The notes under the pieces were generated by a model. It ran no database searches. It was not told the origin of the DNA and was given only the letters and a program-made list of their open reading frames with translations. The translations under genes and the position numbers were made by a program. Positions 1 through 64,000 of a DNA stretch of 64,000 nt are shown one piece after another. The DNA comes from Spiroplasma syrphidicola EA-1 (lineage in GTDB: Bacteria > Bacillota_I > Bacilli_A > Mycoplasmatales > Mycoplasmataceae), in assembly GCF_000400955.1 (NCBI RefSeq), contig NC_021284.1, positions 806,001-870,000 on the forward strand. Reading direction: 5' to 3'. Every line of letters begins with the position of its first letter. Position 1 is the first letter of the stretch.

Positions 1-614
1 GTATTTTCAAATGGATTTTTACTTCCTACAATTGAACTATCAAAAGTTCTATGTTTTCTAGTTGAAAATCCTAAATAATTAAAATTCATTCCTTCATGTT
101 GTTCTGGGTTATAAAATGGTACATCTACACGAGTTTGTAATTTTACATTAGATCTATTATATTTTGCATCATTATCATTATTCGGTGACCAATCTAAAAT
201 TGAATTAACTGTTTTATAACTTTGAGCTTTACTTGTTATTCCAAAATCTGACGCAAAATTACCATTAGGCATAAATCCTTTATTCATTGGAGCCCCAGTC
301 ACAGCTTGTTTTTTAATTCCTTCTTTATATTGAAAGCCAGTACTAAATTTAGAATAATCTAAAAATCTACCAGAATTTAAAGCTTTAATTGACTGTCCAT
401 TTTGGCTAATATTTCCATCAACATTTATTCCAGCCGGGTTATTGTTTAGATCATATTTTAATCCGTCCCCATAATCTAAATCACTTCAATCAAAATCAGG
501 TAACGAATTTAAAAACCTATTTCCATTTTTATCACCAATATCACAAGCTACAACAGCCAAAGTCATTGCTCCTACTACTATAACAGAAGCTAATAAATTT
601 AATCTTTTTTTCAT
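1..614 (-). CDS. Lipoprotein resembling GH85 endo-beta-N-acetylglucosaminidase (3' end off window)
   Basis: The gene starts at 614 behind an AGGGA ribosome site and runs off the left edge. The N-terminus is a lipoprotein signal (MKKRLN, hydrophobic stretch, then 'LAVVAC'), so the mature protein should be lipid-anchored at Cys24 on the cell surface. From about residue 125 it reads 'ILDWSPNNDNDAKYNR' followed by 'SNVKLQTR' and later 'SSIVGSKNPF'. I remember this pattern at the start of GH85 catalytic domains, which cut the chitobiose core of N-glycans. The catalytic residues would lie beyond the window. It is the last gene of a four-gene operon with an ABC exporter. GH85 is an inference from a partial domain; a plain hypothetical lipoprotein remains possible. 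Confidence 0.6.
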
Positions 615-633
615 ATTATTATCCCTTCTAAAC

Positions 634-1485
634 TTAACTTTTTAATGAAAAAGTAAAATATTTAATATTTAAAAAAATAAATAAACCAATAAACGCAAAA
701 CTTGGAATAATAGTCTGTGCAATATTATTAAATGGCGGTCAATTAGAATTTGTAGGAAGAAAAATTTGTCCCATCCCTTCTGGATCAAAAACCTGATAAG
801 AAGTAAATAATAACATTGTTCAATTAGAATATTTTCAAGGATTAAAATAACCAACAACATTAAAAAATATTGAATTGGATTGAATTGGGGGAATTGCTAC
901 ATCGGAAAATATTAATAAAAATAAAAAAACTAGAAACATCACCCCAAAACAAGCATATTTATTTTTAAAAACTCCGGCTAACAAAACAAATATAAATGTA
1001 AGTAAAACCATTGATACAAAAGTTGTTAAAACAAAATATATTCACATAAAAGGTAAAATATTGTTAAATAATTCAGAATTTAAACCAATAATAGAAATCT
1101 TAGACATTCCATAATAAAGTAATAGGCCTAATATCGTATTTACCACATAAATTTCTGATGAAACAATTAGTAAGGCAATAAAAATATTAGCTTTACTATT
1201 ATTTTTTAAGTAGATCCTTCTTAAAAAAGAAGTTTCTTTTGCTTCATATGTAAAAATGCCAATATAAAAAGTTGAAAACAAAATCGTAATTGTAGAAAAA
1301 GCAAGCATTTCTGGTGGAGTTATTTTGTATATACTATATCTATTTCATAATCAATATACAAAAAAAGACACAATCAAAGGTAAAACAATAGCAATAATAT
1401 GAGTTCGTGGATTTTTAAAAATTGTTTTATTTAGCAATTTAAGTGAAGAATATTCTTCTTTAAATCATTGCTTATTTATTTTCAT
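634..1485 (-). CDS. ABC-2 type transporter permease
   Basis: A 283-residue membrane protein with about six hydrophobic segments and short charged loops, typical of ABC-2 exporter permeases. Four or more UGA codons read as Trp (for example 'FFVYWLWNRY'). Its start overlaps the end of the upstream ATPase gene by 14 bases, which indicates translational coupling, so the two proteins almost certainly form one transporter. The substrate is unknown. The flanking lipoproteins suggest a surface-related or peptide-export role. Confidence 0.8.
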
Positions 1486-2155
1486 TTTCAAAAAAATTCA
1501 CCAGCCTTTTTCGTACTGAACCATATTTTGTTAACATATCTTGCATTTTTACATCTTCAAATATAAAACCATCTTTTAAAATAATTATACGGTCACTTAA
1601 TATTTCAACTTCTTCAGGAATATGAGAAACAATAATTAATGATATTTTTTTCTCAGTTCTAAATTTATTGAAAAAATTAGTTAATTTTACTTGCATTTTT
1701 AAATCCAAACCAGTAATTAATTCATCTAAAATTAAAATTTTAGGTTCATTTACAACTGATAAAAAAGAATTAAATCTTTGTTTTTGTCCAGCTGATAAAG
1801 AATTAAGATCTTTTTTTAAGAGTAAATTTAATTCAAAAATATCTAGTAATTCTAAAACATAATTATCTTTTTCATAATTGTTACCTTTGTAAAAAATAAT
1901 TAGATCTTTTGGTGTTGTTCCAAGCGGTCATGAGCCATCTTGAAATTGAATACCAATATTAATATTTTTATCTGAATGAATTATTTTACCTGATGATGGT
2001 TTCAAACTTCCAGCAATCATTTCTACTAATGTAGTTTTTCCTGAACCATTAGCCCCTAAAATAGCAATTGATTCACCTTCCTGAATTTCTAAATTTATAT
2101 CTTTTAAAACTTGTATCTTACCAAAATATTTCGACACTTTTTCTAACTTAATCAT
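1472..2155 (-). CDS. ABC transporter ATP-binding protein
   Basis: A 227-residue nucleotide-binding subunit. Walker A 'GANGSGKTT' lies at residues 34-42, the signature reads 'LSAGQKQRF', Walker B reads 'ILILDELITGLD', and the switch histidine is in 'IIVSHIPEE'. It powers the permease encoded immediately downstream, with which it overlaps. Its ATG follows the stop codon of the preceding lipoprotein gene with no spacer (TAA at 2158-2156, ATG at 2155). All four genes of the group are therefore tightly coupled. Confidence 0.92.
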
Positions 2156-3175
2156 TTAATAACTAACCTCTTCTTTTTGTTTTAAATATTTGAAATCTAA
2201 TGTTAAATTTCATTCTTGTTTATTAATAAATAGTTTTAGTAAAGCTTTTCTATTTTGATAAATGAATTTATATTGTTTGCCATTTTCTTCTTTAATAATC
2301 TCTGAAGTCCCATCATCGCTTTGGGAAGAAATATCTAAATCTTGATAAGTTAATTTATTGTGAAATAAAACCCCTTTTTCAATAACCGCCTTTTGTAGAT
2401 CTTCTAAACTATAATCTTTTTTAATTTCCCCAATATTAATTGTTTTTTCCCCAGTTACAGCTCAATTATAAATATCTCAGGCAAAACCTCATAATTCAGG
2501 ATCTAATTGATCAATATTAATATAAGGATTAAAATTATTATCGTAATCTGGTCCTTCTCATCATTTTATAGTACCAGTTTGTTCATCATTATCTGGACCG
2601 ATAAAATCATAAAAATTTAAATTTATGCCAGTTTCATAAATAAAACCTGTATCTCATAAAATAATTTTAGCTCATTGATAAAATGGGAAAGAATGTCAAT
2701 AAACCATTCCTCATAAATTTAGCATTTCATTTTGATTTAATAAAATTTTTTCTTGCTTAATTTCGCTTATTGCACATTCAATAAAATATAATCGTAATGA
2801 ATAAAAAGCATAATTTTTCATTTCAATACTTTTAGCTACAGTTTGCGCTAAATAATTATCCATAACTTCATTAGGTACACCATAAGCATCATAGCCATCT
2901 TGCCCAGCATGTTCCTTATTTATGTCTTTGTATTTCAAATATTGCGAATAATAATAATCTTCAAATTTGTGAATAATGATTCCTTGATTTTGGGCAATTT
3001 TTTCTTGAGAATTAGTATAAAATTGTTCTCATATTGACAAAAACTTTTCATTCATTGGTGGTCAGCCATGTTGAGGTTCAAAACTATTGTTTTGACAAGA
3101 AATTACTTGAGTAACAGATGTGATAGTCATAGTTGATAAAATTACAGAGGATAAAATAGTAAGTAATTTTTTCAT
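2156..3175 (-). CDS. Lipoprotein of unknown function
   Basis: A 339-residue protein with a lipoprotein signal peptide ending in 'VTQVISC', so it should be anchored outside the membrane. The mature part is rich in aromatic residues (many UGA-coded Trp, Tyr, Phe) and acidic residues. I recognise no domain. It is the first gene of the operon with the ABC transporter and the GH85-like lipoprotein. Plausible roles are a substrate-binding or accessory subunit of the exporter, but nothing in the sequence proves this. Confidence 0.85.
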
Positions 3176-3208
3176 AACACTTAACCTTCCTTATTTCAAA
3201 CTTTTTTC

Positions 3209-3238
3209 ATTATATCACAACAAAAAAAAAAAAAAAAA
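3209..3238 (-). promoter_or_regulatory. Promoter with extended -10 and adjacent 17-nt homopolymer
   Basis: On the minus strand a perfect TATAAT lies at 3214-3209, preceded by TGTGA, giving a likely transcript start near 3202. Directly upstream, at 3238-3222, is an uninterrupted run of 17 T (A on the plus strand) that covers the -35 position and spacer. The promoter drives the lipoprotein/ABC operon. Homopolymers in this position switch vlp lipoprotein promoters in Mycoplasma hyorhinis (established for that species); the same role here is inference. Confidence 0.6.
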
Positions 3239-3333
3239 CCGCTTAAGACAAAAAATATCATAAATTTTTTATAAAAGTTAATTATCTTTATATTATTTTT
3301 GGTAAATTTGGTTAGCATTAGTCCTTTTTACAT

Positions 3334-3357
3334 AAAAAAATGGCCTCCTGAGCCATT
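3334..3357 (-). terminator. Rho-independent terminator of the 3374-4243 gene
   Basis: On the minus strand an AATGGC/GCCATT stem with a 7-nt loop (3357-3339) is followed by seven T. It sits 17 bases beyond the stop codon of the membrane protein gene. Confidence 0.85.
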
Positions 3358-3373
3358 CTCTTATTCTAATTAC

Positions 3374-4243
3374 CTAAACATATATCCCATAGCGATCAAT
3401 TAGCTGACGACTTCGTTGTTCTAAAACAATGAATAAAATTGCACTAATTGTATACTTTCCAACAAAGATTCCAAAGAAAATTCCGATAAAAATTAACGTA
3501 TTTTTCCATGAAGCAAATATTGGTGATAAATCATTACTTTCACTATGTTCATGATAAAGTCCCTTATCAAGAGGTAAACTCCCAACCAGGTGCCCCCCAG
3601 CCTCAGTGTGAGCCTCAAAGCCCCCAGCGCCAGTACTTAATAATATTTTCGCAACAATTAAAACAGCTAAAGCCTCAACAATTGCACATAATGGTACAAC
3701 TAAACTAAATGCTAAAATTTTTTTTCAAAATTTAACTTTAACAATACGGTGATGATGATCATGTGATGTTTTTGTTAAATGTGGATCATGAATGTTATGA
3801 TCTTCAACATTTTCCTCAACAAATTCCTTACGATATGCACTAAAGACAATATAGTAAATAAATCAAGTAATAAATATTACTAAAATATTTGATAACATAA
3901 AGAACGCCATTTCTAACCAAGAATGATGTCCATCAACTAAATTATGTAATCATGGTAATGCAATTCCATCCAATAACGCAAATCATAATCCGATAATGGC
4001 AATTGAATAAATTAGCACTAACGTGTCAAAAAAGCGCACCCCAAATGTCGCCCCTCATGGCATTGGAATATCAAAAATTTCTAATAAACTTAAACCAACA
4101 GCAATTGCTAGAAAAACCCCAGCAAGCGTGATTTTAAAAACTAAACTTTTTTGATTATACAATTCTTTTTTAAAAATTGATTCTTTAACACGGTTTCAAA
4201 GTAAATCTTGTTTTACTTTAATTTCAGGCTCTTTTTTTTCCAT
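3374..4243 (-). CDS. Membrane protein, possible ECF-type (MPN527-like) transporter subunit
   Basis: A 289-residue polytopic protein with a strong GGAGGA ribosome site. Five or six hydrophobic segments are visible. The first half has the pattern of the Mollicute MPN527-type putative ECF subunits (a 'PMPWGATFGVRFFD' loop, then 'GLWFALLDG' and 'WLHNLVDGHHS'). A cytosolic or external loop near residue 160 is strikingly histidine-rich ('DHNIHDPHLTKTSHDHHH'), and a second loop contains 'EAHTEAGGHLVG' and 'YHEHSES'. This suggests metal binding. The family assignment rests on memory of the pattern; the substrate is unknown. Confidence 0.55.
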
Positions 4244-4308
4244 TAATATTTCCTCCAATTATTTATAAAAATTATAATTTATTTAGTAGTAACAGTCAAC
4301 CTTTTTTG

Positions 4309-4340
4309 AAAAAAAAAAAAAAAAGTTATGACTTCATAAC
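4309..4340 (-). terminator. Terminator at the 3' end of rnpB
   Basis: On the minus strand GTTATGA/TCATAAC (4340-4325) is followed by 16 T (4324-4309). The 3' arm also pairs with the 5' end of the RNase P RNA as helix P1, so this hairpin and P1 are alternatives. Confidence 0.75.
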
Positions 4341-4708
4341 CCACGTTCTGTTTTTTTATTCTTACGAATAAAAACACTAGTTATTTATCTATTAAAAGTC
4401 TCCTTTTAATTCTTGTATTTCTTCTGAATTAAAAATACAAAAGTCCCTTACCAATATTTAGGTTTCTCGCTTGTGGGGTTTACCCGTTCCATCTCCCTAA
4501 ATTTCTTTAGTTCCTCGTTTCTGTGGCACTTTTACAGAAAATATCCATATTACATTGTAACTTAGGAATCTTTTCAGCCGTCATAAGAAAGTTCTTATGC
4601 TTAATCTTATTTTTTCGATTAACACAAACACTACAATCATCCCAGATTGTGCGAGCGTGGAGTTTCCTCTACTATTTGATATAGCAGCAACTAGTTCGGC
4701 CATAACAA
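4323..4708 (-). ncRNA. rnpB: RNase P RNA (type B)
   Basis: The catalytic RNA of RNase P, which removes the 5' leader of tRNA precursors. On the minus strand, universally conserved pieces occur in order: 'GAGGAAACTCCACGCTCGCA' (near 4670-4640), 'GTGCCACAGAAACGAGG', 'GGAACGGGTAAACCCC', 'AAGCGAGAAACC', and 'ACAGAACGTGGGTTAT' at the 3' end. The 5' GTTATG pairs with the 3' CATAAC as helix P1, which sets the ends to within a few bases. The length, about 386 nt, fits the Bacillus type B class. Confidence 0.93.
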
Positions 4709-4755
4709 TATTATTATACTATTAAATCGCTAATTTTAATATTGTTGCAAAAGAA

Positions 4756-4781
4756 AAATCACTGTTATTTAACAGTGATTT
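4756..4781 (-). terminator. Terminator downstream of the Pr6Pr-like gene
   Basis: An 11-bp stem AAATCACTGTT/AACAGTGATTT with a four-base loop, flanked by A and T runs, lies 13 bases after the stop codon at 4794. It also precedes rnpB. Confidence 0.85.
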
Positions 4782-4793
4782 TTTGGTAAATAA

Positions 4794-5636
4794 TTATTTA
4801 CTTGCTGGCGTTAATTGTTTTTTCTTATTTAAACGGTTGAAAGCAAAATTATATAATGTTGCAAAGCCTAAAATCATTGCTAATAAGACAAAAACAACAA
4901 TAATAAATCAAGCATATCCTGGTAACCCTAAAATTTTTGGGGCTGTTACTTGTAAAAAGAAGTATGGATATGCAGTTGAAACTAGTTTACCACTAAATTC
5001 TCTCAACAACCCACGGATAATAGCATATACACCATAAACTACAACATAGATAACATAATTACCGTAGTATTTTTTGATAAATTGTTTATTTGAAACTAAG
5101 TTATCTTTTTTCAAGAAGAAAATCACATAGATAATACATAGCATTGGAACAATAAAGTGTAAGAAGGTTTGAATTACTCAGCTAAATGCACTTAAAGCTG
5201 ATCCTTTTCCACTTCCACTATTTGCTATTCCAACTGGTAATAAAACCAAGTTATAAACAATACATGTAATTGAAATATAAACGGCAACAGCTAAACTAAA
5301 GTATGGTTTTAAAAATTTATGTACCCCTTCTTTAGTATGTCAGATTGCGGCAAAAATAAATCATAATACTACTAAAATGTTAGTTTGAATTGTAAAAAAT
5401 GATAAGAAAAAGACCGTATAACCTGCATAATCTCAGTGAAGATTACCTTGGGCATCATACAGCGCCCAAACATAAACTTTATCTGTTGAACCTTCCGGAA
5501 TTCTTCAAACATTTGAAATATTGACCATTCCATTAATATATTCACCTAAAATGGCAAATAGCCCAATAAAAATTGCAGCAATTTTAAATCAAAATCGTCA
5601 ATCTTTAATGTATAAGTTACGTTGTTTTAATGACAT
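4794..5636 (-). CDS. Pr6Pr-like integral membrane protein
   Basis: A 280-residue protein with six or seven hydrophobic segments. Motifs such as 'FFTIQTNILVVLWFIFAA', a central 'FLHFIVPMLCIIYVIFF', and a late 'GVYAIIRG' resemble the Pr6Pr (FAR-17a/AIG1-like) membrane family annotated in many Spiroplasma and Lactobacillales. Function is unknown; a lipid-related role has been suggested for distant eukaryotic relatives only. It has its own terminator and is probably monocistronic. Confidence 0.6.
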
Positions 5637-5676
5637 AAAATATATTCCTCTCTTAAATTAATCCAAATATTGAAAA

Positions 5677-6003
5677 TTAGTCATTTTTTAATTTACCTTC
5701 TAAATTATGAATCCGTTTAATTAAATCTGCTTTTGAAAAACCTTCCTCTTCTAGACGCGCTTTTTGGGCTTTTGTTTCATCTAGTTGGGCTTTTAAAACA
5801 TCATTTTTATCTTGGAGATCATTAATCTGTTGGCGAAGGTATTTAATTTCCTTATTGAAGTCATTAGTAATTGCTTCAAACATTTGATAATCAACAGCTA
5901 CCATATCTAAAAAAACATCGACTTCATGGGGATCATATCCCTGATAATCAACTTGAAATTCTTTATTGACAACATCAACTGCTCTTAATTTAATTGTTTT
6001 CAC
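5677..6003 (-). CDS. DivIVA/GpsB-type coiled-coil protein
   Basis: A 108-residue cytosolic protein. Residues 1-45 match the DivIVA lipid-binding head ('FQVDYQGYDPHEVDVFLD'). Residues 55-105 are heptad-rich coiled coil with many K, E and Q. Full DivIVA is longer, so this is closer in size to GpsB. The family senses membrane curvature or adapts division proteins. It is divergent from recU, with 20 bases between their starts. Confidence 0.85.
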   Translation of the reverse strand: MKTIKLRAVDVVNKEFQVDYQGYDPHEVDVFLDMVAVDYQMFEAITNDFNKEIKYLRQQINDLQDKNDVLKAQLDETKAQKARLEEEGFSKADLIKRIHNLEGKLKND

Positions 6004-6023
6004 TACTAATTCACCTCTTTTAA

Positions 6024-6578
6024 ATGATAAGGAAAAATAAAATTCTAATGGTAATAATAGATTGGAAAGGAAGTGAAATTATTCACCTAACTGCCAATCG
6101 GGGTATGTTTCTTGAAACACTAATTAATTATACCATCAATGAATATAAAAGCAAAAATATTGCATTATTTAATAAAAGGCCCGTAAACATTATTCCTTTA
6201 GTAAAAAATGGGGCCATAATTGAAAAAGGGTATTTTAAAGAAAAGTCAACTTGTGACTACTATGGGTTATTTCGGGGAACATATGTTGAATTTGAAGCAA
6301 AAGAAACTTTTAAAGAAAAATTTAACCTAGCATTATTAAAAAAACATCAACTAGAACAATTATTTTCAGTAACTGCTCATGGTGGGATTAGTTTTATTGT
6401 TGTTTATTTTCATCTTTATCATCGTTTTTTTCTTTTATATAGCGAAGAAATAAAAAAATGACTAGCTACAATAAAATCACGACAAATGCCAATCACTTAT
6501 TTTGAACAATATGGTCATGAACTATTTATTACTTATCCCTATATTCTAGATTTTTACCAGCATTTAATTATCAAGTAG
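6024..6578 (+). CDS. recU: Holliday junction resolvase RecU
   Basis: A 184-residue RecU homologue that resolves four-way DNA junctions during recombinational repair. Conserved blocks are 'NRGMFLETLINYTINEY', 'KSTCDYYGLFRGTYVEFEAK' (active-site D, E and K) and 'HGGISFIVVYF'. The start is uncertain: ATG at 6024 or 6048 are both weakly supported, and Bacillus RecU aligns from about 'NRGM'. The 3' end overlaps the convergent dnaD-like gene by 15 bases. In Bacillus recU and dnaD are also near neighbours. Confidence 0.92.
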
Positions 6579-7127
6579 TCAATTATATTTAGTTAAAGAT
6601 TTTGGTTTAGTTTTAATATAATCTTCAATTAATTTCAATAATTCTTTGAAAACAAGTTTTTTACCTTGATAGTTATTTAGAATTAATGTTAATTGGAAAT
6701 CAGAAATTTCATCATTAAGATATTTATTTAAAACAATTTTTTCGTCATTTGTTAATGGGTTTTGTAATAACACATCAACTTGTTGATACAAAAATTGTTT
6801 TTCTAAATTCGTTTCATTGTTTTCAATAATAATCATAATTTTTTTAAAAATTGGTGACAAATCCATTTCCAGGGCCCCTTTTTTCATTGTGATATTAATA
6901 AAACCTTGTTGTTTTAGCTCATCCAACATTGCTTTCGCTTGTGTTTCAGTAAAATTTGAATGATTTGAAATTTCTAATGGTGTAATAAACCTTTTATCAG
7001 AAGAAGAACAGTTCATTATTAACATAATTAATACTAACTGTTCTTCTGATAAACTTATTAACTTGTAATGATTCAATAAAAATCTTCACTTATTGATACT
7101 ACCATTATTAAATAAAATATTTAACAT
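6564..7127 (-). CDS. dnaD: DnaD-like primosomal protein
   Basis: A 187-residue protein. Residues 25-75 form a winged-helix region ('FITPLEISNHSNFTETQAKA', 'LKQQGFINI') like the DnaD N-terminus, which helps load the replicative helicase. The C-terminal half is weaker and only loosely like the DnaD C-terminal domain. A UGA near the start and another near the end are read as Trp, which extends the frame on both sides. Proximity to recU, as in Bacilli, supports the call. Confidence 0.65.
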
Positions 7128-7152
7128 AGATTATTTATTTAATTAAATGATC

Positions 7153-7425
7153 CTAGTTTAAAGCATCTTTTAATTGTTTTGCTGGTTTAAATTTAGCTGC
7201 TTTTGATGCTGCAATTTTAATTGTTTCACCAGTAGCTGGGTTTCTTCCTTCTCTTGCTGCACGTGCTGTAACTGAGAATTTTCCAAATCCAGCAATAGCA
7301 ACTTCGTTCCCTTTTACTAAATTTGCTGAAATTTTATCAAAGATAAAATCTACGATTTCAGCTGATTCAACTTTAGTTTTGTTAAATTGTCCTGCTAATA
7401 ATTCTACTAATTCTTTTTTTGACAT
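7153..7425 (-). CDS. hup: HU family DNA-binding protein
   Basis: A 90-residue histone-like protein that bends and compacts DNA as a dimer. It begins 'MSKKELVELLAGQF' and carries the signature 'GFGKFSVTARAAREGRNP' with the intercalating Pro, ending in a basic helix. The start at 7425 is chosen for its GAGGTG ribosome site; a longer frame upstream lacks one. Confidence 0.97.
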   Translation of the reverse strand: MSKKELVELLAGQFNKTKVESAEIVDFIFDKISANLVKGNEVAIAGFGKFSVTARAAREGRNPATGETIKIAASKAAKFKPAKQLKDALN

Positions 7426-7535
7426 ATTTACACCTCTTCTAATTAAACCCATTTCATTAGGTTTATCGTTATTTTACTCTATTTTATTGAAAAAGTATAT
7501 AAAAACAAGGAAAAAAGTCCGAAATATCGCATAAT

Positions 7536-7560
7536 AAAACCCTTATTTTATAAGGGTTTT
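7536..7560 (-). terminator. Terminator of the aldose epimerase/deoC operon
   Basis: A 10-bp stem AAAACCCTTA/TAAGGGTTTT with a 5-nt loop and T run on either strand, 64 bases past the stop at 7624. Confidence 0.85.
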
Positions 7561-7623
7561 ATTAAAAATATTAATTTTTTTTTAAAAAAATATAAATAAT
7601 TTTCGTTAGAAACATTAAACTGA

Positions 7624-8460
7624 CTATTTTTTAATTGTAATAACTAACTGATAAGTTTTATTTTCTTGTCGTTTTAAATGATTAATTCATGGTTTTTCAT
7701 CGAATGGGGTTGTGGCAAAATTATAATCATCATGATGGCCATCTCATGGCTCAACACAAATAAATTCAGCCCCATTATCAACTTTTCAAAGTAATAAATT
7801 TGGGTAATTTTTAACGACAATTTCAAGTTCACGTAAGTCATCTTCAATCTTAACAGTTGTTAATTTGTGGCCAAAAACCGCATAACACTGACCTTGATCA
7901 AAATCATGGCTTTTAATGTCAAATTCTGTAAGAACTTCCCCAACTAATTCTTTTCCTAAAAATTGGCCCCCTGGAATTTCCATTACTTGGGATGACTGAT
8001 CAAAAATAACCTTCCCAACATTTGGATTTACTTTAAAAGCAGGGTGTCAGCCAAAATTATATGGTAAATCATCATTACTTAAATTTATCACTTCGACAGT
8101 ATTAATTAAGCCAGTTGTTGTTAATTCATAAGTGACTTTTAAACAGAAGCGAAAAGGATAAATTGCTAAAAAATCATCGCCATCGTATTTAACAACTAAT
8201 TTTGTTGCACTATGTTCAAGTAATTCTCACTTTGTAATTGAACGAAAAAATCCATGACCTGTCATTTTATAGACTTGATTGCGATACCAATATTGGTCAT
8301 CAATTAATTTTCCAACAATTGGAAAACAAATTGGTCATGATTTTTTTCAACTACTGTTTTGTTGATAAATATATTCCTGCCCATTTTTTGTCAACGAAAT
8401 TAGTTCAAAAGGTTCTTGGGCAATTTTTGCTTGTAATTCGCCATTTTCTAAAAGATACAT
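7624..8460 (-). CDS. Aldose 1-epimerase family protein
   Basis: A 278-residue protein of the galactose mutarotase/LacX type, which interconverts alpha and beta anomers of sugars. The two catalytic-region histidines are visible in 'MTGHGFFR' (about residue 66) and 'NFGWHPAFK' (about 148), and the late acidic motif is in 'EFICVEPWDGH'. It lies 15 bases downstream of deoC and likely shares its transcript, so a role in handling imported sugars or deoxyribose is plausible. Confidence 0.88.
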
Positions 8461-8475
8461 TTTATTATTTCCTTT

Positions 8476-9138
8476 CTAATAACCATCATTGTGCTGTTGA
8501 TTTTGCACAATTGCGACTCCTCCACTTGTTCCAATTCGACTTGCACCAGCGGCAATCATTTCTAGAGCATCGTTTTTCGTACGAACTCCCCCAGCCGCTT
8601 TAACTTTAATCTGATCGCCAACCGTTGTAGCCATTAGTTTAACATCTTCAACTGTTGCCCCACCTTTATTAAAGCCAGTTGAGGTTTTAACAAAATCAGC
8701 TCCAGCTTGTAAAACTATTTGAGAAGCTAAAACAATTTCTTCTTTTGTTAATAAACATGTTTCAATAATAACTTTTAAAACATTATTTTTTAACACTGCT
8801 TTACAAGCGGCAATATCTGCTTGCACAAGATCAAAGTCTTGTGATTTAAAAGCACTAATATTCATTACCATGTCAATTTCGTCAGCCCCATTTTCGAGCG
8901 CATTCGTAATTTCAAAAACTTTTGTTGGCGTTGTATTAGCTCCTAAAGGGAAACCAATTACAGTACAAACTTTAACATCACTATTTTTTAATAATGTAGA
9001 TGCTAACTTAACATATGTTGGATTAATACAAACCGAAGCAAAATCAAATTTCAATGCCTCTTCACATAAAATAGTAATTTCCTTTGTTGTTGCTTCTGGT
9101 TTAAGTAGGGTGTGATCAATATATTTATTTAATTTCAT
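8476..9138 (-). CDS. deoC: Deoxyribose-phosphate aldolase
   Basis: A 220-residue DeoC, which splits 2-deoxyribose-5-phosphate into acetaldehyde and glyceraldehyde-3-phosphate. The Schiff-base lysine is in 'DFVKTSTGF'; '[10 protein letters not shown]' and '[11 protein letters not shown]' are also conserved. The start is at 9138 (GGAGAA site) and overlaps the oxidoreductase gene by 14 bases. It allows nucleosides to serve as carbon sources. Confidence 0.97.
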
Positions 9139-10120
9139 CAATAAATTCTCCTTGCTGATTTTGATTACGGTCAATCGCTTCCAATGCGCCAATTGCATTA
9201 ATTGTTAAATCTAATAACCGTTCCATTTCTGTAAAATTATTACTATTAATAAGATCAAGAAAGACATTTAATTCATATGTCATTCTATTAGGATTTGTAG
9301 ATGTAGCTGTTAACTGTTGTTCATCATCTTCTTCACGGCGATGGAGTACTAAGTTATCAATACTAGTTAAATTATTAAAAGTAATTGTATAGTCATAACT
9401 TAAAATTTCACTTTCACTTTTACCATTTGTGGCTTTCGAACAAACAATACTTGTAAAAATATTATTTTGGTGACGTAATAGGACAATATTATTAATATCA
9501 ACCCCATTTTTTAACTTATGACTCATTGCTTTAACTTCTTTAATCGGACCAAATAAAGCCCCTGCTAATTCAACAGGATAAATTAAGGCATCGTATAATG
9601 AACCCCGTCCTAATATTTCATCAAAAACTGATGGATATTCATCATTTAAGACATCTTTCATCCGACTTGAATATTTATTCCAGTTAAAATTAGCCAAAAA
9701 TGGCTTTATTTCATCAACCGTTTTTTTCAAGATTTGAAACTCTGGTAAATGAATTGGTTTAAAAGCTTCCATTAAAATAACATTATTCATTAAAGCAATA
9801 TTTTTTAGATCAATAACTTCGCTTTGGCAAAAAGCGGCTGGTTTTTCTAGTAAAACATGCTTTTGTTGTTGTAAAAAATATTTGGCTTGCTGATAATGTA
9901 GTCCATTTGGTGAGGCGATGTAAATTATATCAATGTAATCAAGCATTTCCTCAAAATTATCAACCATCCGGACTTGTAAATTATTTTTTAAACTAAAAAT
10001 TTTTGCTTTATCTAAACTACGAGAATAAAGACAAGTAATTTCCACTTCCTTATTTTCTCGGCAGGCATTAATAAATTCACTAACAATCATCCCAGTTCCA
10101 ATTGTGCCAATTCTTAACAT
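9125..10120 (-). CDS. Gfo/Idh/MocA family oxidoreductase
   Basis: A 331-residue NAD(P)-dependent dehydrogenase. The Rossmann glycine motif 'IGTIGTGMI' is at residues 4-12, and the family motif 'LLEKPAAF' (the usual EKP) is at about 90. The substrate, probably a sugar or polyol derivative, cannot be read from sequence. It is coupled by overlap to deoC. Confidence 0.92.
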
Positions 10121-10149
10121 TTTATCACCTCAAATAATCCTGGTATATC

Positions 10150-10728
10150 TTATTCTTTTGTTTTATTTTCTGAGTCATCTAAAAAGGGATTTGCATTAGG
10201 GTTTTTACTTTTCACGCTAGTAAATGGGGAATCATTTTTTGCTTTTAATTGGGCCTCTTCTCAATCAGCTGAATCTTTTCAGGCTTTTTTAACTAAAAAG
10301 ATTTTTTCTTCGACTCTAACAATTGATTCTAGAATTGAAATAGCAATCGATAAAACAAACACAATTGGGAATCAAACGTATCAAAAAATGTTAATGCCAG
10401 TTTGATTTAACACATTGGTATTGGCCAAAATTAAATAAAGCAAAGTAATCCCAAAAATAATATACTGACCAATATAGAAAATTTGCATATAAACTAAGTG
10501 TTTTTTTGTTAATTGAAATGTTGTTTTCTTCAATTCATGAATTCTGACAACATGATAAATAACAAATAAGACAATACCAAAGCCTACTAAAACATAACAA
10601 ATTTTATAAGTAGTTACTGGGTCAAGGTTAATTTTGTTAATTCCTAAAACTAAGAATACTAATAATAATGCTGTATATAAGATAATATTAGCAATACTAA
10701 CAATTGATTTAATACTTAGTGATTTCAT
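10150..10728 (-). CDS. Membrane protein of unknown function
   Basis: A 192-residue protein with four hydrophobic segments in the first 140 residues and an acidic, polar cytosolic tail ('SPFTSVKSKNPNANPFLDDS'). I recognise no family. It sits between rsmE and the oxidoreductase on the same strand, 15 bases after rsmE. Confidence 0.8.
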
Positions 10729-10743
10729 CTTCTTCTGCTCCTT

Positions 10744-11460
10744 TTATAATTCCTTTTGATAAAGAATGGCACTTAACACTGCCAAACTTGCTGTTTCTGC
10801 TCGTAAAATCCGAGCACCTAACGAGACATTATCAAAACCTAACTTTTGTAATTGATCAATTTCTTGGGGTGTTAAACCACCTTCTGGACCAATCACAAAA
10901 GTAATTGTCTTACCTGGTTTTGCTAAGACATCATTTAGTCGCGCTCCTAAATTTGCATTTTCATAACAAACAAAATTAATTTCCCCACAAAACTTCTTAA
11001 TTTCCCCCAGTTTATTCATAATTGGAAAAACTGTTGGAATTTCATTGCGGTAAGACTGTTCGCTAGCTTCTTTACAGATTTTTTGTCAGCGCGCTAATTT
11101 GTTAGTGCTATTTTCATTCTTTAATTGTACCACAGAACGTTCAAACTGAAATGGAACAATTGCCTTAACGCCTAATTCTGTTGCCTTTTGTAATAAAAAG
11201 TCTCATTTTGGCCCCCGAATTAAACCAGCAATTAAAGTAATTGCAACTGGCGATTCGTGGTTTGATAATAGCGCTTGCACCAAAATAATTTTAATAGTGC
11301 TATCTTGATAATTAACAGCCGCTTCATAATGTTGACCATTAAAAATACAAATTAAATGTTCGCCCTGACGAAATTTTAAGACTGTTTTAATTTGTTTTAA
11401 ATCATCTGGTTCTAAGGTAAAAAAAGTACCATCAAAGTTTTGAGCAAAAAAACGATGCAT
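10744..11460 (-). CDS. rsmE: 16S rRNA (uracil1498-N3)-methyltransferase
   Basis: A 238-residue SPOUT-class methyltransferase that modifies U1498 of 16S rRNA in the decoding region. The knot motifs 'FVIGPEGGLTPQEID' and 'SLGARILRAETASLAVLSA' are diagnostic. The ATG overlaps the stop of coaE (TAATG). Confidence 0.96.
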
Positions 11461-12035
11461 TAGTTATTTCCTTCCATTTTGACCATTATTTGGTCAATTT
11501 TCTTAAATAGTTCCTGTTCAAAAGTATTATTTATTATTTTAAAATCATATTTCTCGCTAGTAAATAATTCTGCTTGAATTGTTAATAATGAATTAATTTC
11601 CGCTGGTGTTCAAATCGTATTTCGTTCTTCCACTCTTTTAAACAAAGTTTCGGTTGGAGCCGTAATAAAAATTGTATAATCAAGAATTATTTTTAAATCC
11701 TTAAATGCAACTGCCTCAATAACAATATTTTTATTTTGACTGGCCGTAATAATTTCTGTAATTTTATCACCTACTAAAGGCCATAAGAAATCGCGAATTT
11801 TTTTAGCAGCAGTTTGATTGGTAAATAATAATTGGCGAAGTTGTGCTTTATCATAGCCTTCATCAATCACTACTGCTGGATAATGTTTCGTAAAAAAAGC
11901 AAGCACTATTTCACTAACCATCACTGTTTGGGCGATTTGATCTGCTGATAAATAATCATAATGATAATTCTCAGCAAGATAGTGACATAAAGTTGATTTT
12001 CCAGCGCCAATTGGTCCATATACCCCAATAATCAT
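11460..12035 (-). CDS. coaE: Dephospho-CoA kinase
   Basis: A 191-residue P-loop kinase ('GPIGAGKST' at 7-15) catalysing the last step of coenzyme A synthesis. 'YLSADQIAQTV' matches the CoaE substrate region, where most members have D-D or A-D. 'IVIEAVAFKDL' replaces the usual V-x-P-L-L-F segment, so divergence is moderate. It overlaps rsmE by one base pair set (TAATG). Confidence 0.88.
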
Positions 12036-12048
12036 TTTATAACCCTTC

Positions 12049-12738
12049 CTAATTAATGGCTAATAAATTATCTGCCACAATTTTATTAAATATTGCCTGT
12101 GCAACTGCCCTAGTTTCTTGCACTGTATAATGAATCCCATCATAATTTTGATAATCTTCGGGCTGCGGATTTGCTGTTTGTTGTAAATTGACAACCCCAA
12201 CTCCGGCATTGGCAAAATGCGCTTCAAAAATAGCTGGTAAATCTGTTAATAATTCCCCATCTGTTTTGGTAATTACTTTCGGTGGGCAAATAATTAACTC
12301 CTGATATTTTTTGTGACCTTCACTGTTAACGACCAAACTTGCCATTTGTTTTAATAACTGTGATAAATTATCAACAATTGTTTTACTAATATCATTGTCT
12401 TTTTCCCCCGTCATTTTTTGATAAGCGTCTTCGCCAAAAAAATCATTAGTTCCTAAAAAGACAATAAAAAGATCAAAAGGACCAGCTTGTTGTAATAGTT
12501 TTGGGACCTGGGCTTGACCATTATCTTGGGGAAAACCAAAATCAATTCGTGGCGGAACAATTGTTCGCCCTGGTCAAGCATTAATAACTAAAGTAATTTC
12601 ATAGTCTTGATAGTGCTCTTGTAAAAGGTCTTTTAATTTTACTGGTCAATTATCCGCTTGGGCCATTTGACCACGTCCCATTGGTAAATATCCAAAGGTT
12701 AAGGAATCACCTAAAATAGCTATTTTTTTCTGTTTCAT
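12049..12738 (-). CDS. SGNH/GDSL hydrolase
   Basis: A 229-residue esterase/lipase-type enzyme. Block I 'ILGDSLTFG' (nucleophile Ser), block III 'FLGTNDFF' and block V 'YDGIHYTV' (catalytic Asp and His) are intact. No signal peptide is seen, so it should act in the cytosol. The substrate is unknown. It lies 13 bases upstream of coaE on the same transcript. Confidence 0.9.
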
Positions 12739-12753
12739 TATTTTTTCTTCTTT

Positions 12754-13110
12754 CTATTTTATTTTATCACTAATTATTTTTTCAAAAAAATTAATTATTC
12801 ATGCTAAGCCAAATAACCCTTTAATCATATTATCAAGGCTTTGGCGCGCTTTTAAATAACCAACTAAAGTGTAGCAAAGAAAGAAAATCGCAATTAATCA
12901 CGAAAATAAAATTCAAAGGATTATTAATAAAACAATAATAAATCATTCTTTACCGCCTTGCTCTAATTTATCAGTTAATTGCTTGGTAGAACGATATTTT
13001 GCATAAAAATAGCCAGCTGGTCAAGCTAAAAAATATCATAAATATAGTAAAGGTAAAAATAAAATAAATAAAATAATTTTAAAAAATGTTACTTCTTTTT
13101 GATTCGCCAT
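12754..13110 (-). CDS. Small membrane protein of unknown function
   Basis: A 118-residue protein with two clear hydrophobic hairpins (about residues 9-30 and 55-80) and a strong GGAGGAAT ribosome site. Six UGA codons are read as Trp. No family recognised. It lies 15 bases before the GDSL gene. Confidence 0.75.
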
Positions 13111-13158
13111 GACTCTATTCCTCCTTTGCCATAATTTTTAATTAATTTTTAACAAATT

Positions 13159-13812
13159 TTAGTAATATAGTTTCCGTAATGCATAAGCCACTGGCGGATA
13201 AATTAATATTGCTAGTAATCATTCTGGCAAAAAATTTGTTGCCAAAATAATTCATGTAAACGCTTTAAAAAAACTTTGTTGATCAGGATTAGTATAAATT
13301 AACGGTCCTAAAAAATACATAAATGATAAAACAAAAAAAGTATTTAAGATTGTTGCTGTTGCCGCCACAATTACATCATAAACTTTATAAGAATAACGTG
13401 TTAATCATGTCACTTTTGCCAACTGATTATTAAGGGCTTTTTGCTCTCTTTTTACAGCTGAATAATTTAACAAGTGTGCTAAAGTTCCCACGATTATCCC
13501 CATTAACAAGCGTGGGACAACAGAAAATAACGGGTTAACAAAAATGAATGCTGTTATATCTGGAAAAACTAGAATCTTTATCAGCGATGACAAACCAAAG
13601 ATTAAACCATAAATTGTTCCCGAGATAATTAAATTAACACCCGCTGTTAAAAATAAAGCATACATTCCTATTAAAAAGAGAATGTGAACTAAAGTTAAAG
13701 CAACAGGACCAATCATAATGTACCCTAGTTGCGGAACAAAAGTAAATAGTAAAAAAATTGCAATAAGAATACTATTGATTGTAATTACTCTTGTTGTCAA
13801 CTTGCGCATCAT
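13159..13812 (-). CDS. ECF transporter S component
   Basis: A 217-residue substrate-binding membrane subunit of an energy-coupling-factor importer. 'GPVALTLVHILFLIG' and 'GTIYGLIFGLSSLIK' are typical of S components of the vitamin/purine type. The start at 13812 (a double ATG behind GAGGTG) is chosen; upstream sequence in frame belongs to hpt. Position next to hpt hints at a purine or vitamin substrate, but this is only context. Confidence 0.82.
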
Positions 13813-13831
13813 TGCACCTCTTTCGTTTAAA

Positions 13832-14413
13832 TTATTTTTCTCAAGTTCAAGCTTTGATTTTTTCAACATCAGCGATTGCAACGTACGGTAAATTACGTAA
13901 ACGTTCTTCATAATCTAAACCAAAACCGATTAAAAAAGCCGCTGGAACATCAAAACCATATCAATCAGCTGCTAAATCAACTTTTCGCCCTGATTTTTTA
14001 TCCAATAAAGTAACAACTTTAACACTACGAGCCCCTTTGTCCAGTAAATAATCTTTAACTAGTTTAATTGTCTTCCCACTATCAATAATATCTTCAACAA
14101 GAAGAACATCACGATCTTCAACATCTGCTACTAAATCAAACATTATTTCTGGATTTAGATTACCAGCGACACCCCCAGCGTAAGATGAAACTGTCATATA
14201 TTCTGTTTCAACTTCAATTTCTAAATCTAATAACAACATTGCCATAAAGGGAATACAACCCTTTAATAATCCTAAGCATATAACCGTATTATCTTTATTA
14301 TCCTGAGAATTGGCGTGATAATATTGATTAACTGCTACTGCTAATTCTTTACATTTAGCGGCAATCTCTTCACGTGTATATAAAACTTCTTTAACTAATG
14401 GATGAATTTTCAT
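13832..14413 (-). CDS. hpt: Hypoxanthine phosphoribosyltransferase
   Basis: A 193-residue purine salvage enzyme making IMP or GMP from free base and PRPP. The PRPP loop 'VLLVEDIIDSGKTIK' is intact, as are 'LKGCIPFMAMLL' and the late 'PAAFLIGFGLDY'. The last residues use two UGA Trp codons ('AWTWEK'). Mollicutes cannot make purines de novo, so this enzyme is expected to be essential. Confidence 0.96.
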
Positions 14414-14569
14414 TTCTTACCTCTTTTATCAACTATTGTGTTTATTATATCTAAAATATTTAATTTTTTTAAATGAAATTACGAAAAACTTACTAATTAT
14501 TTGAAAGAAAAAGATATAATAATATTTATATTAGCAAGAGAAATATTATTATATATAAAGGTGGGAAAC

Positions 14570-15310
14570 ATGGCAATATTTTTTATACAACTGAGTACGG
14601 AACTCCTTGGAACAGCCATTTTAGTTTTATTGGGAAATGGTGTTGTCGCAAATACTCTTTTAAAAAAAACAAAAGGAAATAATCAAGGTTTTCTGGCAAT
14701 AACAGCCGGATGAGGATTTGCAACATTTTTAGGAGCTTTAGTCGCTAGTTTATTAAACGGGGCAGCGCAGTTAAACCCAGCTGTTACAATTGCTGTTGTT
14801 ATTCAGCAAACATGGTTTATTGAGCATGGTTGATTTTTACTTCCAGCAATCTTAATTGGTCAAATTCTTGGGGCAATAATTGCTCAATTAATTGTTGATA
14901 CAATTTATTGAAAACATATTAAAGATACTGTAACAGATAATCCTGATTTTGTTTTAGCCGTTCATGCGACAATTCCTACTTATCAAAATAAGTTTCTGAA
15001 TTTTTTCACCGAAATGATTGGCGCGGCTTTATTAGTATTAGTAGTATTATTGTTATCTGAACAAGAATCAAAAGTAATTCATAATTTAGCACCATTATTT
15101 GTTGGATTCACTGTTTTTGCAATTGGATTAGGAATTGGGGGGCCTACTGGCTATGCTATTAACCCTGTCCGGGATTTTATTCCCCGTCTTATTTATAGTT
15201 TTTTACCCCTAAAAGGTAAAAGTAAAGCCCAATGGAATTATAGTTGAATCCCTGTTTTAGCCCCAATTACGGGAGGAATTATTGTTAGTTTAATTTTCTG
15301 AGCATTATAA
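14570..15310 (+). CDS. glpF: Glycerol uptake facilitator (MIP/aquaporin family)
   Basis: A 246-residue six-helix channel. The first pore motif is 'QLNPAVT'; the second is 'AINPVRDF', with NPV in place of the usual NPA, while the following Arg of the selectivity filter is kept. The second half also has 'GFTVFAIGLGIGGPTGYA'. It imports glycerol for phospholipid synthesis and glycolysis. A TATAAT at 14515 and a GGTGGG site precede it. Confidence 0.93.
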
Positions 15311-15319
15311 ATAATAAAA

Positions 15320-15349
15320 AAAGGTTAGGTATTTTATACCTAACCTTTT
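15320..15349. terminator. Bidirectional terminator between glpF and eno
   Basis: A 13-bp stem around AAAGGTTAGGTAT/ATACCTAACCTTT with A and T flanks serves glpF on plus and eno on minus. Confidence 0.9.
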
Positions 15350-15379
15350 TCTTTACCAAATAAGTTTATTGCTTAAAAA

Positions 15380-16756
<1,377 letters not shown>

Positions 16757-16815
16757 TTCTATTTTTCTCCTTTTTAACCTAATAAATCTATTATATTCCT
16801 TGTCTTTCAAATAGT

Positions 16816-16858
16816 AAATAAGTTATTTAAAAAAAGCATTTTTTTAAATAACTTATTT
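16816..16858 (-). terminator. Terminator of the methyltransferase/GHKL operon
   Basis: A long near-perfect stem of about 20 bp (AAATAAGTTATTTAAAAAAA and its complement) with a two-base loop lies 19 bases after the GHKL stop codon. Confidence 0.75.
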
Positions 16859-16877
16859 GTAAATTATCAAATATATA

Positions 16878-19034
16878 TTAAAATTTAAAATATTTTTTAT
16901 ACTTATTTAAATCAATTAATTGAACTGCTTCATAAAAAATATTGACTTTTTCATTATTATTTAACAAAAAATTTTTTACATGAATATTAATATCCATTAT
17001 TTGTTCGTTATTAATCTCAATTTCAATATTACTTTTTAAAATATCTAATATGCAACTAATAAATTTAAATAATTTATTTTCCTCTATTAAAATTAGACTA
17101 TCTGTTTTTAAAAAAATGGATGAAAAATCAAAATAACTTGTTTTTGTTGCTAATGGAGAAACTATGTATTCAGATTGTGATAAAGAATGCTTTGACTTAT
17201 CACTATCAAAAATTACAAACTCACTATTTGATAATTCATCATTTAAAGCATATATTCCTCCATATTCTATGTCTGTAAACCAATTATCTACATAATTTAT
17301 TGATGCACAAATAAAATAACAACAATTTTCTATTTTACGGTTTAGTGCTTTTTCTTTTATATATCTTGTAATATCTGTTCCATAATTAATTTTTGGATCT
17401 TCTTTAGTATAAATTATACTAATTTTAGGATTAATAACCTTAATTTTGTTTAAAACCTCACTTAATACTTCAGAAATGAAGCAAGATGTAAAACTAGTTA
17501 AACTATTTGACTGTTTTAAATTTTCTATGTTTAAAGCTTTGCTCGATGAATAATTTTTAAAACTAATAAAAACAGTATCAAGCTTTTGTGGTAATTTTTC
17601 ATTTTTAAAATTTGAAATATATTTAGCTAAAACTTCAGCTTCTTTATCTAATTGTGGTGAATTTTTTAGAACTTTTTCTTCAAATTCCAAATATTTTTTA
17701 GTAAAATTAGAATATTTTTTAGTTATTTTCTCTTGATTTGCATCATTAATTTTTTTAACTATTTCATTACGATTAGTAATTAATTTATTGATTAAATATA
17801 TAATAAAAAATTTTAAATAAATAAATCTCTCGTCGTTCTCATCAACGGCATCTCTTCCTGGTGTAGCAATATCGTTTTCATCATCTGTATCTAAATAATT
17901 TGCAAAAATATCCCCAATTATATAATTTGAACCAATTTGAGTATTTTCTATAGAGTCAAAAATATTTGATATCATAACTCTATTTCTAGAATAAATAGAT
18001 ATAATACCACCTATATTATTTTCACGATCGATTCTATCCAAAATACCTATAAATCCTTTTAAAGTAACTAATTCTTTGAATAGAACTGGATTAATTTTGT
18101 AATTTTCATCGTTATAACTTCTACATAATTTTTTTTCTAACCAATTATGTAGTTCTTTTGCCTCTTCTGCAGAAGAAACAACTGATAAAATTCTATTACT
18201 AGAATTTTCATGAACATTAATTTTTTTTGAAATATCAGGATTTTTATGCGATAAAATTGTTTTTTGGATTTTTTCAATTTCCTTTTCAGAAAAATAATTT
18301 AAATCATATACTTTTAAAAACGAAGTAACTATATATTTTACTGGATTAATTAATTCTATTTTTTCTATGTTAAAATATTCATTTTTTAGTACATATATAT
18401 TCATTTTGCTATTATTTTCTATTTTTTCAGAATATAATGGCTTAAAGGCTTTATAAATTCTATAATTAATTTTATTTTTAACATCATTCAAAGCATTATT
18501 TTTGTTAAAATCCTTAATTGAAATTAATGTTCCATTTTGTGATGAAAATTTGTTTAAAAATTGATTATAATAATTAACTTTATCAGAATCTATTTTATCA
18601 ATTTCATGGGGATTAATTTTATTATCAATATCCCTTTTGCTTAATAACAATGTTTCTAATGATGTTTTTTTAGTTTTTGAATATAGTTCAATGTGATTTC
18701 CAATACCAAAAACAGCTAATTTTCCAAAGCCTTTTCTACCCATAGGTGGTCTTTTAAAAACTAGTGACTCTCTAAAGAAAGTTCTCTTTGAATAACCAAT
18801 TTTAAGAAATTTATTTTGAATATCATTTGTATCCATACCATTTCCATCATCAAAAAAACAGATTTCTTCTACTTTGTTATTTATAGTTTTAAATCATATT
18901 AATACATTTTTTGCATCAGCATCATATGAATTTGCTACAAGTTCTGTAATCATACTATATGTATTTTTATATAAATTCTTACCAAATTCTTGAACTATTT
19001 TATTATCTACATAATCAAAAGTATAACTCTTCAT
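16878..19034 (-). CDS. GHKL (MORC/Hsp90-like) ATPase, possible C-terminal TIR-like domain
   Basis: A 718-residue protein. The GHKL nucleotide site is intact: N box 'ELVANSYDADA' (31-41), G1 'FDDGNGM' (61-67), G2 'GRKGFGKLA' (99-107). A middle region with 'GNYI..' type spacing, read as 'GSNYIIGDIFANYLDTDDE' and 'DIATPGRDAVDENDER' (about 368-405), resembles GHKL ATPases found in bacterial restriction-modification loci. From about 486 a segment starts 'TVFISF' and continues to 'YFICASINYVDNWFTDIEYG' near 573-592, which looks like a TIR fold with its W-x-E region. The gene follows the methyltransferase by 16 bases. Inferred role: ATP-driven sensor or effector of a defence system. The TIR part is tentative. 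Confidence 0.8.
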
Positions 19035-19050
19035 ATTAAATTTTCCTTAT

Positions 19051-20142
19051 CTATTTCAATTGCTTTAATATTTCATATACAAACAATGGTGGAACTCCTT
19101 CACCAATTACTCTCCTTATAAAATTATCAGAAGCTCATTCTGGTATATTTCAATTGTCAGGTAATGTAGTTAGTCTCATTATTTCTAAAATTGTTAATAC
19201 TCTTGGATCACTGTATGTGCCATCCTCTAATTTTTTACCAGGATGGACATTATTCTGGGATGAAATTGCCCCATTAGCCATAGTAATTGTTGGCGAAGGA
19301 GAATCTCATTCTATTCTTTTATATGTGGTTGGAAAACCTCTAATTAATTCTCCAGATGTTTTTTTTGGTTTATACAGATCAGAATTATCAAATGCGCTTT
19401 TCCCTGTAGGAGTAACTTTCATAATTTCTACATGTCTTTTACAATGAATAGGAGGCTTATGCCATTTATTATGTAAATTTTCCTTTCCAAAGGTATTTGA
19501 TGAACCTACTTCCTCTTTAATTATAGGATTCAATGATTCTAAGTCTCCTATTGCATCCTTAACTGTCTTTCATTCTCTTTTTTTTATTTTTGGAATAATT
19601 AATTTTTTTTCAATATCTTTTCTTGTTAATAAAATAATTGCTCTTTTTCTAATTTGCGGAACTCCAAAATCTGCTGAGTTTAGTACGCTTTTTTCCAAAA
19701 AATAATCCAAAGATAATTTTTCATATAAAATGTCTATAATTTTTTTAAGCTTATTATCCAAAATAATTTTAGTGTTTAAAAAGCTTGGTACATTTTCTAA
19801 AAAAACATACTTCGGTTTTAATTCTAATATAATATCTATTACATATTTTATTAATAAATTTCTTTGATCTTTTCAATCATTTTTTCCGGCTGTACTCATA
19901 CCTTGACAAGGTGGAGTAGCAATAATAAAATCAATTTTTTCTTTTTTTGAGTAAGAAATTATCTTGTTAAAAATATACTTTTCCTTAATATCACCAATTA
20001 TAACATTTGTTTCAGGATAAATATTTTTATAAAATTTTGCTCTATCTTCTTTTAATTCAGACGCAATTTTAACTTTAATATTTAATTTATTTAAATAAAA
20101 TTCTGCAATTCCTACATTTGCAAATAAAGATAAACCATTCAT
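19051..20142 (-). CDS. DNA cytosine-5 methyltransferase
   Basis: A 363-residue C5-methyltransferase with all main motifs in order: I 'SLFANVGIAEF', II acidic 'IASELKEDRA', III 'VIIGDIKE', IV 'IATPPCQGMSTAGKND' (catalytic Cys), VI 'VFLENVPSF', VIII 'FGVPQIRKRA', IX 'RVLTILEIMRLTTLP', X 'VIGEGVPPLFVYEI'. The target-recognition region (about 200-290) is short and its site cannot be read. It does not look like the CpG enzyme M.SssI known from another Spiroplasma. No restriction endonuclease gene follows; the GHKL ATPase gene occupies that place. Confidence 0.95.
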
Positions 20143-20232
20143 TTTTAAACCTTTCTATAAAAAATTATAAATTATTTATTTAAATTATATAATATTTTCA
20201 AGATTGTTAATATAATAACTTCGCTAAAAAAT

Positions 20233-20259
20233 AAAAAGTTTAATTAAATTAAACTTTTT
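20233..20259 (-). terminator. Terminator of mgtA
   Basis: An 11-bp stem AAAAAGTTTAA/TTAAACTTTTT overlaps the last codons and stop of mgtA and ends in a T run on the minus strand. Confidence 0.8.
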
Positions 20260-22960
20260 ATAATCATTTTTTAAAGATTTTAATATATCCCATTTTGACT
20301 AACTGACTAAGTAGACAATAACTAACAATTATGGTAATGACAATTCCAATAAATGAATATGGTGGTGAAACCATGCTCATATTTGCTCCTAAAACGGTAA
20401 ATGGTATTGCAAAGCCTATTGCACATAATAATCCTGTCATCACATTAACTGGTCATGGCGAACGTGATTGAATAAATGGAATTTTTTCTGTACGGAACAT
20501 TTGGACAACTAAGATCTGTGTTAGTAAGCCTTCGATAAATCATCCGGCGTTAAACATTGCAATTGCTGAAGGATCATCAACATGATTTTTAACATCATAG
20601 CCAATATATAATACGGTAAAGGTTACAATATCAAAAATTGATGATACTGGGCCGTTAATTAAGGCAAATGGTAAAAAGTCTTTTGTCGTTCACCGCTGGG
20701 GTTTTGCTAAAAAGCTACTATCAACTCGGTCAAAGGCAATGGCAAATTGAGAAATATCATATAATAAATTTTGGAATAATAATTGAACTGGCATCATTGG
20801 GGTAAATGGTAATCAGGCTGAAGCGACTAAGACACTAAAGACATTCCCAAATTGTGATGCAATTGTAATTTTAATATATTTTAGAATATTACCAAAGACT
20901 TTGCGTCCCTCAACGATTCCTTCTTCAATTACACTTAAAGATTTTTCTAATAAAATTAAATCTGAGGCTTCTTTAACAATATCGGTCGCATTATCAACTG
21001 AAATTGCTACATCACTTTGGCGTAAAACGGGAGCATCATTAATCCCATCACCCATATAACCAACAACGTGGTTATTCATTTTTAAAGCTTTAATAACTTC
21101 AACTTTTTGAATTGGAGTTAATTTAACAAAAATGTTATTTTTTTCAACAATTTTCGCTAATTGTTCTGGGGTCATATTTTCAATTTCACTACCTGAAATT
21201 ACCCCTTTAATTTTTAAATTAATGCGTTTACAAATTGCACGAGTTACTTGTTCATTATCCCCCGTTAAAATTTTCAAATCAACACCATAATGGGCTAATG
21301 ATTTAATCATCCCAGCAGCTGATGCTTTTGGGGTATCTAGAAAACTAGCAAAACCACAGAAAATCAATTTTTCTTCAGCGTTATCAATAAAATCATCCGT
21401 TTTAGCTTGTAAATTTTTATAAGCTAATCCTAAAACCCTTAACCCTTGCGAATTTTGATCATCAACTGTACTTTTGATTTGACGCATCATACTATCATCT
21501 AATGGTACGATTTTCCCTTGATATTCGACATGTGTACATGTGCTTAGCATTTCTTCAACCGCCCCTTTACTGATGACAATTGATTCATCATAAGCTGTTT
21601 TAACAATTATTGTTAAGCGACGACGGTGAAAATCAAACGGAATTTCATGAATTTTTTGATAAGCATTAGTTGTAATTGTTAAATTATTTTTATCAATATA
21701 ATTTGTAATCGCTGAATCTAACGGATTACGAATTCCTGTTTGATAAAAGGCATTTAAATATAATAATTTAAGTAAATGATCATTATTTTTATTATCTAAC
21801 GTACGATAATCAACTAGTTCAATATTATCATTGGTAATTGTCCCTGTTTTATCAGTACATAAAACATCAATTGCTCCTAAGTTTTGAATCGCACTTAAAT
21901 TTTTAGTAATAATTTTTTGTTGACTTAGTTTTTTTGATCCACGAGCTAAATTGGAAGTAACAATCATTGGTAACATTTCTGGTGTTAATCCAACGGCGAT
22001 TGAAATCGCAAAAACTAAGGAAGTTGTTCAGTCATTTTTTGTTAAACCATTTAGGACTAAAACAATTGGCACCATTACTAACATAAAAATAATTAATAAG
22101 AATGTTACTTTTTTAATTCCCTTCGCAAAACTAGTTTGCGGACGGCGTTCAGAAATTGTTTCAGAAATTGATGAGAAATAAGTATTTTCTCCCGTTGCAA
22201 CAACAACTCCTAAAGCATTTCCTGAAACAACAGTTGTCCCCATTAGACAAATATTTTCAAAATCAATAAAATTATTTGTTTCTTGATAGAAATCTTGTTT
22301 TTGAACTGGTAAAGATTCTCCTGTTAAACTTGACTGATTAATTAATAAGTTATTGCTTAAAATAACTCTTACATCAGCTGGGACAACATCTCCCGTTGCT
22401 AAATGGACTAAATCCCCTGGCACCAATTCACTTGCACTCATTTCTGTTCCATATTTAATAAATTCAAACTCATTATTACGATTAATTTCATTTGTTGTTA
22501 AATATGGTTCGCGAATAACAATCGCTTTTTTACTAATAAATTTTGTTAATTTTTTCGCGATTAAATTTCCCCGAATTGTTTGAATATAAGTAAATGTACC
22601 ACTTAATAAAATCATTCCCCCAACAATACAAGCCGCTACTAAATCAAAAATTGATGGTTCATCATCTGAAAAGTAGTTATATAAACTATAGGCTGTAATT
22701 AAGAGCAAAATAATATTAAATGGGCTAAAATAACTTTTAAGAAATTCTCATCCTCACGGAAACTTTTTTTCTTTCATTTCATTTTTCCCATATTTGGCTT
22801 GGCGATCTTCAACTTGCTTTTCGCTCAATCCATAACTGGTAATTTTCAATTCATTTAATAGTTCTTCTTGACTAGCTTTGGCATTTTTTCGAATTTGTTC
22901 TTCATAAGCATAAATATGTTTTTTCTTTTTATGTTTATGAAAGAAATTAGTTTTTCTCAT
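20258..22960 (-). CDS. mgtA: Magnesium-translocating P-type ATPase
   Basis: A 900-residue type IIIB P-type ATPase that imports Mg2+; length matches MgtA/MgtB. The phosphorylation motif 'CTDKTGT' is at about 368-374, the TGES dephosphorylation motif appears as 'SLTGESLPVQ', and the hinge reads 'YMGDGINDAP'. The first 60 residues are basic and cytosolic. The C-terminal six-helix bundle includes 'NAGWFIEGLLTQILVVQMFR', typical of the Mg transporters. Its 5' leader carries a small ORF and alternative structures, which suggests regulation by attenuation. Confidence 0.96.
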
Positions 22961-23152
22961 ATTTAATCCCCCTCTAGTACTTGATGTTTATCAGACTTTA
23001 CAGGGAACCACAAAAAAATATTAGTTTACAACAACTAAAAAAAGTGGTCTTACCGTAGTAACCTCTGAATTACATCAATTAATTAAATTAATGTCTGATA
23101 ATTTCCTTTCGGAATAACTGGATACTACCATAAAACCACCTCCTTTAACACT
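22961..23152 (-). promoter_or_regulatory. mgtA 5' leader with competing long-range pairings
   Basis: Between the promoter and the mgtA ATG, the minus strand carries segment A 'TTATCAGAC' (about 23101-23093) and segment B 'TTGATGT' (about 23079-23073), then A' 'GTCTGATAA' (22996-22988) directly followed by B' 'ACATCAA' (22987-22981). A-A' and B-B' cross, so they are either exclusive or a pseudoknot. A-A' lies within the leader ORF. No M-box consensus was recognised. Regulatory function is inferred. Confidence 0.5.
23021..23131 (-). CDS. Putative 36-residue leader peptide upstream of mgtA
   Basis: An ATG at 23131 sits 4 bases after a near-consensus AAAGGAGGTGG, the best ribosome site in this region. 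It opens a frame of 36 codons (starts 'MVVSSYSERKLSDINL', ends 'FLVVVN', TAA at 23021), with one UGA Trp. The frame overlies pairing segments A and B of the mgtA leader. No similarity to a known protein is recognised. In enterobacteria mgtA is controlled by a leader ORF, mgtL, but the sequences are not alike. Confidence 0.5.
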
Positions 23153-23158
23153 CTTCTA

Positions 23159-23187
23159 ACTATAACAAAAATTGGTATTTATAGCAA
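23159..23187 (-). promoter_or_regulatory. Promoter of the mgtA transcript
   Basis: On the minus strand TTGCTA (23187-23182) and TATAGT (23164-23159) are separated by exactly 17 bases, placing the transcript start near 23152, about 20 bases before the leader ORF. Confidence 0.65.
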
Positions 23188-23198
23188 CCACTTTTTTT

Positions 23199-23230
23199 AT
23201 TCGGTCTATTATTCGGTCTATTATTCGGTC
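23199..23230. repeat. Three tandem 12-nt repeats upstream of the mgtA promoter
   Basis: The unit ATTCGGTCTATT occurs at 23199-23210 and 23211-23222, with a partial third copy (ATTCGGTC) at 23223-23230. The array ends 12 bases upstream of the -35 box of the mgtA promoter. It may be an operator array or a recent slippage product. Confidence 0.75.
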
Positions 23231-23265
23231 CAGAAGCAGGATAAGGAGAATGCGCGCTAAATATC

Positions 23266-23293
23266 AAAAAAGACTGTAGATACAGTCTTTTTT
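23266..23293. terminator. Terminator-like hairpin, orphan
   Basis: A 13-bp stem AAAAAAGACTGTA/TACAGTCTTTTTT with a two-base loop. No gene is seen reading into it from either side, so it may be a relic of a lost gene. Nearby, 23298-23333 forms a second GC-richer hairpin (GGGGGCAAAAG/CTTTTTGCCCTC). Confidence 0.5.
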
Positions 23294-23390
23294 CGTGGGG
23301 GCAAAAGTACGTGCACTTTTCTTTTTGCCCTCTTTCTCGGACAGCCAAGCATTAATCTTATGGTATTATTAAGTTGGTGATCTAAAACGT

Positions 23391-24292
23391 ATGGAAGCAA
23401 CTAATCAAATTACAAAAATACAACATTTTTTGTCTAACCTCTTATTGAAAAGATGAAAATCAAACAATGGATGAATTATTCTTAATAGAGAAACAAGTGA
23501 AATAAAAAAAATAGATAGTACCAAAAAAATGAACAATATATTTGCTCTTAATTTTTTATATGAAGATAATATTCATAATATTAATGAAATTGAAATAAAA
23601 TTATCCCAAATAGAAAATTCTTATGCAGAATTTACTAAAAGAATTATGAAACAAATTGATGAAAAAAATTTTAAGATAGACTTAAATTTTAAACAAGTTT
23701 GCCTTATTTGAATTTGAGATAGAATTCAAATATTAAGATCTATAGACTCTAGAAAATGATTTGAAGACATAATTAACCTAAAATCTTTTAATGAATATAT
23801 TAATGAAATATTTAATAATTACTATACTAATATTTTTCTTAAAGGAAACATAAAATCTTTTAATGAAGCATTATTAAAGTATGATAAATGATTTACAAAT
23901 GAGCAAAAAAAATAAATTCAACTAAATCAAGAAAAGCTATGGAAAATTTAAATAATGAAATTATTAAAACAATTCAACAAAATAATGAATTATCATTGAT
24001 TCACTTTTTTAAAACTTATAATATTTATATTGCCTATAATATTTTAGGAACAAATACATTAAATTCAAATATTAGAATGAAAGTTAATTGGACAAATCCA
24101 CCATATATTGGCAAAGAATTTTTTTGAATTTGAAAGCAACCGTTTTCTCCTTACTTGTCATTCCAGTTTTACCCAAAAAATAACACAAAATTATTAGAAA
24201 TATTTAATATACCAGTTTTGGAAGAATATAAAAATCAATTTCAGAAATTAACAACAAATCAAAATTTAATAAAAATGATATATAGTAATTAA
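23391..24292 (+). pseudogene. DUF4238-like protein, split by a -1 frameshift at an A8 run
   Basis: The first frame (23391-23915, 174 residues) begins 'MEATNQITKIQHFLSNLLL' and contains 'NEIEIKLSQIENSYAEFTKR', a pattern I associate with the N-terminal part of DUF4238 proteins. It stops at TAA right after CAAAAAAAATAA. A -1 shift on the A8 run joins it to the second frame, which holds a 117-residue part from ATG 23939 to 24292 ('KVNWTNPPYIGKEFFWIW', 'YPKNNTKLLEIF'). Either the gene is broken or the shift is used. DUF4238 function is unknown; several occur near mobile elements. Confidence 0.5.
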
Positions 24293-24359
24293 TATAGATT
24301 TTCAAATTTCCATTTTAAGGTCTCATTTCTAAATTTATTTACCTTTATTTTACACATAA

Positions 24360-24387
24360 AAACAAGATTTTATTTTAAATCTTGTTT
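24360..24387. terminator. Terminator between convergent genes
   Basis: An 11-bp stem AAACAAGATTT/AAATCTTGTTT with flanking A and T runs, serving the plus-strand DUF4238-like gene and the minus-strand membrane gene, whose last codons overlap it. Confidence 0.75.
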
Positions 24388-24890
24388 ATTTTTATTTATT
24401 AAATTCTTATTTTCTTCCTTATTTATTTTCGTTTGAATATTGCGATATTTGGCAATAATCTCACGTTCTTCCGGAGTTCTTTCACTTGGAGACTTAGCTA
24501 GTAAACTTGTAGTTCATTAAACTTGTCTATTTTTTCTTTATCTTTTAATTCATTTGTTACTCACTTTGCAACACCATATTCAACAGAATTAGTTTCTTTA
24601 ATATAAACCTTTCCAAGTTCTTTTTTAACTAAAATAATCATAAAACTTATGGTCCAAAAAATAGCAGTTAAAATTAAACACAATAACGTTATAAAAACCA
24701 GATTAGCTTTTATAAATAGTCATAAAAAATCAAAGTATTTTAATAATTTAAATCCTTCCATTTTTCATGCTTTTAAAAACGGAATTATTACAACCCCAAC
24801 TGCTAAGACAAAAGGAAATATAATAATAGAGTTAATTAGAGATTCTTTTCTAGGTTTATTTCAAAATTTCTTTTTTCCTTGATTATCCAT
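24370..24890 (-). pseudogene. Two-helix membrane protein with C-terminal frameshift
   Basis: From ATG 24890 the frame gives 130 residues with two hydrophobic segments ('SIIIFPFVLAVGVVIIPF', 'ANLVFITLLCLILTAIFW') and stops at TAG 24498 after 'NELQVY'. A -1 shift at that point opens 'LAKSPSERTPEEREIIAKY' and more to TAA 24370, clearly coding. The gene therefore looks broken by one base. Its start overlaps the end of the upstream small membrane gene. Small coupled membrane genes of this kind occur in spiroplasma plectroviruses, but I cannot confirm that origin. Confidence 0.6.
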
Positions 24891-25191
24891 TGAAACTTAA
24901 CACTCCAAAAACTATAACTCCAATTATTGCGACTGCTAAAACCGTTAAATTAAAAATTAATCTAACCCTTATTTCTTTTTTAGCTTTACAAATATGTTCT
25001 TCATCCAACTTTTTAATTTCCTGTTTTAATTCAGGTTTACTATTAACTCACTTTTGAAAATATTTTGATCATATATTTTGGCAGTACTTATTTCATTTAA
25101 CAAAAACTATAATTTCATAAATTACTAAAACTATTGATAAAACATCAAGGCCGACATTGTTGTTTGATATGTCATATTTATATCCTTTCAT
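24883..25191 (-). CDS. Small membrane protein of unknown function
   Basis: A 102-residue protein with hydrophobic segments at about 15-30 and 80-100 and a charged middle ('KPELKQEIKKLDEEH'). AAAGGA lies nine bases before the ATG. It overlaps the next gene by eight bases (ATGGATAA). No family recognised; it may be a prophage remnant together with its neighbour. Confidence 0.6.
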
Positions 25192-25213
25192 TCAAATTTG
25201 TCCTTTACCAAAT

Positions 25214-25252
25214 AAAAAAACACATGCATACGATAAAAATCGTAGCATGTGT
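25214..25252 (-). terminator. Terminator downstream of the zinc-finger-like gene
   Basis: On the minus strand a stem of ACACATGC with GCATGTGT, extended by ACGAT/ATCGT, is followed by seven T. It separates the 25346-25567 gene from the small membrane genes. Confidence 0.8.
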
Positions 25253-25345
25253 CATTGGTCATCTACCTTAACATTATACTATACTTTATAATTATAAGTA
25301 TTTAAGATTTTTTATGATTAAAAAAACATAATTAATTTAATTATG

Positions 25346-25567
25346 CTATAAATTGTTATTTTTTTCATAATATTTAAATCAGAAATCTTCTTCCGACATT
25401 TTATAATAGTCTTTTTCAATTTTTGGGTCTAAACTAGTTGCACAATGCATACAAAGACTGCGTGATCCTAAAACAGGAATTTCACATATTGCGCATGGAA
25501 ACTCAAACTGAGGATCAATCTCTTTTCTAAATTTATCTAAAACTTTTTCTTTTTCATCTCGTGTCAT
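25346..25567 (-). CDS. Small protein with two CxxC pairs
   Basis: A 73-residue charged protein. Two knuckles 'CAICEI' and 'CMHCAT', 15 residues apart, suggest a zinc ribbon. The tail is aromatic and acidic. No family recognised. It is downstream of the ABC ATPase of the putative defence pair on the same strand but 116 bases away, so membership in that module is uncertain. Confidence 0.65.
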
Positions 25568-25683
25568 AAAACTATTCCTTTCATTAATAATAATTTTTAT
25601 ACCAATTAATATTATATTTATATATTAAAAATTTTAGTTTAAAAATTAGTATATTTCAATAGAAAAAACTTATACTATAAAAA

Positions 25684-27423
25684 TTATTTTATCTTATCTA
25701 AAATATTAGTTGATAATCATTCATTAAAATAGGAATCCTGAATTTCTAGTAACTTTTGTGGGCTTCTATCAATTGTACTTTCTGAAATATTTTTTATATT
25801 ATCAAAATCTAAATCATTTTTATTAACTGAGAAAATTAAAAATTGCCTATTAAAAATTTTATTGTAATCAATTATATCCCTAAAAATTAAATTTCTAGCA
25901 CGTATTGTAGGAAGATCTTGTTCTTCTTTTTTTGGAGAATCAATAATAAAAAAAGAATTTAATTTTACTATATTTTTATAATTAATAAATAATCTAGTCA
26001 AAGAATATATTATTGATTCACTTCCTGTATACTTTTTTTTATTATAAATTGCATCTTTAATTTTTACAGAATATTTTAAATCTAATTTACTTATATATAT
26101 TTTAATATCATTTAGTAATTTTTGATTAAGTTTGTTCAATTCTAATGTTATAAAAATTGATTTTTGATCAAATGCCTTTTTTTCTTTTTTAGCCTTTTTG
26201 ATTTTTTTATTTAAGTCATTTAAATTATTTTCATAATTTTGTATTAAAATTTTAATTCTATTGTTTTCTTCCTTGTTACCTACTTGTGCTAATAAACTAT
26301 CAAATTTTTTTAATTCTAATTTTAAATTAAAATATTCTGTCTTAAGCGACTTAATAGTTGTATTTATTAATTTTTTATTAGTTTTTAATATATTAATTTC
26401 ATCAAGTATTTTTTCTTTTTCTTGTAAATTTAAAACAGTTTTTGCTCTAAAATCTAATATATCTTTTAAGTAAATTTTATGATTTGCACCATTTATATCA
26501 ACATTGTATATAAAATCACTGTTTTGCTCTATAAATTCATTAATAGCATTTATGTTGGCATTAAGTAAATTAAATTGAATTTCTAATTCAGCTATTTTTT
26601 CACTTATTTTACGTTCATTAAGCATGTTTCCTTTTATTTCTTTTTCTTTTATTATCATATTTGAAAATAATTTTTTAGAATTATTAGAAATATCTTTAAT
26701 TTCTTTAAAATCTTGATCAGATGAAAACTTCTTTGATAATTCTTTGATAATAAATTCTAATTTATCTTTTGTTAATTCATCATCAATAATAGAAGATGCT
26801 ATTGACGCATTATCATTTAAAAATTTAATATCGTCATCCGAAATTATCCCATACAAATAAGCATAAATATAAGAATAATCTTTAGGTGAAATATTAAATA
26901 ATTCTTTTTTAAATGTTTTTCAATCAGCTCCTCAATTCAACTGATCAATATAAAATAATTCAAACATTGCACCTGGATAAGGAGTTGAAAAAGAAATTTT
27001 ATTTTTGATAGTATTTTTAATTAAAAAATTTTCAAGACCAAAAAGATTATAAATATAATCTGCATAGCCTAAAACTGATTTGGTATTATTTCGTGAATAT
27101 GTCTTGCCTTCCCATAATATTTGATATGAATTATTTAAAATGTACAATTGGTTTTCATATTTTTTATTATTTAATCTTAAAAAATAATAATTTTCATTGT
27201 CTATATTTAAAGATAAAATAGTCATAAAATCGTCATATTCTTCACTTATAGTTTCTAGGTCTGTATTACATCCTAAAGTATAAAAAGGTATTTTTGCTAA
27301 TGTAGTTTTACCAACTCTACTATCAGCTAATATCAAATTGATTCCATCTTCAAAAAAATGTCTATACGAACCATTATTAATAAAATTGTATAAACCTACA
27401 AAATTTATTTTAATCTTCTTCAT
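25684..27423 (-). CDS. SMC/RecN-like ABC ATPase of a putative defence module
   Basis: A 579-residue soluble ATPase. The P-loop reads 'LADSRVGKTT' (32-41; the first Gly of the consensus is Ala). A long coiled coil spans about 230-440. The signature-like 'TGSES' is near 466-470 and Walker B 'FFIIDSPKKEEQD' near 491-503. This layout matches the DUF2326-type ATPases of ABC three-component conflict systems. Its start overlaps the end of the nuclease gene by 14 bases. Inferred role: sensing invading DNA or complexes and licensing the nuclease. Confidence 0.8.
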
Positions 27424-28459
27424 AATTAACCTCCAACATGATTTTTCCTTCTAAAAACAATCATGCAATCTCATCAACTTCTAAGTTTTCTTCTTCTTTT
27501 ATTTTGACCAAATAATTATATAAATCTTTCTCTGTCAATATTTCAAAATTATTTATTTTTGTTGCTAATTTATCATAAACAGTATTATTATCTCATTTAA
27601 AAGTAATCTCATATTTACGTAAATTTTTTATTACTTCATAACCTATATTTTTACTAAAATTAAATGAATCTAAAACACCATAACTAATATAGTTAGTAAT
27701 TTTTATAGAATAAGAATTTAGTGAGCTAAATTTTTTCATTGCATCAATAATATTTGAATATGTAATCGATCTTCTAGAATCAATATCAGATAAAAATTTA
27801 CTTTCAAGTTTTATAGAATCATTAATTGACTCAACAATTCCTATTAATTGATTTACTACTTCTTCAATTTGTTCTGAATTAAAAATTCTGTAAACATCAT
27901 TAATTTTAATAAAATTCCTTATTATATTCAAATGTTCAGAATTTTGGTGATCAAAATATTGAATTACTATTTTGTTATACACACTAGTTTTTTCAATATT
28001 GTCTATTGATAATTGTTGATATCCTAATATTTTGGAATATAAATCTCCATTATTAATTTCATAACCTTTTAAGTATAGTTTACCACTATAAACAAATTTG
28101 CCAGATACATTTATTGTACTATCAATAATCTTAACTAAATTTATTCTATTTTCTAGATTTTTAATATCAGTTGAAAATTTAGACAAATCTTGACTATTAT
28201 CTTCGCCTGTATATTTTCCTTTTACTTGACAAACTGTAACTGAATAAATTTCATCTTTATTTTTCGGATTAGTAAAAAGAAATAAAACATCATCCATAAG
28301 TTCATTAAATGCATGCACATTGTAATCTTTTAAATATAAAAGTTCATATAATAAAAATATTTGTTGAAAAGTAAAACCTTTATTACCATAAATTCCAGAT
28401 GTATTAATTGACTCATGTTTTATATTTGATATTTTTTTACTATAATCGTTTTTATTCAT
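27410..28459 (-). CDS. PD-(D/E)XK-like nuclease (DUF4297/Cap4-like) of a putative defence module
   Basis: A 349-residue protein. The N-terminal 85 residues show the signature of Cap4/DUF4297-type nucleases: 'GNKGFTFQQIFLLYELL' (25-41), then E53 in 'FNELMDDVLF', and 'VCQVKGKY' (76-83) giving the E...D...QxK catalytic set. The remaining part is unassigned. It has its own TATAAT promoter and is translationally coupled to the ABC ATPase. Together they resemble nuclease-plus-ABC systems proposed as anti-phage. No separate middle-component gene is evident. Confidence 0.7.
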
Positions 28460-28486
28460 ATTAAAATATCCTATCTAATTATTTTC

Positions 28487-28492
28487 ATTATA
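28487..28492 (-). promoter_or_regulatory. -10 box for the nuclease/ABC pair
   Basis: TATAAT on the minus strand (28492-28487), preceded by GTTG and a T7 run, lies 28 bases before the nuclease ATG. A clear -35 box is not seen. AGGAT serves as the ribosome site. Confidence 0.5.
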
Positions 28493-28502
28493 CAACAAAA
28501 AA

Positions 28503-28529
28503 ATTGCTCTAATAACTAATTAGTGCAAT
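28503..28529 (-). terminator. Terminator separating small genes from the nuclease/ABC pair
   Basis: On the minus strand an ATTGC..CTAAT/ATTAG..GCAAT stem with one internal mismatch each side is followed by seven T. It includes the stop codon of the 88-residue gene. Confidence 0.65.
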
Positions 28530-28782
28530 AAAAATTAATTTCTTTAATTATTTTTATCAATGTTAGAACTAAATTAATATTTTTTATTTCCATATTAATA
28601 CATCCTGTTTTTGAATTATATATAAGTGGTATTGAAGAATCCGAATAACTTTTCTTATTATCTAAAGTTTTTAAATACAATATAATTTGTTTATCATTAT
28701 TATTACATAAATTAATTCATAAATATAATTTATTTTTATACTTTAAATTAAATTTCTTGATTAACTTATTGATTTTTTTCAT
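28516..28782 (-). CDS. Small protein of unknown function
   Basis: An 88-residue basic protein starting 'MKKINKLIKKFNLKYKNK'. Its ATG lies inside the end of the upstream 93-residue gene (17-base overlap), so the pair is coupled. No domain recognised. Codon use is very A-rich, like the rest of this accessory block. Confidence 0.55.
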
Positions 28783-29047
28783 TAGGGTAAATGCCTTTTA
28801 ATGTAGCTATTAAAATATCATATTCATAATGCTTAAACAAAGTACTTCTAATTCATCAATAATGTTTTCGATCTAACTCAGTATCATTTGTTCAGGACGA
28901 AATTTCTTGGCCCTTTTTTGCTTTTTCAACTGCAATATTTATTTTATTAAAAGAATCTAAAATTTGTTCTTTAGTATAATGGCGAAATAAAGTATTTTTT
29001 ATCCATCAATAATGAGGATGATCAAGTTTATTATTTAAATTTTCCAT
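28766..29047 (-). CDS. Small protein with an internal duplication
   Basis: A 93-residue protein built of two similar units: 'HYWWIKNTLFRHYTKEQIL' (about 12-30) and 'HYWWIRSTLFKHYEYDILI' (about 62-80). Several of the Trp codons are UGA. No family recognised. It follows the broken gene at 29050 by three bases with GAGAG upstream and is coupled to the 88-residue gene. Confidence 0.65.
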
Positions 29048-29049
29048 AC

Positions 29050-29330
29050 TTAATTACTCTCTTTTTTAATTCTAGCTTGAACTTCTTGATCAACCTGTTT
29101 GATAATACGATGCAATTTTTTAAGCATAATATTTTCAATATCTTCAGAATCAAAACTAAATAATAATTTTGCTTTTGCTAGCATAACATAGTAGCATGCC
29201 TTTTCTTCTTTACTGCTATTCCGCAATATACTTGCAAAGTTATTTAATTAAATCTGATAATTCTCAAATAGCTTGTATAATTTAATTATTATGTAATACA
29301 TTATAGACTTTAACATAATATTTTTATCCT
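29050..29330 (-). pseudogene. Remnant of a small gene with several disruptions
   Basis: The last part reads 'NSSKEEKACYYVMLAKAKLL' and ends 'VDQEVQARIKKESN'. Upstream, another frame reads 'IIQAIWELSDLIK' before a stop, and a further in-frame stop follows 'KVYNVLHNN'. At least one frameshift and one nonsense change are needed to join them, so this is a decaying gene. Origin unknown; a phage or plasmid source is a guess. Confidence 0.55.
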
Positions 29331-29455
29331 TCAATAAATAATCTCACCCGTTTTAAATTGTATTTATTAATTATTTAAATCATTAAGGGATTAAATATAT
29401 AGTCATAGCAAAATAAATACTTTAATTATTCAACTAATGTAGGCTTAAAACAGTA
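29331..29455. other. Intergenic stretch at island boundary
   Basis: Between the gene remnant and the ABC permease there is only AT-rich sequence with no clear ORF, RNA or terminator. Confidence 0.5.
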
Positions 29456-31057
29456 TTATATAAAATTATGTTTTTTAAAAATAAATGTTGATCCAATTAA
29501 TATCGCTACATTTAGTAAACTATATCCAATAAATAAACCATTTACATTAGCAATTTCTGATAATTTATTACTATCATCAATATACAAATTTATTGGTTGA
29601 TAAAAGAAATCATTTCTGTCATAAATTTTTTCCGTTAAGGCCCTATTATTATATCCTTCCCCATAAAACATATGACTAACATGTAATAATGGATTAAATC
29701 TAACATTTGTTTTTATCTTATTTATAAAATCATAATAATTATTTTTTTCAGTTTCATCTTGAAAAATTTTAAATTTATTATTATTTATATAATTGTTAAT
29801 TAGCATTAAAGAATTTAAATATTTGTAAATATAATATTGTTCTCAATTATTTTTATAGTTTTCCAAGATAGTATTTTTAAGTTTCTGATTACTATTAGAA
29901 ACATTTATACCTTCTTTATTATTAACAAGTTGCAAAAATGGAATTGTATCATTTAAGGCATCATAATTATAATTAGCTATATTCTCTAACAGTAATTCTT
30001 TTATACCGCCAGCTGACAAATTAATTTTTTTTAATGAATTATAAATGATATTAAAATATTTCTGATTTTCTGACATATGTTCTGTATTTAATAAATCTTT
30101 AAATTCATTTTCCCCAATATAAGAAATATTATCTTTAAAATAGTTCTTAATTTCTGTAATTAATTTTGAAAAAGAAGGAAATTCTTTTTGAAATTCTGGA
30201 TTCGTATTGGTAATATCAAACCCACCATTTCAAATTCCTGGCCCATATAAAAATAAATCTAAGGGTCTTAAGTTTAAAGTATTAATTTGTTCTTCACTAA
30301 AAATATGCAAGTAATTATCGTTTATTTTAATTTTGTTAATTAGTAAATTTAATTCTTTAAAAACTTCTTTTGATTCTTGATCATAGTTAACTAACTTATT
30401 AATATTTTGATTTTTTTCAAATTCTATATTCTTATTTAAAACTAAATACTTGTTTTGCAGATAGCTCTCATCATTTGATTTTGGAGATATTAAAAAGACT
30501 GACAATAAACTTATTGTAAAAAGCATAAAAACAATTAAAATAGAAATAAAATTTGATACCCCAAAATTAAAAATAGTGATTAAGAAGACTGAGATGGAAA
30601 AAATAAGTAAAGCTACAAATAAATAGTATTCAATACTAATTCAATAGTATCTATTCATTAAAATATTTTTATTAGATACTGAATATAAAATTCCGTTTAT
30701 TAAAATTACAATAAGAAAAATAAATAATATGTTAATTACAATAATAGCAAGTCTACTTAATATTATTTCTTTGTAACTATAGCCATTTCGTCTTTCTAAA
30801 CTAACTAAGTTATTGTTTTTTTGTCTATTAAACAATTTTGAAGTTATAAAAATTATATAACTAGCAAACAAAATAGAATTTAAAGAAATAAATAAATTGT
30901 GCATCATTCGATTTGCATTAGAAGCAACATCATTTAAAAATATTATCGAAATTGAAAAAATTAGATAAATGGTAAATAAAAATACTAAATACATTATATT
31001 TTTTAAATCTCTTAAGGTGATCAAAAACAAATTTTTAAATAATAAATTAATTTTCAT
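29456..31057 (-). CDS. ABC transporter permease with large extracytoplasmic domain
   Basis: A 533-residue membrane protein. Four or five hydrophobic segments lie in the first 200 residues, a polar region of about 300 residues follows (probably outside the cell), and one helix ends it ('FIGYSLLNVAILIGSTFIF'). This matches ABC-2-like permeases with a large loop, some of which export bacteriocins. It overlaps its ATPase gene by 11 bases and is the last gene of the 37.2-29.4 kb group. Confidence 0.75.
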
Positions 31058-31817
31058 CGCTAAAAAATCCTTTCATTTTAGAATCAATTTCATCAATTAA
31101 TACGTTATTTTTATTATTTTCATTTGTTTTATTTTCAAACAGATATTGATGGTATATTTCTTTTACATCATCATTTTTAGACAATGATTTGTTATAGACA
31201 ATTTCACCATCTTTAAAAATAATTATGTGGTCAAGAAATGGTTTAATTTCTTCAATTAAATGAGAAATAATAATTAGTGTTTTATTCTGTTGCTTTAATA
31301 ATTCAATTGTTTTAAATAAAATAATTTTATTAACTTCATCTAAATTTGCAGTTGGTTCATCAAAAAAAATAATTTCAGGATCAAGAATTAGCATTATGAA
31401 CAACGTTAGTTTTTTCTTTTCCCCAGCTGATATTTTTTTAATTAAAATATTTTTATATTTATTGTAATCAAATAATCATTCCAGTTTTTTAATATAATCA
31501 TCTATCTTCTTCTGGGAATCTGATATACCAAATAAATAATTTATATACTCATTAACTTTTAAATCTATTGGTAACTCGTTATTTTCAGTAAAAAAATACA
31601 TTTTTTTGTAATCATCTTTTGAAAGTTTGTTATTATTAAAAGTAATATTTCCAGCATTAACTTTGTATTCATTAAATAATGTTTTTATAAATGTTGTTTT
31701 TCCAGCCCCATTATTGCCCAAAATACCATATGTTTTATTATCTTCAAAAACTAAATTTAATTTATTTAAAATTACTTTCTTTTTTATTACTTTTGTTAAG
31801 TTTTCTACTTTTATCAT
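31047..31817 (-). CDS. ABC transporter ATP-binding protein
   Basis: A 256-residue ATPase. Walker A 'GNNGAGKTT' (34-42), signature 'ISAGEKKKL', Walker B 'IIFFDEPTANLD' and the switch histidine in 'IIISHLIEE' are intact. A 40-residue polar tail follows the core. It is coupled by overlap to the permease downstream and resembles the second ATPase of this group (32566-33285), so the two modules are probably duplicates. Confidence 0.92.
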
Positions 31818-31890
31818 AATTGTATTCCTTTCAATAATTATAAATTAACAAAAATCTCTCTATTTTATTTTAAAAAGATATCTTGTTAAT

Positions 31891-32529
31891 TTAACTAACC
31901 ATTTTTTCTGAAAATACCATTTTTTCATGTCAGCTAGAAACTATCCCTGCATGATTATAAATTGATCCTGACTTTCATCAAACAACTCCTGTGTATTTTA
32001 TCCCGACTAAAAGTAAATCATTGTTTATCTTAAAATTTAAATCAATTTTTACCTTTGCCTTATGAGTATTTGAATAATTTTCAAACAAATTTATATAATT
32101 TCCACCATAAATAATATTATCATTTTTGGAATATTGACTAAATGGTGATGTTTTACCTCCATTTTTATCTCATCCGGTTTTGCTATCTCATAAATTATAT
32201 CTTACATCATAATTTATTGTAAAACTTTTATATTTTTTTTGAAAATCAGACGAATTTCCTGCATATTTTGTAGTATCAATTGTTAATAAGGTTGTTGCAT
32301 AGGTATAAGGTTCTCAATTACCCGCATGATTATGATTAGACCCATATTCATTGCTAAATTCTTCACCTGTTGCAGTATCTCCACTTGAATCAACATAAAT
32401 TCATTTTTTATTTTCATATGTATCAGATTTTAAAGTGAATTCATCGTAATTTATGTAACCACTTATAGACACTAATGATGTTGCAGAAAATACCGGTAGT
32501 ATTGTTAATATTTTTAAAAAATTAGCCAT
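31891..32529 (-). CDS. Secreted beta-rich protein of unknown function
   Basis: A 212-residue protein with an N-terminal hydrophobic segment ('MANFLKILTILPVFSATSL') and no lipobox Cys, so it is probably secreted or membrane-tethered. The mature part is rich in Tyr, Trp, Asn, Gly and alternating hydrophobic residues, suggesting beta structure. It lies between the two ABC modules. An export substrate or immunity factor is a possibility from context only. Confidence 0.7.
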
Positions 32530-32565
32530 TTTCTTTTCTCCTTTTAGTTAATTATAACAAATACT

Positions 32566-33285
32566 TTATTTTAAATATTTTATAATTGATTTTTTGAAAT
32601 TTTCACTATAATTGTATTTATAAATATCTTCAATATTATCAGACTTGTTAAATGGTTTATCATACACTATTGTCCCAGTTTTAATAATGATTAAACGATT
32701 GATTATTAACTCTAAGTCATTAACAAGATGGGTAGTTATTAAAAGCGTTTTCCCTTTTGCTTTTAAATACTTAAATATCGCAATAAATTCGTTCCGCGAA
32801 TTAATATCTAGATTAGCTGTTGGTTCATCAAAAATAATGAAATCACAATCACTAAGTAATACAGCAATCATTAACATTTTTTTAATCATTCCCGAACTTA
32901 ATTTATTAATTGGTTTGTACAAATAATTAGTTAAGCCAAATTCTGTTAATAATAAATCCCGGTAATTTTTATCTAATTTAATGCCTTTTAAATTTAAATA
33001 AAAATTAAAATAATCATTAATTGTTATATCGCGAGGAAAAGAATTTTGGTCAGGGAAAAAAGCAATTTTCTTATAATCATTTAAGGTTATTGCTCTATCA
33101 TCAATAAAAATATCTCCGGCTGTTAATTTATATTCGCCAAGTAATAATTTTATTGTAGTTGTTTTACCAGCCCCATTATCACCAATAAAACCGATTACAT
33201 CACCAGTTTTAATAACAAAAGAAAGATCTTTAATTACCACTTGTTTTTTAAAAAATTTCTGTAAATTTTGTAATTTTAATTTCAT
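32566..33285 (-). CDS. ABC transporter ATP-binding protein
   Basis: A 239-residue ATPase free of UGA codons. Walker A 'GDNGAGKTT' (35-43), signature 'LSSGMIKKM', Walker B 'FIIFDEPTANLD' and 'LITTHLVND' are intact. It partners the permease encoded 8 bases upstream. The module shares its gene pattern with 29456-31817. Confidence 0.93.
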   Translation of the reverse strand: MKLKLQNLQKFFKKQVVIKDLSFVIKTGDVIGFIGDNGAGKTTTIKLLLGEYKLTAGDIFIDDRAITLNDYKKIAFFPDQNSFPRDITINDYFNFYLNLKGIKLDKNYRDLLLTEFGLTNYLYKPINKLSSGMIKKMLMIAVLLSDCDFIIFDEPTANLDINSRNEFIAIFKYLKAKGKTLLITTHLVNDLELIINRLIIIKTGTIVYDKPFNKSDNIEDIYKYNYSENFKKSIIKYLK

Positions 33286-33293
33286 ACTTTCAC

Positions 33294-34829
33294 CTAAATT
33301 CTAAGCTTTTTATTAAAAGCTAAATATACTCCCCCACTAGTCATTAATGTTAATAGCAGCATTGCAATAGCATTTCCCAAATAACTAGACGTTGATTTTA
33401 AACCTTTTAAATTATACTGATATACAAATGGGGTTATCATTCATTCCCCATTATCTGGGTTACGATTCATATCAACATAATTGAAGACATAAAATTGAAC
33501 TTCTGGAAACTCAAGATATTTATTATTTATGCTTGTGCTTAATGCTCCATAACTAAAATTTAAAATTCAAAAAAGTGGATTAATTTTAAAATGATCAGCT
33601 AATGAGTTTTGCGCTAGATTAATTTCGTCAACTGGTAAAATACCTTTGTCAATTGTTTTTAAACCTTCTTGTAAAGCAAACATTAGTTGACTTTCCCCCG
33701 GCGAATAATTCGAGTCATTATAAAACGTTTGGTCAGTTTTTAAATTTCCACCATATTTTTGTCACTCTTGATATGAAGGTTTATATAAAAAAGTATCAAA
33801 GAAACTCTTGGCAATATCTAATAGTGTCTTTAATTTTATTTGTTCTTCTGTTGATAAGCTAATTTTATTAATATTATTTAAAATTCTGTTATATTCATAA
33901 TTTACACCAAATTGCGAATTAACATTATTAAAATCATATGTAATTTGCTTTTTATTATTATTTCAGTTAGCTTGTTGATCTTGATTTAAAATCAAATGAA
34001 TATTCTTCCCAAAATTATCATATTGAAACTGATATTTATCAGTGCAAGTAATTCCATCATCAGTACACATCCCATAAAATTGTTTTAATTCTTTTTCAGG
34101 AATTTCTTCTTTTATCTGAGAATTTTTACTTGGATTTAAATTATCAGCATAAAAACCTCTAATATAATTATCAATAATGTTATTTTCCTTAATTTCTTGC
34201 TGAACATTGTAGGCAAAAAACTTTTCTTTTAAACTTGTTGTTAAAGAAACTTGATATGTTGCTGGGGTAAATGATGCTGCTGTTATTAGTCAATTTAAGG
34301 CTAAAAATAAACCAAAAGCTACTGATATGATTGATGCTAAATAACTTTTTAAAAAAATTGTACAAAAAATAATAACATTACTGATAGCTAAATCTATTAA
34401 AAATAAGCTTCAATAATTTGCCGAAAAATAAGGAATAAAGTCTACTCGAACATATGGATTAAATGATCCGAAAACTAAAATTATTACTAAAGTCATTAAT
34501 AAAAATCCAGTTGTCACAATAGTTTTTGAAACAAATCGTGGCCACATAATTTCTCATGCTTTGCGACCATTTTGCAGTTCCATACTAAATACACCATTCT
34601 TTTTATCCTCATAAAACTGACCAAACAAAATAATTAAATCTAAAATTAAAATACTTGAAATTAATACTGGCGTAAAAACATGATATAAATTTTGAGCCCC
34701 TGATCTATGCCAATCAGATTTTAAGAAGATAAATAAAAGCGATAAAATAAAAGCAGATATTAATAATAAAGTAAAAGTGAGGATATTTATTTTATTAGTT
34801 ATAATTTTTTTTAAATGAAATTTAAACAT
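33294..34829 (-). CDS. ABC transporter permease with large extracytoplasmic domain
   Basis: A 511-residue membrane protein. An N-terminal helix, a cluster of helices between about 45 and 200, a polar domain of about 250 residues (with 'GMCTDDGITC', a possible disulfide or metal pair) and a final helix give the same layout as the 29456-31057 permease. It overlaps the end of the 89-residue gene by eight bases. Substrate unknown. Confidence 0.78.
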
Positions 34830-35091
34830 AATATTTTGGTGTTGAATTTTTTCTATTATTTTTTAATAAGTTGATAGATTGATATAGTGATGGAACTGAA
34901 GTTGTTGATAAACTTATTCCACCAAGTAATAAAAATAACATACTATACACTACTCCTTTATCTGCATTCAAAATATTAATATAGAACTTTAAATATTTAT
35001 CATACATTTTAATTATATAAAAAATACCAACTAAAATAAATAAAAACACTAGAATAAATCTAGTGTTTTTATTAATGATTAAATATTTCAT
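34822..35091 (-). CDS. Small two-helix membrane protein
   Basis: An 89-residue protein with hydrophobic segments at about 12-28 and 50-66. The start at 35091 is inside the last codons of the EIIC-like gene (20-base overlap). Its first codons coincide with the hairpin at 35042-35070. No family recognised; it may be a small subunit of the adjacent ABC transporter. Confidence 0.6.
   Translation of the reverse strand: MKYLIINKNTRFILVFLFILVGIFYIIKMYDKYLKFYINILNADKGVVYSMLFLLLGGISLSTTSVPSLYQSINLLKNNRKNSTPKYYV
35042..35070 (-). terminator. Terminator-like hairpin inside the start of the 89-residue gene
   Basis: A 12-bp perfect stem AAAAACACTAGA/TCTAGTGTTTTT with a five-base loop begins two bases after the stop codon of the EIIC-like gene and overlies codons 8-17 of the 89-residue gene. 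On the minus strand a T5 run is part of the stem's 3' arm. Confidence 0.6.
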
Positions 35092-36640
35092 GATATTGTC
35101 GTTTTGTAATTCGGGGTAATATTTCTTCTTGATAGCCAACAAGGGAAAAATTATTTCATTTAGCATAACGATAAAAGATTGGCGTAATAATTGTAACTCA
35201 GCAAATATTTAAAATTATAACTAAATTTAAATTACTAAATAAAGCATGATATTTAAAACCAGTAATTAAGAATAATAATAATCCTTGTGAATAATCCAAT
35301 GGAACATACATTCCAAGACCAAACATAATTACTCAATTAAACAAATTAATTGGTACATACATTAGGAAATATAAGAACGGTGTCACAAACATAAATAGTA
35401 ATTCTAATGGTCATAAATTACCTGTTAAAAGTGCACTACCACTAATTAAAATAATAATGCTAATTGTTGAAAATCTATTTTCTTTTTTAGCAGTTGAAAT
35501 TGAAACAAATCCCATTGAAAATGCCAAAGCAAAAGTTAAAGCGTTAGTTTGATTATAATTTGCAACTAAAACATCATTAATAGAACCAGAGACAAATCAT
35601 TTACTAAATGGTGCTAATGTTCCCTCTGGGTTAATTGGTAAATTGCCAATTGATAGTAAATTTATTCACGTTAAGTTACTAAATTTTTTATTGCCAAATC
35701 ACTGATTTTGTAAATATTCTCATACGCGTGTTAACTCCTCGCTTATAACATTATTTTCGTTGTATCACTCTTTATTATTAAATGGGCTTTGATATCATCC
35801 ATGTTGATTTGCAGCATGCATAAAATTTGATAAAAAAGCATCATATGAATATAATGGTAAAAAAGCCCCTCCATGTTCAATTTGATCAAATCCAAGAAAC
35901 TTTACTAGCATTGAAAGTAGCCCAGCACCAATTAAATTACCAACATTATTATTTTTTATTAGAACGTCATTAAATAATATAACAACTTCATTAAAACCAA
36001 TAAAAAATAATAAATATACAAAATCAAAAACAATAATAATAGGAATTAAAATTATTGTTACAAAAGGGATTTCATTTAAAAATCCTATTTTTTTTGGTAA
36101 TCGATATTCATGATATTTATTAAAAATATATGAACATAAGATTCCCAATACAATCCCTCCTAGTAATGGCAATTTAAGATATAATAATCCAAAAATGCTT
36201 GATAAATTATTAATCACATTTGAATTACTATAAAAAAACAAAAAACTTTTAAATTGCATATTTATACTATCATAAGAATATTCAATAAAAAGTTGCTGAA
36301 AACTAAAGAAAAATAATAACACAAAAAGCCCTACGACTATTGCCTTAAGATTATTAGTGATCGAAATTATCACTACTAAAAAGAAAATAATTCCTAAATT
36401 ACTAAAAGCAATATTGCCAATTGATGCTAAACCATTTCCAATTGCTATTAAAAATGAAGCTGATGACAAATAAATTATCAATTGTCCAAGTCCTGATAGC
36501 AATGAAACAATTGCCAATAAAATAATAACTATTAGCGATACTTTGATAAAACTATTATATAATTTTCGTTTTTTTTCTCTATTATAATTTTTACCTTTTT
36601 TTTGCTTACGTACTTCATAGATTCTTGAATAATCTATCAT
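35072..36640 (-). CDS. Degenerate PTS EIIC-like membrane protein
   Basis: A 522-residue protein with about ten hydrophobic segments and a basic N-terminus. Its architecture follows the glucose-family EIIC: 'LPLLGGIVLGILCSYIFNKY', then 'YRLPKKIGFLNEIPFVTII', and near the end 'LLTGNLWPLELLFMFVTPFL'. In active EIICs the last block reads [10 protein letters not shown] and is preceded by a GLHH motif; here GITEP is replaced by GNLWP and GLHH by 'IEHGG'. No EIIB domain is present. It probably no longer transports sugar by the PTS route. Role unknown. Confidence 0.7.
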
Positions 36641-36670
36641 ATGTATTTTAAATTTATATTTTTTTAGGTC

Positions 36671-37216
36671 CTAACTAAAAAAAACAATTTCACCAAAATG
36701 AATATCATAAGACATTACAGCTGATGGATTTAAGCTATTTTCAACTAGATATTGACCTGCTAATAATAATTTTTTATTATTAGCATCTACATAAGCACTA
36801 AAAGATAAATTGAATTTGGCGTTATATCCATCAAAATTTAATGCACTTAAACCATATCCGATTGATAATGTTAGATTTTTAGTATTGAATGGTCTTCACA
36901 AATCATCCTCTTTTTTTTCTGAATATGCATCCATTTTTACTTTTGTATTTTTAAAAGTAAACTTTGGGTATTTGACCACAAATTCATTTCAATCTGTCAA
37001 AATTGAACTAATATCATATGAAACTGGTTCCTTGGTCACTAGGCCTCTTTGAGGTTGTTGAGGTGCATAGTTAAATGATTTTTGTGCTGAAAAATTTAAA
37101 GTTAAACTTGTTTCTTCTGATTTAACAGTAGTATTACTTGTCATTAAATTTGCGATTGCTGGGGCACTACTAAATGAGATAACAGCCGGCATTAAAAATG
37201 TTAATATTTTTTTCAT
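36671..37216 (-). CDS. Secreted beta-rich protein of unknown function
   Basis: A 181-residue protein with a signal peptide ('MKKILTFLMPAVISFSSAPA') lacking a lipobox. The mature part alternates polar and hydrophobic residues. Its last 50 residues ('AKFNLSFSAY', 'NNKKLLLAGQYLV', ending 'HFGEIVFFS') parallel those of the 31891-32529 protein, so the two may be paralogues. It is the first gene of the eight-gene group. Confidence 0.7.
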
Positions 37217-37400
37217 TTTATATTTCTCCTTTTAATAATTAAATTATATTTTATACGGTTTATTTTTATCATTTGTCACTATAAATGAATAGTCTAAAAT
37301 AATTCTAACATAAATTACTAAAAAAAATATTAATTATTTTTCTGATATTAGTTATAATAGTTATGATATATCGTGAAAAATTACGACCACAGGAGGAAAA
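37217..37400. other. Divergent promoter region before trpS
   Basis: The stretch holds AT-rich promoter-like sequence for the minus-strand group and for trpS (TATAAT near 37350 and AGGAGG at 37391). No T-box leader is seen before trpS; the space is too short. Confidence 0.5.
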
Positions 37401-38426
37401 ATGGAACAAAAACAACGCCCAACAATCGTATCAGGAATAACAGCAACTGGAAATTTAACATTAGGGAATTATATTGGCGCAATTAAAAATTTTATCAGTT
37501 TACAAGAAGAGAATAATTTAATTATTTTTGTTGCTAATCTTCATGCTATTACAATTCCAATTAGCAAAGAAGATTTACGAAAAAATATTAAAAGCATGGT
37601 TGCTTTATATTATGCTTGTGGTCTTGATCCTGTTAAATCAACTATTTTTATTCAGTCTGATGTTCTAGAACACACCCTATTAGGTCATATTTTATTATGT
37701 AATACTACGGTTGGCGAATTATCACGAATGACTCAATATAAAGATAAAGCAAATAAAATGAAAGCCGAAAATGGGACTGAATTTATTCCGACAGGATTAT
37801 TAACTTATCCAGCCTTAATGGCAGCTGATATTTTATTATATGATGCTGATTTAGTCCCTGTTGGAATTGATCAAAAACAGCATATTGAATTAACTCGCAA
37901 TTTAGCTGAGCGAATGAATAATAAATACCAAACAAATTTATTTAAGATTCCTGATGGTTTTATTCCCCCAATTGGGAATAAAATCATGGATTTACAAGAC
38001 CCAACTAAAAAAATGAGTAAATCATCCAATAACCCAAAATCTTTTATTGCCTTATTAGATTCACCAGCTGAAATTATGAAAAAAATTAAAAGCGCTGTCA
38101 CTGATTCAGAAGGAAAAATTTATTTTGATCCCGAGAATAAACCAGGAATTAGTAATTTACTAGTAATTTATGCGGCGTTAAAAAATATCCCAATTGAAAA
38201 AGCCGTTGCTGAATTAAAAGATTATGATTATGGAGAATTTAAAACAATTGTTGGTCAAACAATCATTGACACATTAACTCCTCTGCAAACAAAATATCAT
38301 GAATTAATTAATAGTCCCGCAATTGATGATTTACTTACAACAGGAGCTCAAAAAGCCCGAGAAATTGCTAGTCGCAAGATGACTAAAGTTAATAATGCCG
38401 TTGGTTTAAATTATAAAAGAAAATAG
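37401..38426 (+). CDS. trpS: Tryptophanyl-tRNA synthetase
   Basis: A 341-residue class I synthetase that charges tRNA-Trp, in this organism including the tRNA that reads UGA. The N-terminal signature appears as 'GITATGNLTLGNYIGAI', and 'KKMSKSSNN' (about 202) is the KMSKS loop. 'TYPALMAADILLY' and 'VGIDQKQHIELTR' are typical. The gene itself contains no UGA codon. An AGGAGG site precedes the ATG. Confidence 0.97.
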   Translation: MEQKQRPTIVSGITATGNLTLGNYIGAIKNFISLQEENNLIIFVANLHAITIPISKEDLRKNIKSMVALYYACGLDPVKSTIFIQSDVLEHTLLGHILLCNTTVGELSRMTQYKDKANKMKAENGTEFIPTGLLTYPALMAADILLYDADLVPVGIDQKQHIELTRNLAERMNNKYQTNLFKIPDGFIPPIGNKIMDLQDPTKKMSKSSNNPKSFIALLDSPAEIMKKIKSAVTDSEGKIYFDPENKPGISNLLVIYAALKNIPIEKAVAELKDYDYGEFKTIVGQTIIDTLTPLQTKYHELINSPAIDDLLTTGAQKAREIASRKMTKVNNAVGLNYKRK

Positions 38427-38443
38427 CACATATGTGCTATTTT
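38421..38443. terminator. Terminator between trpS and the lipoprotein gene
   Basis: A perfect palindrome AAATAGCACATATGTGCTATTT flanked by A and T runs, overlapping the trpS stop codon. Confidence 0.85.
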
Positions 38444-39342
38444 TATTTAACAAGATATTCGCCACTAATTTTCCATTCATAAACTTCTGGCCCCTCACTT
38501 CTCACAATCAAAGTAAAAGTCTTTTTTGGTTGGGGTTGACTAGTATTTAAGTTTTCAAAAGTAAACGTAAATGGTAAAGCAATTAAATATTGGTACAAAT
38601 CATCAATATTATTAATTTTACTAATATTAACTAAATTAAAAGTAAAACTAGCATTATAAACTCCTGTTAATCATTCTTTAATAATTTCTTCTTCACGAGT
38701 TTCAGTTTTAAATTCAAATGCCGGTTTATTTTGAATTTCCGCAATTAAAAAGTTTCTTAAATCATTATTAACTTCATAATTTCAAAATACGCGACTATCT
38801 AAATTAACAGACATAAAAGATAAATCTCATTTTGCTTCTTCACCATTTAAATCAAAGACAGATAAAGTTGTTTGCCCTGTTGTATAGGTGCTAGTTGTTG
38901 TTTGCCCAATAAAAGGGAAAATTTCAACATCTTTATATAAAGAACTTGGTGATGGCAATAATGTCGGAGTAATTGCCAAATATAATTTCAAAACAACTTG
39001 GCTATTTGATAATTCAAAATTATTTACCTTTTCTGTATTATTAGTATCAAATGTAATAATTGGTTTGCGCGTATGTGCTTCATGTTTTAACGAAAAAGAA
39101 GTAAAATCAGGAGTTGTTTTCTTATCTGCCTCATCTTTCAAGGCAAAATTATACAGTCCTTCATCTTGATCAACAACTTCTAATAGATAATTATCACTTA
39201 AAAAATTGGTAATTTCTGGTTCTAACCTTTGGTCTTGCTGAGGTTGATAATGCTTAACAACTGTTTGACAACTAATTGTTAAACTAATAGGTAAAATGGC
39301 AAAACTACAACTGATTAAAAATACTATTATTTTTCGCATCAT
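38443..39342 (-). CDS. Lipoprotein of unknown function
   Basis: A 299-residue protein with a lipoprotein signal ending 'PISLTISC'. Several ATG codons (39351, 39345, 39342, 39339) are in frame; 39342 is chosen because AAAGGA lies eight bases upstream, while 39351 overlaps that site. The mature part is polar with Thr- and Pro-rich stretches ('GQTTTSTYTTGQTT'). No domain recognised. Confidence 0.8.
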
Positions 39343-39537
39343 CATTATCATCCTTTATTTTATTTATGCTTAATTATAACATAAATATCTTAACTTCCTT
39401 GCCAACTGCGATTATTTATTTTTAGGATGCTAAATTTATTAATTTTAACAAATTTTTCTTCAAAAAAATGTAGGAAAAAAATTTTAAATTAAAAAAATAA
39501 ATGATAAGATAACTATAAATTACTAAGGAGGTAAAAT

Positions 39538-40092
39538 ATGCGACGAATTTGGATTAATTTAAATTTAAATTTTTTCTTAATAATTCTATTCCTAGTTTTT
39601 GCAACAATTTCATTTGCAATGACAAATTCATTAATCATGAAAGATAGCACATGAAATTTAAGCACCTGGACTGATAAATATTTTTCATTAATAGATAAAA
39701 CTTATAGCGTCAATTGAAAAGTTGGGGAAGTTATTACCCTATTAATGGCAACAATTACTGGAGGATTAGCTTTCATTGGTATTAATTTACATTTAATTTT
39801 TATGATTAAAGATAAAGAAATATCAATTGAAAATATTATCCTAACAGCAGTAACATGAATCTTTTTAGCTGTTATTGTTGGATTCTATGTTACCCTTGTT
39901 TTTGATTTAACCGACTATAGTAGTTACTTAAATACAAATGTCATGCGTAGTGGTAATGTTTGAAAATTGAATTTTGCAATTCAATCATTTACTGACATGC
40001 AAGCAGGAATTTTTGAAATTATTGCCATTAGTTTTACAGCAGCTTTAATTCCTGGCTTTATTGGTTATTATGTTTATACTTTACGAAAATAA
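39538..40092 (+). CDS. Membrane protein of unknown function
   Basis: A 184-residue protein with four hydrophobic segments and an AAGGAGG ribosome site seven bases before ATG. Six Trp residues, five coded by UGA. No family recognised. It stands alone between lipoprotein and ackA genes. Confidence 0.82.
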
Positions 40093-40114
40093 AATGTTGC
40101 CTTAGCAACATTTT
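40091..40114. terminator. Bidirectional terminator between 39538 gene and ackA
   Basis: A 10-bp stem AAAATGTTGC/GCAACATTTT with a CTTA loop, overlapping both stop codons. Confidence 0.9.
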
Positions 40115-41303
40115 ATTTTTTTGTTAAATTGTAAGTATCTGTACAAATCATAATTTCTTCATCGGTACGAATCGCATAAATTGGTAACACTGAACGTGTT
40201 GAAGAAATTAATTTTTCTGAATCATATTTTTCTTCATTTGCAATTGGGTCTAAATCAACTTTTAAAATTTTTAAATTATTAATAACTAGTTGGCGCATTG
40301 CTGCTGAATTTTCCCCAATTCCAGCCGTGAAGACAATCGCATCAACTTCCCCATCAAGTTCATTGGCATAAGCTAATAAATATTTAGCAATTCTTTTACT
40401 GCTCATTTTTAAAGCTAAGCGACTACGAGGATTTTCTTTACTTGATGCAAAAACATCACGCAAATCAGAAGAAACCCCTGAGATTCCTACTAATCCCGAT
40501 TTTTTATTTAAAATATCAGTAATTGTTGCTAAATCTTGCCCTGTTTGTGTTGCAATATATTGGTGAATTGATGGATCAATGTCCCCACTTCTTGTTCCCA
40601 TAATTAAACCTTCTAATGGTGTTAAACCCATTGAAGTATTAAAACTTTTACCTTTTTTAACCGCACACATTGATGCTCCATTTCCTAAATGACAAATCAC
40701 AGCATTAACTTCCTCAACTGGTTTTTCTAACATTTTTGCCAAATGACTTGTTATATAACGGTATGAAATTCCGTGGAACCCATAACGGCGAACTTGGTGT
40801 TCCTTATATCATTCATATGGTACTGAGTATAAATAATTTTCTTCTGGAATTGTTGTATGAAATGATGTATCAAAAACTGCAACATTTGGAACAGCAATGA
40901 TGTTTCGAAAGGCTTCAATTGCGGCAATTGATGGGGGATTATGCAATGGTGCTAAAGTAATCATTTTCTTAATTTCCATGAAAACTTCATCAGTAATAAT
41001 TGTTGATTGAGTAAATCGTTCCCCACCGTGGACAATCCGGTGCCCGATTCCTTTAATATCAGAAAAATCTTTAATTACCTTGTGCTCTTTTAATTTATTA
41101 ATTAAAACCTTAGCTGTAGCACTATGGTCAGGCAATTGTTCATTGGTTTCAAATTCTTCTCCGTTATATTTAATTATAAAACGCCCATCTAAGTAAATTC
41201 GTTCGGCTAAACCTTTACAAATAACTTCAAAATCATTCTCTCCGTTAATTTTATAAAGTTGAAATTTCATTGAGCTGCTACCAGCATTTATCACTAAAAT
41301 CAT
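40113..41303 (-). CDS. ackA: Acetate kinase
   Basis: A 396-residue enzyme making ATP and acetate from acetyl phosphate, the main ATP-yielding step after pyruvate in many Mollicutes. 'VINAGSSSMKF' at the N-terminus, 'VFDTSFHTTIP', 'YGFHGISYRY', 'CHLGNGASMCAV' and 'VFTAGIGENS' are diagnostic. It follows pta by 22 bases and shares its transcript. Confidence 0.98.
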
Positions 41304-41325
41304 TCTTGTTTTCTCTTACTTTCTA

Positions 41326-42300
41326 TTACTTTTTATTTTGATTATAAATATGCATATATGCTGTCACAATAGCGGTAAAATAAATTTCTTCTCCCGTAGC
41401 TCCGCGTGAAAGGTCATTAACTGGCTTATCTAGGCCAATAATAATTGGTCCGACCGCTTGATAACCTCCCATACGTTGGGCAATTTTGTAACCAATATTT
41501 GCTGCATTTAATGAGGGAAAAACATAAATATCAGCACGATGGGTAATTGGTGAATTTGGTGCTTTAATTTTACGGATATTATCATCTCATGCTGCATCAA
41601 ATTGGAATTCCCCGTCAATTTGGCAAGGTAAATTTTTTTCCAAGACTAATTTATAGGCATTACGAACTTTATCAACTAATGGTCCTTTCCCTGACCCTTT
41701 TGTTGAAAATGACAATAATACTAAATTTGGATTAGAAAAATTAAAGATTTGACTTGCTTCATATCCTAATTCAGCAATATCTGCTAATTCTTCACTCGAA
41801 GGATCAATATTTAATGAACCATCAGTGAAAATGTATTTCTCTTCTCCACGTAACATTAAAAAGAATGATGATACCAATTTAATTCCTGGTCGAGGTTTAA
41901 TAATTTTTAAAGCTGGGCCAATGATATCTTTTGTATCATATTCGATCCCACCAACCATTGCTTGGGCTTTATCTAATTTAACTCATAAAACAGCTAAATA
42001 ATTACATTCTGTCACTAATCTTTGTGCTTCTGACAACGATAATTTTCCTTTGCGTAATTCAAATAAATAATTTGCTAAGGCCGCTAAATCTTGCTCTTCA
42101 ACAACAACAATTTCTAACTTTTTATTTTCCAAAATTTCAGTTGGAATTTCAGCTCTTGTTTTAAAAACTAAAACAGGAATAATTTTTGTATTTGCAAATT
42201 TTGGTAAGATTTCTTGAATCCGTTTTGATTTTCCTTCCGGAAAAACAATTCGAATTGTTTCATTTTGTTCATTGATTTTTGCTACAATTTGTTCTAACAT
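41326..42300 (-). CDS. pta: Phosphate acetyltransferase
   Basis: A 324-residue Pta of the short type, converting acetyl-CoA and phosphate to acetyl phosphate for AckA. '[15 protein letters not shown]' starts the domain; '[20 protein letters not shown]' and '[15 protein letters not shown]' follow, and the end reads '[19 protein letters not shown]'. Two in-frame UGA codons are read as Trp. Confidence 0.97.
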
Positions 42301-42492
42301 AAATAAAATCCTTTCACTACATCTTTACTTAACAATTTCATAATCCGGGGATTATATGACCTTTTTAATTTATAATGGTTTAATTATATTCTATTTTTAG
42401 CAATTTTTGCTAAAATCTCACCAAATGGGAAAAAAATTTTTTACCAAAATTATTGCATTGTTTTGGCTATAATTATTATAAGGAGGGAAAAT

Positions 42493-43224
42493 ATGCAATC
42501 AAACCGAAAACATTTAGTTATTATTACAGGTGCTTCATCAGGGATTGGTGCTGCATGTGCCAAACTTTTTAGTGCCCACGGTTATCCCCTATTATTAATT
42601 GCGCGGCGAAAAGAAATCTTAGAAAGTTATCATTTACCAAATACAATTTGTGCGCAAGGGAATGTTAACAACTTGGAACAGTTTAAAGCAGCTGTTAAAC
42701 AAGCTGAAGCAATTTATGGACCAGCTGATTTGTTAATTAATAACGCGGGAATTATGGCTTTAGATTATTTTACAGACTTAAGTTTGGATCAACAATATGA
42801 AATGATTGAAACAAACCTAAAAGGAGTAATTAATGGCATAAACCTTGTTTTACCGCAAATGAAAAAAGCCCACCATGGAACTATCATTAATATTTCATCT
42901 GTTGCAGGGCGTTATACATCAGAAACGAGAAGTATCTATAATGCCACAAAGTTTGGGGTCCATGCCTTGTCGGAAAGTATTCGAAAAGAAGTGGCTCCTG
43001 ATAATGTTCGAGTGCTGTTATTTGCCCCGGGAATTATTGATACCAATTTATTAACTTCCGTTAAAAATGAAACTATTTTAAAAGATTATCAAAAAGTTAA
43101 AGCAACGATTGACCAAGGATTAACAGCACAAGAAGCGGCGGAAATTATTCTTTACACTTACCAATTACCTCAGCATATTGCTTTAAAAGAAATTTTATTG
43201 TCTCATACAAAACAAAAAATCTAA
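42493..43224 (+). CDS. Short-chain dehydrogenase/reductase
   Basis: A 243-residue NAD(P)-dependent oxidoreductase. The cofactor motif 'TGASSGIGAA' is near residue 10, 'NNAGIMA' near 88, and the catalytic Ser and 'YNATKF' (Tyr-x3-Lys) near 140-160. The family commonly acts on small alcohols such as serine or 3-hydroxy acids; the substrate is not readable. The start at 42493 follows AGGAGGG. Confidence 0.93.
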   Translation: MQSNRKHLVIITGASSGIGAACAKLFSAHGYPLLLIARRKEILESYHLPNTICAQGNVNNLEQFKAAVKQAEAIYGPADLLINNAGIMALDYFTDLSLDQQYEMIETNLKGVINGINLVLPQMKKAHHGTIINISSVAGRYTSETRSIYNATKFGVHALSESIRKEVAPDNVRVLLFAPGIIDTNLLTSVKNETILKDYQKVKATIDQGLTAQEAAEIILYTYQLPQHIALKEILLSHTKQKI

Positions 43225-43243
43225 CGAATTAATCGTTAGATTT
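43217..43243. terminator. Bidirectional terminator between SDR and cutC
   Basis: An 11-bp stem AAATCTAACGA/TCGTTAGATTT; it carries the stop codons of both convergent genes. Confidence 0.88.
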
Positions 43244-43900
43244 TTTTTCCTGGAATTGTTGTAATAACGCTAAATCAATCGGTTCGTTTCAACTCTGATT
43301 AACGCGAACAGCACTACCAATATGAATCGCATCAACCACTGGTAAAACTGTTTGATAATTAGTTAAGTTAATACCACTACCCCCTTGGATTTGAACACCA
43401 TGACCGCTAATTTCTTTAAAAGTTGTTAAGTTTGTTAAAATGGGCGTTTCACCCCCTTGCGTTAAAACAGTTTTTACCCCTAGGTTTTTTAATTGGATAA
43501 TTGCCTGTTGTTTATCTTTAATTAAATCAAAAGCCCGATGAAATGTGACATTTAACGGTGAAGCTAACATAATCAGTTCTTGCATTCGAACAAGATCAAT
43601 TTCATTTGTTGGGGTTAAAATCCCAATGACAATCCCATCAGCCTTGGTTGTTTTAATAAAATCAATATCTTTTTTCATTTGTTCATATTCTCACGCTGGG
43701 CAATAAAAATTTTCATCGCTATGGCGAACTATTACACGAATTGGTAAATTAATTTTGGCACAGCATTCCTTAATAACTTGATATTCAGGTGTATAACCAC
43801 CATGTTCTAAATTAGCACATAATTCAATGCGATTAACATTTCCGGCCGAAACAATCATTTCACAATCCGCTAAACTTGTTCCAATTACTTCTAAAAACAT
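43229..43900 (-). CDS. cutC: CutC family protein
   Basis: A 223-residue TIM-barrel protein. 'NRIELCANLEHGGYTPEY', 'VIVRHSDENFYC', 'VTFHRAFDLI' and 'QIQGGSGINL' are the CutC signatures. The family was linked to copper tolerance in bacteria, but the activity is not well established. It starts two bases after the dnaE stop codon, so the two genes are co-transcribed. Confidence 0.93.
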
Positions 43901-43902
43901 TC

Positions 43903-46900
43903 TTATTCCCCTTGCTTTCCAATTAATTTAATTCGATTAATAATACCATTGATTTTGTCTTGGTATGTTCCTAAACGAATATTAACCAATAAAATATTGC
44001 CTTCTTGTAATGCTTCATGATGGTCTTGATATGTCCCGGCAAAAGCTGTTAAACTAATCTCCCCACTTTCATCATAGCAATCTAAAAAAGCCATTTGTTT
44101 ATTATTCTTATCACTAATAACACGAATCCTACGAATCGTGATTAATAAATTTGTTGTTCCTTGCGCTAATGTGACATTTTTAATTAAAGTTGTTTTGTTT
44201 TGATAACCCTCTTTTTCACGAATATACTTTAAGGGATGATTTGATAAATAAAATCCTAAACATTCATATTCTTTTTCAATTATAAAAACTTCATCATCTG
44301 GAACATTCACTAACGTTGGTTGTTCAGCCAAGGTTTGATCAACAATTAAACTTTCACGTTGTTCTTCTACTTTAATCAACTCTAAATAATTAACAATTGT
44401 CTGATAATTATTAAACATTGTTGTTCGACTTAATTTAAAGCAATCCAAGGCCCCAGAGAAAACTAGCATCTCATAAGTTTTGCGATTTAACCCTTTTTTG
44501 TACAAGCGAATAAATAAGTCATAAATATCTTTAAATGGTCCATTAGTATTAAATTCCACTAAAATTTTATTAAAAAAGGCATATCCAATTTGCTTAATTA
44601 CTAACAATGGCAAGTGAATATTTGCTCCTACTGTCCGATAGCGATCAGCTGGAAAATTTATGGCAGGAGCTACTATTTTTAAATTGTTTTGGCGAGCTAA
44701 GGCCAAATAATCGGTTGTTTTTACTTCATCACCAATCACATTACTTAATAGCGATGCTAAAAATTGGGATGGGTAATTAGCTTTTAAATATGCCATTTGA
44801 TATCCTAATAACGAATAGGCGACAGCATGACTACGGTTAAACCCATAGGCGGCAAACTTCGCAATTAAATTTCAAATTTCTTGGGCAATTGTTAATGTAT
44901 AATTATTTTTAACAGCTTCTTGCATAAATTCTGTTTGCATTTCGTTCATGATTGTTGCATCTTTTTTTCCCATTGCCCGGCGTAAAACATCGGCTTTCGC
45001 TAAACTAAAATTAGCAACTAACTGGGCAATTAACATTACTTGCTCTTGATAAACAATAATCCCATATGTTGGGGCCAAAATATCTCCCAATCTTTGGTCT
45101 AAATACGTAATTGGGGCTTGTTTTTTCTTACGTTGAATAAATAACGGAATATTTTCTTGTGGTCCTGGACGATATAAAGAAGAGGTTGCAACAATGTCTT
45201 CTAATTTATCAGGTTGCATTTCAATTAAAACTTTTGTCATTCCCGGTGATTCTAACTGAAAAATTCCTTTTGTATCTCCTTTTGCTAACAAAGCAAAAGT
45301 TTTTTCATCATTCAAGGGGATTTTTTCAATTGCCAGTTTTTGTTGCAACCCTGTTCCTACTTCATCAATGATATTATGTAAAATTGTTAAATTTCGTAAT
45401 CCCAGTAAATCCATTTTTAATAGGCCTAAATCTTCTAGATAATTCATTGAATACTGCGTTTGAAAAATACCATTGTAACCTTCTTTAATTGGAATAATTG
45501 TTTGAAGTCTTTGGTTAGTTAAAATAACCCCCGCGGCATGTGTTCCTGTTTGGCGAGGTAATCCCACTAATTCTTTTAAGTATAAAAATAATTGTGGGTA
45601 TTTTTTTTGAAAAAAACTTAGGACGTTATTGCTTTGCATTGCTAAATCATAATCAAAGTTTGCTTCAATTTTAACAGCCTTACTCATTTTATCGGCTTCA
45701 TCAAGGGGAATTTCAAAAATTCGCGACAAATCACGCAAAGCCATTTTCATTCCAATTGTTTGAAAAGTTACAATATGAGCAACATGATCAACGCCATATT
45801 TTTCAAACAAATATTCTACTACCATTTCTCGCTTATCATCTTGAAAATCAATATCAATATCTGGCAAACCATTTCGTTCTGGGTTTAAAAACCGCTCAAA
45901 CAGTAAATTATATTCCAACGGATCAATTGTTGTAATGTCTAATAAGTAACTAACTAAACTTCCCGCGGCACTTCCCCGTCCTGGCCCTACATAAATATTA
46001 TTTTTTTTCGCAAAAGCAACATAATCTCAAACAATTAAAAAATAATCATTAAAGCCCATTTTATTAATAACTTCTAATTCGTAGAATAAACGATCCAGAT
46101 ATTTTTGGGCAACCATTTTCCCTTTTTTAAATTCTAAGCCTTTTTTGCACAGAGCTTTCAAATACTCACGAGCACTAATATTTTCCGGAGTTGGGAATTG
46201 TAATAAATTATCAATAACCGTTCCTTTTGCTAACGAATATTGCTCAATATCAGCAATAAATTTTGTAATATTTTCAAAATAAAGGGCATAGTCTTTAATA
46301 ACGTCTGTTCACGCATAATTATCAGTTAAGCGGTTATCTTTAAATAATGTTTGAGTTTTAATTGCATCAATCATTTTGAAAGCAGCGAAATTATCCGAAG
46401 TAAAATATTGAATTTTATTATTTCAAATAATTTGGTCACTAGGGATAATTTTTTGAAAAGTTTCTAGTAACGATAAATTATTATTATTTAATCCTAAATA
46501 TAAATTATTCGGATTTTCTAACTTTGATTGTAAAAAAGTAAATAATTGTTGATCATAATTATCACTAGTATAATTAACAATAATTTTAAGGCCCGTTGTA
46601 AAATATTGCAAAATATCAACTAACTCAATTTTATTGATTTTTTCATTATTAGCCATAATTGTTGAAGAAATTTCAACCAAATTAAAATAGCCTTTTTGAT
46701 TTACAGCAAAAAGATTTAAATTATAAGACTGGTTATTATAAATTAAATTAACATTTAAGCCAACAATTGGCTTAATATTATTTTTTTGACATAAAGTATG
46801 GAATTCATAAACCCCAAACATATTATTATCACAAATTGCTAAATTTTTTAAATTATTTTTTTTAGCAAACGATAAGTAATTTTCTAATGTAATTAATGAC

Positions 46901-46947
46901 GATAAAAGGCTATAGCTTGTCCGAACATTTAAATGGGTTATCAACAT
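43903..46947 (-). CDS. dnaE: DNA polymerase III alpha subunit (DnaE)
   Basis: A 1014-residue polymerase. The N-terminal PHP domain begins 'LITHLNVRTSYSLLSS'. The catalytic aspartates are in 'GLPDIDIDFQDDKR' (about 361), followed by 'YGVDHVAHIVTFQTIG', 'RQTGTHAAGVILT' and 'YRPGPQENIPL'. The C-terminal OB fold contains 'GEISLTAFAG'. The length fits the DnaE class of low-GC bacteria, which extends primers while PolC does bulk synthesis. ATG at 46947 is preferred to the GTG six bases upstream. Confidence 0.97.
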
Positions 46948-47008
46948 TATCACATCACTTTCTAATCATATTTTAACAAAAATAATTTAAAAATCCTTTA
47001 CCAGATTT

Positions 47009-47344
47009 TTATTTAACACCAAATTTGATAATAATAATTGTAATCATTGTAATAATTAAAATTGCTAAAATCACAAAAAAGATATACTTAAAAAACCGGT
47101 TTTTCTTTTTTTGAGGTACTTCTTTTAATAATTCTTGTTCTAAATCAATAGCATTTTCATTGTAAAAATTATTTTTTGCCATATTAATAACTTTAATGTT
47201 ATCATCTTTAAAATCTTTAACAATTGAATAATCATCATCAATAATTATTGTTTCTTCTAACAAATTAGTTTTGCTTTGATCAGTTAGTTTATCTAAATTT
47301 GATTGTGACTGTTTTTGCTTTTTTGAGAAATTAATTTTCTTCAT
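47009..47344 (-). CDS. Small tail-anchored-type membrane protein
   Basis: A 111-residue protein with a polar, acidic body and one C-terminal hydrophobic helix ('YIFFVILAILIITMITIIII'). It overlaps the end of thiI by 14 bases. MKKI at 47344 is chosen because the earlier ATG at 47353 directly abuts the GGGAG site. No family recognised. Confidence 0.75.
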   Translation of the reverse strand: MKKINFSKKQKQSQSNLDKLTDQSKTNLLEETIIIDDDYSIVKDFKDDNIKVINMAKNNFYNENAIDLEQELLKEVPQKKKNRFFKYIFFVILAILIITMITIIIIKFGVK

Positions 47345-48527
47345 GTATTTCATCTCCCTTAATAACATAAGTTACAATATGTTTCTCAATAATGACATTA
47401 ATGATATCTTCTCATAATAAATTTTTTTCTTGGATTTCCGCTGAATGTAAGCGTGGTTTTGTAACTGGGTTTTTTGGAACAAATAAACTACAACAATCTT
47501 CAAAAGGCAAAATTGATGTTGTATAAGTATCAATTTGCTCAGAAATACTAATAATTTCATTTTTATCATAACATAAGACTGGACGCAAGACAGCCATTTC
47601 AGCAACAGCGTTAATAACATTAATACTTTCAATTGTTTGAGAAGCAACTTGTCCTAATGATTCCCCTGTAATAATTGCCTGACTTTTATTATTCCGAGCA
47701 ACAATGTTAGCAATTCGGTAAAACATTCGACGCATAATTGTAATCCGATATGTACTATCCGGAATATGCATCAACTCATGTTGTAACATTGAAAAATTAA
47801 CAACATGTAAACGTTGTGTTTTTGTTCCAGCATATGGTAATAATTTTTGAACTAAAGTTTTAACTTTTTCTAAAGCTTCCGGACCAGTATGAGGTGGTGT
47901 TGCAAAATGTAAATATTCAACTGCCATCCCACGTTTCATCATTAAATAAGCAGCAACTGGCGAATCAATTCCCCCAGATAACATTACCATCCCTTTTCCT
48001 GAAACTCCAACTGGTAATCCGCCAAGAGCTTTAATTCGTTTAATAAATAGATAAGTAAAATCACGACGAACTTCAATATCAATTTGCATTTCAGGGTTAT
48101 GAACGTCTACTTTAACCTCAGTATTTTTTAAAATAATTGGCGCTAAATATTGTTTAATTTCTGTTGAATTTTTAGGGAATGATTTATCACTACGACGAGC
48201 CTCTAGCTTAAAAGTTTTTGGCTGATAATATTTGACAATTTCCACAGCCATTGCCCCAATCACATCTAAATCTTTTGCTAATTTTTTCGCAAACGAAAGC
48301 GAAGAAATTCCATAAATTTTTTGCATTAAAGCCAAAATTTCTTCAGCATATGAAGGTTCTAAAATTTCAATAAATAAACGATCAAACTGTTTATCAATTT
48401 GATAAAACCCCTGATATTTTTCTAATTTATTTTTAATATTTTTAACTAAAACGTTAATAAAATCACTACGATTTTTTCCTTTAATTGTTAATTCACCATA
48501 GCGAACTAAGATGACGTCAAAATTCAT
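47331..48527 (-). CDS. thiI: tRNA 4-thiouridine synthase ThiI
   Basis: A 398-residue enzyme that puts sulfur on U8 of tRNA, with an N-terminal ferredoxin-like/THUMP region and the PP-loop 'MLSGGIDSPVAAY' at about 182-194. The rhodanese domain of the E. coli enzyme is absent, as in Bacilli. It starts seven bases after the ezrA stop codon, keeping the ezrA-thiI proximity seen in Bacillus. Confidence 0.96.
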
Positions 48528-48533
48528 GCTTTT

Positions 48534-50282
48534 TTAACTCCCTTTCCCTGTTTTCCCTAATTTTGCTTCTGTTAAAACCTTTAGTGAAACAAATAATGAA
48601 CTATCATAATCCCCGCTGCGGTAAGAGATTTCGGCATTCTTTAATTGATTTTCTACGGCGTCATTTGTTAAGCTATATTTTTGGGCATATATTAATGCTT
48701 CTTGGGCTAATATATCTAATAAAATATTATTTTTTATTTTTTCAAATAATTTTAAGACATCGGTTTTTAAACGATCTAATTTAGCGGTTACTTCTTGTAC
48801 TTCCTCTTTTTTGGTTACATCAAATGAAATATTTTTAATTTTATCTAAACTTTTACGATAATCGTTAATGGCCTTATCATATTTTCCCAATAATTTTTTA
48901 TATTCTAATTGGTTTAATCTTACTTCTGCTTGTAATAAAACAACTTCTAGTAAGTGAATTGTTTTACGAATTTCTGTTTCGGCAAAATTACGTTTTTCAA
49001 TAATTTTAACAACCCCTGCAATTGCTTCATGGGTTGTAATCCCATTTTCTAACAATTTTACTAATTCATTATTAAATTTAACATAGTCTTTCCCATTTTT
49101 ATTGATTTCCAACACTAAATAATTTGTATCATGAGTTAACTGTTTAGTTTTGGCCATTGCTTCACGATAAATCCCATCTTCTTTTGGGGTCAAAATTGAT
49201 GAACTACGTAAACTTTCAATTTGACGCGAAACAATATTAAAACTACGTTCAATTTTATTAATATAGTCCATAACAATTTTATAATACTTTTTAAAACATG
49301 AAATAATTGCCTTTTGATGTTCAATTGTATTATCAAAATCATTAATACTATTAATAATTTCAATTGTTTTTTTCGTCGCCTTTTTATACTGTAAATTATC
49401 AATATGTTTTGAAATTAAGATCTTAATTTCATCAATATTTGTTGTTAATTCATCAAAACTATATTTTAAAATATCCTTACTATTTTCGTCCTTATTAAAA
49501 AGAACATATTTGTCTTTTAACAATGATAATTTATTCGGAACAACTTTTGTTAAGAGAATTTTAATTTGGGGAATGTTATCTAAAATTTCAACAAAGATTG
49601 TTAATGATGTTGTAATATTTGAAAGAATTTGATCAGTTCGGTTAAAATCCCCCGCTGATAAAAATTCTTCAAATTCATCAAACATATTTTCAATATTATG
49701 TTGAAAATCGTTAAATTTATTTTCATCTAACGAAACATTCATTTGCAATTTTGCGGCGTCTTCTTGTAAAGCCGTAAACATAATTTTATGGGCTAAAATA
49801 TAGTCGCGTTGTAATACTTCAATTTTTAACTGCTTATCAATTTCCCCAAGCAGTTTACGTCCTTCATCTTCTAATAACGTTAATTCTTTATATAACGGTT
49901 GTAACGCTTTATAATTTGGATGGTTTTGCTTTGTTTGACCGTTAATTTTTGTTGGCAAGTATAATTTTTTTAAAACTTCTAAACAACTTACCATTTTTTT
50001 TTCATAAATTATTTCATACTTTGTTCGTCAAATTACTAAGTCTTTGGCATAAGCATTATTATTACGCGCAATTTCTGATACCCGAAAAATCTTATACTTT
50101 AACGGTAAGCGCTTTAAAATATCAATTTTTGCTAAAATTTTAATTTCTAATTTTTTTAAAGTAATTTTTTTACATCACAGCACTAATAACCCAGTCAAAA
50201 TAATAATTAAAACAATAAATAAAATAAAAAGTGTTAATTTAATTGGACTATTTCAAAAATTATTAACAATTGTTAAAACCAT
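48534..50282 (-). CDS. ezrA: EzrA-like septation ring regulator
   Basis: A 582-residue protein with one N-terminal membrane helix ('LTLFILFIVLIIILTGLLVL', about 16-35) followed by long coiled-coil, spectrin-like repeats. This is the layout and size of EzrA, which binds FtsZ and tunes Z-ring formation. Position between rpsD (divergent) and thiI supports it, as in Bacillus. Two UGA codons in the membrane part are Trp. Start is at 50282 behind GGGGGT. Confidence 0.85.
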
Positions 50283-50360
50283 TATTCGACCCCCTAAATA
50301 GTTATATCCAATTGAATTATAGCATTTGTTAAAAATATTACATTAAAAATTACAAAAAAC

Positions 50361-50389
50361 TTGTATTTGCTAGTCAGTTATTATAAAAT
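50361..50389 (+). promoter_or_regulatory. rpsD promoter
   Basis: TTGTAT (50361-50366), 17 bases, then TAAAAT (50384-50389), about 170 bases before the rpsD ATG. Confidence 0.5.
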
Positions 50390-50565
50390 AACTTAGACAA
50401 CACTGAGAAGCAGCAGTTTTGTATAAAAATGTTCTTAGTCTATTAATTTTTTATTGTTAGATAGTAACCCTAGCTGTTAGGGCGAACAAGATAGACTTCC
50501 ATTTTTAGAGCAAAATATATGAATCTTTTTGTATGTCAATTTGCTGATATATAGGAGGTTTTTTT
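50390..50565 (+). promoter_or_regulatory. rpsD 5' leader, candidate S4 autoregulatory RNA
   Basis: A leader of about 170 nt precedes rpsD. It includes a CCCTA/TAGGG hairpin at 50469-50483 and repeated short complementarities, ending in AGGAGG. S4 represses its own gene in Bacillus and E. coli through leader RNA; the same here is inferred from position and length, not from a matched consensus. Confidence 0.4.
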
Positions 50566-51180
50566 ATGTCACGTTATTTAGGAAGTACTTTTAAAAAGTC
50601 ACGTCGTTACGGGTTTAGTATCTTAGAAAATGATAAAGAATTTTCAAAAGGGAAAAAAAGAACTACAGCCCCAGGTCAACATGGTCAACGTCGTAGTAAA
50701 TTATCAAACTACGGTTTACAATTAAATGAAAAACAAAAAGTTAGATATATGTATGGGTTAACAGAACGTCAATTCCGTAATACTTATACAAAATCAAAAA
50801 AAATGAAGGGAATTACTGGGACAAACTTCTTAATTGCCTTAGAATCACGTTTAGATAACTTAGTTTATCGTATGGGATTAGCATTAACACGTGCTGGAGC
50901 AAGACAATTAGTTAACCATTCACACATTTTAGTTAATGGAAAAAAAGTTAATATTCCTTCATATAGCTGTAAACCAGGAGATGTAATCACCCTGAAAGAA
51001 GCTGCACGTAAAAATGTTAAAGTTTTAGAAAGTTTACAAAGCCAAGTAAGTACATTAGACTTTGTTAAATTTGATAAAACAAAATTTACGGGAACATATG
51101 TTCGTTTCCCATTACGTGAAGAATTAAATGTTAATATTAACGATGCATTAATTGTTGAATGATATAACCGTTTAGTATAA
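50566..51180 (+). CDS. rpsD: 30S ribosomal protein S4
   Basis: A 204-residue primary 16S rRNA-binding protein. '[18 protein letters not shown]', 'APGQHGQRR' and the S4 domain '[19 protein letters not shown]' are intact. A UGA four codons from the end is read as Trp in the conserved tail 'EWYNRLV', strong evidence for the genetic code used. Confidence 0.99.
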
Positions 51181-51185
51181 TTTAA

Positions 51186-51227
51186 AACAATAAAAAAAAT
51201 AAGCAAATGCTTATTTTTTTTATTGTT
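51186..51227. terminator. Bidirectional terminator between rpsD and nagB
   Basis: A 20-bp perfect stem (AACAATAAAAAAAATAAGCA and its complement) with a two-base loop. Confidence 0.85.
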
Positions 51228-51243
51228 AAAATCAAGTTTTATT

Positions 51244-51975
51244 TTATTGCTTTGTTAACAATGATGCGGCTTTATAATCAATTACAATTGTAACATCGGG
51301 ATGGTTTTGTAAAGCAGTACAAGGCCATAAGTTACTAATTTCCCCTTCAACTAAATGTTTAATTGCTTCGGCTTTTCCTTCTCCATCAGCAATTAAGACA
51401 ATTTTACGAGCATTTAAAATTGATTTAATTCCCATTGAAACTGCTTGTTTTGGCACATCGTTAATTGAATCAAAAAAACGAGCATTTGCTTGGAATGTTG
51501 CTTCAACTAAATCAACAACTCCTGTTAAAGAATCAAAATCAGCAGGTGGTTCATTGAAACCAATGTGACCATTTGTTCCAACTCCTAATAATTGCAGATC
51601 AATTCCCCCAGCCTCAGCGATTTTTTGATCATATTGTTTTGCTAAACTAACATAATCCCCTACACCAGAAGGAACATAAGTATTTTCTTTCTGAATATTA
51701 ATGTGGTTAAATAATTTTTCATTCATAAAATGACGATAACTTTGGGGATGAGTTGGTTCTAATCCAATATATTCATCTAAGTTAAAAGTTTTAACATTAC
51801 TTCAATCAGTATGGTTTGTTTGATAATCTTCAATCAAATACTGATAAGTTGATTCTGGTGAAGAACCAGTTGCTAGGCCAAAAATTACCTTTGGATTATT
51901 TTTTACCGCATTAACAAACATTTGCCCAACAGTGTGACCAATTGCTGCTTTATCTTCAACAATAATTACTTTCAT
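51244..51975 (-). CDS. nagB: Glucosamine-6-phosphate deaminase
   Basis: A 243-residue enzyme converting glucosamine-6-phosphate to fructose-6-phosphate and ammonia. 'GLATGSSPESTYQYL' (substrate phosphate loop), 'TFNLDEYIGL' (catalytic Asp), 'GVGTNGHIGFNEP' and 'ALQNHPDVTIVID' are diagnostic. It links amino-sugar uptake to glycolysis; if the GH85-like lipoprotein is real, it could feed this step, though no nagA is in the window. Confidence 0.97.
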
Positions 51976-52039
51976 ATTATTCCTCTTTTCTTTTTTAAAT
52001 AACTACCTTTTAAATTATAGCGGTTTTTTTTCTGATTTG

Positions 52040-52753
52040 CTATTTATTATTTTTTGTTAGAAAATTTAAGTTATCCGGTATTTTTTTATAGTTAAAATTA
52101 ACTTTTTTCTTTCCTAAACTACGATATAATAGCGCTAAAATTAAAGTATTATTATTTTCGCGTAGTAAATAACTCTTATTATTAACAACAATTTTAATAC
52201 CAATATCTAAATCTTCAACTTGTTGGATTGTATTAATATCAAATTCGAGCGCTTTTTTTGTTTCAAAATTATCTTTAATCCCATCAATAATGATCCGCTT
52301 ATTTGTAATCAATAATACACCTTTGCAAATAAACTTAATTTCATTGTTTTTTGTTAATTGATGAATATTAACATCATTATTTTTAAAGTGACACTTTTCT
52401 TTTGGTTCTAATTCATAATAAATTGGTAATTCTTTTAATGGTCGCCATAAGGTAAAGTTAACTTCTTCAACGTTATAAATAAACTCTTTTTCCTTTTGGT
52501 TTAATGTTAAGCCCAGTTTTCGACGCAAACGGTAAAAACGATGAATAAATTCTTGGGTATAAGCAAAATTTTTAAGAATTCATCGTTTAAAAATCCAAAA
52601 CTTAAAATTATTAAAATTTTCTTTTCCCATTTTTCGTTCATAACGGTAGAGAATAAATCTTGGTTTATAGCGAACATTGTCTTCATTTAACTGATACTTT
52701 CATTCTTCGCGCTTATAATAAAATAATAAATCTTTTGTAAAACGTGCAAACAT
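52040..52753 (-). CDS. Conserved-type cytosolic protein of unknown function
   Basis: A 237-residue basic protein. The N-terminal third is rich in Arg, Lys, Phe and Tyr ('RFYRLRRKLGLTLNQKEKEF'). The C-terminal half alternates strands ('GVLLITNKRIIIDG', 'IGIKIVVNNKSYLLRE') in the manner of a PH-like or GRAM-like fold. I cannot assign a function. Terminated separately from the tRNA cluster. Confidence 0.78.
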
Positions 52754-52791
52754 TAAATCACCCAGAGTAATTATAACGAAAAATATAAAAA

Positions 52792-52822
52792 ACTCCAAAC
52801 TAATTATTTATTAGTTTGGAGT
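52792..52822 (-). terminator. Terminator of the tRNA cluster
   Basis: A 13-bp perfect stem ACTCCAAACTAAT/ATTAGTTTGGAGT with a five-base loop, followed on minus by a T run, 29 bases after tRNA-Phe. Confidence 0.9.
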
Positions 52823-52850
52823 ATAAAGTTATTTTTTCAGCTAAATTCAA

Positions 52851-52926
52851 TGGTGGTTCAGGACGGAATTGAACCGCCGACACTTTGAGCTTCAATCAAA
52901 TGCTCTACCAACTGAGCTACTGAACC
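52851..52926 (-). tRNA. tRNA-Phe (GAA)
   Basis: 76 nt with encoded CCA; acceptor GGTTCAG/CTGAACC, anticodon loop TTGAAGC. Confidence 0.97.
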
Positions 52927-52931
52927 ATTAA

Positions 52932-53007
52932 TGGCGGTCTTGACGGGACTTGAACCCGCGATCTCCTCTGTGACAGAGAGGCATGATAACCACTTCACTA
53001 CAAGACC
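52932..53007 (-). tRNA. tRNA-Asp (GTC)
   Basis: 76 nt with encoded CCA; anticodon loop CTGTCAC in a CCTCT/AGAGG stem. Confidence 0.97.
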
Positions 53008-53010
53008 ATT

Positions 53011-53086
53011 TGGTTGCGGGGGCAGGACTTGAACCTACGACCTTCGGATTATGAGCCCGACGAGCTACCAACTGCTCCACCCCGCG
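53011..53086 (-). tRNA. Initiator tRNA-fMet (CAT)
   Basis: 76 nt with CCA. The unpaired first base (C at the 5' end against A) and the GGG-bearing anticodon stem mark it as initiator; loop CTCATAA. Confidence 0.96.
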
Positions 53087-53148
53087 ATAAAATTTACTAA
53101 ATTAATACTAACATAAATTACTGCTAAAATGCAAATAATTCTTATAAA

Positions 53149-53241
53149 TGGCGGAAGATGAGGGATTCGAACCCCCGCGCGGCTTTCACCGCCTGTCGGT
53201 TTTCAAGACCGATCCCTTCAACCAGGCTTGGGTAATCTTCC
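53149..53241 (-). tRNA. tRNA-Ser (TGA)
   Basis: 93 nt with a long variable arm and CCA; anticodon loop CTTGAAA. The anticodon reads UCN serine codons; it is not related to the UGA stop reassignment. Confidence 0.97.
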
Positions 53242-53275
53242 AATAATGTTTCTGATAAAGAATTCTACTATAAAC

Positions 53276-53352
53276 TGGTGGACCCTACTGGACTTGAACC
53301 AGTGACCATCCGGTTATGAGCCGGATGCTCTAACCAACTGAGCTAAGGGTCC
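53276..53352 (-). tRNA. tRNA-Ile2 (CAT, lysidine type) likely
   Basis: 77 nt with CCA; loop CTCATAA. The body (GGACCCTTAGCTCAGTTGGT start) resembles the Bacillus tRNA-Ile2 whose C34 is changed to lysidine to read AUA. An elongator Met identity is the alternative, but another CAT tRNA of Met type follows. Confidence 0.8.
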
Positions 53353-53355
53353 ATA

Positions 53356-53432
53356 TGGTAGCGGAAAAGAGACTTGAACTCTTGACCTCCCGGGTATGAG
53401 CCGAGCGCTCTAACCAGCTGAGCTATCCCGCC
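53356..53432 (-). tRNA. tRNA-Met elongator (CAT)
   Basis: 77 nt with CCA; anticodon loop CTCATAC, acceptor GGCGGGA/TTCCGCT with two G-U pairs. Confidence 0.85.
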
Positions 53433-53476
53433 ATTTGAATATATTTTGTTTTTTGTAGAATACTTTATTGATAAAA

Positions 53477-53552
53477 TGGTGGACCCGAACGGGATCGAAC
53501 CGTCGACCCCCTGCGTGCAAGGCAGGTGCTCTCCCAGCTGAGCTACGGGCCC
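53477..53552 (-). tRNA. tRNA-Ala (TGC)
   Basis: 76 nt with CCA; anticodon loop CTTGCAC. The acceptor carries a G-U pair at 3:70, the alanine identity element (GGG at the 5' end against TCC). Confidence 0.97.
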
Positions 53553-53570
53553 AATTAATTACTAAAATAA

Positions 53571-53647
53571 TGGTCGGAAAGACAGGATTCGAACCTGCGA
53601 CCCCTCGGTCCCAAACCGAGTGCTCTACCAAGCTAAGCTACTTTCCG
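53571..53647 (-). tRNA. tRNA-Pro (TGG)
   Basis: 77 nt with CCA; anticodon loop TTTGGGA, acceptor CGGAAAG/CTTTCCG. Confidence 0.97.
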
Positions 53648-53659
53648 AAAAAAAATAAA

Positions 53660-53736
53660 TGGCGCGCCCAGAAGGATTCGAACCCTCAACCTTTTGATCC
53701 GTAGTCAAACGATCTATCCAATTGATCTATGGGCGC
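53660..53736 (-). tRNA. tRNA-Arg (ACG)
   Basis: 77 nt with CCA; anticodon loop CTACGGA; A34 is presumably edited to inosine. Confidence 0.96.
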
Positions 53737-53763
53737 ATAAATGTGAAATTGTAATAATCTAAA

Positions 53764-53839
53764 TGGAGGCACTAGTCGGACTCGAACCGACGGTCGGGGA
53801 GTTGCAGTCCCATGCCTTAGCCAACTTGGCTATAGTGCC
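53764..53839 (-). tRNA. tRNA-Cys (GCA)
   Basis: 76 nt with CCA; anticodon loop CTGCAAC, acceptor GGCACTA/TAGTGCC. First gene of the ten-tRNA transcript. Confidence 0.97.
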
Positions 53840-53926
53840 ACGAGTTTTAGACCCTTTATATATTATCATAATTATAATACTTTTCAAGAAAATTTACTAA
53901 AAAATATTGATATTATTAAAGAAATT

Positions 53927-55546
53927 TTATTCAACAGCAATTAAGAACGGATATAATTGCTGTTCACCATTTACAAATTCATATTCAACATCATAACTTT
54001 CATCTAATAATTTTTTGATCATGTTGATATCTTTTGTTTCAGCATCTTCACCAGTAAAAATTGTAACAATTTCACTAGCTTTTGTGATTGATTTAGCAAA
54101 TAATTGTTTAAGCGTTTGGATTAATGTTGGATGTGAACAAATAATTTTTTTATTCAAAACCCCTAAATATTCCCCTTTAGTAATTTTAACGCCATCAATT
54201 GATGTTGTTTTTGCTGCTTGAGTAACTGATAAACTAGCAACATTTTTTAACGCTGTTTTTAAGGTTGAATAATTCTTTTTTGCTAATTCTCCTTGTTCAA
54301 AAGCTAATGTTGCCACCATTCCTTCTTGGACAGATGAAGTTGGGATAACATAAACATTTGATTTTTTCTCAACTTTTGCGGCTTGTTGAGCTGCCAAAAT
54401 AGCATTACTATTATTTGGAAGAATAAAGACATCAACTGCGTCAACTTCTTCAATTGCTTTTAAATAATCATCAGTTGAGGGGTTCATTGATTGTCCACCA
54501 TTAACTGTTGCTTGAATATTTAAATCACTTTTAAAGAAACGAGCTATTCCAACACTTGGTGTAACAGCAATAATTGCTTCTTTATTTTTAAGTTCACGTT
54601 CAGCTTTAATTGTTTTAACATGTTTTTCGGCTTGTAAAGTCATATTTTCAACTTTAATATTTTTAAATTCACCATGTTTTTGTAAAAATGTTAAAATCAG
54701 CCCTGGCACTAATGTATGTACGTGTACTTTTAGAATATCTTTATCCACAACAGCAACAATTGATTGTCCACCTTGATCTTCTAATGTTTGACGAACATTG
54801 TTAACATCAATATTTTTTTCATAATGTTCATTTAACATGACAATTGTTTCAGTACAATAACCAAATTCTTCATTTTCAAGATTCATTGCAACATTATTTC
54901 CAGTATTTTCAGCATGTTTTTTTCGTTGAGCAACTACTTTACCTGTTTCTAGGTATTCAGTCATTCCTTCAAAAACTTTAACTAACCCAAAGCCTCCTGA
55001 ATCAACAACACCTACTTCTTTTAAAACTGGTAATAATTCTGGTGTTCCTTTCAACGATTCAGTTGAAAAGACAACAATTTTGCGGAATAAGGCTGGTACA
55101 GTTAATTCCTCAGTAATTTTTTCAACATTTTCTGCTGTTTCACGAATTACTGTTAAGATTGTTCCTTCCACTGGTTTCATTACTGCTTTATAAGCTACTT
55201 CTTTTGCTTGAATTATTGCTGTTTTAACAGCTGCAACAGAAAATTCGTCTGTTTCTTTTAACCCATTGGCAAAACCACGGAAAATTTGGGACAGAATAAC
55301 TCCTGAATTCCCTCGTGCTCCCATTATTAAACCACGCGCAAAAGCATCAGCAAGTTTACTTACTGAATCTCCTTCTAAATCTCTAATGTCTTTAATAGCA
55401 TTTGTCATTGTTAAATTCATATTAGTTCCTGTATCACCATCGGGAACAGGAAACACGTTTAACTTATCAATTTCTGGATAAAAATTGTATAAGTTATTAT
55501 ATCCACTAATTAGTGCATTCTTAAAAGATTTGGCATTAAATTCCAT
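53927..55546 (-). CDS. fakA: Fatty acid kinase A (DAK2/YloV)
   Basis: A 539-residue protein that phosphorylates fatty acids held by DegV/FakB proteins, so exogenous fatty acids can enter phospholipids. The N-terminal DAK2-type domain has 'VFPVPDGDTGTNMNLTM' (metal and ATP binding) and 'FARGLIMGARGNSGVILSQ'. The middle and C-terminal parts match YloV. It follows the Asp23-family gene as in Bacillus (yloU-yloV). Mollicutes depend on host lipids, which fits. Confidence 0.95.
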   Translation of the reverse strand: MEFNAKSFKNALISGYNNLYNFYPEIDKLNVFPVPDGDTGTNMNLTMTNAIKDIRDLEGDSVSKLADAFARGLIMGARGNSGVILSQIFRGFANGLKETDEFSVAAVKTAIIQAKEVAYKAVMKPVEGTILTVIRETAENVEKITEELTVPALFRKIVVFSTESLKGTPELLPVLKEVGVVDSGGFGLVKVFEGMTEYLETGKVVAQRKKHAENTGNNVAMNLENEEFGYCTETIVMLNEHYEKNIDVNNVRQTLEDQGGQSIVAVVDKDILKVHVHTLVPGLILTFLQKHGEFKNIKVENMTLQAEKHVKTIKAERELKNKEAIIAVTPSVGIARFFKSDLNIQATVNGGQSMNPSTDDYLKAIEEVDAVDVFILPNNSNAILAAQQAAKVEKKSNVYVIPTSSVQEGMVATLAFEQGELAKKNYSTLKTALKNVASLSVTQAAKTTSIDGVKITKGEYLGVLNKKIICSHPTLIQTLKQLFAKSITKASEIVTIFTGEDAETKDINMIKKLLDESYDVEYEFVNGEQQLYPFLIAVE

Positions 55547-55671
55547 CTTGTTATCACCCTTACATTTCTGTATCTATCATAAATTAATTCGATCGTTCTT
55601 AAGTGATATTTTATTTATAAATCTTTATCTAAATAATATCTCATTTTTTATAATTTTTCATATTTTATATT

Positions 55672-56001
55672 TTATACAAGTAAGTCTTGAATATGAACAT
55701 TAACTGTAAAATCAGTTGGAAAAGACTCAAGTTTTTCCAATTCATATTTGATGCGGATTTGTACCTCTTGACTAACATCTCTAATATTAGAACCTTCTAA
55801 TAAAATTAAAAAGATATCAATAACATACTTACCCTCAACTTGCTTTAATTTAATTGATTGTGAATAATCTGTAATTAATAATGTGGCACTCTCTTCACCA
55901 CTGTCATCTTCTGATAATCTTGCAAAACCAGCTACACCAGGCACTGTAATAACAGCACTATAAACAATGTTAGCAATTGATTCAAAACTATTTTTTTCCA
56001 T
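55672..56001 (-). CDS. Asp23/Gls24 family protein (YloU-like)
   Basis: A 109-residue small cytosolic protein. The core 'ESIANIVYSAVITVPGVAGF' and 'VQIRIKYELEKL' fit the Asp23 family; Bacillus yloU holds the same place before yloV. The role is unclear (envelope stress or scaffold in Staphylococcus). Confidence 0.9.
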   Translation of the reverse strand: MEKNSFESIANIVYSAVITVPGVAGFARLSEDDSGEESATLLITDYSQSIKLKQVEGKYVIDIFLILLEGSNIRDVSQEVQIRIKYELEKLESFPTDFTVNVHIQDLLV

Positions 56002-56295
56002 TTTATCACCTACTAATTAAATTAACATATTTAATTATATCCATAAAATATTAGAAAGCAATATTTTATAATATAAAAATTTCAATATTTATCTTGATCA
56101 TCAATATAAAATCAAGTTTTCAAGGAAAATTTACACTAATGTTAATTTTTAAATCAATATTCCTTCTAAATATAATTTTACTATATTTTTTAAATTTTTA
56201 CCCTATCTTAAGAAAAAAAATAACGATTATGATAAATATTTTTTTGCTAATATCATAGTTGCAAAGTTCTAAAACCAATAGTCTAAAGATTATAA
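56002..56295. other. Intergenic stretch with no recognised feature
   Basis: About 290 bases of very AT-rich sequence between yloU and the Fmt-C gene. No ORF, tRNA or clear terminator is seen; it presumably holds the yloU promoter. Confidence 0.5.
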
Positions 56296-56682
56296 TTAGG
56301 GTTTTGCCAATAAAAATGCTCTTTCATATTCATCTTGATCAAATCAAGATCCTAAATGCAATTCCTCAGCAATTTGACGATTAGCAAAATTATTTATAAT
56401 TGGGGCGCCTGGTTTTTGAATGACTAGTAGTTTTAAAATTCCGTTACCAGTTTGCACAAAAACCCCTTCTTCATCACGATTAATAATTTCCCCTGGGAAA
56501 AAAATCTTCATAACACTAATAAAACTTTCGGCTGGCTCAAGAACACGAACTTTAAGAATATTTCATTGCTGATTTTTTAAAAAAGTATAAGCGGGGCCTA
56601 ATTTGTTGCTAGCAGCTTCATTAATTAACCCTACTAACGCTTGCGCCTCTAAATGTCATTTGATTCTTCATGATTCTGTCAT
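56296..56682 (-). CDS. Stand-alone Fmt C-terminal-domain protein
   Basis: A 128-residue protein resembling only the C-terminal OB-like domain of methionyl-tRNA formyltransferase: 'RIKWHLEAQALVGLI' for the domain entry, 'PGEIINRDEEGVFVQTGNG' and 'ILKLLVIQKPGAP' for its core. The catalytic formyl-transfer domain is absent. In Fmt this domain contacts tRNA, so tRNA or other RNA binding is plausible. It could be a duplicated fragment or a small family in its own right. Its reading frame is intact, with five UGA Trp codons. Confidence 0.65.
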
Positions 56683-56781
56683 ATTTATGATCACCTTTAC
56701 TATTGGGAATTATTATAGCATAAAAGATGAGAACAAGAAGACGATTAAAATTAACTATTTTTAAAAAAAGCTAAGAAATTA

Positions 56782-56810
56782 TTGCAATTAATGTAAAATT
56801 TCGTTATTAT
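56782..56810 (+). promoter_or_regulatory. rpmB promoter
   Basis: TTGCAA (56782-56787), 17 bases, TATTAT (56805-56810), then AAAGGAG before the ATG at 56841. Confidence 0.6.
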
Positions 56811-56840
56811 CTTATAGTATGACTATAAAGGAGTGATATT

Positions 56841-57038
56841 ATGGCAAGAAAATGTGAAATTACAGGTAAAGCAGCGCTTTCAGGAAACAAACGCTCACAC
56901 GCTATGAATGCTTCACGTCGTAAATGAAATGTAAACTTACAAAAAGTTCGTATTGTAGTTGACGGTGAAGTAAAAACATTACGTGTAGCAACTAGAACCT
57001 TAAAAACATTAAAACGTAAAGGTCAAATTGCACAATAA
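56841..57038 (+). CDS. rpmB: 50S ribosomal protein L28
   Basis: A 65-residue ribosomal protein. 'MARKCEITGKAALSGNKRSH' and 'RVATRTLKTLKRKG' are the L28 signatures. One UGA is read as Trp at the conserved 'RRKWNVNLQ'. Divergent from yloU, as in Bacillus. Confidence 0.98.
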
Positions 57039-57060
57039 TTTATTTTATTGATGATAATAA

Positions 57061-57098
57061 AAAAGTAAGAATATCTCTGATTATTCTTACTTTTTTTT
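57061..57098 (+). terminator. rpmB terminator
   Basis: A 13-bp stem AAAAGTAAGAATA/TATTCTTACTTTT followed by a T run, 22 bases after the rpmB stop codon. Confidence 0.9.
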
Positions 57099-57138
57099 CG
57101 AAAATAAGTTATTATTTATATATGAGAATAAATTCTAT

Positions 57139-57223
57139 GCCCGTATGGCGGAATTGGCAGACGCAGTAGACTCAAAATCTACCGAAGAAATTCGTATCGG
57201 TTCGACCCCGATTACGGGTACCA
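57139..57223 (+). tRNA. tRNA-Leu (CAA)
   Basis: 85 nt with a long variable arm and encoded CCA; anticodon loop CTCAAAA, acceptor GCCCGTA/TACGGGT. Reads UUG. Confidence 0.96.
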
Positions 57224-57255
57224 TTACATTTAGTTATTCTCAAAAAGACAAAAAT

Positions 57256-57279
57256 AAAACTGCTTTTAGCAGTTTTTTT
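57256..57279. terminator. Bidirectional terminator between tRNA-Leu and thiN
   Basis: A 9-bp stem AAAACTGCT/AGCAGTTTT with a three-base loop and T run, overlapping the thiN stop codon. Confidence 0.88.
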
Positions 57280-57886
57280 ATTTTGAGTAAATGATAAGCA
57301 CTTTGCCACTATTAACAACAACTGTTCCTGGGTGACCAAGTAATTCATTACTAATAGCGTTTGGTGATAACAATGATAAACGAAAATCTGTAACATTATA
57401 TTTACAATCTTTAATTGTAATAATAGCTTGTTCATAAGCAATTATTGAAAAATAACGAAAACCTTCTCGAAGGGGGATAACATTCTCTCCCGATTGTAAT
57501 TGATAAGCATAGTTATGTTCGTTTAAAAAGATAAGATTATAATTAATAATTAGTCATAAACACGCTAAATCCATGTCAAACCGTGGTCCATCGGCGACAA
57601 GAATGATTTGATGAGGATTAAGTTTAATTGCGGCTTGAACAGCTAATTCAGCATCTAAATAGTCTTTTTCTGCTGGATAATGGTAAAGTTCTTTGGCAAC
57701 CGTTTTAATTTGGTTATATTCTAACTCTGAAACAGAATCAAAATCAGCACATGCTAAATCAATTTGATTGAAATTATTAAGCAACGCTAAGCATCCTCGT
57801 TCAACACCAATTTTAAAATAGTTTTGATAAGGTTGTAAATTAGTTATTTTATCGGTGCAAACTATTAAAACATTATTATTTGCCAT
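57278..57886 (-). CDS. thiN: Thiamine pyrophosphokinase
   Basis: A 202-residue enzyme making thiamine diphosphate. 'ACADFDSVSELEYNQIK' and 'HYPAEKDYLDAELAV' are the substrate-binding motifs; the usual G-A-x-G-G-R-x-D-H is altered here to 'VADGPRFDMDLACL', a noticeable divergence. The gene order rsgA-rpe-thiN matches Bacillus. It overlaps rpe by 11 bases. Confidence 0.88.
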
Positions 57887-58550
57887 TAGTTAAACCCTCT
57901 AAGCGTTCTAATAAATCATGATGGCCAAATAAATAACTACCTGCTACTAAAATATCAACACCAAAATCTTGACACATTTTTCCTGTTTGGGCATTAATTC
58001 CCCCATCAACAGAAATTAGGGTTTTTAATTTATTTTTATCAATAAATTTTCGCAGATGGGCAATTTTTTCCGCAGCATGAGGAATAAAAGCCTGCCCACC
58101 AAAACCTGGTTCAACTGTCATAACAAGAACAAGATCAAGAAATGGTAAAAATGGTAAAATTTCTTCAACATTTGTTGATGGTTTAATTGCTAAACCAAAT
58201 TGCAGATCATACTTTGTTTTTAAAGCTAAAAATTCATTAATTTGTTCGCTAGTTAAGGCTTCATAATGCAGTGTAATTGCATTTGCTTTGGCTTCAATAA
58301 AAGGTTTTAAATAATCTTCAACACTACTATTTTTAATCTTAACCATTAAATGACAATCAACAAATAAATTATGTTTGTCCGTAATATCTTTTAAAATTTT
58401 TGGACCAAACGTTAAATTGGGAACAAAATCACCATCCATAACGTCAAAATGGATTCATTTAACACCGCCTGCTTCAATTAACGTTAATTCTTGATCAAGA
58501 TTTAAAAAATCTGCGCTTAAAATACTGGGAGCAATAATAAACTTTGACAT
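57876..58550 (-). CDS. rpe: Ribulose-phosphate 3-epimerase
   Basis: A 224-residue TIM-barrel enzyme of the pentose phosphate path, interconverting ribulose- and xylulose-5-phosphate. 'IIAPSILSADFLNL', 'HFDVMDGDFVPNLTFGP', 'DCHLMV', 'MTVEPGFGGQAF' and 'ISVDGGINAQT' are diagnostic. It lies two bases after rsgA. Confidence 0.97.
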
Positions 58551-58552
58551 AC

Positions 58553-59437
58553 TTATTTCCTTTCTGTTATTTCACTGATAATTTTACAATAATCATTGTA
58601 AAAAAATGTTGGAATTATTTTAGCTGTTACTAACTCTTTTATTTTACAATGCGGTTCATTGAGATGCAAACAATGACGGAATTTACAAAAACGGCTATTT
58701 TCGGTAAAAAGGTGGTAGGAAATCGCTAATTTTTCTGGGTTAAATTCTCGTAAATCAAAGGATGAAAACCCGGGAGTATCAATTACAATCCCATTGCTAA
58801 TCTCATACATTTTACTATTTGTTGTCGTATGTTTTCCTCGTCCTAAGGCCTTGGAAATTTCTTGGGTTTTAATTAAGTTTTGCTCAAGTAATGTATTAAT
58901 TGTTGTTGATTTACCACTCCCTGTCTGACCAGTAAAAACAGAAATTTTATTAATTAAAGTTGCTTTAAAAGCATCCCATTCTGACGAGTCAGGAGTTTTA
59001 TTACTTAAAATAAAAGTTTGATAACCCATTTGTGGATATCATTGTAAATATTTATCATATAAATCATCATCTTGACCCAGTAAATCCTTTTTTGTAAAAA
59101 CAATAACTGGGGTAATCCCCTTATATTCAACAATTGCCAAAAACTTATTTAATAAATAACTACTAAAATTAGGACTTTGTAAAGATGTAATTATTACAGT
59201 TTGGTCTATATTAGCTATTTTTGGGCGATATAATTCATTTTTCCGAGGGTGAATTTTTGTAATTGTCCCCTGGTCATTATTTTGAACAATAAAATCAACA
59301 TGATCACCAACAAGCGGACGTTGATTATGATGGCGAAATAAACCTTTACTTTTACATTCATAAATAAGATCATTATTAGCTTCTTTTACATAACAAAACT
59401 CACTAATTACCGAAACAATTAAACCTGTTTTTTCCAT
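58553..59437 (-). CDS. rsgA: Ribosome small subunit GTPase RsgA
   Basis: A 294-residue late 30S assembly GTPase. An OB fold comes first, then the circularly permuted GTPase: 'VFTKKD' (G4), 'FTGQTGSGKST' (G1, about 169-178) and 'IDTPGF' (G3). The zinc site at the end reads 'FCKFRHCLHLNEPHC'. The start at 59437 follows the prkC stop codon by one base. Confidence 0.96.
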
Positions 59438-59438
59438 C

Positions 59439-60443
59439 TTAAACAAAAACTCCAACTAGTAAAACAGCAATCGCCACTACCAGCAATGTCAAAATTAAAA
59501 AGACCCATGTTTTACTAAAATAAAGTGGTAATGATAAATAGCGATCTTGCAATTTGCTACGGTGATTTTTGATTGTTACTCAGTTTTTTAATTTAATTGG
59601 TTTATCATGTTGATGGTCTTGACTATCAATTCCTTTTAATGCGCTATTAAATTCCGCAACTGTTTCAAATCGTTCACTAGGTTCTTTTGCAATTGCTTTT
59701 AAAATGATATTTTCTAAAGCTTGATTAATTGTATTGTTAATTAACTTTGGGGCTAATGGTAATTCTTTAACATGCTTAACAGCTACTAAGGTTGGATTTT
59801 TTCCAACAAAAGGAGTTACCCCAACTGCTAATTCATATAACATAATCCCTAGAGCATATAGGTCACTTTTTTTTGTGGCTGGACGAGATTGTACAATTTC
59901 TGGAGCCATATATTTTGCTGTTCCAATTATTTTGCCATTTTCACTATCTTCACTATTTTCTAAAATTGCGACTCCAAAATCAGCAACTTTAATTTTACCA
60001 TCATAAGAAATCAAGATATTTTCTGGTTTGATATCCCGGTGAATAATGTCATTTTTATGGGCTTCAATAATTGCTTGATTAATAGCATCAAAAAAATAAA
60101 TTAGTTCCTTATTTGTACATGGCCCTAAAGTTAACAAACGATCTTTTAGCGTATATCCTCGTACTAGCTCTAAAACGATACACTGGCGGTCAAAGGCCTC
60201 AAAAGTACCATAAACTTTAACTACATTAGGATGAGAAAATTGCGCAATTGAATTATATTCTTTATTAAAACGATCAACAGCTTCTTTATTTTTTGATAAA
60301 CTAACTGACATCATTTTAATTGCAACATAGCGTTTTAAAATTAAGTCATAGCCCTCAAAAACTTCGGCCATTCCGCCGTCAGCAATTTTATCAATTATTT
60401 GATAACGCTCATATAAAATCGTCCCACTTGTTATTTTTTCCAT
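59439..60443 (-). CDS. prkC: Membrane Ser/Thr protein kinase (PrkC-like, no PASTA domains)
   Basis: A 334-residue Hanks-type kinase. Catalytic Lys43 in 'VAIKMMS', 'IIHRDIKPENIL' (134-145) and 'VADFGVAI' (153-160) are intact. One membrane helix near 308-332 is followed by only a few residues outside. Bacillus PrkC has extracellular PASTA repeats that bind muropeptides; these are gone here, as expected without a cell wall. It is paired with the PP2C phosphatase gene. Confidence 0.94.
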
Positions 60444-60506
60444 TATTTCACCCTGTTATATCCTTAACAATATCATAGCATTATAATTTAATAAATTGGT
60501 AAAGTT

Positions 60507-61268
60507 TTAATCAATTTCAAAAATTAACCCTGTTAAGTTATCAGTTGATAAATTTTCTAAGGCCCGATCAATTAGAATCTTAACTTTATCGTTTAATTTA
60601 TTTGAAGAAGATAAAACATCAACTAAATCAGTGTCATCAACATAATCATGAATTCCATCAGTTGTTAATAAATATGTTCCTGCAATATCTTCAACAACAT
60701 AGGTGTCTATTTTTAATGTTTTGGTTGGTCCTAAGGCACTTGTTAAAACCTTTCAAAAAGTATGGACATTATATTGTTTTTTGTATTGTCCTTGAAATTC
60801 TAACTCCTGGCGTTCACGATATTCAACCGAATTTTCCATATTTTGATCTGTTGTAATTTGGTAAATCTTATGATTATGTAATTTATATAAACGAGAATCA
60901 CCAATATTAATAATATAAACTTTTTGATTAGCAAGTAAGGCTGCAACAACTGTTGTTCCCATGTCACTTGTATCGGGATGAATTTTTGCATAGTTAATCA
61001 TCTCATTTTGAATTACAAGAATTGTATTACGAAATCACTGGTTAATTTCTTCATCTGACATCGCATTAAAATTAACATTATGAAAATAGTTGATCATTTC
61101 TTCAACCGCGATTTTACTGGCAACTTCTCCATGCTGGTGGCCACCCATTCCATCACAGACAATTGCCAAATGATTATTATAATTATTTGTCGCAAAATCA
61201 AAATTATCTTGGTTACTACTACGATATGCGCCAATATCTGTTTTAAAACCAAAACGTACATTAATCAT
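60507..61268 (-). CDS. stp: PP2C-type protein phosphatase
   Basis: A 253-residue metal-dependent phosphatase that reverses PrkC phosphorylation. 'NQDNFDFA', 'IVCDGMGGHQHGEVAS', 'MGTTVVAALL', 'INIGDSRLYKL' and 'LLTTDGIHDYVDD' are its motifs with the metal-binding Asp residues. The ATG overlaps the rlmN stop codon (TAATG). Confidence 0.95.
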
Positions 61269-62305
61269 TATTTTTTTAATACTCCTTCATTTTTTGCTCG
61301 TAATTGCCCACAAGCCGCATCAATATCATGACCAAATTCCCGACGAACAATACAATTAATACGATTATTTTGTAATGTTGTAAAGAACTCTTCAATTCTT
61401 GTACTACGTTGATAGTCATTTTCAGCAACGGCATTGTATGGAATTAAATTAACATAGGCATTCATTCCCCGAATTAATTTTGCTAATTCCACTGCATTTT
61501 CACGACTATCATTAACATTATTAATTAAAATGTATTCAAAAGTAATTCGACGGTTTGTTTTTTCTAAATAATAATTAATTGCCTCCATTAATTTTTCTAA
61601 TGGGTATGCTTTATTAATTGGCATTAATTGATTACGAATTGCATTATTTGGCGCATGTAATGATATTGCCAAGTTTACTTGTAAGTTTAAGTCGGCAAAT
61701 TGTTTAATTTTTGGAACTAACCCACAAGTTGAAATTGTAATGTGACGAGCCCCAATTTGGTATCCCTTTGGATCATTAATTACTTTAACAAAATCAATCA
61801 CATTTTCAAAATTATCAAATGGTTCCCCAATTCCCATCACAACAATATGACTCACACGTTCTTGAGCCTTTTGTAAATAGCGATTAACCATCATAACTTG
61901 GGCAACAATTTCTCCCGTTGATAGATTACGGGTTTTTTTTAACAACCCGGATGCACAAAAAGTACAGGCCATATTACAACCAACTTGGGTTGTTACACAA
62001 ACTGAATTACCATAATTTTGGCGCATTAAAACTGTTTCAATTTTTAAACCATCTTTTAATTTAAATAAAAATTTAACCGTTCCATCTTTTGATTCTTGTT
62101 GGACAACAATTTCTAATTCTGATAAGGTATAAAATTCTTTTAATTTTTCACGATCACCTTTCGAAATATTTGTCATTTCATCAAATGATAAAATGTTTTT
62201 AACATAAACTCAGTCAAATAACTGATCAGCTAAATATCTTTTAAAACCGTTTTCCACTAAACTACTTTGTAACTTTTCTTTTGTAAAATCAAAGAATGAT
62301 TGCAT
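61268..62305 (-). CDS. rlmN: Dual-specificity RNA methyltransferase RlmN
   Basis: A 345-residue radical-SAM enzyme methylating C2 of A2503 in 23S rRNA and A37 of some tRNAs. The cluster motif '[12 protein letters not shown]' is at about 107-118; 'MGIGEPFDN', '[12 protein letters not shown]' and the catalytic Cys in 'DIDAACGQL' are present. An in-frame UGA at codon 32 means that the real start is ATG 62305, behind AGGTAG. Confidence 0.97.
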
Positions 62306-62426
62306 AATTTTTCTACCTCACCTAACTTTATTTATTTTATCATAAAAAGGCCTTTTCTCCTTATTTCAATTACATTTTTCATCAAATGATAACTAAAAAA
62401 GAAGGTTTTGTTTTTTTGGAAAAAAG

Positions 62427-62455
62427 AAAAAGATTAACAAATGTTAATCTTTTTT
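62427..62455 (-). terminator. Terminator of the PTS gene
   Basis: A 13-bp stem AAAAAGATTAACA/TGTTAATCTTTTT overlaps the approach to the stop codon at 62458 from downstream. Confidence 0.85.
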
Positions 62456-62457
62456 CC

Positions 62458-64000
62458 TTATTTTGTTTTTAAATTTGGATTATTAACCCGCATTTCTTGT
62501 AATAATTCTCGCATATATGGTTTTAGAACTTCTTGTTCTCCCCCATAAACACATTGGACTGATTCGCCCCGAATTAAGACACCATTACATCCTCCTAAGG
62601 ATTTAATTCCATCAGCATTAACAAGCGTGTTATCACTAACAGTAACTCTTAGCCGTGAAGCACATGAGTCAACCGCTTTAATGTTATCTGGCCCTCCTAA
62701 GAATTCAATAATTTTACGAGCTTTTTCACGTTTTTGTTCGTCAGCACTACCTCGAGCAGTTGTTGAACTTTCATTGTTAGCTCCTTGAGCTCCTTTTGCT
62801 TTAAAATCAGCTTTTGAATATAACTTCATATCCCCTTCATCACGACCTGGTAATTTAATTTTTCCATATTTAATCGCAAAGAAGAAAGCAAAGAAGTAGA
62901 TTGGAGCATAAGCGGCACCAACAACAAGAATTCAATAGAAATTAGTTCCTTTATTTCCGATAAATGGTACGACTCCAAAGACAATAAAGTCAATTGTTCC
63001 CCCTGACACTGTCATTGTGGTATGAACATGTAGTAAGCCCATTAACATAAATGAAATAGCACATAATGGCATATGAACACCATAGAATAATCAAGGAGCT
63101 ACAAATAAGAATGTAAATTCGATTGGTTCTGTAATTCCTGTTAAGAAACATGTAAAGGCTGCTGAGAAATAGATCCCCATTACTTGTTTACGGTTTTGTT
63201 TTGGCACACTATATCACATTGCGACAGCGGCAGCTGGTAAACCAAACATCATGAATGGGAATTTTCCTGATTGGAAACGTCCTAAATTTAAGCCCATATG
63301 TTGAACCATTGTGAATGTAATATTATCATCAGCTAGGACTTTATACATAATTGTTTGATCCCCAACAGCTGAAATTGTTTCGGCATTTAATTTTGATACT
63401 CAAGTTAAAACATATGTCGCTGCTTCTCCCGGTTGCAACGCAGATAAATCTCCTGCTGGAATAAAGCCAGCATTTTGTAAGTCTTTTAAGAAATCCATGT
63501 ATTGTAAAGGATTATTTAAAACATTTTGAATTAAATCAGGCATTGATCCCCCAGCTTGTGTTCATCATAGTGGTGAATAGAACACGTGGTGAAGACCAAA
63601 AGGTACTAGTGATCGTTCAAAAACCTCAAAAATTAATGAATCTAATCCTCCTGGTAATTTTCCTGAGTTATTTCCAAATCATGCTAATCCTGTTCCAATT
63701 AATGGTCATAGCATCATAAAAATAAATGCTAATGGGATTACAGCAATAAAAGTAATAATTGGTACTAATTTAGTTCCACTAAAGAAACTAATTGCAGCTG
63801 GAAGTTGTGTTTTGTGAAAACGATTATATGCAAAAGCAGCAATCGCTCCAACAAAAATTCCGGCAAAAACTCCAGTATTTAGTGAATTAACCCCTAAATT
63901 ACTTGTTAACAGCGTTCCTTTAACAGCTCAAACTTCACCAGTATAGAATAATAGATTATATGAATCATTAATTACTGATGAGCCTTTAATGACAACAGCT
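62458..64000 (-). CDS. ptsG: PTS EIICB, glucose family (5' end off window)
   Basis: The last 514 residues of a sugar permease of the phosphotransferase system, running off the right edge. The EIIC part has '[13 protein letters not shown]' and '[14 protein letters not shown]', with intact GLHH and GITEPIE. The C-terminal EIIB domain carries the phosphorylated Cys in '[13 protein letters not shown]'. A Ser/Ala/Gly-rich linker joins the two. No EIIA follows. Glucose is the likely substrate; N-acetylglucosamine is the alternative. Confidence 0.9.

Follow-up and report, generated by a model that had tools for sequence, protein, structure and literature searches.

In other Firmicutes-type bacteria, Mg2+ transporter genes are controlled by the M-box (ykoK). 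Translational attenuators of the ermC/cat type are built from four segments, and the downstream start becomes accessible when a ribosome stalls on the leader ORF; these attenuators answer to antibiotics through arrest peptides. In the mgtCBR operon of Salmonella, mgtQ, an ORF of eight codons between mgtC and mgtB, is linked to stem-loops 1:2 and 3:4 or, alternatively, 2:3 before mgtB and depends on acidic codons, Asp2 and Glu5 being needed (PMC8092293). PMC11282234, which cites Chadani et al. 2017, describes mgtL, the leader ORF of mgtA in Escherichia coli and Salmonella, as dependent in E. coli on an EPDP motif and on Rho-dependent transcription termination, ribosome drop-off at low Mg2+ altering the folding of the RNA. 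Literature searches for a described mgtA leader of Mollicutes found none. Presented here is a leader-ORF attenuator that precedes mgtA in Spiroplasma and its relatives; it is real, conserved and apparently undescribed.

The window analysed comprises 64,000 bases, positions 806001-870000 within the 1,107,344-base genome of Spiroplasma syrphidicola EA-1 (G000). The mgtA locus within it contains the following elements:

20258..22960, minus strand: mgtA, the regulated gene, encoding a magnesium-translocating P-type ATPase of 900 aa
23159..23187, minus strand: promoter-like site TTGCTA-17-TATAGT with TG preceding the -10 element, sigma-70-like, 9/12 matches
23138..23146, minus strand: Shine-Dalgarno (SD) sequence AAAGGAGGT of the small ORF, part of segment S1, 9/9 matches to the anti-SD complement
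23021..23131, minus strand: small leader ORF MVVSSYSERKLSDINLINWCNSEVTTVRPLFLVVVN, 36 codons under code 4 (TGA=W)
23120..23122, minus strand: in-frame UCC (Ser4), the rare codon common to nearly all leaders
23113-23111, minus strand: second in-frame UCC (Ser7) of the window ORF
22967..22975, minus strand: SD sequence AGAGGGGGA of mgtA

The mgtA product matches TIGR01524 at 1049.5 bits (cut-off 610.75). The gene, the small ORF and its strong SD lie where the original prediction had placed them. The promoter, regarded there as well formed, is present at 23187-23159, but the match by itself is weak evidence, about 1.7 comparable matches being expected in shuffles of the region. The transcript is expected to start immediately 5' of the small-ORF SD. 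In the sister species (locus L002) sequence identity starts near this expected start, and the sequence further upstream diverges. Directly upstream of the promoter, at 23201-23235, lies a short tandem repeat of ATTCGGTCTATT units and, beyond it, an inverted repeat near 23263-23292; no such repeat region was seen before the leader in the sister species.

Two crossing long-range matches between the small ORF and the spacer had been proposed to form a switch or a pseudoknot. Both exist, A (23101-23093) with A' (22996-22988) over 9 bp and B (23078-23072) with B' (22987-22981) over 7 bp, but they are close to chance: among dinucleotide shuffles, 4.7% have an ORF-spacer match that reaches 9 bp (P=0.047) and 50% one that reaches 7 bp. 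As a working pairing A/A' has to be dropped, its probability being near 0 in all modelled states, and the pseudoknot was rejected for want of cross-clade support, pairing of the middle of the ORF with the spacer showing no covariation between clades (p=0.53). B/B', although a chance-level match, reaches a probability of about 0.45 once a ribosome blocks S1 and then forms the outer helix of pairing 2:3. A much stronger pairing, that of the SD and start of the small ORF with the 3' end of the same ORF, had been overlooked. The conserved scheme consists of helices 1:2 and 3:4 against helix 2:3, and of the pairs proposed earlier only B/B' contributes to it, in this genome. Its segments in the window are as follows:

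23123..23145, minus strand: S1, 5' arm of helix 1:2, AAGGAGGTGGTTTTAT (23145-23130) and GTAGTA (23128-23123), spanning the SD and start of the small ORF
23038..23060, minus strand: S2, 3' arm of helix 1:2, TACTAC (23060-23055) and GTAAGACCACTTTTTT (23053-23038), close to the 3' end of the small ORF
23002..23018, minus strand: S3, 5' arm of helix 3:4, TTTTTTTGTG (23018-23009) and TCCCT (23006-23002)
22952..22971, minus strand: S4, 3' arm of helix 3:4, GGGGA (22971-22967) and TATGAGAAAA (22961-22952), taking in part of the mgtA SD (GGGGA) and the start codon (TATGAGAAAA)
23044..23078, minus strand: 5' strand of the alternative helix 2:3, TTGATGT (B), TCAGA, TTAC, GG and GACCAC
22981..23011, minus strand: 3' strand of the alternative helix 2:3, GTGGTT, CC, GTAA, TCTGA and ACATCAA (B')

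In the window, S1 and S2 form a duplex of 16 + 6 + 2 pairs with an energy of -33.3 kcal/mol, compared with a shuffle mean of -13.4, and the region of helix 1:2 is far more structured than its shuffles (z=-6.75). Taken singly, S1:S2 is the one pairing of the window to reach significance in the shuffle test (S2:S3, p=0.16; S3:S4, p=0.16), so that the other two rest on the comparative test described below. In the ON fold the 2:3 duplex joins 23078-23044 to 23011-22981; an 8-bp helix adjoining the mgtA start (23088-23081 with 22968-22961) is still possible in this state. Helix 1:2 conceals the small ORF's own SD, so that loading of the first ribosome has to precede the synthesis of S2.

This arrangement was compared with the described systems. 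A search with Rfam 15 at gathering and relaxed thresholds gave nothing relevant in the leader, and the window plus 20 related loci yielded RNase P and tRNA only. The M-box, already thought to be absent, indeed had no match (RF00380) at gathering score in the window or in 60 family genomes, while controls matched in Bacillus subtilis and Lactococcus lactis; unlike an M-box, the leader has no M-box core and would need translation of its ORF. With mgtQ it shares a short ORF before a Mg2+ transporter gene and a helix 3:4 that hides the ribosome binding site of the transporter; a ribosome in difficulty early in the ORF would likewise favour 2:3, and control would act on translation. Exclusive stem-loops of the mgtQ type are found across clades by covariation and modelling. 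The earlier claim of no resemblance to the enterobacterial systems therefore holds for sequence but not for logic, the scheme being that of Salmonella mgtQ (PMC8092293). The leader differs from mgtQ as follows: no sequence resemblance between the two was seen, the ORF is at the 5' end and about 23-44 codons long, its own SD lies in helix 1:2 and it carries an early UCC, whereas early acidic codons of the mgtQ type are absent from the window ORF, whose first acidic residue is Glu8. Like mgtL, the ORF is situated between promoter and mgtA, an acidic-proline motif occurs in several Mollicute clades, and ribosome drop-off at low Mg2+ would alter the folding of the RNA, as it does in mgtL. An EPDP-like motif, present in groups g3, g4 and g9, is absent from the first codons of the window peptide MVVSSYSERKLSD, and Rho, through which mgtL acts, was not found: Rho_RNA_bind was not above cut-off in any of the 60 family genomes. 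Because the acidic-codon and Rho features are absent, the leader is not a member of the mgtL or mgtQ type, though it works like them. From attenuators of the ermC/cat type it differs in controlling a Mg2+ pump and in concealing its own SD within helix 1:2. The translational attenuator driven by the small ORF that was suggested at the outset, apparently of an origin independent of the enterobacterial systems, is well supported by the comparative evidence. Regulation in Mollicutes is poorly understood, with few transcription factors and neither Rho nor M-box found in the family; the leader-ORF switch represents a form of magnesium-pump control in these bacteria that apparently owes nothing to the enterobacterial invention.

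Of the order's 298 genomes, 141 contain MgtA homologues (E<=1e-140); viral contigs searched with MgtA gave no match. The DNA upstream of about 130 mgtA homologues was fetched and 55 leaders from Spiroplasma, Mesoplasma and relatives were kept, selected on SD strength, position and likeness to neighbours; pairing and codons were not criteria. Upstream of mgtA, most of the family's genera (groups g1 in part, g2, g3, g4, g5, g9, g10, g11 and g12) carry a small ORF with a good SD, as does f5g16. The ORFs measure about 23-44 codons across clades, and their peptides are unalignable between clades: MVVSSYS.. in the window, MSIPS.. in g2, g5, g10 and most of g11, MSPLSSFND.. in g12, MASSPLP.SDSPES.. 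in g9, M..DNPEP.. in g3, MTDSDS.. in f5g16 and MLGQQEQSG.. in part of g1. A DNA pattern of the MSIPS type had one match each in 22 of 60 genomes, and the coordinates of these matches are those of mgtA leaders only.

A comparison of L001 with the sister locus L002 showed that all four substitutions within the small ORF alter the amino acid, and an indel, a T run shorter by one T in L002, shifts the stop to codon 32 and leaves an ORF of 31 codons. As we read the alignment, both changes in helix 1:2 preserve pairing through A-U/G-U exchange; a G to A change in the spacer at 23001 breaks one 2:3 pair. Judging from these changes, the small ORF here appears to be important less for its peptide than as a track for ribosomes. 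ORF length is not conserved; the pairings S1:S2, S2:S3 and S3:S4 covary among relatives.

Minimum-energy folds contain the same two hairpins in most clades, 1:2 over the SD and start of the small ORF and 3:4 over those of mgtA, and both regions are unusually structured across leaders (mean z -2.7 and -2.1, respectively). Tested against 300 dinucleotide shuffles, S1:S2 was significant (p<=0.05) in 48 of 54 leaders, compared with 2 of 37 control genes taken from the window; it is not clearly present in L036, L016 and L023. An initial duplex test was weak for S3:S4, as its windows truncated the helix, and a swap test was used instead, in which the own partner segment of each leader was compared with partners from other clades for 16 mutually unalignable clade representatives. 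In this test S1xS2 (p=0.0002), S2xS3 (p=0.0002) and S3xS4 (p=0.0008) were significant, in contrast to the control combinations S1xS3 (p=0.36) and S2xS4 (p=0.60). In a second set, made up of 18 leaders of the MSIPS type, the same three pairings gave p=0.0002, 0.0002 and 0.0004 and the controls 0.93 and 0.64. The covarying pairs are the pairing graph of a four-segment attenuator.

We modelled the effect of ribosomes on the fold, an early stall being represented by a block that begins at the SD and ends 15 bases beyond the first UCC-type codon (codon 5 if there is none). The mean cost of opening the mgtA SD and AUG was 7.5 kcal/mol for free RNA, 4.1 with an early stall, 6.4 with a ribosome at the stop codon and 7.1 with S1 and S2 blocked; the corresponding values for the window were 12.3, 2.2, 10.3 and 8.9 kcal/mol. 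In this model an early stall reduced the opening cost in 50 of 54 leaders. Shuffling the spacer abolished the gain (3.4 vs 0.06 kcal/mol, 16 representatives, p=0.0003), and in the window the gain of 10.2 kcal/mol fell to 1.5 with a shuffled spacer and was reached by 0 of 20 shuffles. An initiating ribosome is also predicted to give the 2:3 fold in the window, as would be expected if the RNA itself sensed Mg2+: helix 1:2, the strongest feature of the leader and one that directly conceals the small-ORF SD, would open at low Mg2+, a ribosome would load and cover S1, and mgtA would be switched on, the codons having no part in sensing. We regard this as unlikely, since helix 1:2 of the window is probably too stable to be opened by a modest drop in Mg2+ and since the frame-locked UCC in the 5' part of the ORFs would be left unexplained.

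This in-frame UCC serine codon occurs in 52 of the 55 leaders, in almost all of them within the 5' portion of the ORF; it is missing from three and late in L022. Within the 5' 60% of the ORFs of the 16 representatives, 15 UCC codons were seen against 0.6 expected (P ~5e-16, a value that is indicative because ancestry is partly shared in the set, L003 and L052 belonging to one genus). The 3' 40% contained one, and 12 of the 16 representatives have an early UCC. Frames +1 and +2 contained 0 and 9, with 1.2 and 3.5 expected. The pattern was seen in the data before testing, and a P of ~1e-15 survives correction for 64 codons. No UCC was present among the 780 codons that make up the first 20 codons of 39 SD-bearing window genes. 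A general enrichment of C-ending superwobble codons was rejected, the other C-ending box codons numbering 10 vs 8.0; only UCC is enriched.

The matches A/A' and B/B' being near chance, one might take the whole for chance structure in an AT-rich leader with a meaningless small ORF. The covariation with its negative controls, the shuffled-spacer control, the UCC enrichment and the presence across many genera contradict this explanation, which we consider hardly tenable.

Serine tRNA genes with the anticodons UGA, CGA and GCU are present in the window's genome, G000, and with UGA and GCU in G033, G026 and G128. A tRNA-Ser(GGA) was not found among the class II tRNA candidates of these four genomes, in which a missed gene is possible. 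With tRNA sets that contain no GGA anticodon, UCC needs U34.C superwobble. In tobacco plastids, removal of tRNA-Ser(GGA) is viable but lowers plastid protein accumulation (PMC3499367). In two g4 leaders and several f3 leaders UCG replaces UCC, and the checked genomes of UCG-bearing groups are without a CGA tRNA, which is consistent in this small sample. As a rare codon without cognate tRNA, UCC has the properties expected of a slow codon, and the leader might sense charging of tRNA-Ser(UGA), or translation speed in general, instead of Mg2+. However, every regulated gene within the group tested encodes a Mg2+ pump, and a single UCC is unusual for an amino-acid attenuator, which normally has codon runs; this makes such a sensor very unlikely.

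The residues next to the codon bear on another possibility, that the nascent chain is the sensor, as in MgtL and MgtQ. The N-terminal peptide would then destabilize the ribosome at low Mg2+, and UCC would slow that step or be incidental. In the leaders of g3, g4 and g9 the codon is preceded by D-x-P-(E/D/H), within a shared D-x-P-(E/D/H)-(S/P) motif (e.g. SDSPES, DNPEP, GDFPDPE, DDNPES) in which the Pro codons vary and which resembles the EPDP of MgtL (PMC11282234). Other leaders have an acidic residue or proline directly before the UCC-encoded serine (DSDS, EES, MES, IPS). The window peptide, by contrast, has neither an acidic residue nor a proline before codon 8, all four substitutions relative to the sister species alter the amino acid, and peptide conservation alone leaves the choice of UCC for serine unexplained. 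Nascent-chain sensing is thus possible, if rather doubtful.

With the four-segment architecture, the covariation of the three pairings, the early UCC and the release of the mgtA start in the model, all of them computational observations, the mgtA leader is probably a translational attenuator run by a ribosome that is held early on the small ORF, most likely at UCC. In the resting RNA, S1 would pair with S2 and S3 with S4, keeping mgtA silent. A ribosome held early would cover S1 and leave S2 bare; S2 could then pair with S3, S4 would be freed and mgtA translated. A ribosome reading through would cover S2, and 3:4 would persist. The ribosome would most likely stall or drop off at the in-frame UCC, which should be readable only via U34.C superwobble and in other leaders often adjoins acidic or proline residues, and low Mg2+ would worsen this hold-up. 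From the identity of the regulated gene we infer that Mg2+ is the signal. As neither Rho nor, in the window leader, an intrinsic terminator-like site was found, translation would be the likely level of control, and transcription attenuation was set aside. Helix 1:2 precedes a T run in several leaders, and a role in termination is conceivable. More tentatively, and with doubts of our own, we suggest that Mg2+ is sensed by decoding itself: tRNA-Ser(UGA) might read UCC too slowly when Mg2+ falls, and the pause would flip the leader. The reduced tRNA set of Mollicutes would then double as an ion sensor, and the codon signature allows testing whether superwobble decoding can act as a physiological sensor.

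Two further MgtA-like ATPases are encoded in the window's genome, L032 (961935-964610, 55% identity) and L047 (675807-678461, 43% identity), neither with an evident leader of the small-ORF attenuator kind. The other mgtA copies of Spiroplasma citri-type genomes are also without the leader. What they have in common is a conserved stretch, GATTTAGGAATTTTATTACTTTAA, located about 140-200 bases 5' of mgtA in L006, L009 and L037; similar DNA occurs in L007, L010, L011, L013, L015, L018 and L020. In some of these GATTTAGGAATTTTATTACTTTAA forms an ORF ending in ..DLGILLL-stop, followed by the complementary TCCTAAAT, possibly a second, different class of leader. In genus g36 of the more distant family f3, small ORFs before mgtA (L085, L094, L096, L101, L107, L108, L111, L124 and L125) have a common D-x-Y-x-S motif, its Ser often encoded by UCG; they may be a further leader, independent or related.

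Directly downstream of mgtA, at 16878-20142, lie genes for a C5-cytosine DNA methylase and for a GHKL-ATPase protein similar to type II restriction enzymes. The sister genome (L002) has an enolase-like sequence in place of this pair, which suggests a restriction-modification insertion. At 25684-28459, an LmuB-like ATPase (PADLOC, 2.1e-22) adjoins an unknown protein of 349 aa, its candidate partner, in what is a probable Lamassu-type defence locus.
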